Assembly (NCBI GenBank): GCA_002010665.1
Contig: MTON01000005.1
Location: 65,189-106,262 of the forward strand
Source: Candidatus Aminicenantes bacterium JdFR-78
GTDB lineage: Bacteria > Acidobacteriota > Aminicenantia > JdFR-78
Direction of reading: 5' to 3'
Length of the DNA: 41,074 nt
Under the pieces are notes generated by a model. That model saw nothing but the letters and a program-made list of their open reading frames with translations, had not been told where the DNA came from and ran no database searches. How positions within the stretch are numbered: the first letter of the stretch is position 1; every line of letters begins with the position of its first letter. Below, one piece after another: positions 1 through 41,074 of this stretch. A program made the translations under genes and the position numbers.

Positions 1-2
1 GG

Positions 3-1184
3 GGCGCTTTCTTAAATATGTTCATTCTAGGATGGGTTGGGATGGCAATGGGTAAGCTGTGTAATTATCTTTTTGGCTGGGATAAATGGGTTGGTCTCAT
101 AATTCCATCGTTGATTGTTGCAATCTATGTTCTTTCTGCTGGTTTCTGGGGCGTTGTAATGGCAGACTTTCAGCAGGGAATTGTGGCTTTTTTTACAATA
201 TTAATAGCTTCTTTCTGGGGAGTAAAGGCAGCAGGGGGCCCATCTGCCATAATTGAAAAATTGTCAAGTCTTGGAGAAATGTGGAGACTTAATCCATTCC
301 ATTTTAGCGGATTTTTTAAAGGAGATTTCCCTCTCTCATGGTTTTTAACAATGATTTTCATTGCTGTTTTAGGTGGATTTGGAATGGGAACAAGTATTGA
401 TTGGTATGCAGAAGCTCAGAGAATACAATCCTCGAAAACTGTTAGAGATGCTTCATATTCAATATGGTGGGGAACTGCGCTTACACTTACAAGAAATTCA
501 ATTTGGGCAGTCGCTATTATTGCATTTTTTGTTATTTATCCAGGAATTACAGACCCTCAGCAATATGAAATGGCATGGTATAGAATTGCTTTTGAACATT
601 TACCCGCAGGATTACTTGGATTCCTTCTTGCAGGAATTATTGCAATTCACTTTTCAACAATCTCCACCCATTTAAACTTAGGTGCAGTGTACTTGACAAG
701 GGACCTTTACCATCATTATATAAATCCTGAAGCAAAGGAAAAAACTCTGGTTCTAGCTGGTAGAATTTCAACCGCAATTCTTCTGGGTGGCTCTTTTATT
801 TACGGAACCATGATGGAAGAGATTACAAAATGGCTGATATTTGCCTTATGGATAATGGGAGCAGGGATGTGGCTTCCAAATATTCTTCAAGTAGTCTGGT
901 GGAGATTTAATAGCTGGGGCTATTTATCTGCATGGATTGCAAATCTTGGTTTTAGCTGGCTTATTGTGTGGGTTCTGCCAGCTTTTGGAGTTATCCCTGA
1001 ACTTCCTGACTACATGCAGTTCTGGGTTCTTATGATTCTTACAGCTCTTGTATATATTCCAGTCACCTTTCTTACAAAACCAGAAGATATGCGACAGCTT
1101 ACAAAATATTATGCGATGACAAGACCAATTGGCTGGTGGAAACCCGTTGAAAGGGAGGCAAGAAGAATCGGTTTAATCAAATAA
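3..1184 (+). CDS. Sodium:solute symporter (SSS family), 5' end missing
   Basis: This is the C-terminal two thirds of an inner-membrane Na+/solute symporter of the SSS (SLC5-like) family. The frame is open to the left edge, so the ATG at 18 is probably an internal Met (GAFLNMFILGWVGMAMGK reads through it). About 390 residues remain, with eight or more hydrophobic segments. The segment around HFSTISTHLNLGAVYLTRDL matches the family's Na+-site helix, rich in Ser/Thr and followed by an acidic residue and a Tyr. The C terminus is short and basic. Three small membrane-protein genes and a secreted alpha-mannosidase follow in the same direction, so sugar or sugar-derivative uptake is a reasonable guess. 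The substrate cannot be read from the sequence. The family call is firm. Confidence 0.9.
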   Translation, partial: GAFLNMFILGWVGMAMGKLCNYLFGWDKWVGLIIPSLIVAIYVLSAGFWGVVMADFQQGIVAFFTILIASFWGVKAAGGPSAIIEKLSSLGEMWRLNPFHFSGFFKGDFPLSWFLTMIFIAVLGGFGMGTSIDWYAEAQRIQSSKTVRDASYSIWWGTALTLTRNSIWAVAIIAFFVIYPGITDPQQYEMAWYRIAFEHLPAGLLGFLLAGIIAIHFSTISTHLNLGAVYLTRDLYHHYINPEAKEKTLVLAGRISTAILLGGSFIYGTMMEEITKWLIFALWIMGAGMWLPNILQVVWWRFNSWGYLSAWIANLGFSWLIVWVLPAFGVIPELPDYMQFWVLMILTALVYIPVTFLTKPEDMRQLTKYYAMTRPIGWWKPVEREARRIGLIK

Positions 1185-1198
1185 TCTGGAGGTTTTAA

Positions 1199-1495
1199 AT
1201 GAAGATAATTAAAAGAAAATGGAAACCAGAAGAAGCTGACCGCTGGACAAAAGAAGATGCTATTGCAATAATAGTTTCTCCAATTGCATATGCTTTATTA
1301 ATGATAGGACTTGCTCTGAGTTGTTTCTTACTGATTAAGGGCTTTATAATACTTGGATTTGGAATAATTCTAACCTGGTTTCTTCACTGGGTAATTGATC
1401 CAAAATTAAAAGCAATTTCAAAAGAATATGAAAAAAAACAGAGGGACTTTTTAAAACATTTGGATAATATAATAAAATGGAGGGAATATGAGTAA
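1199..1495 (+). CDS. Small two-helix membrane protein next to the symporter
   Basis: A 98-residue protein I cannot assign to a named family. The N terminus is basic and charged (about residues 1-23). Two adjacent hydrophobic segments follow at about 24-46 and 48-66, and then a long charged C-terminal tail that is probably helical (KAISKEYEKKQRDFLKH). The start is supported by a Shine-Dalgarno sequence, GGAGG, 6 bases before the ATG, and lies 14 bases after the symporter stop. The stop lies inside the next gene's start region (8-base overlap), so the genes are translationally linked. An accessory or stabilising subunit of the symporter is inferred from position only. The gene itself is well supported by spacing and ribosome binding site. 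Confidence 0.8.
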   Translation: MKIIKRKWKPEEADRWTKEDAIAIIVSPIAYALLMIGLALSCFLLIKGFIILGFGIILTWFLHWVIDPKLKAISKEYEKKQRDFLKHLDNIIKWREYE

Positions 1496-1604
1496 AGGAT
1501 TATTTGTAGTAATTGGGATGACAATTGCATATTTGGCATCCTTTCTCGGACTTCTTCTTGCTTATTTTTCATATAAAAAAAGAAAGAAAAAAAGAGATAA
1601 ATAA
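1488..1604 (+). CDS. 38-residue single-span membrane protein (symporter accessory candidate)
   Basis: A tiny gene of 38 codons. The protein has a short polar start (MSKGLF), one hydrophobic span at about residues 5-28 with small residues in the middle (GMTIAYLASFLGLLLAYF), and a very basic tail (YKKRKKKRDK). By the positive-inside rule the C terminus should face the cytoplasm. It begins 8 bases inside the preceding gene, with GGAGGG just upstream. Its TAA overlaps the ATG of the next small gene (TAATG). The tight overlaps on both sides argue for a real gene. From memory, small accessory proteins beside SSS symporters have been named in annotation collections, and this fits that description, but no homology was tested. 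Confidence 0.65.
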   Translation: MSKGLFVVIGMTIAYLASFLGLLLAYFSYKKRKKKRDK

Positions 1605-1720
1605 TGTCTGAAACCCTAATTTATGGAATAATAACTCCAGCTTTAATTTTTGGCTTTTCTTTTATAATAACTTATTTACTTTACAGACGATTTATTAAGG
1701 AAATCCATAAGAAAAAATAA
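1604..1720 (+). CDS. Second 38-residue single-span membrane protein
   Basis: This gene starts on the last base of the preceding stop codon (TAATG) and also encodes 38 residues. It has a polar start (MSETLIY), a single hydrophobic span at about residues 5-27 containing Pro12 (GIITPALIFGFSFIITYLL), and a basic tail (YRRFIKEIHKKK). The layout is the same as in the preceding 38-residue protein, though the sequences are not obviously alike. It ends 15 bases before the alpha-mannosidase ATG. I do not recognise a family. The start overlap suggests translation by reinitiation and roughly matched amounts of the two peptides. Interaction with the symporter is inferred from location. Confidence 0.6.
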   Translation: MSETLIYGIITPALIFGFSFIITYLLYRRFIKEIHKKK

Positions 1721-1735
1721 TTTAAGGGGGAAAAA

Positions 1736-4700
1736 ATGAGAAGAAAAAATACAATTTTCCTGATTTTATTTCTTTTAGTACTATTTTCTAATTTGGCAGG
1801 TAGAAATATTGACTCTGTAATAAATGAACTACAAAATGCTATAGATCTCAAAATTAAGAACTGGATATATACAGAAAATACTAGCATAAATCCTTTTTCT
1901 ATTTCTGATTTTTCTTTATGGAAGAAATATAATATCCGGGAAAGATTAATGGAGAAAGAAGTCTGGTTTAGAGGAAAAATTACTCTTCCAGAAAAATTTC
2001 TCGGTTATAACATTTTTGGCTGTCGGGTATTTTTAAATTTTGAACTTGACGATGCTGGGCTTGTATGGATCAACGGAGAACCAAAGGGTCGCTTTGAGTG
2101 GAATGGAAAATTCTTATTAACCGAAAGTGCAGAACCCGAAAAAGAATATACTATTATTATCAAAGGAATAAATTATGGAGGCCCTCTTAGACTCCTTAGA
2201 GCTGAACTGGAAATTGAAAGAGCAAAAAATTTTGTCGAAAAGATTAAAGATATAATCCTGTGTTTCCAAACAGCCAGTAAACTTTTAAGCTTTGACACCT
2301 ATCAAAGTGCTGCTTGGATTAAATATGACCCAAAAATAGATAAATCTCCTGTTCCAAGGCATCGGCGTTTAAGATTAAGAGAAATCCTTAATGAAGGAGC
2401 TAATTCAGTGAACATAAAGGCACTAAAAAAAGGAAATCGAGAAGTTTTTCTCCTTTCAGTGCAGAACGCTTTTAAAAAATTAAAGCCAGTAAGAGACTTT
2501 ATAAGGGAATATACTATTGAATTGATTGGAAATGCTCATATAGATGCTGCATGGCTATGGAGAAAATCAGAAACAATTGAGGTCTGTAAAAATACTTTTT
2601 CTAATGTAATAAAATTAATGGAAACTTTTTCTGCTTTCACTTATGCTCAGAGCTCAGCTCATTATTATGAGTGGATGGAAACCCTCTATCCTGAACTTTT
2701 TGAAAGAATAAGGGAAAAAGTAAAAAAAGGAAACTGGGAAATAGTTGGTGGAATGATGGTCGAACCAGACTGTAATTTGATAAGTGGGGAGTCATGGGTT
2801 AGACACTTACTTTATGGTAAAAATTATTTTATTAAAAAATTTGATATCAATGTGGAAATTGGATGGAATCCAGACTCATTTGGATATAACTGGAACATGC
2901 CCCAAATTTACTCTCAAAGTGGGATAAAAGCTTTCATAACACAAAAAATTTCATGGAATGACACCAATGTTTTCCCTTATAGAATTTTCTGGTGGAAGAG
3001 TCCAGATGGTTCAAGAATTCTTGTGTATTTTCCTTTCAGTTATGTTTATGATTTTAAAAACCCTTTTATTCTAATTGACAGATTGAGGCAATTTGAGGCA
3101 AATACAGGCTTACGGAATATGCTTGTTCTCTATGGAGTGGGAGATCATGGTGGAGGCCCGACTTATGAAATGCTTGAAATAATTGAGAAATTGAAAAATC
3201 TTGAAATTTTCCCCAGGATAAAATTCACAACATCAAAAAAGTATTTTGAGGATTTCCTTTTTAAGCAGGATTTATCTGAAATTCCTGTATGGAAAGATGA
3301 ATTATATCTTGAATATCATAGAGGAACATATACCACTCAAGCCAAAATAAAAGAATACAATAGAAAATGCGAAAATCTTCTTGTAAATGCTGAAAGTATA
3401 TCTCTAATTTCTTATTTCCTTGGAGGTGAATACAATCAAAGGGCTTTCAAAAAAGCATGGAAGAAAGTTTTATTCAATCAATTTCATGATATATTACCTG
3501 GTTCAGGTATTAGAGAAATTTATATTGATGCTTTAAAGGATTATAAAATTGCTGAAAAACTTGCGAAAAAAGAATTATTTAAATCCCTTAAATATATTGC
3601 TTCAAGAATAAACACTTCAAAAATTAAAGGAAACCCATTAATAGTTTTTAATCCATCTCCATGGGAGAGAACAGACATTGTCAAATTAAAAGTGCACGGA
3701 TTCATTGATTATAAAATTAGAGATTTTAATGGAAAGGAAATCCCTCATCAAATAATAGACTTAGATGAAGAAATTCCAGATGAAATAAGGCCTCGAGAGG
3801 TAATATTTATTGCAGAAAATATTCCTGCCTTTGGGTATAAAATCTTCTCCCTTGAAAAAACGAATTTAAAAATTAAAAAGAAGAAATCTTCACCCTTTAA
3901 AAATGAAATTGAAAATGAATTTTATAGAATTACTTTTGATGAGAAAACAGGCCTAATAAAGAGCATATTTGACAAAAGGAATAAAAAGGAGGTTCTCTCA
4001 GGATATGGAAATCAACTCCAACTCTTTGGAGATAAACCGTCTAGATGGGATGCATGGAATATTGGATATACTGGTGAAGAATGGAAACCCAAATTTGACA
4101 GAATTGAATTAATTGCAAATGGACCTATCTGCTACATTGTAAGAGCATATTTTAACTTCTTCAATCCTAAATCAAGCGCAAAAAGGATAAATGCTCATCC
4201 TACTTTGAATTATCCAAATTCTTTCTTTGTTTGCGACACAATTCTTTATAATATGCTCAATAGAATAGAATTCAGAACCAAAGTGGACTGGTGGGAAAGT
4301 CATACCCTTTTAAAGACATCCTTTGATGTTAATGTTCAAAATGAGAAAGCAAGCTTTGAAATACCCTTTGGTTTTATTCAGCGTCCAACCACTATGAAAA
4401 ACAATTGGGAAAAAGCAAGATTTGAGGTGCCTGCTTTAAGATGGGTTGATCTCTCACAGCCTGATTACGGAGTGAGTATTCTGACGCGTTCAAAATATGG
4501 CTATGATATCCATGGAAATAGAATGCGGGTAACTCTTTTACGCTCCCCAACCGACCCTGACCCAACTGCTGACAGAGGAATCCATTTTATTGATTACGCT
4601 CTTGTGCCCCATGAAAAAGACTGGAGAGAAAGCAATATTCCACGCATTGCACACGATTATAATAATCCCTTTATAAGCTTAATTTTAAAGAAAAAATCTA

Positions 4701-4984
4701 AAGGAAAACTTCCTCTTTCAAAATCCTTTTTATGTCTTAAACCCAGCAATATACTTTTTTCTTCTTTTAAACTTTCAGAGGACAATATGTCTTTTATCCT
4801 GAGAATTTATGAAGCCTATGGCAAAAATACGAGCGCGGAAATAATTTTACCTTTTGAACCAAAAGAGGTTTATAAGGTAGATTTTTTAGAAAATGGACTG
4901 GAGAGAATATCTTTTAATAAAAATATTATTAAAATTTCTGTCCCTAAATTTAAGGTTGTAACGCTCAAAATTTTAAGAAAATAG
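1736..4984 (+). CDS. Secreted GH38 alpha-mannosidase
   Basis: A glycoside hydrolase family 38 enzyme of 1082 residues, expected to release alpha-linked mannose with retention of configuration through a Zn-dependent active site. Residues 1-22 form a signal peptide (basic MRRK, hydrophobic core, AGR), so export is likely. The zinc ligands are visible in NAHID (His268, Asp270) and GDHGGG (His471). The predicted nucleophile is Asp380 in WNPDSFGY. NQFHDILPGSG marks the family's helical middle domain, and beta-rich C-terminal domains follow. A beta-sandwich-like region of about 250 residues precedes the catalytic domain. A strong AAGGGGG ribosome binding site precedes the ATG. The gene follows the symporter cluster and its end overlaps the convergent iron-sulfur gene by 12 bases. 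Substrate specificity within GH38 is not visible. Confidence 0.93.
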   Translation: MRRKNTIFLILFLLVLFSNLAGRNIDSVINELQNAIDLKIKNWIYTENTSINPFSISDFSLWKKYNIRERLMEKEVWFRGKITLPEKFLGYNIFGCRVFLNFELDDAGLVWINGEPKGRFEWNGKFLLTESAEPEKEYTIIIKGINYGGPLRLLRAELEIERAKNFVEKIKDIILCFQTASKLLSFDTYQSAAWIKYDPKIDKSPVPRHRRLRLREILNEGANSVNIKALKKGNREVFLLSVQNAFKKLKPVRDFIREYTIELIGNAHIDAAWLWRKSETIEVCKNTFSNVIKLMETFSAFTYAQSSAHYYEWMETLYPELFERIREKVKKGNWEIVGGMMVEPDCNLISGESWVRHLLYGKNYFIKKFDINVEIGWNPDSFGYNWNMPQIYSQSGIKAFITQKISWNDTNVFPYRIFWWKSPDGSRILVYFPFSYVYDFKNPFILIDRLRQFEANTGLRNMLVLYGVGDHGGGPTYEMLEIIEKLKNLEIFPRIKFTTSKKYFEDFLFKQDLSEIPVWKDELYLEYHRGTYTTQAKIKEYNRKCENLLVNAESISLISYFLGGEYNQRAFKKAWKKVLFNQFHDILPGSGIREIYIDALKDYKIAEKLAKKELFKSLKYIASRINTSKIKGNPLIVFNPSPWERTDIVKLKVHGFIDYKIRDFNGKEIPHQIIDLDEEIPDEIRPREVIFIAENIPAFGYKIFSLEKTNLKIKKKKSSPFKNEIENEFYRITFDEKTGLIKSIFDKRNKKEVLSGYGNQLQLFGDKPSRWDAWNIGYTGEEWKPKFDRIELIANGPICYIVRAYFNFFNPKSSAKRINAHPTLNYPNSFFVCDTILYNMLNRIEFRTKVDWWESHTLLKTSFDVNVQNEKASFEIPFGFIQRPTTMKNNWEKARFEVPALRWVDLSQPDYGVSILTRSKYGYDIHGNRMRVTLLRSPTDPDPTADRGIHFIDYALVPHEKDWRESNIPRIAHDYNNPFISLILKKKSKGKLPLSKSFLCLKPSNILFSSFKLSEDNMSFILRIYEAYGKNTSAEIILPFEPKEVYKVDFLENGLERISFNKNIIKISVPKFKVVTLKILRK

Positions 4985-7000
4985 CTGCGAAAGGTGAAAA
5001 ATTTTAATATTCGGGTTTGTCTTCTTTAAATTTCGTTCAATCTGAAAAATACATCCAGGGCAGTTAGTAACAACAATATCAGACTTTGAACTTAAAATCT
5101 TATTCTTCTTTTTCTCCCATATTTTCCTTGAAATTTCAGGATATTTGAAGGAAAAAACCCCTGAAAACCCGCAACAAGTTATAGGTTCTTCCTCTTCCAT
5201 CACCTCAAATCCAAGTTCTTTTAAAAATTTCAAAGATGCTCTATTTGGAGAAATAGAGGAATAATGACATGGATAATGATAGAAGATTTTCTGACTCTCT
5301 TTATAAATATATTTTTTTAAATCTTTTTTAGAATGAAATTTTATTAGAAACTCATTAAAATCAAGAATTTTGAATCCTATATCCCTTTTAAAAAAGGATT
5401 CATATTTTTCTTTAAGCATCCAGTTCCCTGTTGGACATAGTGTTATTATAAAATCAGGCTTATGCCTTTCAAAGGATTTTAAATTTTTTAAAGCAAGTTT
5501 CCTCGAAATTTTTTCTTCTCCTAAATGAAGAAATGGAGCTCCACAGCAAACTTGCTCCTCAGGAATTATTACATTCCACCCAAGAGAAGAAAGAATCTTT
5601 GCCGCCTTTTTTCCGATATCATGATAGGCATATCTAACAAGGCATCCAAGAAAAAGGTAAATTTTCTTTCCCTTCACAGAAATTCTTTTAGGAAACGGGA
5701 ATTCTCCTCTTATAGGAAATAATTTATTCATAAAATTTTTGGGTGCAAATTTAACCAAGACATCTAAAATTTTCTTTTGAGAGAAAAAATTTGAGCCAAT
5801 TTTTTCAATTAAATCAGCTCCCTTTTTTGTTTTTAATTCCAGTATTAACTCGCCAATTGGAATATTCAAAGGACAAAAGTCCTCGCATTTCCTGCAGTCA
5901 GAGCATAAATCAATGTTTGGGAATGAGGCTTTCTCAGATAATGTTATTGCAGTCATAAGAAGACCGATTCCTCCTGGATAAATAGGGCCTCCAAATATAT
6001 GACCTCCAACAACCTGATAAACAGGACAAACCATCATACACGCACCACATTTTAGGCAATAAAGGGCTTCTTTTAAAGGAGAATCCTTTATATGATCAAG
6101 CCTCTTATTATCCAGAATAATTATATGAAGTTCCTTTGGACCATGTGCCCCGAAAATTAATTTCTTTTCAATATCTGCGGTTCTGCTTGGACCAGTTATA
6201 AAAGAAACATAACTTGTTATTTTCTGTCCAGTTGAAGAACGAGTTAAGACTTTTATAAGAGTTGAAGCCTCCTCAATTGTTTCAACAATCTTTTCACAGG
6301 AAATAAGTGCGATATGAACTGGCGGCAAGGAAGTTGCTAATCTAACATTTCCTTCATTACTCACAATTACAAGAGTTCCAGATTCCGCAATCCCTAGATT
6401 TGCCCCAGAAATACCAATGTCTGCCTTTATAAAATATTCTCTCATCTCAGTTCTAACAACCTCAGTAATTTTCTCAGGTTCGGGTGGAACAGGTCTGTTT
6501 AAATAATTGCTTATAATGTCTGCAATTTCTTCCTTTGTGCGATGAAGAACAGGAGCTGTGAGATGGGAGGGTCTATCCTCTGAGATTTGTATTATCCATT
6601 CTCCAAGATCAGTTTCTATAACATCTATTCCTTTTTTCTTTAAATATTTATTTAACCCAATTTCCTCGCTGACCATGGATTTTGACTTAACAACGAGTTT
6701 TGCATTTCTTTCTTTAATAATTTCATAGACTAATTTTATTGCCTGTTTTGAATTCTCTGCTATATAAACTTTTGCACCAGCTTTATATGCTTCTTGAGCA
6801 AATTTTATCAATAATTCCGGAAGATTATCTATACTCTTCCTTTTGATTTCGCGAGCCCTTTTTTTTAGTTCTGTCCAGTTTACATCTTCAATTGAATTTT
6901 TAAAATTCTGATAAAACTTTGAAACAGCTCTTTCAAGAGCTTTTTGTAAATTTTCATTTGCGAGAGCTTTTCTAATTTCTTCTTTTTTCCTAAAAAACAA
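4973..7000 (-). CDS. Fused LutB-LutA-type protein: LUD domain, two 4Fe-4S motifs, two CCG domains
   Basis: A 675-residue soluble protein joining the parts of two subunits of the LutABC L-lactate oxidation complex. Residues 1 to about 300 form a LUD domain (GISGANLGIAESGTLV). CLKCGACMMVC at about 315-325 and CSDCRKCEDFC at about 366-376 are ferredoxin-like cluster motifs, as in LutB. The C-terminal 240 residues hold two cysteine-rich CCG domains (VCCGAP, ITCCGFSG, NCPGC), as in LutA. Electron transfer from lactate or another 2-hydroxyacid is the family expectation, but no LutC or permease lies nearby. The start is TTG at 7000, chosen because GGAGGAG sits 6 bases upstream inside the end of ftsK. 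It is only 3 bases from ftsK, so the two are probably cotranscribed. Confidence 0.88.
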   Translation of the reverse strand: MFFRKKEEIRKALANENLQKALERAVSKFYQNFKNSIEDVNWTELKKRAREIKRKSIDNLPELLIKFAQEAYKAGAKVYIAENSKQAIKLVYEIIKERNAKLVVKSKSMVSEEIGLNKYLKKKGIDVIETDLGEWIIQISEDRPSHLTAPVLHRTKEEIADIISNYLNRPVPPEPEKITEVVRTEMREYFIKADIGISGANLGIAESGTLVIVSNEGNVRLATSLPPVHIALISCEKIVETIEEASTLIKVLTRSSTGQKITSYVSFITGPSRTADIEKKLIFGAHGPKELHIIILDNKRLDHIKDSPLKEALYCLKCGACMMVCPVYQVVGGHIFGGPIYPGGIGLLMTAITLSEKASFPNIDLCSDCRKCEDFCPLNIPIGELILELKTKKGADLIEKIGSNFFSQKKILDVLVKFAPKNFMNKLFPIRGEFPFPKRISVKGKKIYLFLGCLVRYAYHDIGKKAAKILSSLGWNVIIPEEQVCCGAPFLHLGEEKISRKLALKNLKSFERHKPDFIITLCPTGNWMLKEKYESFFKRDIGFKILDFNEFLIKFHSKKDLKKYIYKESQKIFYHYPCHYSSISPNRASLKFLKELGFEVMEEEEPITCCGFSGVFSFKYPEISRKIWEKKKNKILSSKSDIVVTNCPGCIFQIERNLKKTNPNIKIFHLSQLFS

Positions 7001-7003
7001 AAA

Positions 7004-9202
7004 TTACTCCTCCTTCTCTCTCAACTTCCTCAAAAAATAATCCCTATCAACGAGTATTTCCCTTGGTTTACTTCCTTCAGAAGGTCCAACTATCCCTTCC
7101 TCTTCCATCATATCAATAAGCCTTGCCGCTCTAGCATACCCCAGTTTTAGTTTTCTCTGAAGATAAGAAGCTGAAGCCTGACCAGTAGAGAGAACAAGCT
7201 CTACAGCCTTTTCATAGAGCTCATCCTTTTCAGCCATTTCCCTCCGATAAATTTTTTCTGGCTCTTTAACCACCTTGGTATTGTATTCAGGCTTCCCCTG
7301 TTCCCTTAAATATTTAACTAATCGAGAAATTTCAACTTCAGATACAAATGCTCCATGTAATCTTATTAATCGTGGATAATTTGGGGGCATAAAAAGCATA
7401 TCGCCTGAACCAAGTAATTTTTCAGCTCCAGCTGTATCAATTATTATTCGAGAATCAACCTTAGAAGGAACTCTAAGCGCTATTCTACTTGGAAAATTGT
7501 TTTTAATTGTTCCAGTTATGATATCTGTTGATGGTCTTTGAGTAGCTAAAATTAAATGGATTCCCACTGCCCTTGCCATCTGAGCAAGACGCGAAATTGA
7601 TTGTTCAACCTCATTTGCAGCAATCATAATTAAATCAGCAAGCTCATCAATTATTATAATTATATATGGAAGAGGTTTAAGTTCTTCTTCAGGAATAATA
7701 AAATCTCTTTTCTCCCTTTTAAAATTTCTAACTATTTGATTATATTGTTCAATATTTCTCACCCTTAATGCTGCTAATTTTTTGTACCTATTCTCCATTT
7801 CCAGAATTGCCCATGTAAGAGCATTATTTGCTTTTTTAGGATCAGTTACAACAGGTGTGAGAAGGTATGGAATATCATTATAAACTCCAAGTTCAAGTCT
7901 CTTAGGATCAATAAGAATGAATTTTACTTCTTCTGGACTTGCCTTATAAACAATACTTGTTATTATGCAATTAATCGTTACACTTTTCCCACTTCCGGTG
8001 GAACCAGCAATTAAAAGGTGGGGCATTATGGCCAAATCTGCAAAATATATTTCTCCTCTAACAGTTTTTCCAAGAGCAATTGTTAATTTTGAAGAGGATT
8101 CCTTGAATTCTTTAGACTGAATAAGTTCTCTTATGTAAATTATTTCCCTTTTCTTATTTGGAACTTCAAGTCCAATGGACGCTTTCCCGGGAAGCCTTTC
8201 AATTCTCACTGATTCAGCTCTAAGAGCCAATGAAAGATCCTCTGACAAACTTGCAACTTGACTTACTTTAACTCCAGGACTTGGTTGATATTCAAAAGTG
8301 GTAATTACAGGGCCTGGATGATATTCAACTACTCTTCCTTCAATCCCAAATTCACGAAATTTCTCTTCTATAATTCTCTTTTTAGTTAATAATTCTTCTT
8401 TATTTATCTCCTCAATTGTAGGAGGAGCTTCTAACAGACTAATCGGTGGAAAATGATAGCCCCTATCCTCTCTTATTTCTGGAAAAAGCGCTTTTTCCTC
8501 AGGAGGAGAAGGTGGAGCCTCTTTTGTTTCTCCCCTCTTTTTATTTTCATATTTTTCAATTACTCTTCTTCTTATCTTTTCCTTTTCCTTAATTTTTCTG
8601 TATTCAACAATCTTTATTCTTATTTCCTTTAAAAAGAACTTTCCTGGTTTTCCAATTAATACCAGTATTTTCTTTATGGAAATTTTTGTAAGAATAAGAA
8701 GGAAAATTAAAATAAAGAGTAAAAGAATAATTATTGCACCGGTTTTATTAAAGTTTTTGATCATGAAATTTGATAATAGTTCACCAATAACTCCTCCAGA
8801 TTTCAATTCAATGTTCTCCCACTTGATAAAATTAAATAAAAAAGGGAAAAAGGAGGAAAGGGTTAAGATAAACAAAAAGGAGATAATTCCTTTTAATAAA
8901 ATCTCCCTTCTTATTTTTGTGAAAAAGAGATTTGCACTAAAATAGAAAAAAATTAAAGGAATGATAAAACAGGGTATTCCAAAAAATTGTATTAAAATTT
9001 CAGCTATTGTAGAGCCAAATTTTCCAACATAATTTTTTACTTTAACAGAGGGATTTAAATTAAGAAAGGATGGATCCTTAGGAGAATAACTTATCAAGCT
9101 TAATAATACAATAACTCCAATTGTGAACAATATTACTGCACTTATTTCATATTTGAGAGAAGATTTTTTATTTTTTGAATTCAGGTTAACCTTCCTTCTC
9201 AT
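7004..9202 (-). CDS. ftsK: DNA translocase FtsK/SpoIIIE
   Basis: A septal DNA pump that clears chromosomes from the division plane. The protein is 732 residues, short for the family (E. coli FtsK has a long linker). Four hydrophobic segments lie within about residues 22-175. A charged linker runs to about 260, followed by the alpha and beta motor domains. Walker A (GSTGSGKS) is near residue 402 and Walker B (IIIIIDELADL) near 518. The last 65 residues form the winged-helix gamma domain (QRKLKLGYARAARLIDMME) that reads polarity sequences in the DNA. The ATG has no Shine-Dalgarno sequence, and a TATAAT box ends 7 bases before it, so the mRNA may be leaderless. The lutB/lutA-like fusion follows 3 bases downstream. 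Confidence 0.95.
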   Translation of the reverse strand: MRRKVNLNSKNKKSSLKYEISAVILFTIGVIVLLSLISYSPKDPSFLNLNPSVKVKNYVGKFGSTIAEILIQFFGIPCFIIPLIFFYFSANLFFTKIRREILLKGIISFLFILTLSSFFPFLFNFIKWENIELKSGGVIGELLSNFMIKNFNKTGAIIILLLFILIFLLILTKISIKKILVLIGKPGKFFLKEIRIKIVEYRKIKEKEKIRRRVIEKYENKKRGETKEAPPSPPEEKALFPEIREDRGYHFPPISLLEAPPTIEEINKEELLTKKRIIEEKFREFGIEGRVVEYHPGPVITTFEYQPSPGVKVSQVASLSEDLSLALRAESVRIERLPGKASIGLEVPNKKREIIYIRELIQSKEFKESSSKLTIALGKTVRGEIYFADLAIMPHLLIAGSTGSGKSVTINCIITSIVYKASPEEVKFILIDPKRLELGVYNDIPYLLTPVVTDPKKANNALTWAILEMENRYKKLAALRVRNIEQYNQIVRNFKREKRDFIIPEEELKPLPYIIIIIDELADLIMIAANEVEQSISRLAQMARAVGIHLILATQRPSTDIITGTIKNNFPSRIALRVPSKVDSRIIIDTAGAEKLLGSGDMLFMPPNYPRLIRLHGAFVSEVEISRLVKYLREQGKPEYNTKVVKEPEKIYRREMAEKDELYEKAVELVLSTGQASASYLQRKLKLGYARAARLIDMMEEEGIVGPSEGSKPREILVDRDYFLRKLREKEE

Positions 9203-9209
9203 TGTTACA

Positions 9210-9215
9210 ATTATA
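9210..9215 (-). promoter_or_regulatory. -10 box of the ftsK promoter, probable leaderless start
   Basis: On the minus strand the sequence reads TATAATTGTAACAATG. The box is a perfect TATAAT and the A of the ftsK start codon lies 8 bases after its end, where transcription would begin. No purine-rich ribosome binding site is present. The -35 at 17-bp spacing is weak (GTCAAA, 3 of 6). The box match is seen directly; the leaderless start is inferred. Confidence 0.5.
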
Positions 9216-9233
9216 CCATATTTTAAAATCTAT

Positions 9234-9262
9234 TTGACAAATGTGCTCGAATTAGTTATTTT
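9234..9262 (+). promoter_or_regulatory. Sigma70-like promoter of the first histidine kinase gene
   Basis: A perfect TTGACA (9234-9239), a 17-base spacer and TATTTT (9257-9262, 4 of 6) stand in the 95-base gap between the divergent ftsK and kinase genes. The expected start near 9269 gives a leader of about 29 bases. The leader shows no clear Shine-Dalgarno sequence before the kinase ATG. Confidence 0.5.
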
Positions 9263-9297
9263 AGAAAGGGTTTTTTCCTTTTCATAAAAAGTTTCCT

Positions 9298-10941
9298 ATG
9301 AACACTAAAAACGAAAAACTGAAAGAAAAAATCTCTGATTTAGAAAATCAAATTAAGGAACTTAAAATACTTCAAAGGGAAAGTAATAAAGAAAGAAAAA
9401 AAATTGAGCATTTAAATAACGTTTTAAGAGCAATAAGAAAGGTAAACCAGCTCATAACAAGAGAAAAAAGAGGAGAGCAACTTCTCCAAAAAGCATGTGA
9501 AATTTTATTGAAAATAAAAAATTATTCATGCGTTTGTATTTTCATAAATGGGAAAATTTATAGGGCAGGGGATGAGAAAGAATTCCAAAAATTTTTAAAA
9601 TTTAAGAAAAAAATAGGAGAGGAAAGCGGGCTATTCAAATTTAATAGCTTTTATTTGAGCTCTATTAAGACTAAAAGGAATGATATAAATATTTCCCTTT
9701 TTATTTTAAGTGAGAAAGAATTAAGTAGAGAAGAAAATAAACTCCTCGAAGAAATTTCTGAGGATATTGTCTTTGGTTTATATTTGATAAAACTAGAAAA
9801 GGAGAGAAAAGAATTTGAAGAGAAGCTCAAGGAATCTGAAAACATGTTTAGAAGTCTAGCAGAGGAATCGCTTGCGGGAATATATCTCATACAGGGTAAT
9901 AAATTTAAATATGTAAATCCAAAATTAGCTGAAATATTTGGATATAAAGTGGAAGAATTAATAGATAAAATGGGGCCAAAAGAACTTGTTTTTCCTGATG
10001 ACTGGCCAATTGTGCGTAAAAATCTTGAAAAGAGATTAAAAGGAGAGATTAAATCTATTCAATATGAATTTCGAGGTTTAACCAAGGATAAAAGAACAAT
10101 TTATGTAGAAGTTTATGGCTCTGCTGTTCAATATCAAGGAAAACCTGCAGTAATTGGCACTTTATTAGATGTGACAGAGAGGAAAAGAGCTGAAGACATA
10201 CTAAGGAAAACAGAGGAGAATCTCCGCTTTGTCCTTAAAATGGAAGCACTTGGAAGATTTGCAGGTAATATTGCCCATGATTTTAAAAACTTTCTCACTG
10301 TAATCATGGGTTATAGTGAACTTATTCTAAGTAATTTATCAAAACAAAATCCTATTTATAAATACGCTCGCTTAATCTATGAAACAAGCAATGAGGCTAT
10401 ATCCTTAGTGCAGAAATTACTTGCATTAGGAAGAAAACAAGTTTTTCAACCTAAAATTCTTAATCTCAATGAACTGATTAAAGATATGGAGGGAATGATA
10501 AAAACCCTGGTAGGAGAGGACATAGCTCTTGTCTTAGAACTTGACCCTAAACTCAGAAAAGTCAAAGTGGATAGAGACCAAATAGAACAAGTTATTATAA
10601 ATCTAATATCAAATGCCCGTGACGCAATGCCAAAAGGAGGAACTATAACTATCAAAACATCTAATGTGAACGTCAATGAAGAATTTGCAAGACAAATAGA
10701 AGGATTGAATCCTGGACCATATATTATGCTTATTGTAAAGGATACAGGAATAGGCATGAATAGACACATTATTTCTCACATTTTTGAGCCTTATTTTACA
10801 ACCAAGGAAAATGGAACAGGGCTAGGACTTTCCACTGTTTATGGAATTATAAGACAAAGTGGTGGTCAAATCCTTGTCCAAAGTGAACCTGGAAAAGGCG
10901 CTACATTTATAATCTATTTACCTCAAATTTCAGATAATTGA
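9298..10941 (+). CDS. Soluble PAS histidine kinase
   Basis: A 547-residue sensor kinase with no membrane span, so it should sense a cytoplasmic signal. A charged coiled coil fills residues 1 to about 55. A GAF-like region follows to about 170 (family uncertain), then a coiled linker and one PAS domain at about 180-300 ending in the usual DVTERKRAE. The H box (GRFAGNIAHDFKNFLTVIMG) carries the phosphorylated His327. The ATP-binding domain has an N box (NLISNARDAM), DTGIGM, EPYFTTK and GTGLGLS, so all kinase motifs are intact. The ATG at 9298 is the first start after an in-frame stop at 9262. A second kinase and a receiver follow on the same strand, the likely phosphorylation partners. The signal is unknown. 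Confidence 0.9.
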   Translation: MNTKNEKLKEKISDLENQIKELKILQRESNKERKKIEHLNNVLRAIRKVNQLITREKRGEQLLQKACEILLKIKNYSCVCIFINGKIYRAGDEKEFQKFLKFKKKIGEESGLFKFNSFYLSSIKTKRNDINISLFILSEKELSREENKLLEEISEDIVFGLYLIKLEKERKEFEEKLKESENMFRSLAEESLAGIYLIQGNKFKYVNPKLAEIFGYKVEELIDKMGPKELVFPDDWPIVRKNLEKRLKGEIKSIQYEFRGLTKDKRTIYVEVYGSAVQYQGKPAVIGTLLDVTERKRAEDILRKTEENLRFVLKMEALGRFAGNIAHDFKNFLTVIMGYSELILSNLSKQNPIYKYARLIYETSNEAISLVQKLLALGRKQVFQPKILNLNELIKDMEGMIKTLVGEDIALVLELDPKLRKVKVDRDQIEQVIINLISNARDAMPKGGTITIKTSNVNVNEEFARQIEGLNPGPYIMLIVKDTGIGMNRHIISHIFEPYFTTKENGTGLGLSTVYGIIRQSGGQILVQSEPGKGATFIIYLPQISDN

Positions 10942-10966
10942 CTTTAATTATTTATTCTGATAAATT
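10938..10966 (+). promoter_or_regulatory. Possible promoter of the second histidine kinase gene
   Basis: TTGACT (10938-10943) and TAAATT (10961-10966) are separated by 17 bases. The TGA stop of the first kinase is embedded in the -35 hexamer. The expected start near 10973 lies about 30 bases before the ATG at 11004. In AT-rich DNA such matches also arise by chance. Confidence 0.35.
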
Positions 10967-11003
10967 TTGTGGGGGTAAGAAATTTAAGAGAAACAACTAA
11001 ACT

Positions 11004-13562
11004 ATGAATGGAGTGAATATTCTAAATAATATTCCTGAATACGTTTTTATTATAGACTCTAATACTAAAAAAATTTTAAAAGTTAACGAGAAAGTATTAA
11101 GGGACTATGGCTATTCAGAGGAGGAATTACACAATATGAGTTATACAGATTTACACCCTAAGAATGAAAGAGAAAAGATCATGAATGAAATCGAAAATCC
11201 GCAAAATAAAACTTTTTTTTATTATCATAGGAAAAGGGACGGAAAATTAATTCCAGTTGGAATAAGTTTTTCTAAAATTGAATTTGAGGGGAAAAGAGCT
11301 GTTTTTTCAATTGCAAGAGATATCAGTAAATGGAAAAGAGAATGGGACAAATTAAAGGAAAGTGAAGAGAAATATAAATTTATAATTGAGAATAGTCCTG
11401 ACGGAATCTTTATTATGGATCTTAATGGAAATATTCTCTCTGTAAATCCAACAATATGTGAAAGATTGGGATACTCGGAGAAAGAACTTTTACAAATGAA
11501 TCTCTGTGATATTGTGCCTACAAAATATCTTAAACAATGGAAAAATCGGGTTGGAAAAATAATGAAAGGAGAGATTTTAAATACTCCTGCTGAATATGAG
11601 GTTATCAGAAAAGACGGCACAAGAAATTGGATTGAGGTAAGGTCCACTCCTATTAAAAAAGATGGAAAAATTATTGGTTTCCTTGGTATTGCAAGAGATA
11701 TTACGGAAAAAAAGCAAATGGAGGAGAAATTACATTGGGAACATAAACTCCTTCAGACATTAATAAACAATGTTCCTGATTCAGTATTCTTTAAAGATAA
11801 AGAAAATAAATTTATTCTTGTAAACAAAGCAAAAGCCCTTCACCATAATACAACTCCAGAGGATATGATAGGAAAAACAGATTTTGATTTTTTACCAGAA
11901 AATGAGGCTCGCTCAGCCTGGGAAGATGACGAAAATGTACTAAAAACAAAAAAACCATTAATTGGAAAAATTGAACAGATAACCAGGGCAGATGGGAAAA
12001 AGCATTGGCTTTCTGTAACCAAAATTCCCTTGACAAATGATGAAGGAGAAATAATAGGAACTGTTGGAATCTCAAGGGACATAACAGAACAAATAGAAGC
12101 TCAAAAGTCACTAAAGAAAACTTTTGAAACCCTTGATGCTCTAATAAACTCAATTCCAGATTTAATTTACTTTAAAAATACAGAAAGAAAATATATTCAA
12201 GTAAATAGAGCCTTTGAGAAATTCTTCAATCTCAGTAAAAAAGAGATAATTGGAAAAAGAGATGAAGAAATTTTACCCTCGGATTTAGCAAAATATTGCA
12301 TAAGAAGTGACCAGAAGGTTCTGGAGAGTAAAAAAGTTTTAAGATTTACGGAGAAATTTCAAACCCCTAATGAAGAAACTATAATTTTTGAAACAATAAA
12401 AACCCCGCTTTTTGATGACAAAAAAAATCTCATTGGAATTATTGGAATTTCAAGGGATATTACTGAAGCTAAAAAAGTTGAGGAAAATATAAAATTACAG
12501 AAGGCTTTTTTCCAATCATTATTCGAGAATTCTCCAGAAGCAATAGTAACCCTGAACAGAAATGGATTAATTGAAAATGTGAATACTAAATTTACTGAAT
12601 TATTTGGATACACTTTAAAGGAAATCAAAGGGAAAAACCTGAAAAAACTAATTGTTCCAGAAGAATTAATAGAAGAAGCAGATCAGCTTGTTAAGACTGC
12701 TATGAAGGAGATAATTTCAATAGAAACAATTAGAAAGAAAAAAGATGGGACAAAATTTCCTGTCTCTATTCTTGGAGCTCCCATTTACATAGATAAAAAA
12801 ATAGTCGGCTCTTTTGGAATTTATAGAGATCTTACAGAAAAAAAGAAGATGGAAGAAGAACTCATTCACTCGGAAAGACTCTCTACTCTTGGTGAGCTTA
12901 TTGCTGGAATAGCACATGAACTGAATAATCCTTTAACAACAGTTATTGGCTATTCAGAATTCATTCTATCAACAAAAATGGATGAAGAGGAATTAATAGA
13001 TAAGTTAAAGAAAATAAAAGAGGAAGCTGACAGATGTTTTAGAATTGTTCAGGCTTTACTTGATATTGCCCGTTATCATCCACCTGGCAGAGATTATACT
13101 GATTTAAATCATGTAATTGAAAAGGCTATTCAAATCAAAAATTATGAATTTTCGGTTGATAATATTAAAGTAATAAAAGAATTTGATTATTCAATACCTC
13201 CAATGAAAATTAATGAACACAGAATTCAGCAAGCGATTTTAAATTTACTTATTAATGCTCATGAAGCTCTTCTTAATAAAAAAGGAGAAAGAAGAATCGA
13301 AGTAAAAACAAAAAAAGAAGGTAAAAAAGCCCTTATAGAAATTTCAGATAATGGTATTGGAATCGCTGAAGAAAATCTAGGGAAAATATTTCTCCCATTT
13401 TTCACAACTAAGAGGGGAATTAAAAAGGGAACTGGTCTTGGGTTGAGTATAGTTCAAAAAATAGTTAAGGAGCACAATGGTAATATTTATGTATCAAGCA
13501 AAAAAGGGGAGGGTACAACATTCACTATAATACTACCATTTCCTGAAAAAGTGAGGTTATAA
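11004..13562 (+). CDS. Soluble histidine kinase with five PAS domains
   Basis: An 852-residue kinase with no membrane segment. Five PAS domains come in tandem, each ending in a DI(S/T)- or DLT-type linker: about residues 3-112, 118-238, 245-365, 370-490 and 495-612. The third and fourth resemble each other most (LINNVPDSVFFKDKENKF and LINSIPDLIYFKNTERKY), which suggests duplication. The H box is GELIAGIAHELNNPLTTVIG with His638. The ATPase domain shows NLLINAHEAL, DNGIGI, FFTTK and GTGLGLS. The protein should integrate several small-molecule or redox cues in the cytoplasm, but none can be named. The receiver gene starts 1 base after the stop, making it the obvious phosphoacceptor. The ribosome binding site before the ATG is weak. 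Confidence 0.92.
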   Translation: MNGVNILNNIPEYVFIIDSNTKKILKVNEKVLRDYGYSEEELHNMSYTDLHPKNEREKIMNEIENPQNKTFFYYHRKRDGKLIPVGISFSKIEFEGKRAVFSIARDISKWKREWDKLKESEEKYKFIIENSPDGIFIMDLNGNILSVNPTICERLGYSEKELLQMNLCDIVPTKYLKQWKNRVGKIMKGEILNTPAEYEVIRKDGTRNWIEVRSTPIKKDGKIIGFLGIARDITEKKQMEEKLHWEHKLLQTLINNVPDSVFFKDKENKFILVNKAKALHHNTTPEDMIGKTDFDFLPENEARSAWEDDENVLKTKKPLIGKIEQITRADGKKHWLSVTKIPLTNDEGEIIGTVGISRDITEQIEAQKSLKKTFETLDALINSIPDLIYFKNTERKYIQVNRAFEKFFNLSKKEIIGKRDEEILPSDLAKYCIRSDQKVLESKKVLRFTEKFQTPNEETIIFETIKTPLFDDKKNLIGIIGISRDITEAKKVEENIKLQKAFFQSLFENSPEAIVTLNRNGLIENVNTKFTELFGYTLKEIKGKNLKKLIVPEELIEEADQLVKTAMKEIISIETIRKKKDGTKFPVSILGAPIYIDKKIVGSFGIYRDLTEKKKMEEELIHSERLSTLGELIAGIAHELNNPLTTVIGYSEFILSTKMDEEELIDKLKKIKEEADRCFRIVQALLDIARYHPPGRDYTDLNHVIEKAIQIKNYEFSVDNIKVIKEFDYSIPPMKINEHRIQQAILNLLINAHEALLNKKGERRIEVKTKKEGKKALIEISDNGIGIAEENLGKIFLPFFTTKRGIKKGTGLGLSIVQKIVKEHNGNIYVSSKKGEGTTFTIILPFPEKVRL

Positions 13563-13563
13563 A

Positions 13564-13932
13564 ATGAAAAAGAAGGCACTAATAATTGATGATGAAAAGG
13601 GAGTAGCCTCTTTATTCTCTGATATTTTAAAATCAAACGATTTTGAAGTTGAAATAGCGAAGGATGGGATTGAGGGATACAATCTATTAAAAGAGAAAGA
13701 CTATGACCTGGTAATCTCTGATATAAAAATGCCTCATCTAAATGGGAAAACACTTTATCAGAAAATAAAAGAGGAAAAGCTAATTGATCCAAAAAAGGTT
13801 ATTTTAACTTCAGGGGATGTGCTCGGACATGATACAATTGATTTTATAAGAAATGAAAGAATAAATTTTCTTATTAAGCCGTTTAAAATAAAGGATTTAC
13901 TTTCTATGGTCAAGAAAATTTTGAAGGATTAG
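13564..13932 (+). CDS. Stand-alone response-regulator receiver
   Basis: A single CheY-like receiver of 122 residues with nothing attached. The acid pocket is Asp9-Asp10, the phosphoacceptor is Asp53 (LVISDIKMP), and the switch residues are Thr82 (ILTSGD) and Lys105 (LIKPF), so phosphorylation chemistry is intact. GAGG lies at the end of the upstream kinase gene, which stops 1 base before this ATG; the two are translationally linked. With no DNA-binding or enzyme domain, the output must come through protein interaction or a phosphorelay to a partner elsewhere. The last 23 bases overlap the end of the convergent chloride-channel gene. Confidence 0.92.
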   Translation: MKKKALIIDDEKGVASLFSDILKSNDFEVEIAKDGIEGYNLLKEKDYDLVISDIKMPHLNGKTLYQKIKEEKLIDPKKVILTSGDVLGHDTIDFIRNERINFLIKPFKIKDLLSMVKKILKD

Positions 13933-15922
13933 TCAGTAATCTGTTAATACTTTCTCTTGGCCCTGCTAAAATTAATATATCTCCTTTCCTGATGATTTCA
14001 TTGCTTGCTGGAAGTGGAATTGTAAGTGGTGGATATTTTCTTTTTATGAGTATAATTTCAATCCCATAATTGGCCTTTAAATTTAAATCCCTTAAAGTTT
14101 TATTCCAGAAAGAAGGAGGAGAATTCATCTCTTCAATTACAATGCCATGTCCTATTTCAATTGATTTTGCTTCATGGGTAAATTTTAATTTGCTGACCAA
14201 TCCCTGAATCGCCTCTCTCTTTGCTATCTCATTATTGTATGCCTCTATCAAATCCCTTCTCTTCACAACTCCTACAAATTTTCCATCTTTTGTAACTGGA
14301 ATTTCCTCTAGATCGTGTTTGCCAAAAAGCTCCATGGCTTTTTCTAAATTATCATTGTAATCAAGTGTAATCTCTGGAATGGCAATATCCTCTGCTATTA
14401 CAAGAGAATCAATTAAATCCTTTTGATAAATACCGCTTTTAAGCTGATTCAATGTGATTACACCACATATTTCATTGTTTTTGTTCACAACGTGAAATAC
14501 AGAATATCTACCACTTATAGCCTGATCAATTATTTCACCTATTTTCTGGGTATTTAGAAAAGTTTTGTAATCCTGAGAAAGAATATCCTTAACAAAAAGA
14601 GACCTTAAGATATTTATCTCTTTACCTTCTTTGAAAATTATTCCCTTATGCTTGAGTTTAAGAGTATAAATTGACTCTTCCTTTAAATTAATTGTGATGA
14701 AAGAGCTTATTATACATGTAAGCATGAGAGGTAGAATAATCTTATAATCGTTTGTTAGCTCAAAAATAATAATGATTGCGGTTATAGGGGCATGAGTTGC
14801 TGCAGCAACAACAGCGCCCATTCCAACAAGTGCATAAGCACCCGGGGGTGAAATGACATTAGGAAAATAATGATGAAAAATTTGACCTATGAAATTTCCT
14901 GTCATTGCGCCCATAAAGAGCGATGGGGCAAAAACACCTCCTGAACCACCTGAGCCAAGAGTGAAAGAAGTTGAAATTATTTTTATAAAAATTAGAAGAA
15001 AGGCAAAAATAAATGGAATTTGATTGTAAAGAGCTTTATCAATACTTTCATATCCTACTCCAAAAATATGGGGGAATTTCAATCCTATAAATCCAATTAT
15101 TAAACCCCCAATAGCTGGTTTTAAAAAATCAGGAAATTTCAATTTGTCCCATTTATCCTCTGAAAGGTAAAGTATTTTTATAAAAAATATTGCAACAAGC
15201 CCACTCACCAATCCAAGTAAGATGTAAGGCCCTATTTCCCAGACACTGATTAAAGTATATTTTGGAACCTTAAAGGCAGCAAAATCACCCACAAAATAAT
15301 GAGTTGTGAGAGTTGCAATAACAGAAGCAACAACAATTGGAGTAAAACTCGCAACCCCAAACTCTCCAAGTACTATTTCAACTGCAAACATTGCCCCAGC
15401 AATTGGAGCATTAAATGTACCCGCAATACCAGCAGCAACACCACTTGCAACCAGGGTTTTCATTCCTCTTTCCTTTATTTTAAATATCTGACCAATAGTT
15501 GAGGCTAAACTTGCACTAATCTGAACAATGGGACCTTCTCTGCCTGTGGAACCTCCTGAACCAATACAGATCGAAGATGCAAGGGCCTTTATAAAGGCAA
15601 CTCTTTTCCTTATTATCCCTCCCTTTAATAGCATTGATTCCATTACTTCAGGGACTCCATGCCCTTTAGCTTCTCTTGCCCCAAAGTAAACCAAAGGACC
15701 AACAAGAAGACCCCCAAGAGCTGGAAGAAGAATAATTAAAATCCAGGATTTTTTCTCAACCTGAGCTAAAAAACTCGCTGATTCCCCCCAGAATAAAGAC
15801 TGAAAAAAGTTGATTAAATATGTAAAAAATATTGAGGTAAGGCCTCCGATCAGGCCTACCAAAGTTGCGAGAAGGAGTATTCTGAAATGCTCTGCAAAAT
15901 CTTCTCTGACTATTCCTTTCAA
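13910..15922 (-). CDS. ClC chloride channel/transporter with CBS pair and RCK_C domain
   Basis: An inner-membrane ClC protein of 670 residues. The anion-site motifs are GHGVP (87-91), GSTGREGP (gating Glu129) and GSGGVFAP near 330. Aligned with E. coli ClC, FNAPIAGAMFAVEI puts Glu182 at position 202 but Ile183 at 203, the internal proton glutamate. A strictly coupled 2Cl-/H+ exchanger is therefore less likely than a channel-like protein (inference). Two CBS domains follow at about 440-570, then a TrkA-C/RCK_C-like domain at about 590-665, suggesting ligand control. The start is uncertain: TTG at 15922 is the only usual start codon between the in-frame TAG at 15938-15940 and the first transmembrane segment. 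It lacks a clear ribosome binding site. Confidence 0.9.
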   Translation of the reverse strand: MKGIVREDFAEHFRILLLATLVGLIGGLTSIFFTYLINFFQSLFWGESASFLAQVEKKSWILIILLPALGGLLVGPLVYFGAREAKGHGVPEVMESMLLKGGIIRKRVAFIKALASSICIGSGGSTGREGPIVQISASLASTIGQIFKIKERGMKTLVASGVAAGIAGTFNAPIAGAMFAVEIVLGEFGVASFTPIVVASVIATLTTHYFVGDFAAFKVPKYTLISVWEIGPYILLGLVSGLVAIFFIKILYLSEDKWDKLKFPDFLKPAIGGLIIGFIGLKFPHIFGVGYESIDKALYNQIPFIFAFLLIFIKIISTSFTLGSGGSGGVFAPSLFMGAMTGNFIGQIFHHYFPNVISPPGAYALVGMGAVVAAATHAPITAIIIIFELTNDYKIILPLMLTCIISSFITINLKEESIYTLKLKHKGIIFKEGKEINILRSLFVKDILSQDYKTFLNTQKIGEIIDQAISGRYSVFHVVNKNNEICGVITLNQLKSGIYQKDLIDSLVIAEDIAIPEITLDYNDNLEKAMELFGKHDLEEIPVTKDGKFVGVVKRRDLIEAYNNEIAKREAIQGLVSKLKFTHEAKSIEIGHGIVIEEMNSPPSFWNKTLRDLNLKANYGIEIILIKRKYPPLTIPLPASNEIIRKGDILILAGPRESINRLLTNPSKFS

Positions 15923-15971
15923 TTTTTTTATTTTACACTAATTAATACTCACATTCTCCTAAAGTTAAATT

Positions 15972-17258
15972 TCAAAAAAGTTTTAATTGTTTCTGTTCTG
16001 CTTCGCTTTCTCCCTCAAAAATACTAATTTTCCCATAAACTCCATCATATCCTGGATTTATCTTAACTATTCCCTTCCTCATTCTCTCAACACCACTGGC
16101 AATTTTCGAGCCTGCTAATTTTTCAATCTCGTCTAATGGAATTTCTGTCAATATTTTATGCTCATCACCAAAACTATTTATTAATTTGAAATAATGATCC
16201 CACACAACTTTAGACTCTGAACTCTTTCCAAGAGCTTCTCCTATTATTTCATTTAATGGGATCAAATTTTTAAAGGGAATTTTACCCGGAGGTTTTTCAC
16301 CTTCTGCTCTGTCGGACAAAAGTTCAACCCGATGCATAACCCCTATTGTAAGTTTCTGCCTACATTTTGGACAAATATAGTTATTTTCAATTGTCTGCTT
16401 CGGAGAAAAAACAATTCCACAATTCCTATGGCCATCATAATGATATTTGCCTTCCTCTGGAAAGAATTCAATTGTATATAAAAATCTTGATGGATCTCCT
16501 TCCTTAATTGCCTCTGAGATTCCCTCATAACTCAAATCCGTATCAAAGACATTAGCTTCTCTTCCAATTTTTGATGGAGAATGGGCGTCTGAATTTGAAA
16601 CTAATGTATATTTATCCAACGAAGAAAGGCGCCAATTCATTGCTGGATCAGAGGAAAGACCTGTCTCAAGAGCGTAAATATAAGGAGTAAGTTCTTCAAA
16701 ACATTCTTCTACTGAATCAAACCCAGAATTTGCTCCAAAAAGGGAAAACCATGGAGTCCATACATGAGCAGGAATAACCATGCATTCTGGACACTCCTGA
16801 ATAGCCATTTTTAGAAAATCTTTTGCATCCATTCCAATTATTGGCCTTCCGTCAGCACTTAAATTTGCAATCCCTGATAATCTTTTATTCAATCTCTCAA
16901 CTGATTTTAAGTCAGGCATTAAAATTATTAGATGGATTTTTCTAACTTTATCCTTTTTAGAGTAAATAAAGCTTATTTCAGAAGAAAGTATAAAAAAGAC
17001 ATCATCCAGGGAAAAGGGAATATTTGAAAGATATTCATTGTTTATTTTTCTTAAATCCTTTAATTGATAAAAACCATTTCCTGCTTCAGTTAATCTTTCT
17101 TTTATTAAAAACAGCCACTCTGGATGAGTAAAGTCTCCTGTTCCAAGGACTTTTATTCCCTTTACTTTTGCCCAGCGAGCTAAAATATCAAGGGTCATAT
17201 CCTTTGAGGTCGCACGAGAAAATTTAGAATGGATATGAAAATCAACGATGAATTTCAT
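15972..17258 (-). CDS. PHP-domain protein of the endonuclease Q family
   Basis: A 428-residue protein with an N-terminal PHP metallo-hydrolase domain. DFHIHSKFS (Asp6, His8, His10) and GTGDFTHP, VIPAHVWTP and SNSDAHSPS supply further metal ligands. Near residues 273-297 a zinc site is formed by Cys in NCGIVFSP and YICPKC, as in EndoQ. EndoQ nicks DNA 5' of deaminated bases (uracil, hypoxanthine), and older annotations call such proteins UvrD-like or TIGR00375. The role in repair is by family only. The ATG is preceded by A/T bases alone, with no Shine-Dalgarno sequence. The gene lies 29 bases behind the unknown exported protein, at the far end of the gyrBA-ddl-ruvX-mltG run, which would link base-damage repair to DNA topology genes if cotranscribed. 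Confidence 0.8.
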   Translation of the reverse strand: MKFIVDFHIHSKFSRATSKDMTLDILARWAKVKGIKVLGTGDFTHPEWLFLIKERLTEAGNGFYQLKDLRKINNEYLSNIPFSLDDVFFILSSEISFIYSKKDKVRKIHLIILMPDLKSVERLNKRLSGIANLSADGRPIIGMDAKDFLKMAIQECPECMVIPAHVWTPWFSLFGANSGFDSVEECFEELTPYIYALETGLSSDPAMNWRLSSLDKYTLVSNSDAHSPSKIGREANVFDTDLSYEGISEAIKEGDPSRFLYTIEFFPEEGKYHYDGHRNCGIVFSPKQTIENNYICPKCRQKLTIGVMHRVELLSDRAEGEKPPGKIPFKNLIPLNEIIGEALGKSSESKVVWDHYFKLINSFGDEHKILTEIPLDEIEKLAGSKIASGVERMRKGIVKINPGYDGVYGKISIFEGESEAEQKQLKLF

Positions 17259-17287
17259 TTTTAAAATTTTTAAAATTTAAAAAATAA

Positions 17288-18307
17288 TCAGCTAAAAGTA
17301 AAATTAATCTTTTTAGTTAGAGTAGCATTACTTACTTTATCAACAATTTTTATTGAAAGGGTATACTCTCCTGGTTCGATAAATTTATCCTTTTTCTTAA
17401 GAGGTAATGGATGACTAATCAATGGAATATCAAATACAGTTGGCTTAAATTTAATAACTGCTTCTTCTCCTTTTAAAATTTGATATGTAACTTCTAATTC
17501 ATATTTATTGGTCGTTGGATTTGGTCTTGCGCCATATACGAAATAAAAAACATCTGGTTGTTCAGTCTTTGAAAACGAAAGATCTAATTTTGGGACTATC
17601 TCAAGAACTGAATATCGAAAACTATTGACATGAACAGTTGGTAATGTTTCCACATCCGGTAATCTTTTATAGGATTTCAAAAATACTATTGGAGTCAATA
17701 TTAACTTTTTAAGTTTTAAGGGGTTTGGCAATTCAAATTCTTTATATACAGTACCAATTCTTGTTAGATCAATTGAAGTTACAGCTAAAGCTAATAAATA
17801 TTTTCCTGGAGGGAGGGGATATCCCACTGAATAGAAATTCTCTTCTTCTGGATTGTATTTTTCTTTTTTCTTTTTTATTTGAAAAGGGATGTATACCTCT
17901 TTAAATATGCCCTCTATATTTCCATCCTTCATTTTATAAAATCGTAGAAATACATTTAAATCAGCAATTAATTCTATAGGCACTTCCTCCTGTGCATTTT
18001 CTTTCTCTTCTTTTTTCTGAGGTTGAACTTGAATTTCCTGAAATCCAAGATCCTGATTTTTCATTTTAAAAATAAAAACTGAATGGACATGATTCTGTTG
18101 GGCAGGAAAGAAAAAATGCTTTGTAAATTCTACGGGAATATCCAGTCGGGGTGTTCTTGTTGAGATTCCCTCATCAAAAACTATTCCAACCTCCTTGGGA
18201 ACAATAATCTTTTCTTTCTCTTCTTTTTTCTTCTTTTCTTTTGGTAATGCTAAACTCATTCCAAAAATGAATAAAATTAAAACCCCTAAACTCAAAACTT
18301 TTTTCAT
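17288..18307 (-). CDS. Exported protein of unknown function
   Basis: I do not recognise this 339-residue protein. Residues 1-20 form a signal peptide (MKKVLSLGVLILFIFGMSLA). A short Lys/Glu-rich stretch follows (KKKKEEKEK), then alternating hydrophobic and polar segments typical of beta-sandwich domains, with repeated phrases such as LPPGKYLLAL and IEPGEYTLSI. There are no obvious catalytic residues and no cysteine pairs. The ATG at 18307 is supported by AAGGAG 9 bases upstream. It sits 63 bases downstream of mltG and 29 bases upstream of the EndoQ-like gene. Similar lysine-rich-start, beta-rich exported proteins are common in Acidobacteriota-type genomes, but that is an impression, not a match. 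Confidence 0.75.
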   Translation of the reverse strand: MKKVLSLGVLILFIFGMSLALPKEKKKKEEKEKIIVPKEVGIVFDEGISTRTPRLDIPVEFTKHFFFPAQQNHVHSVFIFKMKNQDLGFQEIQVQPQKKEEKENAQEEVPIELIADLNVFLRFYKMKDGNIEGIFKEVYIPFQIKKKKEKYNPEEENFYSVGYPLPPGKYLLALAVTSIDLTRIGTVYKEFELPNPLKLKKLILTPIVFLKSYKRLPDVETLPTVHVNSFRYSVLEIVPKLDLSFSKTEQPDVFYFVYGARPNPTTNKYELEVTYQILKGEEAVIKFKPTVFDIPLISHPLPLKKKDKFIEPGEYTLSIKIVDKVSNATLTKKINFTFS

Positions 18308-18335
18308 TTTCCCATTCTCCTTAATAAACTTTTAA

Positions 18336-18341
18336 ATTATA
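18336..18341 (-). promoter_or_regulatory. Possible -10 box inside the gyrase-to-EndoQ run
   Basis: A perfect TATAAT on the minus strand lies in the 63-base gap between mltG and the exported protein. A start near 18329 would give a leader of about 22 bases that includes the AAGGAG ribosome binding site. No convincing -35 box is seen, so this is weak evidence for a second transcription unit. Confidence 0.3.
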
Positions 18342-18370
18342 TTTTAAATCAGAACAGGGTATTTTACAAA

Positions 18371-19378
18371 TTATTTTTTAGTTAACTTCTGATATTTACG
18401 GACTGCTCTATTGTGTTCTTTTAAGCTGAGACTGAAATAATGAGTTCCATCATTCTTTGAGACAAAATATAGATATTTTACAGAAGCAGGAAAAAGAGCT
18501 GCTTTCAAGGACTCCTTTCCTGGGTTACAAATTGGACCTGGAGGAAGTCCATAATAAACATATGTATTATAGGGAGAATCAAATTTTTTATCCCTTGTCC
18601 TTATTTTATTCTCATATTTTCCTTCTTTTTTAAGAGCATAAATAATCGTGGGATCACATTCGAGTTTCATTCCTTTCTTTAACCTATTGTGAAAAACAGC
18701 AGAAATCAGGGGTTTTTCTTCTGGAACCGAGGTTTCTTTTTCAATTAATGAGGCGAGAATCACTATTTCGCGAATACTCATTCCTAACTCAGAAGCTCTT
18801 TTCCTCCATTCATCTTTAAATATTCTCTTAAACTGAGAAACCATAGTTTCAATAATTTTATTTACATCAATTCCTTTTGGAAAATGATAGGTTTCTGGAT
18901 AAAGATAGCCTTCTAAATCCTCTGCTTCTTTATCAAATTCCCTAATCAAACTTGTTCTTTTGCTCGCTTCAATAAATTTTTCTTTGGGAATTTCAAGTTT
19001 TTTTCTATAAATATCAGCAATTTCCTCAATTGTTAAGCCTTCTGGTATTGTTATTAGATGAAGAAGTATCTCCCCTTTTATTAATTTACTTAAAACTTGA
19101 TGACAAGAAATTGGGAAAGAAATTAAATACTCTCCTGCCTTTAAACTTTTATTCTTAAAGAAAATCTTATAGCCTATTAAAAAAGCACTTGAATTTTTAA
19201 TAACTTTTTCTCTTTCCAGTTTCTTAGCAATAGCTTTAACATGTATCCCTTTTTCAATTTCAATTATTTTGGATTCTGTCTCACCTTTATAAGGTAGATA
19301 ATATTCAATATAAAACCAGATTAGAAAAAATAAAATAATAAGAATCACAAAGAGAATTATTAATTTAATAATTTTCAT
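18371..19378 (-). CDS. mltG: Endolytic murein transglycosylase MltG
   Basis: An inner-membrane lytic transglycosylase (YceG family) that cuts nascent glycan strands and is thought to set their length. The protein is 335 residues with one N-terminal transmembrane anchor (about 3-25), so the catalytic part lies in the periplasm. Family signatures are all present: EGYLYPETYHFP (about 156-167), ASLIEKETS with the catalytic Glu213, and GLPPGPICNPG near 290. The start overlaps the ruvX stop (ATGA) and has no separate ribosome binding site, so it depends on translation of ruvX. The place directly after ddl and ruvX ties it to cell-wall synthesis. Confidence 0.95.
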   Translation of the reverse strand: MKIIKLIILFVILIILFFLIWFYIEYYLPYKGETESKIIEIEKGIHVKAIAKKLEREKVIKNSSAFLIGYKIFFKNKSLKAGEYLISFPISCHQVLSKLIKGEILLHLITIPEGLTIEEIADIYRKKLEIPKEKFIEASKRTSLIREFDKEAEDLEGYLYPETYHFPKGIDVNKIIETMVSQFKRIFKDEWRKRASELGMSIREIVILASLIEKETSVPEEKPLISAVFHNRLKKGMKLECDPTIIYALKKEGKYENKIRTRDKKFDSPYNTYVYYGLPPGPICNPGKESLKAALFPASVKYLYFVSKNDGTHYFSLSLKEHNRAVRKYQKLTKK

Positions 19379-19791
19379 AATTTGCGCTTGCTTTCCAGAT
19401 AGCTCGAAAGAATGATTGCTGCTGAAATCTGATCCTTAAATTTTTTACCTTCCTTGTATTCTATATTCCTTGATTTTAGGATATCAAATGCCTGCTTGGT
19501 CGAAAGTCTTTCATCCCAATATTCAATTGGCAATTGGGTTATTTTTTTAAGCCATTCCCCAAATTTTTCTACTTCTTGAGCCTGAACCCCCTTGGTCCCA
19601 TCCATTCTGAGGGGAAGACCAATTACTATTCGCTTGATATTATATTCCTTAATCAATTTTAAAAAATAATTTTTGTCCTCTTTTTTATTTTTTCTTGTAT
19701 ATTTTCCAAGAGGATGGACTGTTATACCCAGCTCATCGCTGAGAGCAAGCCCTATATTCCTCTCTCCATAATCAATTCCAAGGATTCTCAT
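19375..19791 (-). CDS. ruvX: RuvX/YqgF RNase H-like nuclease
   Basis: A 138-residue protein of the YqgF family, described as a Holliday-junction resolvase-like enzyme and also as a factor in 16S rRNA 5'-end processing. Acidic catalytic residues are conserved in [13 protein letters not shown] (Asp7), WDERLST and KDQISAAIIL. The glycine-rich VIGLPLRMDGTKG segment is also typical. Length is normal. The ATG overlaps the ddl stop and the TGA overlaps the mltG start, a chain of 4-base ATGA couplings. The ruvX-mltG pair is common in bacteria. Confidence 0.94.
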   Translation of the reverse strand: MRILGIDYGERNIGLALSDELGITVHPLGKYTRKNKKEDKNYFLKLIKEYNIKRIVIGLPLRMDGTKGVQAQEVEKFGEWLKKITQLPIEYWDERLSTKQAFDILKSRNIEYKEGKKFKDQISAAIILSSYLESKRKL

Positions 19792-20834
19792 TTTTTATTT
19801 TTATATCTTTCTAATGCTAATTCTATTAATATCTCTATTAATTTTGGATAGGATATACCTGAAGCTTCCCACATTTTAGGATACATGCTGATCTCAGTAA
19901 ATCCTGGAATGGTATTTATTTCATTTATAAAAATTTTATCTGTTTCTTTCTCAAGGAAAAAGTCTACTCTTGCCATTCCCTCACATTCTATTGCTTTAAA
20001 CGCTTCAATCGCTAGTCTTCTAATTTCTTTAATCTGATCTTCTTCAAGTGGAGCAGGAATTTTAAATTCTGTTTTTCCCTCCACATATTTATCCCTATAA
20101 TCATAAAATTCTCGATATGGAATGAGTTCTCCCGGCAGAGATGCTTGTGGTTCTTCGTTTCCAAGAACACTGCATTCTATTTCCCTCGCAATTACTCCCT
20201 GCTCAACCAATATTTTCCTGTCATATTTAAAAGCCTGTTCAATCGAGGGAATAAGCTGTGTTTCTTCCTTAACCTTTGTAATTCCAATACTTGAGCCAAG
20301 ATTTGAAGGCTTTGTAAAAATTGGATATTTAAATTCCTCTTTTATTTTTTTTAAGAAAAAATCCCTGTCTTTTTTCCATTGCCAGTCATGGATAATAATA
20401 AAATTAACAACCGGCAACCCCTTTGCTCTGAAAATAAATTTCATCTTTGCTTTGTCCATTCCCAAAGAAGAGGCAAGTACTCCTGCCCCAACATATGGAA
20501 CATTTGCCATTTCCAGCAATCCCTGAATTGTCCCATCTTCCCCGTAAGGCCCATGTAATAAAGGGAAATACACATCAGCTTCAAAATGCTCTATGATTTT
20601 AGAATCGGCCCAGGGAAGAAATGAATAAAATTCTCCTTTATTAAGATTTTCAAGGCCGATTAAGGGACTATCCACTACTCTCCAATATCCATTCTTGTTA
20701 ATATAAATCGAGATTACTTCAAACTTTTCCTTATTAATATTTTTATAAACACTAGATGCTGATAGGATTGAAATTTCATGTTCTGCTGAGCGCCCCCCAA
20801 AAATCAACCCTATCTTTATTTTCCCTGATTTCAT
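19788..20834 (-). CDS. ddl: D-alanine--D-alanine ligase
   Basis: An ATP-grasp ligase of 348 residues that joins two D-alanines for peptidoglycan precursors in the cytoplasm. The N terminus reads [20 protein letters not shown], the family signature. [12 protein letters not shown] contributes to ATP binding. ARVDFF and [20 protein letters not shown] hold the Mg2+ and substrate residues near the C terminus. The length suits a D-Ala-D-Ala enzyme; D-lactate or D-serine variants cannot be excluded by eye. A purine-rich ribosome binding site (GAGGAAGA) lies within the end of gyrA, and the ATG overlaps the gyrA stop by 4 bases. It is therefore cotranscribed and coupled with gyrase. Confidence 0.94.
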
Positions 20835-23260
20835 TCTTCCTCTTCTTTAATCACCTTTACCACAGAGGCCACCCTATCTTCTGGACCCAGATCTATTATC
20901 CTTACTCCCTGTGTCATTCTTCCCATTGGCCTGAGTGCTTTTGTCTTTATTCTCATCACTTTACCCTGAGCTGTTATCACAATCATTTCTTCCTCATCTA
21001 TTCCCATTATCCCTACAACATTTCCAACTTTATCATTAATTTTATGGGTTATGATACCCATTCCTCCTCTATTTTGGGCTCTATATTCACTTATAGGTGT
21101 TTTTTTACCATATCCTTTTTCAGTAATTGTAAAAACATATCTTTCATTTTCACTAATAACAATCATCCCCACAATCTCATCTCCTTTTGATAAGGAAATC
21201 GCTCTTACTCCTTCTGCAGTCCTTCCCATTGGTCTCACCTGCGTTTCTGAAAAACGAATAGCTTTTCCAAATTTTGTTCCTATTATTATTTCCTTTTTCC
21301 CATCAGTCAGTTTAACAGTCTTCAACTCTCGACCTTCACTGAGACTGATTGCTCTAATACCCGCAGCCCTTGGATTACTGAAAGCTCTGAGTTCTGTCTT
21401 TTTTATTAAACCATCATTTGTGAGCATTAATAAATATGCTTCCTGGTTGAAGTCCTTGACAGGAACTACAGATGCGATTTTTTCATCCGAGGAAATATTT
21501 ATTAAATTAACGATAGCTTTCCCTTTTCCAGAAATATCAGCTTCTGGAATCGAGAGAGCTTTAAGCCAGTAAATCTGTCCCTTATTTGTGAAAATTAGAA
21601 GATAACTGTGGGTAGATGCAACAAATGCTTGTTCTACAACATCTTCTTCTTTCATCCTAATTCCTATTTTCCCTTTGCCTCCCCTCTTCTGTCTTTGATA
21701 AGAACTCAATGAAGTTCGTTTCACATAACCTGAACTTGTATAAGTTATTACCATTTGCTCTTCAGCAATTAAATCTTCTATTTTTAAATCAGTAATAGGC
21801 TCGTCAATTATTTCTGTTCTCCTTTCGTCCTGATAATCTTTTTTAATTCTCTGAAGTTCCTCAACGATGATATTTAAAATGAGCTTTTCATTTGCCAATA
21901 TCTCCTTTAACCTTGCAATTGTTTTAATCAGCTCCAGATATTCTGCTTGAAGTTTTTCTCTTTCAAGTCCTGTTAATTTCTGTAATTGAAGGTCTAAAAT
22001 TGCTTGAGCCTGAATTTTGGTTAGCTTAAATTTCAATATAAGTCCCTGACGAGCCTCCTCAACTGTTTTAGATTTCCTGATTAAGTTAATAACCTCATCT
22101 AAATTGTCAAGTGCTACATTCAAGCCTTCCAATATATGTGCTCTTCTTTCTGCTTTATCAAGTTCATATTTTGTTCTTCTTCTGACAACTTCTTCCCTGA
22201 AGGATATAAAATTTTTTAGCAATTCTTTTAAATTTAAAAGTCTCGGTTGGTTATTAACAATTGCTAAAAATATTATTCCAAAGGAAGTCTGAAGTGGTGT
22301 GTGTTTATATAAATTGTTCAAGATAATCTCAGGTGGTTCTCCTTTTCTCAATTCAATAACTATTCTCAACCCCTCTCTATCAGATTCATCTCTTATATCC
22401 AAAACTCCTTCCATCTTTTTGTTTTTAACCAAATCAGCAATCTTTTCCAAAAGTTTTGCTTTATTAACTAGATAAGGAATTTCAGTGATTATTATCTTAT
22501 CCCTTTGTCCCTTTTCGCCTTTTTCTATTATAGCTTTACCCCTTAGATAAATAACGCCCTTTCCTGTTCTATAAGCTTCTCTTATTCCCTCTCTTCCACA
22601 TATATATGCTCCTGTTGGAAAATCAGGCCCTGGAAGAAATTCCATGAGTTCCTCTATATCAGCATCTGGATTATTAATTAAATGAATTGTTGCATCTATT
22701 ACCTCCCCAAGGTTATGAGGTGGAATATTTGTTGCCATTCCAACTGCAATTCCAGAACCTCCATTAACTAAAAGATTTGGAAACTTTGCTGGTAAAACCT
22801 CTGGCATGAGGAGGCTTTCATCATAATTGGGAACAAATTCAACTGTATTCTTTTCAATATCAGCTAACAATTCGCCCGCTATTTTTGCCATTCTCACTTC
22901 TGTGTATCTCATAGCAGCAGGCGGGTCTCCATCTATTGAGCCAAAGTTTCCTTGTCCATCTACAAGTGGATATCTCATTGTGAAATCCTGAGCCATTCGA
23001 ACAAGAGCATCATATACTGCTGCTTCGCCATGAGGATGATATTTACCTATAACATCACCCACTATTCGAGCAGACTTCTTATAAGGTTTATCCCAGGTAT
23101 TATTAGCCTCATGCATAGCATATAAGGTTCTCCTGTGAACCGGTTTTAATCCGTCTCTGATATCAGGTATAGCTCTACCGATGATCACGCTCATTGCATA
23201 GTCGAGGTATGAACGTTTCATTTCTTCTTCGAGGCTAACTGGTATTAATCCTTTTTCCAT
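20831..23260 (-). CDS. gyrA: DNA gyrase subunit A
   Basis: The DNA-cutting and DNA-wrapping subunit of gyrase, 809 residues. The catalytic Tyr119 lies in [16 protein letters not shown] near residue 540 is the GyrA box in the C-terminal beta-pinwheel, which marks gyrase rather than topoisomerase IV. In the quinolone region, [11 protein letters not shown] puts Ala80 where E. coli has Ser83 and Glu79 where it has Asp82, while Asp84 (E. coli Asp87) is kept. The ATG has GGGG 7 bases upstream. The gene follows gyrB after 50 bases and overlaps ddl by 4. The C-terminal tail is acidic (VIKEEEE), as is common. Confidence 0.97.
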
Positions 23261-23310
23261 GGCTTTCCCCTTTGTGCTGCTTGTTTAAGGATACTATACG
23301 CAGCACTGAA

Positions 23311-25716
<2,406 letters not shown>

Positions 25717-25763
25717 TTATATGGAAAAAAATATAAGAAAGGAATTAATCATTTTGGTTTTTT

Positions 25764-25792
25764 ATTATAACTTAAATTTGCATTAAAGTAAA
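25764..25792 (-). promoter_or_regulatory. gyrB promoter
   Basis: On the minus strand TTTACT (25792-25787, 4 of 6), a 17-base spacer and a perfect TATAAT (25769-25764) precede gyrB. The start would be near 25757, giving a leader of about 65 bases that ends in the GGAG ribosome binding site. The left arm of a 10-bp inverted repeat (25791-25800) overlaps the -35 box. Confidence 0.55.
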
Positions 25793-25888
25793 GGCAATCT
25801 CTTTTCCAAATAAATATTTGAAAAATAATTTCAAATTTTTTCCTATTCGTAAGAAGAGTTCATTTCAGAAAAATCTCAAGATTGCCTT
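25791..25888. repeat. Perfect 10-bp inverted repeat in the gyrB/sulfatase divergent region, with an inner hairpin
   Basis: AAGGCAATCT at 25791-25800 and its exact complement AGATTGCCTT at 25879-25888 stand 78 bases apart. Outside the arms the similarity continues imperfectly (CTTAAATTTGC against GCAAATATTTTAAG). Between them ATTTGAAA (25816-25823) and TTTCAAAT (25829-25836) form an 8-bp stem with a 5-base loop. The left arm overlaps the gyrB -35 box and the right arm overlaps a possible -35 box of the sulfatase gene. It could be a paired operator or chance in AT-rich DNA. Nothing else was seen in this 234-base gap. Confidence 0.5.
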
Positions 25889-25911
25889 GCAAATATTTTA
25901 AGAAATAGATT
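25882..25911 (+). promoter_or_regulatory. Possible promoter of the sulfatase-fold lipoprotein genes
   Basis: TTGCCT (25882-25887, 4 of 6) and TAGATT (25906-25911, 4 of 6) are separated by 18 bases. The start would fall near 25918, only about 9 bases before the ATG at 25927, which has no Shine-Dalgarno sequence. The -35 lies inside the right arm of the inverted repeat. Weak alone, stronger through that symmetry with the gyrB promoter. Confidence 0.35.
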
Positions 25912-25926
25912 ATCATTAGTAATGAA

Positions 25927-28605
25927 ATGATAAATGCAAAAAGAATAATAATATTTTTTCTTTTTATTTTCCTTCTTAATTATTGCAAGTCAATAAAAAT
26001 CTTCGAGATAAAAGAGGGTCAATTATTTCGATTTATTGACCATTTAGAAGAGAAAAATATCATTGATACACCTTTAAAAAATTTAATAAAAAATTTTGAA
26101 TTAATAGAAGAAGATTTAACAGGGAAATGGAAATATTTACCTGAATTTTCTGATCCAAAATTTGATGTATGGGGGGTATCTACTGAATTTCCAGTCTTAG
26201 GTATCAATGAAAATCAGAAGCCTGAAGGTATGGAGCTACTAAGAGAGGATAGGAGCGTGAAATTTTTTAGAGAAAAAGATGAAAAGGATGAATATTGGAA
26301 ATGGGTAAAAGTTAACAAAATTGTAAGCATAACGAGTCATAAAAATTACAGCGGGAAATTGAGAGGAGTAATATTAAAAGAAAACGAACCTCTGGAATTA
26401 GATGTTTTTTTCCCAGATAGTGAAATTATACTTGACATTGTAGCTGTGAATCCAAATGTGGAAATTTCTATTCCTATTGTAAAAGTATATTTAAATAATA
26501 TATTAATAGAAAAATTCCCAGTAACTCGAAAAAAGTTTTATCGTGTTAGAGAGAAGGTAAAAATCGGCAAATATAAATTGAGACTTGAATATTCTAATAC
26601 AAAATATAAAAATGTCCCATTAGAAAATAGATACGTTGTAATTGGAATGATAAAAATCTCCTCTCCAAAAGATGTAATTTTACTTTTCCATAAGAAAGAA
26701 GAGCTTAGACCCAGTAAATTAAATAACAAATATAAAGTTAGATATTACGCTATTCTGGAACAAAAAGTAAGCTCCCTTCAACGAAAAGGGATATTGAAGT
26801 TATTTGATATTCAAAGTAAATATGACATCAATGATTATGATATTAAAAGCAATCCTTATCAGATAAAGAAAAAAATCCCTTTAAATGAATTTCACCTAAA
26901 TATTCTTTTTTCTCCCCCAAGAAGTGAATATAAATTTGATTTAAAAATCTCTTCTGACTCAATTTTGGAGTTTGGTTGTGGAATTTTTGATAGAAATTTC
27001 GATAGACAGGGAAATGGAGTCAATTTTATAATCACCCTAGAAACTGAAAAAGAGAGAAAAATATTATTTTCTAAAAATCTTAATCCTTTCAAAAATGTAC
27101 AGGATAGAGAAATTTTTATGCACAGAATCGATTTATCTTCATTTAAAAATAGAAAAATAAAATTATCTTTTATTACAGAAAGGGAAGAGAAAGGAAGAAA
27201 TTCAAAAATTGAACCAGCATTTTGGTTTAATCCAATAATTTATTCATTAGAAGAACCGAAAAAAGAAAAACCAAATATAATACTGATTTCCATTGATACT
27301 TTACGAGCTGACCATCTCAGCTGCTATGGGTATAAAAGAGCTACCTCTCCTAACATTGATAAACTAGCGAGGGATGGAGTGCTTTTTCTTAACTGCTATA
27401 GCTCAACCTCTTGGACTTTACCTGCTCATATATCTCTATTTACTTCATTAAATTCATATTATCATCAAGTATACTTTCCCTTCCAAAAAATGGATGAAAA
27501 ATTAATTACTCTTACTGATATTCTACGAAATAATAATTATTTCTGTGCTGCATTTACAGGAGGTGGATATCTTAGCGCTAAATATGGTTTTGCAAAAAGC
27601 TTTGATACTTACAAGGAACTTAAGATAAAGGGAAATGTTTCTCTTAGATATGATGAAGTTGAATTACTCTCAAAAGATTTATTAGATTGGTTAGAAAACA
27701 ATAAAAAGAAAAAATTTTTTCTTTTTCTCCATACATATCAACCTCACGACCCCTACGCAAATTTATCTTCTATTGGAAAACTCTTTTTAAACAAAAATCA
27801 CAAATGGGATCAAATAAATTTAGGAGAAATTTTTAATGAGGGAAAAAATGATAGATTTTCAATTAGCTTTACTCCGGAAGAGAAAGAAAATATTATCGCA
27901 TTATATGATGGGGAAATCAGGTATACAGATGAATATTTTATTAAGCCCTTAATTGATAAATTAAAAAGTTTGAATTTATACAACAACACTTTAATAATAC
28001 TTACAAGTGATCATGGAGAAGAATTTTATGAACATAAAGCATGGCTCCATGATCATAGTCTTTACAACGAAGCCATTAAAATTCCTCTGATAATCAAATT
28101 TCCCAATTCAAAATTTCGAGGGAAAAAAATTGAACAAACTGTTCGACTAATAGATATTATGCCTTCTATATTGGATTTTTTGAAAATTAAGTATTCACGC
28201 TTTAATTTAGAAGGAAAAAGTTTCATAAATTTACTCAATAATAAAAAAGACAGTAGAATTGTTATTTGCGATTTAGCTCTTAGAAAATTCCGAAACCCTT
28301 ATCCAACGGTTATTTCATTAATCAAAGGAAACCTAAAACTTATCATTAATAAAAGAATAATATCGCCTTATGTAAAAAAAATTTGCAGCAATTTTAAGGA
28401 ATATAAAGTTGAATTATATGATATCAAAAAAGACCCAAAAGAAACTGTAAATTTAGCGAAACGGAGAGAATATCAAAGAATCATAAGGGAGCTAATAAAT
28501 ACTATAGAAAGCTATTATAAAGAGCAAAAAAAATCAGAAACTCAGGAAGTGGAATTAGATAAGGAATTAAAACAAAGATTAAAAGCTTTAGGCTACATTA
28601 AATGA
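25927..28605 (+). CDS. Sulfatase-fold lipoprotein with large N-terminal beta-rich region
   Basis: An 892-residue member of the alkaline-phosphatase/sulfatase superfamily. Residues 1-20 are a lipoprotein signal with lipobox LLNYC. About 430 residues of beta-rich sequence with no recognised family follow. The catalytic domain starts near 451: Asp457 (ISIDTLRADHLS) and Asp695-His696 (TSDHGEE) are metal ligands. At the nucleophile site the sequence is SWTLPAH with Thr497, where true sulfatases have C/S-x-P-x-R. No formylglycine can form, so Thr-based hydrolysis or transfer of a phosphate or other ester is more likely than classic sulfatase action (inference). TYQPHDPY is a family motif. The TGA overlaps the next gene's ATG by 4 bases. 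Confidence 0.85.
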   Translation: MINAKRIIIFFLFIFLLNYCKSIKIFEIKEGQLFRFIDHLEEKNIIDTPLKNLIKNFELIEEDLTGKWKYLPEFSDPKFDVWGVSTEFPVLGINENQKPEGMELLREDRSVKFFREKDEKDEYWKWVKVNKIVSITSHKNYSGKLRGVILKENEPLELDVFFPDSEIILDIVAVNPNVEISIPIVKVYLNNILIEKFPVTRKKFYRVREKVKIGKYKLRLEYSNTKYKNVPLENRYVVIGMIKISSPKDVILLFHKKEELRPSKLNNKYKVRYYAILEQKVSSLQRKGILKLFDIQSKYDINDYDIKSNPYQIKKKIPLNEFHLNILFSPPRSEYKFDLKISSDSILEFGCGIFDRNFDRQGNGVNFIITLETEKERKILFSKNLNPFKNVQDREIFMHRIDLSSFKNRKIKLSFITEREEKGRNSKIEPAFWFNPIIYSLEEPKKEKPNIILISIDTLRADHLSCYGYKRATSPNIDKLARDGVLFLNCYSSTSWTLPAHISLFTSLNSYYHQVYFPFQKMDEKLITLTDILRNNNYFCAAFTGGGYLSAKYGFAKSFDTYKELKIKGNVSLRYDEVELLSKDLLDWLENNKKKKFFLFLHTYQPHDPYANLSSIGKLFLNKNHKWDQINLGEIFNEGKNDRFSISFTPEEKENIIALYDGEIRYTDEYFIKPLIDKLKSLNLYNNTLIILTSDHGEEFYEHKAWLHDHSLYNEAIKIPLIIKFPNSKFRGKKIEQTVRLIDIMPSILDFLKIKYSRFNLEGKSFINLLNNKKDSRIVICDLALRKFRNPYPTVISLIKGNLKLIINKRIISPYVKKICSNFKEYKVELYDIKKDPKETVNLAKRREYQRIIRELINTIESYYKEQKKSETQEVELDKELKQRLKALGYIK

Positions 28606-30194
28606 AAAAAAAGCTATATGTTATATTCCTTATTTTCATCTTTACTTGTAATTGTTCTAAACTAACTAAAACGAATTTAATTCTTATTACTTTAGACACT
28701 CAAAGAGCAGATTTTATAAGCGCTTATTCCCCAAAAAATTCAAACACCCCAAATATTGACTGGCTTGCAAAAAACGGAATTTTATTTGAAAATTGTTATA
28801 GTTTAATTCCAATAACACTTCCTTCCCATGCCACAATTTTCTATTCTAAGCAACCTTGGAAATTAAATATTTTCAATAATGGAGAAATCTTTAAATCTAA
28901 AAATAAGATATCATTAGCTGGATTTTTTAAAAAGAGAGGATATATTACAGGTGCTTTTATCTCTTTGGGGGTTTTAACTTCAAAATATGGATTAAGAAAT
29001 GGATTTGATTATTATTATGACAAATTTCCAAAAACAAGGTGGTATTTAAATGCTCGGGAAATAAATGTTCGAGTAATCAACTGGCTTAAAAAAAATTCGA
29101 ATAAAAAATTCTTTTTATGGATTCACTATTCTGATCCTCATGAACCATATGCTCCTCCTTATCTTCCTCCTAATTTCAGAGTTTATTTTAATAACAAAAT
29201 TTTACATGAAATTTATCTAAAAAGCTCAACAGTTTATTATTTAAAATTTAAATTAAAAAAGGGAATAAATTCTTTAAAGTTTGAAACTCTCAGTAACTTC
29301 CCTGAAATAGAAAATAAATATTTAATGAAAATAACCACATTAGAATTTAATAATTTTCCAAATTTAAAAATAAACTTTGAAAAGGGCTGGTTGATTGAAA
29401 AGAGAGAAAAAATAATTTATTTCTTAAAAAAAGAAGCTATCATCAAATTGATAAATAATTCCAATGAGGAAAGAGAAATAGAGCTTAAAATAGAAGGAGA
29501 ACCCCTCTTACCTCTAAGTGAAAAAAGGAATTTGTACAGACGCGAAACTGAATATATGGATGGTGAAATAGGAAAATTATTAGAAAAATTAAAAGATTTA
29601 AATCTTTTGAATAAAACCCATATAATTCTTGTAGGTGACCATGGAGAGGGACTTGGGGAATATAAAACTGCATGGGGAGGCCCACATTTTGGTCACATTC
29701 ATTTTCTTTATAGTATTTATTTAAAGGTTCCGTTTATCATTTATAACCCACATTCTTCCAGAAATGGGGTAAGGATCTCAGAAATAGTTAGTTTACTCGA
29801 TGTTGCACCTACAATCTTAGAAGGTATAATGGGCTGGAAAAAACCTGAATGGATGGAAGGAAGAAATCTTTTGAATAATGAGGAATTAGAAAAATCCAGA
29901 GAGATTTATACTGAAACCTATTCCCCTGAGTCATATTATGATAGATTCTCAATCATAAAGTTCCCCTGGCATCTAATTTTTACACCTAAAAAAGCTCAGT
30001 TCGAATTATTTAATATTGAAAAAGATCCCCTTGAGAAAAATAATATTTATCCATTAAGAAAAAATAAAAAAGAAATCATTAAGCTCAAAAAAAAGCTAAA
30101 TAAATATGTAGATTCAGCTTTGAAAACCCGTGCCTTTTTTGTGAAGGATGAGGAAACCTTAAAAATGTTAAAATCACTTGGTTATTTGAGGTGA
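28602..30194 (+). CDS. Second sulfatase-fold lipoprotein with a beta-rich insertion
   Basis: A 530-residue relative of the preceding protein, translated from an overlapping ATGA start. The lipobox is near FTCNC (residues 1-18). The metal ligand is Asp32 (ITLDTQRADFIS), the nucleophile site is ITLPSH with Thr72, and Asp346-His347 lie in VGDHGEGLGE. As in its neighbour, Thr replaces the formylglycine Cys/Ser and His replaces the motif Arg. Between the motif SDPHEPYAPP (near 180) and YMDGEIGKLL (near 313) sits an insert of about 110 residues of beta-strand character, absent from simple family members. It could be a binding module. The C terminus ends in LKSLGYLR, like LKALGYIK in the neighbour, a shared tail. 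The substrate is unknown. Confidence 0.83.
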   Translation: MKKKLYVIFLIFIFTCNCSKLTKTNLILITLDTQRADFISAYSPKNSNTPNIDWLAKNGILFENCYSLIPITLPSHATIFYSKQPWKLNIFNNGEIFKSKNKISLAGFFKKRGYITGAFISLGVLTSKYGLRNGFDYYYDKFPKTRWYLNAREINVRVINWLKKNSNKKFFLWIHYSDPHEPYAPPYLPPNFRVYFNNKILHEIYLKSSTVYYLKFKLKKGINSLKFETLSNFPEIENKYLMKITTLEFNNFPNLKINFEKGWLIEKREKIIYFLKKEAIIKLINNSNEEREIELKIEGEPLLPLSEKRNLYRRETEYMDGEIGKLLEKLKDLNLLNKTHIILVGDHGEGLGEYKTAWGGPHFGHIHFLYSIYLKVPFIIYNPHSSRNGVRISEIVSLLDVAPTILEGIMGWKKPEWMEGRNLLNNEELEKSREIYTETYSPESYYDRFSIIKFPWHLIFTPKKAQFELFNIEKDPLEKNNIYPLRKNKKEIIKLKKKLNKYVDSALKTRAFFVKDEETLKMLKSLGYLR

Positions 30195-30198
30195 AAAA

Positions 30199-30549
30199 AT
30201 GATTAAAAAAACAGAGAAACCATGGGGATACGAATTATTGTTTGCCTTAACGGATTCCTATGCTGGAAAAGTAATAAAAATACATGCTGGACATAGACTA
30301 AGTTACCAGTATCATGAGATTAAAGAGGAAACAATATATCTTCAGGAAGGAAAGATGAAACTTATTGTAGAGGAAAACGGCGAAAAAAAGGAAAAAATAC
30401 TTGAAAAAGGTAATAGCTATCATATTCCTCCAAAATTAAAGCACAGAATGGAAGCGATTGAAGATTGCACTATATTTGAAGTATCAACACCTCATCTTAA
30501 TGATGTTGTCCGCCTTGAGGATGATTACGGGCGTTTAAATAAAAAATAA
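30199..30549 (+). CDS. Small cupin, mannose-6-phosphate isomerase-like
   Basis: A 116-residue single-domain cupin. The opening KPWGYELLFA and the metal motif HAGHRLSYQYHEIKEETIYLQEG (split as HAGHRLSYQYH and the Glu after it), with a later His in PPKLKHRM, resemble the C-terminal cupin of type II phosphomannose isomerase/GDP-mannose pyrophosphorylase. Sugar-phosphate isomerisation or sugar binding is possible, but stand-alone cupins of this type have varied roles. A good ribosome binding site (GAGGTGA) overlaps the end of the upstream gene, 4 bases away, so it is probably the third gene of the sulfatase-fold operon. Its end is 6 bases from the convergent ssb gene. Confidence 0.82.
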   Translation: MIKKTEKPWGYELLFALTDSYAGKVIKIHAGHRLSYQYHEIKEETIYLQEGKMKLIVEENGEKKEKILEKGNSYHIPPKLKHRMEAIEDCTIFEVSTPHLNDVVRLEDDYGRLNKK

Positions 30550-30555
30550 TTTTTC

Positions 30556-30990
30556 TTAGAAGGGAACCTCTTCCTCCTCAGGAGGAGTTTCTTCAATATT
30601 TCCTTCTATTTCTTCAGATGAAATGACTTCTTCTCCTGTATCCTCTTTCTTTCCAAGTAAAATAATACTCTGTGCTTCCACCTCAGTAGTGGACCTTTTA
30701 ATTCCGTTTTTATCTTCCCATGTTCTTGTTCTTAATTTACCTTCAATATAAATTTGTTTTCCCTTTGTCAGATATTTTTCACAAAATTCAGCCAGTTTTC
30801 CCCATGCCACTATTCTATGCCATTCAGTCCTTCTCTTATTTTCATTTGTCACTTGGTCAAAATAAACTTCATTTGTAGCAAGTGAAAAACGAGCAACTGG
30901 TCTTTCCCCCTGAGAAATATACCTTATTTCAGGTTCGCCCCCCAAATGCCCGATCAAAAATACCCTATTTAAACTGTTTACATCCTTCAT
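30556..30990 (-). CDS. ssb: Single-stranded DNA-binding protein
   Basis: A 144-residue SSB that coats single-stranded DNA during replication and repair. The OB-fold occupies about residues 1-110, with the usual opening LNRVFLIGHLGGEPEIRY and TEWHRIVAWGKLAEFCEKYL. The linker is short and acidic. The C terminus EEEEVPF is the acidic tip that recruits partner proteins, equivalent to DDDIPF. The ATG overlaps the cpoB stop by 4 bases (ATGA) with AAGG upstream. ssb is thus placed at the end of the tol-pal operon, an uncommon neighbour. It is probably expressed from the pal promoter at 32422-32450 or from tolQ. Confidence 0.95.
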   Translation of the reverse strand: MKDVNSLNRVFLIGHLGGEPEIRYISQGERPVARFSLATNEVYFDQVTNENKRRTEWHRIVAWGKLAEFCEKYLTKGKQIYIEGKLRTRTWEDKNGIKRSTTEVEAQSIILLGKKEDTGEEVISSEEIEGNIEETPPEEEEVPF

Positions 30991-31835
30991 CCTTCGCTCA
31001 CCTCTTTGATTTTTTGCTCAGCTAATTTTGCCTCCTCTGACTCTGGAAATTTGCTTATTAAAAGTTTCAAAACAGCTATTCCTTTTTCTTTTTCTCCAAG
31101 CGCAAAATAAGAATATCCTTTCTTTAAAAATGCAGCAGGAACCTTATCCCCCTGAGGAAAATTTAGAATTAATTTATTAAATTCTTCAATTGCCTTATAA
31201 TAATCTCCCTGACTGAAATAGCATTCCCCGATCCAATATTGAGCATTATCTGCTAATGGGCTTTCTCTGAAATTCTCTATATACTGTCTAAAACCCTCTA
31301 TTGCAAGTTGATAATTTCCTTTTAAATAATCAGAATAGGCGGTATTATAAATCTGCTGAGGAGAAATAAAGACCGATGGAATTTCTTGCCCTTTCTGTTC
31401 AGCTTCTTCTGAGGCCTCTGTGCTCTGTGGGGTGCCAGTTTCCACTTCTGCTTTTTCTTCCACTGGAATTTCTCTTAAACCTCTTAAGGCAAGAAGCTCT
31501 TCCTGTGTTTTAATAATTTGCTTATTTGTCTCGTCAAGCTTCTCCATTATCAACTGCAATTTAGCTTGGAAATATTCGCTATTCCTTGTTAAATCAGCTT
31601 GAACTCTTTGAAGAGCAACCATCTGGGTGCTTAATGTCTTTACAAGTTCATATATTTCATCAATCCTCTTTGAATTTAACTCAACCTTCTCTTCCAGGGC
31701 TTTTAATTGTTTCTTAATAACCTGAATATCTTCATAAATTAATTCATATGCTTTTTTCTCCTTCCCATTTGGTAGAGATATAGTAAATAATGTAATTATC
31801 AGAAGGATTATCCAAAATAATTTTTTAAATCTCAT
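30987..31835 (-). CDS. cpoB: Tol-Pal coordinator CpoB/YbgF
   Basis: A 282-residue periplasmic protein of the Tol-Pal system that coordinates outer-membrane constriction with wall synthesis. Residues 1-22 are a signal peptide. A coiled coil runs over about 30-120 (KKQLKALEEKVELNSKRIDE), then a Glu/Pro-rich linker, then three TPR units from about 160 to the end (YNTAYSDYLKGNYQLAIEGF, AQYWIGECYFSQGDYYKAIE, AFLKKGYSYFALGEKEKG). This order matches CpoB. The ATG overlaps the pal stop by 4 bases. Confidence 0.92.
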   Translation of the reverse strand: MRFKKLFWIILLIITLFTISLPNGKEKKAYELIYEDIQVIKKQLKALEEKVELNSKRIDEIYELVKTLSTQMVALQRVQADLTRNSEYFQAKLQLIMEKLDETNKQIIKTQEELLALRGLREIPVEEKAEVETGTPQSTEASEEAEQKGQEIPSVFISPQQIYNTAYSDYLKGNYQLAIEGFRQYIENFRESPLADNAQYWIGECYFSQGDYYKAIEEFNKLILNFPQGDKVPAAFLKKGYSYFALGEKEKGIAVLKLLISKFPESEEAKLAEQKIKEVSEG

Positions 31836-32395
31836 TTAGCTATAATAACAAATTCGGCTCTTCTATTTTTTGCCCATGCTATTTCATTATGTCCTGGGTC
31901 TAAAGGCCTGCTCTTTCCATATGAGATTATTTTTATCCTATTAGGTGAAATGCCAAGAGCTACAAGGTATTCCATTGTAGCTTTTGCTCTTTTTTCTCCT
32001 AAAGCGAGGTTATATTCCTCTGTGCCCCTTTCATCACAGTGCCCTTCAATTAAAATTTTAACAGTGGGATGACGTCTTAACCATTCTGCATTTTTCTCCA
32101 GAATGGGCTTGGCATCTTCTCTTATATCATATTTATCAAAATCAAAATGAATCATTTGTAAGGGTTTTTCCCTATTTAATTCTTCTAAAGTTTTTGCCTT
32201 AAAAATTTCCTCTTCACTTAATTCAGGCTTTGCAACAGCAGGTGCTTCCTTAACCTCCTCCACTGGCATTGCCTTCTCCTCTGCTTTTTGAGAAGGAGGT
32301 GCAGGAGGTTTTATCTCAACCCTTTTTTTACAGCTAAGTAAGGCAAAAAAGACCAAAAATGTCGCCAGAAAAATTACAATTGATTTTTTAGTCAT
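31832..32395 (-). CDS. pal: Peptidoglycan-associated lipoprotein Pal
   Basis: An outer-membrane lipoprotein of 187 residues that grips peptidoglycan through an OmpA-like domain. The lipobox is ALLSC with the lipidated Cys at about 22. A Pro/Glu/Ala-rich linker follows to about 70. The OmpA domain has IHFDFDKYDI, EGHCDERGTEEYNLALGEKR and NRRAEFVI; the Asp and Arg of these motifs bind diaminopimelate. AAAGGAGG stands 9 bases before the ATG, and a strong promoter lies in the 65-base gap to tolB. Confidence 0.95.
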   Translation of the reverse strand: MTKKSIVIFLATFLVFFALLSCKKRVEIKPPAPPSQKAEEKAMPVEEVKEAPAVAKPELSEEEIFKAKTLEELNREKPLQMIHFDFDKYDIREDAKPILEKNAEWLRRHPTVKILIEGHCDERGTEEYNLALGEKRAKATMEYLVALGISPNRIKIISYGKSRPLDPGHNEIAWAKNRRAEFVIIAK

Positions 32396-32421
32396 TACTT
32401 CTTTCCTCCTTTCTTTTCCTC

Positions 32422-32450
32422 ATTTTAAGGTCTTCTCTCTATTATGTCAA
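32422..32450 (-). promoter_or_regulatory. Promoter of pal-cpoB-ssb
   Basis: A perfect TTGACA (32450-32445), a 17-base spacer and TAAAAT (32427-32422, 5 of 6) lie between tolB and pal. The start would be near 32415, leaving a leader of about 20 bases that holds the AGGAGG ribosome binding site. It is the best promoter match in the window and would let pal, cpoB and ssb be made independently of tolQRAB. Confidence 0.65.
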
Positions 32451-32460
32451 CTTTTATATT

Positions 32461-33750
32461 TTAATAAGACCAGTCTGGCATTTTATTATTTCCCTTTGAG
32501 GTTAAGACCCTCGTATTTTTCCCGTCATAATCTGTTATATAGATTTGAATTGTTCCAGAAACATTTGAAGAATAAACAATATGCCTCCCATCAGGAGACC
32601 AGGACGGATTTTCGTTGCGAGCATTATTTTCTGTTAATTTAAATATTTCATTAGTTCTCAAATCAAGAACATATATATCAAATCTATTTTCAACCCTTGA
32701 GACATATGCAATTTTGTCTCCATTCGGAGACCAGGATGGAGAATCATGATATGTTCCGCCATAACTGATTTTCCTTACATTAGTGCCTTCAGCATCCATT
32801 ATATATAATTGTGGGCTACCACTTCGATCTGATGTAAAAACAATCTCTCTACCAGTTGGAGACCAATCAGGAGAAGTATCTATTGCTTTATTAAAAGTAA
32901 GTCTGCGAAGATTCTTTCCATCTTCGTCCACAATGTAAATCTCATGATTTCCACTCCTACTCGAACAAAAAACCAGTTTTTTACCATCAGGAGACCACGA
33001 AGGTGCATAATTTGCACCTTTTGTGCTTATTGGAATGGTCTTGCCAGTATAGATGTGAAAAACAAACAAATCAGGATTTGCTCTCCTATATGAGGTATAA
33101 GCAACTTTTGTCCTGTCAGGAGAAAGGGCAGGAAGCGTATCTATTACATCATTAAAGGTGAGTCTTATCTGATTGTATCCATCATAGTCCATCATATAAA
33201 TTTCTGGATTACCATCTCTGTCTGATACAAAAACAATTTTTGAGGTAAACACTGGTTTTTCACCAAAAGCCTTCATCATTTCATCTGCCATTTTATGCGC
33301 AATTAATCTAACTAAATTTGAACTACCTCTATATTTTTTCCCAAAAATAAATCTCCCTGAGCGAACATCATATACACTACCAGTAAAAATGAGCTTATTA
33401 TCTTTGGAAGAAGAAACCTCTCCAACTATAAGAACATTGCTCTGAATCGATTCCCAGTCTTTAAAAAGTATATTATTTGGATCAAGTAGTTTTATATAGG
33501 AATAAAATTCCTCTGGAACGAGTTCAAATACTCTCGAGAATTTTAAATCCGCTTTTAAAACATCATGAATTTCCTTAGCTGCCTTTATAATCTTTGGATT
33601 ATCTGAATGAATAATAAATTTAGGTAATGCCACTGGAATAGCTGGCATTCCCCCTTTAATCCTTATAACTACTTCCTGCTGATTAAATGCGACAATTGCT
33701 AAAAACCCAAAAATCACAATAAATGATAAATAAACTTTAAATATTCTCAT
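32461..33750 (-). CDS. tolB: Periplasmic beta-propeller protein TolB
   Basis: A 429-residue periplasmic protein linking the inner-membrane TolQRA motor to Pal. Residues 1-22 are a signal peptide. An N-terminal alpha/beta domain runs to about 165, then a six-bladed propeller built of repeats beginning SPDRTKVAYTS, WSPDGKKLVFCS, WSPTGREIVFTS, WSPNGDKIAYVS and WSPDGRHIVYSS. Each repeat ends in DI-Y or EIY-type strands. Length and order are typical. The start overlaps the tolA/tonB-like gene by 4 bases. Confidence 0.95.
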   Translation of the reverse strand: MRIFKVYLSFIVIFGFLAIVAFNQQEVVIRIKGGMPAIPVALPKFIIHSDNPKIIKAAKEIHDVLKADLKFSRVFELVPEEFYSYIKLLDPNNILFKDWESIQSNVLIVGEVSSSKDNKLIFTGSVYDVRSGRFIFGKKYRGSSNLVRLIAHKMADEMMKAFGEKPVFTSKIVFVSDRDGNPEIYMMDYDGYNQIRLTFNDVIDTLPALSPDRTKVAYTSYRRANPDLFVFHIYTGKTIPISTKGANYAPSWSPDGKKLVFCSSRSGNHEIYIVDEDGKNLRRLTFNKAIDTSPDWSPTGREIVFTSDRSGSPQLYIMDAEGTNVRKISYGGTYHDSPSWSPNGDKIAYVSRVENRFDIYVLDLRTNEIFKLTENNARNENPSWSPDGRHIVYSSNVSGTIQIYITDYDGKNTRVLTSKGNNKMPDWSY

Positions 33751-34481
33751 TTTGAATGCTCGAAAATAAAGTGAACTCCTAAATAATCTCCCTCAAATCC
33801 CGAAGGCAGAGGAGGAAAAGGAGCTGAAGAGTAAATTGCTCTCACTGCAGATAAATCAAATGATTTTATCCCACTGCTTTCCTCTATTTTTAAATCCGTT
33901 ATCTCACCATTTCTTAAAATTTTAAAATACACAACAGCTCTGATTGTTCCTGACAGAGAAATAGCTCCCAGAGAAGTATACCAGTTACTGGATACTTTAT
34001 CCCTAATTACTAAAACATAATAGGAGAATGGAAACGATGATAAACTCCCTTCTTCTCCAAATCCTATACCCACACCTGAGCCTCCGGTTCCAATACCAGT
34101 TGTAAGCTCTCCCTCTTTATTAATGACTCTCTTATACCTCTTTTCAGGTTTTTTTATTACTGTTTTTTTATCCTCTTTTTGTTTCCTTATTCTCTTTTTC
34201 CTATTGGAATCAGGATATCTCAATTTAGCCTCGGGCTCCTCAGCCCTGAATTTAGTTAATTCTTTCAATGATTTTCCCTCCTGAGAAGGAATTTTTTTTA
34301 CTCCTCCTCCAGAACCACCTGGTAAACTCATAAGGCTCACGTAGTAAATCGGCTGTTTTGAAGAAGATTTAAAAATGGATGGAGAAAAAATAAAAGTTGA
34401 AAAAAGCACAAAATGAATTATAAAGGAAAAGGCAATAGATAATTTAAAAAATTTCATATCAGCTTTATTTTCTGCTATCAT
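33747..34481 (-). CDS. TolA/TonB-like energy transducer
   Basis: A 244-residue protein in the TolA position of the operon. One N-terminal transmembrane segment lies at about residues 12-30 (FKLSIAFSFIIHFVLFSTFI). A Lys/Arg-rich spacer follows (RKKRIRKQKEDKKTVIKK), shorter than in E. coli TolA, then a glycine-rich stretch (GIGTGGSGVGIGFGEEGS). The C-terminal domain has the TonB-type phrase FKILRNGEITDLKIEESSG and DLSAVRAI. It should carry force from TolQR across the periplasm to TolB/Pal. GAGAGGAAAA precedes the ATG, which overlaps the tolR stop by 4 bases. Confidence 0.88.
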   Translation of the reverse strand: MIAENKADMKFFKLSIAFSFIIHFVLFSTFIFSPSIFKSSSKQPIYYVSLMSLPGGSGGGVKKIPSQEGKSLKELTKFRAEEPEAKLRYPDSNRKKRIRKQKEDKKTVIKKPEKRYKRVINKEGELTTGIGTGGSGVGIGFGEEGSLSSFPFSYYVLVIRDKVSSNWYTSLGAISLSGTIRAVVYFKILRNGEITDLKIEESSGIKSFDLSAVRAIYSSAPFPPLPSGFEGDYLGVHFIFEHSK

Positions 34482-34906
34482 TTTTCCTCTCTTTCAGCTG
34501 GCAAAGTAATTAAACCAACAACTTCAACTCCTGCTTTTTTTATTATATCCAATACCCTGATTATATACCCATAGGGAATTTCTCTATCCGCTTTTAGAAA
34601 AACAACTTTTTTCTCTTTACCATAAAAATATTCCTTTAATTTGCCTTCAAGAAGGTAGATATTTATTACTTTATCCTCAATATGTATATATTTATCCTTC
34701 GTAATTGTGAGTAAAAGCCCCTCTTCTGCTGGCTGGCGAGAGGTCTCAGCCACAGGTAAATTAACGTCTATCCCGGATTTCATCATTGGTGCTGTAACCA
34801 TAAATATTACAAGTAAAACAAGCATAACATCCACAAACGGTGTAACATTAATTTCTGAAAGAGAAGATGCTAATTTTCTTCTCCCCCTATCTATTTTGAA
34901 TGCCAT
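34478..34906 (-). CDS. tolR: TolR/ExbD motor protein
   Basis: A 142-residue inner-membrane protein of the ExbD/TolR family with one transmembrane helix at about 20-42. The helix carries the proton-path aspartate in NVTPFVDVMLVLLVIFMVTAP. The periplasmic domain follows (KVVFLKADREIPYGYIIRVLD), as usual. It starts 20 bases inside the end of tolQ, so the two are translationally coupled. With TolQ it forms the proton-driven motor. Confidence 0.95.
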   Translation of the reverse strand: MAFKIDRGRRKLASSLSEINVTPFVDVMLVLLVIFMVTAPMMKSGIDVNLPVAETSRQPAEEGLLLTITKDKYIHIEDKVINIYLLEGKLKEYFYGKEKKVVFLKADREIPYGYIIRVLDIIKKAGVEVVGLITLPAEREEK

Positions 34907-35609
34907 ATAACCTCTCCGTTAAATTTATAAATTCCAATGAGAAATCATCCATATCAGTAATTAGGTCTTTAATTTTTTGAAGATAATGATTATAAAAGAT
35001 CACTGCAGGAATTGCTGCAAACAAGCCTGCGGCAGTTGCAATAAGGGCCTCAGCAATTCCCGGTGCAACCACTGCGAGGCTCGCGGATTTCGTTAAACCA
35101 ATTTTATGGAAAGCATCCATAATTCCCCAAACTGTTCCAAATAGACCAATGAATGGAGTTACACTACCAGTAGTCGCAAGAAAACTCATCATAGCCTCAA
35201 GTTTTGAAATTTCTTGATTGGAAGCACGAAGCAAGACTCTATTTAAACTCTCTATATTTAATTTGCCAATTCCTCTTGCTTCTTCAGGATTTAGTTTTAA
35301 CTGAGCATTTAATTCCTGATAACCTGCCTTAAAAATCGAACTCAATGGAGTAAATTTAAAACGTGATGAAATTTCATTAATTTCTGATAATTGCCTACTC
35401 CTTCTAAAAATCCTTAGAAACTGTTGGGTTTGAGCTTTTGCTTTTTTAATTTGTCTGCTCTTATAGATAATTACAGCCCATGAAAATATTGAGAAAAAAA
35501 GAAGGATTAAGAGAACCAGCTTAACAATTAGTCCTGCTCTTAAAATTAAACTTAATATCGTTCCCTCTCCAGATACCTTAGGTTGTAGTAAAAATAAAAA
35601 ATTAAACAT
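34887..35609 (-). CDS. tolQ: TolQ/ExbB motor protein
   Basis: A 240-residue inner-membrane protein of the MotA/TolQ/ExbB family. Three hydrophobic segments are seen at about 20-48, 135-158 and 170-195. The signature GSVTPFIGLFGTVWGIMDAF lies in the second, and the third starts near APGIAEALIATAAGLFAAIP. It builds the proton channel with TolR. The gene opens the tol operon. An in-frame TGA just before the ATG excludes a longer protein. The ATG itself has no Shine-Dalgarno; the nearest (GAGGAGGG) is about 28 bases away and serves a short frame that overlaps the start. Confidence 0.95.
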   Translation of the reverse strand: MFNFLFLLQPKVSGEGTILSLILRAGLIVKLVLLILLFFSIFSWAVIIYKSRQIKKAKAQTQQFLRIFRRSRQLSEINEISSRFKFTPLSSIFKAGYQELNAQLKLNPEEARGIGKLNIESLNRVLLRASNQEISKLEAMMSFLATTGSVTPFIGLFGTVWGIMDAFHKIGLTKSASLAVVAPGIAEALIATAAGLFAAIPAVIFYNHYLQKIKDLITDMDDFSLEFINLTERLYGIQNR

Positions 35610-35631
35610 GATTCATTTCGAAAAATACCAT
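35602..35631 (-). CDS. Nine-codon leader frame overlapping the tolQ start
   Basis: On the minus strand GAGGAGGG (35645-35638) is followed 6 bases later by an ATG that opens a 9-codon frame (MVFFEMNHV). Its TAA at 35604-35602 lies just after the tolQ ATG (35609-35607). The strong ribosome binding site and stop/start overlap are seen directly. Reinitiation at tolQ is inferred. A competing reading places a promoter (TTGACT 35651-35646, TATTTT 35627-35622) over this stretch, in which case the leader would not be transcribed. Confidence 0.3.
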   Translation of the reverse strand: MVFFEMNHV

Positions 35632-35664
35632 AAACATCCCTCCTCAGTCAATATTCAAGGTTGG

Positions 35665-35693
35665 TTGACATTGAATGCCCCATAAATTAATAT
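35665..35693 (+). promoter_or_regulatory. lipA promoter
   Basis: A perfect TTGACA (35665-35670), a 17-base spacer and TAATAT (35688-35693, 4 of 6). The start would fall near 35700, downstream of the first possible lipA ATG at 35675 and 5 bases before the ATG at 35705. It therefore supports the later start codon and a very short leader. Confidence 0.45.
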
Positions 35694-36577
35694 ATGACTT
35701 CCTTATGAGACAAAAGAGGACAAAGCCTTTATGGTTTAAAACTGAAATCCCCTCTTCACCAAATTTTTTTCTATTAAAAAAAATTTTAAAAAATCTTCAG
35801 CTCCATACAGTATGTGAGGAAGCTAAATGTCCAAATATTGGCAATTGCTGGGCCAAAAAAACCGCAACCTTCATGATTCTGGGAAATACATGCACCCGAA
35901 ATTGCAGATTCTGTGCAGTAAGAAAGGGAATACCTGAACCCCCAAATAATGATGAGCCAGTCCTTATAAGCGAGGCAGTAAAATTGCTAGGAATTAAATA
36001 CGCTGTAATAACTTCAGTAACTCGAGACGATTTATCAGATGGGGGAGCCAGTATTTTTGCCCGCACTGTCAATATAATTAGGAAAGTTAATCCTGATGTA
36101 AAAATTGAAGTTCTCATCCCGGATTTTAATGGAAATGAGAATGCTTTAAATGAAGTTTTTGAGGTAAAACCAGATATTTTGAATCACAATCTTGAGACCG
36201 TTCAAGAATTGTATCCGTTTATTAACCGCCCCTCTCTTTTTTACACAAGATCTTTAAAAATATTGGAAAAAGCCAGAAAACATAAATTAATAACAAAATC
36301 GGGATTAATGATAGGCCTCGGAGAAACCAAGGAACAGATAATTAAGAGTTTAAAAGATTTAAGAAATGTTGGGTGTGATATTATAACAATTGGACAATAT
36401 CTTCAACCAACAAAGGCACATGTTCCTGTGAAAAAATATTATACAGAAAAAGAATTTGAAGAATTAAAATTAATTGGAAAACAATTAGGTTTCAAATGGG
36501 TTGAGGCTGGTCCCCTTGTAAGAAGTTCCTTCCATGCTACACAAATCTATGAGAAAATAAACCTCCGGCGAATTTGA
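35675..36577 (+). CDS. lipA: Lipoyl synthase
   Basis: A radical-SAM enzyme that inserts two sulfurs into octanoyl groups on lipoyl domains of 2-oxoacid dehydrogenases and the glycine cleavage H protein. Up to 300 residues. The auxiliary cluster ligands are in CEEAKCPNIGNC, the radical-SAM cluster in CTRNCRFCAV, and the C-terminal serine ligand in RSSFHA. The frame is open from the ATG at 35675, but neither that start nor the next in-frame ATG at 35705 has a Shine-Dalgarno sequence. The promoter boxes and the family's usual N terminus (RTKPLWFKTEIP) favour 35705, giving 290 residues. No lipB is in the window. Confidence 0.95.
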   Translation: MPHKLIYDFLMRQKRTKPLWFKTEIPSSPNFFLLKKILKNLQLHTVCEEAKCPNIGNCWAKKTATFMILGNTCTRNCRFCAVRKGIPEPPNNDEPVLISEAVKLLGIKYAVITSVTRDDLSDGGASIFARTVNIIRKVNPDVKIEVLIPDFNGNENALNEVFEVKPDILNHNLETVQELYPFINRPSLFYTRSLKILEKARKHKLITKSGLMIGLGETKEQIIKSLKDLRNVGCDIITIGQYLQPTKAHVPVKKYYTEKEFEELKLIGKQLGFKWVEAGPLVRSSFHATQIYEKINLRRI

Positions 36578-36602
36578 CATGAAGAAGAAAAAATGATATT
36601 TA
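36574..36602 (+). promoter_or_regulatory. Possible promoter of the receiver/helical-tail gene
   Basis: A perfect TTGACA (36574-36579) contains the TGA stop of lipA. At 17 bases spacing TATTTA (36597-36602) is a weak -10 (3 of 6). A start near 36609 leaves about 22 bases of leader with AGAAGGAGG before the ATG. Confidence 0.35.
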
Positions 36603-36630
36603 ACTTAAAAACGGACAAGAAGGAGGAAAA

Positions 36631-37290
36631 ATGGCTTATAAGATTGTAGTGGCTGATGATAGTAAAACTACTCATAAAGTAGCAGAACTCGCTTTAAAAG
36701 GAAAAGAATTTGAAGTCTTCTTTGTTTCCAATGGTAATGAAGCTATAGATAAAATTAATGAGGTAAAACCTGATCTTGTGCTTCTTGATATTGACCTTCC
36801 TCAGACAAATGGTTATCAAATCTGCAGATATATAAATGAAAATTTAAAGGATATTTCTGTGGTGCTTTTAAAAGGAGCCTTTGAAACAATTGACCGAACT
36901 TTAATCGAGGATCTGGTTTACGAGGACATTATCTCAAAACCCTTTGATGTTGCTCAGCTAACCACAAAGGTTAGAGAGATTTTTGAAAAAAGGAATTATA
37001 AAGAAAAGGAAGAGGAAAAGGAAGAAATAATGGTCAATCCTTTTATTGAATCAGCAGAAAAGAAAACTATAGGACTACCAGAAGAGATGGAAACAGAAAC
37101 ATTGGAAAAACCACAGATTACTATTTCTGAGGAATTAGTAAGTGAAATCTCAGAGAAAATAATACGGAAAATTTCGCCTGAAATAATAAAAGAAGCTGTG
37201 GAGAGGATAGTTCCTCAAATTGCTGAAGAACTTATAAAAAAAGAAATAGAGAAAATTAAAAAAGAAGTGGAATCAATTTCCTCTTCTTGA
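36631..37290 (+). CDS. Response-regulator receiver with amphipathic helical tail
   Basis: A 219-residue protein. Residues 1 to about 120 are a receiver: Asp9-Asp10 (VVADDSKTT), phosphoacceptor Asp53 (LVLLDIDLPQTNGY) and Lys103 (ISKPFD). The switch Thr/Ser is replaced, since the matching segment reads VVLLKGAFE with Lys81. After an acidic linker, residues 145-219 contain heptad-like amphipathic helices rich in Ile, Glu and Lys (ISEELVSEISEKIIRK, KEAVERIVPQIAEELI). There is no DNA-binding domain. The tail probably mediates oligomerisation or docking. AGGAGG stands 5 bases before the ATG. It lies between lipA and valS with no kinase nearby. The role is unknown. Confidence 0.88.
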   Translation: MAYKIVVADDSKTTHKVAELALKGKEFEVFFVSNGNEAIDKINEVKPDLVLLDIDLPQTNGYQICRYINENLKDISVVLLKGAFETIDRTLIEDLVYEDIISKPFDVAQLTTKVREIFEKRNYKEKEEEKEEIMVNPFIESAEKKTIGLPEEMETETLEKPQITISEELVSEISEKIIRKISPEIIKEAVERIVPQIAEELIKKEIEKIKKEVESISSS

Positions 37291-37317
37291 ACACTTCATA
37301 TCTATTGGAGTTCTACC

Positions 37318-39954
37318 ATGAAAGAACCATTAATTTTACCAAAAGTTTATTCTCCAAAAGAAGTTGAAGAGAAATGGATAAAATTCTGGGAAGAAAAAGA
37401 GCTTTATGTTGCGGATGTGAATTCTGAAAAACCAAAATTTTCCATGGTTCTTCCACCGCCTAATGTAACTGGCTCCCTTCATATGGGACATGCTCTTTGT
37501 TTCACTCTACCTGATATTATTGCTCGATGGAAAAGGATGCAGGGATTTAATGTAATGTGGCTCCCAGGAACAGATCATGCAAGCATTGCTGTTCATAATG
37601 TTATTGAAAAGGAATTAAGTAAAAAAGGAATATCAAGAAAAGACCTTGGAAGAGAGAAATTCCTGAAGATAGCGTGGGAATGGAAAGAAAAATACGGAGG
37701 AATAATTGTAAATCAATTAAAAAAATTGGGCGCCTCTCTCGATTGGTCCAGAGAAAGATTCACAATGGATAAGGGGTTTACAAAAGCAGTTAGAAAGGTT
37801 TTTGTGGATTTGTATAAATCAAATTTAATATATAGAGGATATTACTTAGTAAATCGCTGCCCGAGATGTGAAACAGTCCTTTCAGATATAGAGGTAGTCC
37901 ATAAGGAAGTAAAGGCGAAACTTTATTACATAAAATATCCAATCGTTGATTCCGATGAATTTATAGTAGTGGCGACAACTCGACCAGAAACAATGCTCGG
38001 GGATACTGCAGTAGCGGTTCATCCTGATGATAAAAGATATAAAAAATTTAGAAACAAAAAGGCTATTTTACCACTTGTAGAAAGAATTATTCCAATTATA
38101 GAAGATAAAAAAGTGGATATGGAATTCGGAACCGGAGCAGTAAAGGTTACACCTGCTCACGATCCGGTAGATTTTGAAATTGGAAAAAGACACAATCTTG
38201 AACAGGTTATTGTTATAGATGGAAGAGGAAGAATGACAAAGGAAGCAGGCAAAGAATTTGAGGGGTTAGATAGATTTGAATGCAGGAAAAAAGTTATTGA
38301 AAAACTTAGAGAAAAAAATCTCATACAGAAAATAGAAGATTACACTCATAATGTAGGTCATTGTTATAGGTGCGATACAATTATTGAACCCCATTTATCA
38401 TGGCAATGGTTTGTAAAAGTTAAACCATTAGCTGAAGAGGCTATCAAAGTTGTTAAAAAGGGAAGAATAAAATTTATTCCCCCCAATTGGGCAAAAACTT
38501 ATTTTGAATGGATGTATAATATTCATGACTGGTGTATTTCACGACAATTATGGTGGGGACATAGAATTCCAGCATGGTATTGCTCTAATTGCGGAGAAAT
38601 AATTGTTGAGATGGAAGACCCAAAGAGCTGTTCAAAGTGTGGAAGTTCAGAAATTCATCAAGATGAGGATATACTCGATACATGGTTTAGTTCAGCTCTA
38701 TGGCCCTTTGCAACAATGGGCTGGCCAGAAGAAACCCCTGATTTAAAGAAATTCTACCCAACTGATTTACTGGTCACTGGATTCGACATAATCTTTTTCT
38801 GGGTTGCTCGAATGATAATGATGGGCTTGAAATTTGCTGGGGATATCCCTTTTCGCGAAGTTTTTATTAATGGCCTTGTCAGAGATTTCAAAAAGCAAAA
38901 AATGAGTAAATCAAAAGGTAATATAATTGATCCTCTTGAAATGATAGAAAAATATGGAACCGATGCCTTAAGATTCACTCTCGCTGCTTTAGCTGTTCCT
39001 GGTATGGATATTTCACTTTCTGAAGAAAGAATGGCTGGTTATAGAGCCTTTGCTAATAAAATATGGAATGCTTCTCGATTTGTACTAATGAATTACAAAG
39101 GAGAAGAGCTTGAAATTAAAGAGGAGGAACTCACTTTTCCGGATAAATGGATAAGATCAAGATTTAATCAAATAGTTAAGGAAATCAACCAGTCTTTAAA
39201 AGAATATAAATTTTATGAGGCTTCGGAAAAAATTTATCATTTTATTTGGCATGAATTTTGCGACTGGTATATTGAACTCGTTAAACTTGATTTAAAAAGG
39301 GGAAATAAAACAAGTCTCTCAGTACTAGTTAAAACATTAGATGGAATATTAAGAATTCTTCACCCATTTATGCCCTTTATTACAGAAGAAATATGGCAAA
39401 AACTACCTCATAAAGAAATCTCAATTTCTATTGCATCTTTTCCAAAATATATCCCTTCCCTTGAAAACAAGGATGCTGAGAGGAAAATGGAAAAAATAAA
39501 AAAATTAATCATAGCAGTGAGAACTCTAAGAGCTGAACATCGAATAGATCCAAAAAAGAAAATAGATGTATGGATTAATATTCCGCAAAAAAAAGACAGA
39601 GAATTGGTGGAGAATAATATTGAATATATTAAAATTTTAACAAATGCAGAAAAAATTGAATTTAAAGACCTCTTCCCATCAGAAGAAAGATTTATAAGAA
39701 ATATAGCAAATAATTGGGAAGTTGCAATACCCGTAAAAGGAATTTTAGACTGGAAAAAGGAAATTTCGAGAATTAATAAGGAAATAGAAAAAACAGAAGA
39801 TGAAATTTCAAAATTAGAGATGCGACTGAACAATCCTCAATTTATAGAAAAAGCACCTCCTGAAATCGTAACACAAACAGAAAATCGTCTTTCAGAGTTA
39901 AAAGAAAAATTAATAAAATTAAAAAAGAGTCTATCCGATATAAGCATTTCGTGA
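37318..39954 (+). CDS. valS: Valyl-tRNA synthetase
   Basis: A class Ia aminoacyl-tRNA synthetase of 878 residues that charges tRNA-Val and edits mischarged threonine. PPPNVTGSLHMGHAL holds the HIGH-type motif (HMGH) and KMSKSKGN is the KMSKS loop. The editing domain lies between (ATTRPETMLGDTAV), and a zinc-type Cys pattern is seen in RCPRCET and YCSNCGE...CSKCGS. The tRNA-binding domain and a C-terminal coiled coil (about 810-878) complete the usual bacterial layout. GGAG stands 8 bases before the ATG. The stop overlaps the birA GTG start by 4 bases. Confidence 0.97.
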   Translation: MKEPLILPKVYSPKEVEEKWIKFWEEKELYVADVNSEKPKFSMVLPPPNVTGSLHMGHALCFTLPDIIARWKRMQGFNVMWLPGTDHASIAVHNVIEKELSKKGISRKDLGREKFLKIAWEWKEKYGGIIVNQLKKLGASLDWSRERFTMDKGFTKAVRKVFVDLYKSNLIYRGYYLVNRCPRCETVLSDIEVVHKEVKAKLYYIKYPIVDSDEFIVVATTRPETMLGDTAVAVHPDDKRYKKFRNKKAILPLVERIIPIIEDKKVDMEFGTGAVKVTPAHDPVDFEIGKRHNLEQVIVIDGRGRMTKEAGKEFEGLDRFECRKKVIEKLREKNLIQKIEDYTHNVGHCYRCDTIIEPHLSWQWFVKVKPLAEEAIKVVKKGRIKFIPPNWAKTYFEWMYNIHDWCISRQLWWGHRIPAWYCSNCGEIIVEMEDPKSCSKCGSSEIHQDEDILDTWFSSALWPFATMGWPEETPDLKKFYPTDLLVTGFDIIFFWVARMIMMGLKFAGDIPFREVFINGLVRDFKKQKMSKSKGNIIDPLEMIEKYGTDALRFTLAALAVPGMDISLSEERMAGYRAFANKIWNASRFVLMNYKGEELEIKEEELTFPDKWIRSRFNQIVKEINQSLKEYKFYEASEKIYHFIWHEFCDWYIELVKLDLKRGNKTSLSVLVKTLDGILRILHPFMPFITEEIWQKLPHKEISISIASFPKYIPSLENKDAERKMEKIKKLIIAVRTLRAEHRIDPKKKIDVWINIPQKKDRELVENNIEYIKILTNAEKIEFKDLFPSEERFIRNIANNWEVAIPVKGILDWKKEISRINKEIEKTEDEISKLEMRLNNPQFIEKAPPEIVTQTENRLSELKEKLIKLKKSLSDISIS

Positions 39955-40682
39955 AAAATTTAGGAGAAAAAATATATATTCTTGATACTTGCACATCTAC
40001 CAATGACATAGCGAAAATAATGGCAGAGAAGGGTGAAAGAGAGGGAACAGTAGTTTGGGCTTTAGAGCAAATCAGAGGAAGAGGGAGAGAAGGAAGAAAA
40101 TGGATTTCCTCAAAAAATAAAGGTTTATATTTCTCGATTATTCTTAGGCCACAGATAGCCAATCCAAACCTGCTAACTCTATTTGGTGCTCTTTCAGTTT
40201 TAGAGATTATAGAGGAGAACTTTAAGCTCGAAGTTAAATTAAAATGGCCAAATGATCTAATTTATAAAGGAAAAAAATTGGGAGGTATTCTTGGAGAAGG
40301 AACATATAAGGGTAGTAAATTAAGTCATATAATCTTAGGGATTGGGGTTAACACTAATTATGAAATTGAGGACTTTCCAGAAGGTCTCAAAGAAAAAACT
40401 ACCTCTCTACGAATAATCCTTAATAAAGAAATAGAAAATCAAAAATTACTCATAACTATTTTAGAAAAAATTAAGGCATTATATAATATGGATTTTATTC
40501 AGAATGAATTAATTTCTCATGTTAATAGATACTCTTTTTTAAAAAAAGGAGAAAAAATTAAATTAAAAACCACTCAATCTTTGGTGGAAGGAGAGTATGA
40601 GGGAATGGATAAAGACGGTTCTCTACTCCTTAATACAAAAAAAGGCAAAATAAAAATTTACTCAGGCCATTTTATTGAGTAA
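39951..40682 (+). CDS. birA: Biotin--[acetyl-CoA-carboxylase] ligase, no DNA-binding domain
   Basis: A 243-residue biotin protein ligase that activates biotin as biotinyl-AMP and attaches it to the carboxylase carrier protein. The catalytic motifs are [16 protein letters not shown] (nucleotide-binding loop), [19 protein letters not shown] (split here by its central Lys residues) and GIGVNTNY. The C-terminal SH3-like domain is present. The N-terminal helix-turn-helix of E. coli BirA is missing, so this is a group I enzyme without repressor function. It starts at GTG overlapping the valS stop (GTGA). coaX follows after 7 bases. Confidence 0.94.
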
Positions 40683-40689
40683 AATAAAA

Positions 40690-41074
40690 ATGATGCTATT
40701 AGCCATAGATATAGGCAATACAAATATTGTTTTTGGAGTATTTAAGAAAAAAAAATTAATTACTCATTGGAGAATATTTACAGAGAAAAATAAAACTGCT
40801 GATGAGTATGGAATTTTATTAATGAGTCTTTTCCGCCTTTCAAATATAAATCCCTCCTCAATTACTGGAATTATTATTTCATGTGTTGTTCCACCTCTAA
40901 CAGGTATTTTTACTCAAATGAGTGAAAAATATTTCAATTTGACTCCCTTAATTGTTGCGCCAGGAATCAAAACCGGACTCGCAATTTTATATGATAATCC
41001 TCATGAAGTAGGAGCGGATAGAATCGTAAACAGCGTGGCAGCATATCACAAGTACGGCGGGCCATGTATAGTGG
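40690..41074 (+). CDS. coaX: Type III pantothenate kinase, 3' end outside the window
   Basis: The first 128 codons of a CoaX-type kinase, which phosphorylates pantothenate in the first step of coenzyme A synthesis. [16 protein letters not shown] is the phosphate-binding motif with the catalytic Asp, and [16 protein letters not shown] is the second family motif. [10 protein letters not shown] also fits. Two ATGs stand next to each other (40690 and 40693) and the choice is open; no clear Shine-Dalgarno is seen. The frame runs past the right edge without a stop. birA-coaX adjacency is common in bacteria. Confidence 0.93.

Follow-up and report, generated by a model that had tools for sequence, protein, structure and literature searches.

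Two overlapping genes of Candidatus Aminicenantes bacterium JdFR-78 (Acidobacteriota), located in the 41,074-nucleotide stretch analysed here (the window), encode sulfatase-superfamily proteins that carry Thr at the position of the formylglycine residue. The two proteins, ORF1 and ORF2, are most likely exported, lipid-anchored phosphodiesterases (or phospho-group transferases) that use this Thr as nucleophile on glycans or lipids of the envelope or cell surface. Thr-dependent phosphodiester hydrolysis is the best explanation, with a probability of roughly 0.5, for which we infer the reaction, the metal, the substrate and the preference for hydrolysis; the residues and their conservation, the predicted fold, the missing maturation system and the pairing of the genes are direct results.

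Gene organization and active-site residues

ORF1 (positions 25927-28605 of the window, 892 aa; all features given here are on the + strand) consists of an N-terminal beta-rich part followed by a Thr-type sulfatase-fold domain (residues ~449-892). ORF2 (28602-30194, 530 aa) is likewise a Thr-type protein of the sulfatase fold and contains a beta-sandwich insert (residues ~190-302; 29169..29507), which lies between SDPHEPYAPP and the YRRETEYMD helix and is divergent among orthologues. Both proteins are members of the PF00884 Sulfatase superfamily, matching over the length of the profile and above its curated cut-off of 25 bits (ORF1: E 8.4e-45, 153.8 bits, profile 1-299 of 301; ORF2: E 4.8e-39, 134.9 bits, profile 2-297 of 301). 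The signal/lipobox-like N-terminus of ORF1, including Cys20, is followed by ~410 aa predicted to form beta-rich domains, for which Pfam gives no match. The genes overlap by four bases (ATGA, 28602-28605), which agrees with their description as coupled in the first-pass annotation, as does the recurrence of the pairing in relatives. A gene for a small cupin (mannose-phosphate-isomerase-like; 30199..30549) starts 4 bases past the end of ORF2 and is possibly in one operon with it. As a conserved partner the cupin was ruled out, none being found near the orthologues or beside the ORF1/ORF2-type pair in relatives. A promoter and terminator scan was uninformative, its output being close to the shuffled expectation.

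The predicted nucleophiles, ORF1 Thr497 (27415..27417; within SSTSWTLPAH) and ORF2 Thr72 (28815..28817; within IPITLPSH; invariant), both occupy the formylglycine position. In a separate profile alignment, the Ser-x-Pro-x-Arg of E. coli AslA pairs with ORF2 Thr72-Leu-Pro-Ser-His76. The genome encodes nine PF00884 sulfatase-fold proteins, all with Thr (motifs TLPAH in ORF1, TLPSH in ORF2 and four others, and TFPSH, TLES and TLAS in one each), and a tenth, weak match that is a phosphopentomutase-like protein by inspection. Since Thr is present in 9/9 paralogues and in 173/175 homologues, the substitution is neither chance nor misalignment, and together with the AslA alignment these counts bear out the first-pass reading of Thr497 and Thr72 as replacements of the sulfatase Cys/Ser. 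The formylglycine-sulfatase motif C/S-x-P-x-R is absent, with T-L-P-A-H in ORF1 and T-L-P-S-H in ORF2, and the second signature G-K-x-H is absent too, FTGGGY and FISLGV being found at that position. Thus the sulfatase-only residues (Arg at +4, GKWH and the late Lys) are all replaced.

The remaining residues of the ORF1 site are Asp457-Thr458 (27295..27300), of which Asp457 is the first predicted metal ligand and Thr458 replaces the second sulfatase Asp; His607 (PHDPY; 27745..27747), which is aligned with the His of GSHGP in E. coli EptA; Asp695-His696-Gly697-Glu698 (DHGE; 28009..28020), comprising the predicted metal-ligand pair and a Glu; and His708 (28048..28050), at the sulfatase Lys position. 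Those of ORF2, all invariant, are Asp32 (28695..28697; predicted metal ligand), His180 (DPHEPY; 29139..29141), Asp346-His347-Gly348-Glu349 (DHGE; 29637..29648) and His365 (GHIH; 29694..29696), again at the Lys position. The metal ligands had been described as kept; the predicted ligands are not those of a sulfatase unchanged, Asp-Asp...Asp-Asn having become Asp-Thr...Asp-His.

A residue table covering 30 Acidobacteriota loci together with E. coli reference proteins gives mostly DD / CxPxR / GKWH / DNG / K for formylglycine sulfatases, and DT / TLP(S/A)H / HxxxPHxPY / DHGE / H, without GKWH, for the Thr group. DT and DHGE alone are not discriminating because YidJ, with a Cys nucleophile, carries both; it is the nucleophile, the Arg, GKWH and the Lys that separate the two types. 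The Glu, Thr, GSHGP His, DHGE and YLHG His of E. coli EptA, which we take to correspond to the active-site residues of MCR-1, align with residues of the Thr group. By this alignment, ORF1 and ORF2 have the Thr nucleophile, the acidic/Asp/His metal ligands and the two active-site His of a phosphoethanolamine (PEtN) transferase.

Conservation, phylogeny and maturation enzymes

Among 181 homologous ORFs from the fetched loci, 175 have a residue at the nucleophile column. Two of these lack Thr there: one from L101, a genuine Cys sulfatase, and one from L076, an LtaS-like protein in which the alignment places the Thr one column off. The Asp457 column has Asp in 171/172 homologues with a residue, the His607 column has His in 176/176, the Asp695 and His696 columns are conserved in 179/179 each, and the His708 column has His in 177/179. 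Viral relatives are limited to two weak matches. The near invariance of the catalytic positions argues for activity. That the proteins are catalytically dead relatives serving as binding or structural proteins would be in line with the literature searched, which gave no experimental activity for this Thr-type group, but is quite improbable with the Asp, Thr, His, Asp-His-Gly-Glu and His kept in ~98-100% of homologues with a residue.

In an unrooted tree, which does not set the direction of change between Thr and Cys/Ser, 55 Thr sequences are split from 31 Cys/Ser sequences by one branch with support 100/99, and the support is still 98 after removal of the active-site columns. The placement inside the formylglycine clade for which the first-pass annotation had proposed a check did not occur, the Thr types lying on the other side of this branch. 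NPP is not in the tree, and EptA, LapC, OpgB and the LtaS-like protein were left out of it as long branches (1.5-3 changes per site when added, with unreliable placement).

In the genome, which is 96.8% complete, no protein is a convincing formylglycine-generating enzyme and none passes the cut-off for a maturase, an absence that is strong but not absolute. Its single PF03781 domain is fused to a prolyl-oligopeptidase-like protein and by inspection lacks the first Cys of the usual pair, and the best match to the anaerobic maturase (anSME) model scores 99 bits, against a cut-off of 349. In a relative having the pair (G022), there is no PF03781 match at all, and Cys sulfatases are retained in some relatives (e.g. 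L161 in G019). True sulfatases working without formylglycine would account for the S1-sulfatase fold and C-terminal subdomain of the pair, but are very improbable: Arg, GKWH and Lys are lost together, formylglycine cannot be made from Thr (as argued in PMC5066984), and the tree split is clean. The earlier proposal of a Thr-nucleophile site resembling those of phosphodiesterases and phosphotransferases, as opposed to a formylglycine sulfatase, is thus supported by the trees, the residue table and the lack of a convincing maturase, with the qualification that the overall fold is nearest to the S1 sulfatases.

Export, predicted structure and gene neighbourhood

Judging from their N-termini, ORF1 and ORF2 are probably exported and lipid-anchored. 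ORF1 Cys20 is invariant across four orthologues, and the lipobox Cys is aligned with canonical LTGC, FLAC or MPGC in many orthologues, although in some ORF2 orthologues a Cys-less membrane anchor takes its place. The initial description as surface or periplasmic lipoproteins is supported as regards export, with lipid anchoring probable; the lipoboxes of the pair itself are non-canonical (LLNYC and TCNC).

The nearest solved structures of both AlphaFold2 models (mean pLDDT 92.0 for ORF2 and 86.8 for ORF1) are S1 sulfatases and phosphonate monoester hydrolases, suggesting that an S1 body is combined with a transferase-like site. The fold does not decide the chemistry, since its formylglycine members include phosphonate and phosphodiester hydrolases. 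Four of the nine paralogues contain repeats after the enzyme domain, identified as TPR by PDB matches, and a PDB profile search that included these paralogues was swamped by TPR matches. PF01663 (NPP) matches the pair above its curated cut-off, in local stretches only. This match around the nucleophile, together with the resemblance of Thr-x-Pro-x-His to the NPP nucleophile motif, would suit an NPP-like enzyme with two metals, a phosphodiesterase or phosphomonoesterase whose substrates are small extracellular molecules such as nucleotides. This is nonetheless improbable, as the best stretch covers only ~65-77 residues at the nucleophile, no second metal site is recognised, and the global fold matches are S1 sulfatases.

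Both models have only one short N-terminal signal/anchor helix, and neither has the multi-pass N-terminal transmembrane domain of EptA and MCR. This bears on the possibility, somewhat doubtful overall, that the proteins are phospho-group transferases, in which the group on phospho-Thr (phosphoethanolamine, phosphoglycerol or similar) would end up on a hydroxyl of a surface glycan or lipid. The active-site set matches that of EptA/MCR and there are weak NCBIfam matches to EptA and YejM, but arylsulfatase matches and S1 folds score better, and a multi-pass domain is needed by EptA and LtaS for transfer (PMC7576196). Glycosyltransferases, whose presence would suit transfer, are near family members in only 9/80 loci and adjoin them in L056, L060, L061 and L079; the window itself has no adjacent biosynthetic cluster. 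A carbamoyltransferase is present in L061, and by sequence inspection a glycosyltransferase is near the paralogue C4 in this genome. The glycosyltransferase neighbours weakly support surface-glycan substrates.

An ORF1-type gene adjoins an ORF2-type gene in G022, G019, L054, L057, L058, L063 and L085, and the two are adjacent in reversed order in L056. A same-strand family member lies within 300 bases of 13/54 ORF2-type and 11/12 ORF1/C4-type genes in the fetched loci, figures that are rough because the loci were picked for their similarity to ORF2 and many are cut off by the end of a contig. TPR-type paralogues are often paired too, including C5a/C5b in this genome. The similar C-terminal ends of the pair (LGYIK/LGYLR) had been taken as a clue to a common substrate, a suggestion that falls away because the LGY stretch is common to all nine paralogues and most homologues. 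A Tol-Pal link was also rejected: the genes are adjacent in the window, but orthologues are located elsewhere, the L056 copy being beside the Nuo operon.

Proposed reaction and relation to known systems

The mechanism proposed for phosphodiester hydrolysis follows from the alignment of the site with that of the PEtN transferases. One divalent metal, held by Asp457, Thr497, Asp695 and His696 (ORF2: Asp32, Thr72, Asp346 and His347), would activate the Thr for attack on the phosphodiester phosphorus, forming a phospho-Thr intermediate, while His607, His708 and Glu698 (ORF2: His180, His365 and Glu349) would hold the phosphate and aid its release to water. The substrate may be a substituent joined through phosphate to a glycan or lipid of the envelope or cell surface. 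Specificity would lie in the beta-rich N-terminal domains of ORF1 and in the beta-sandwich insert of ORF2, so that the two proteins may differ in the linkages they act on. With moderate confidence we prefer hydrolysis to transfer, because a multi-pass membrane domain is lacking and the soluble domains of EptA and LtaS, when isolated, are capable of hydrolysis but not of transfer (PMC7576196). The GlcNAc-phosphodiesterases (PMC10704324) were ruled out as counterparts, having a different fold (EEP). It is unlikely that the class-wide Thr-type S1-shaped lipoproteins form an enzyme family of their own that catalyses a new reaction, such as the removal or exchange of phosphodiester decorations on an Aminicenantes surface polymer, with the paired paralogues acting on successive linkages.

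ORF1 and ORF2 are probably mis-annotated ‘sulfatases’ of a large, already noted Thr-type group, and not something new. In 2016, 30/59 PF00884 Pfam seed members were reported to have Thr in place of Cys/Ser; they were not shown to be sulfatases and were excluded from SulfAtlas S1, whose authors cautioned that use of the PF00884 profile propagates erroneous sulfatase annotations (PMC5066984). The pair is therefore a well-supported example from a group already known; what the present analysis adds is that this group is expanded across the class, that the gene pairing recurs, and that an S1 body carries a transferase-like site. Our literature search found no paper on these Thr-type proteins in Aminicenantes. 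Many ‘sulfatase’ annotations probably include the Thr type, and a biochemical test of one compact member (ORF2, whose model is confident) would correct claims that uncultured Acidobacteriota use sulfate esters, and could assign a reaction to a large branch of the alkaline phosphatase superfamily.

The Thr-type proteins of PMC5066984 share the Pfam family and the substitution with ORF1 and ORF2, but the motif singled out there is TXNXE, whereas the pair has TLP(S/A)H and S1 architecture. The S1 formylglycine sulfatases and phosphonate monoester hydrolases, which provide the best PDB matches, resemble the pair in overall fold and C-terminal subdomain; in contrast to these enzymes, ORF1 and ORF2 lack C/S-x-P-x-R, GKWH and the late Lys, and lie on the opposite side of the fully supported branch. 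YejM/LapC/PbgA and LtaS belong to the same superfamily and are metalloenzymes that depend on Thr (PMC7576196), but are membrane-embedded, unlike the pair, and as long branches are unplaced relative to the Thr clade. The MCR-1 site consists of Glu246, Thr285, Asp465 and His466 (Zn1), plus His395, His478 and Glu468; the MCR-1 crystal showed Thr285 in phosphorylated form (PMC5216409). Similarity of EptA/MCR-1 to the pair is low, with a profile alignment spanning only the DHGE half; their first ligand is Glu where ORF1 and ORF2 have Asp, and the pair lacks their transmembrane domain, but the Thr nucleophile, the Asp-His-Gly-Glu and two active-site His are found at aligned positions.

N-terminal region of ORF1 and the cupin downstream of ORF2

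The N-terminal region of ORF1 (residues about 25-440; window 25999-27246) is predicted to form beta-domains over ~410 residues and has no Pfam match. The region also occurs in orthologues, and its last part is present in C4, a paralogue in the source genome. A gene for a small mannose-phosphate-isomerase-like cupin (window 30199-30549) starts 4 bases past ORF2; a cupin was looked for beside the ORF1/ORF2-type pair in relatives, and none was found.

Gene neighbourhood in other Aminicenantes

In several Aminicenantes loci (L049, L052, L056, L057 and L085), the ORF2/ORF1 genes adjoin a divergently oriented gene row, which in L056 is the Nuo (complex I) operon, and which has the same gene-length layout in the other four.

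Other loci of the source genome

The source genome contains another tandem pair of Thr-type enzymes (L004:425-4809, G000:C5), both carrying TPR-like repeats at the C-terminus. An FGE-like domain lacking the usual first catalytic Cys forms the C-terminal end of a prolyl-oligopeptidase-like protein (L008, G000:C1:143500-148500), and comparable matches recur in many relatives inside ~900-aa open frames.
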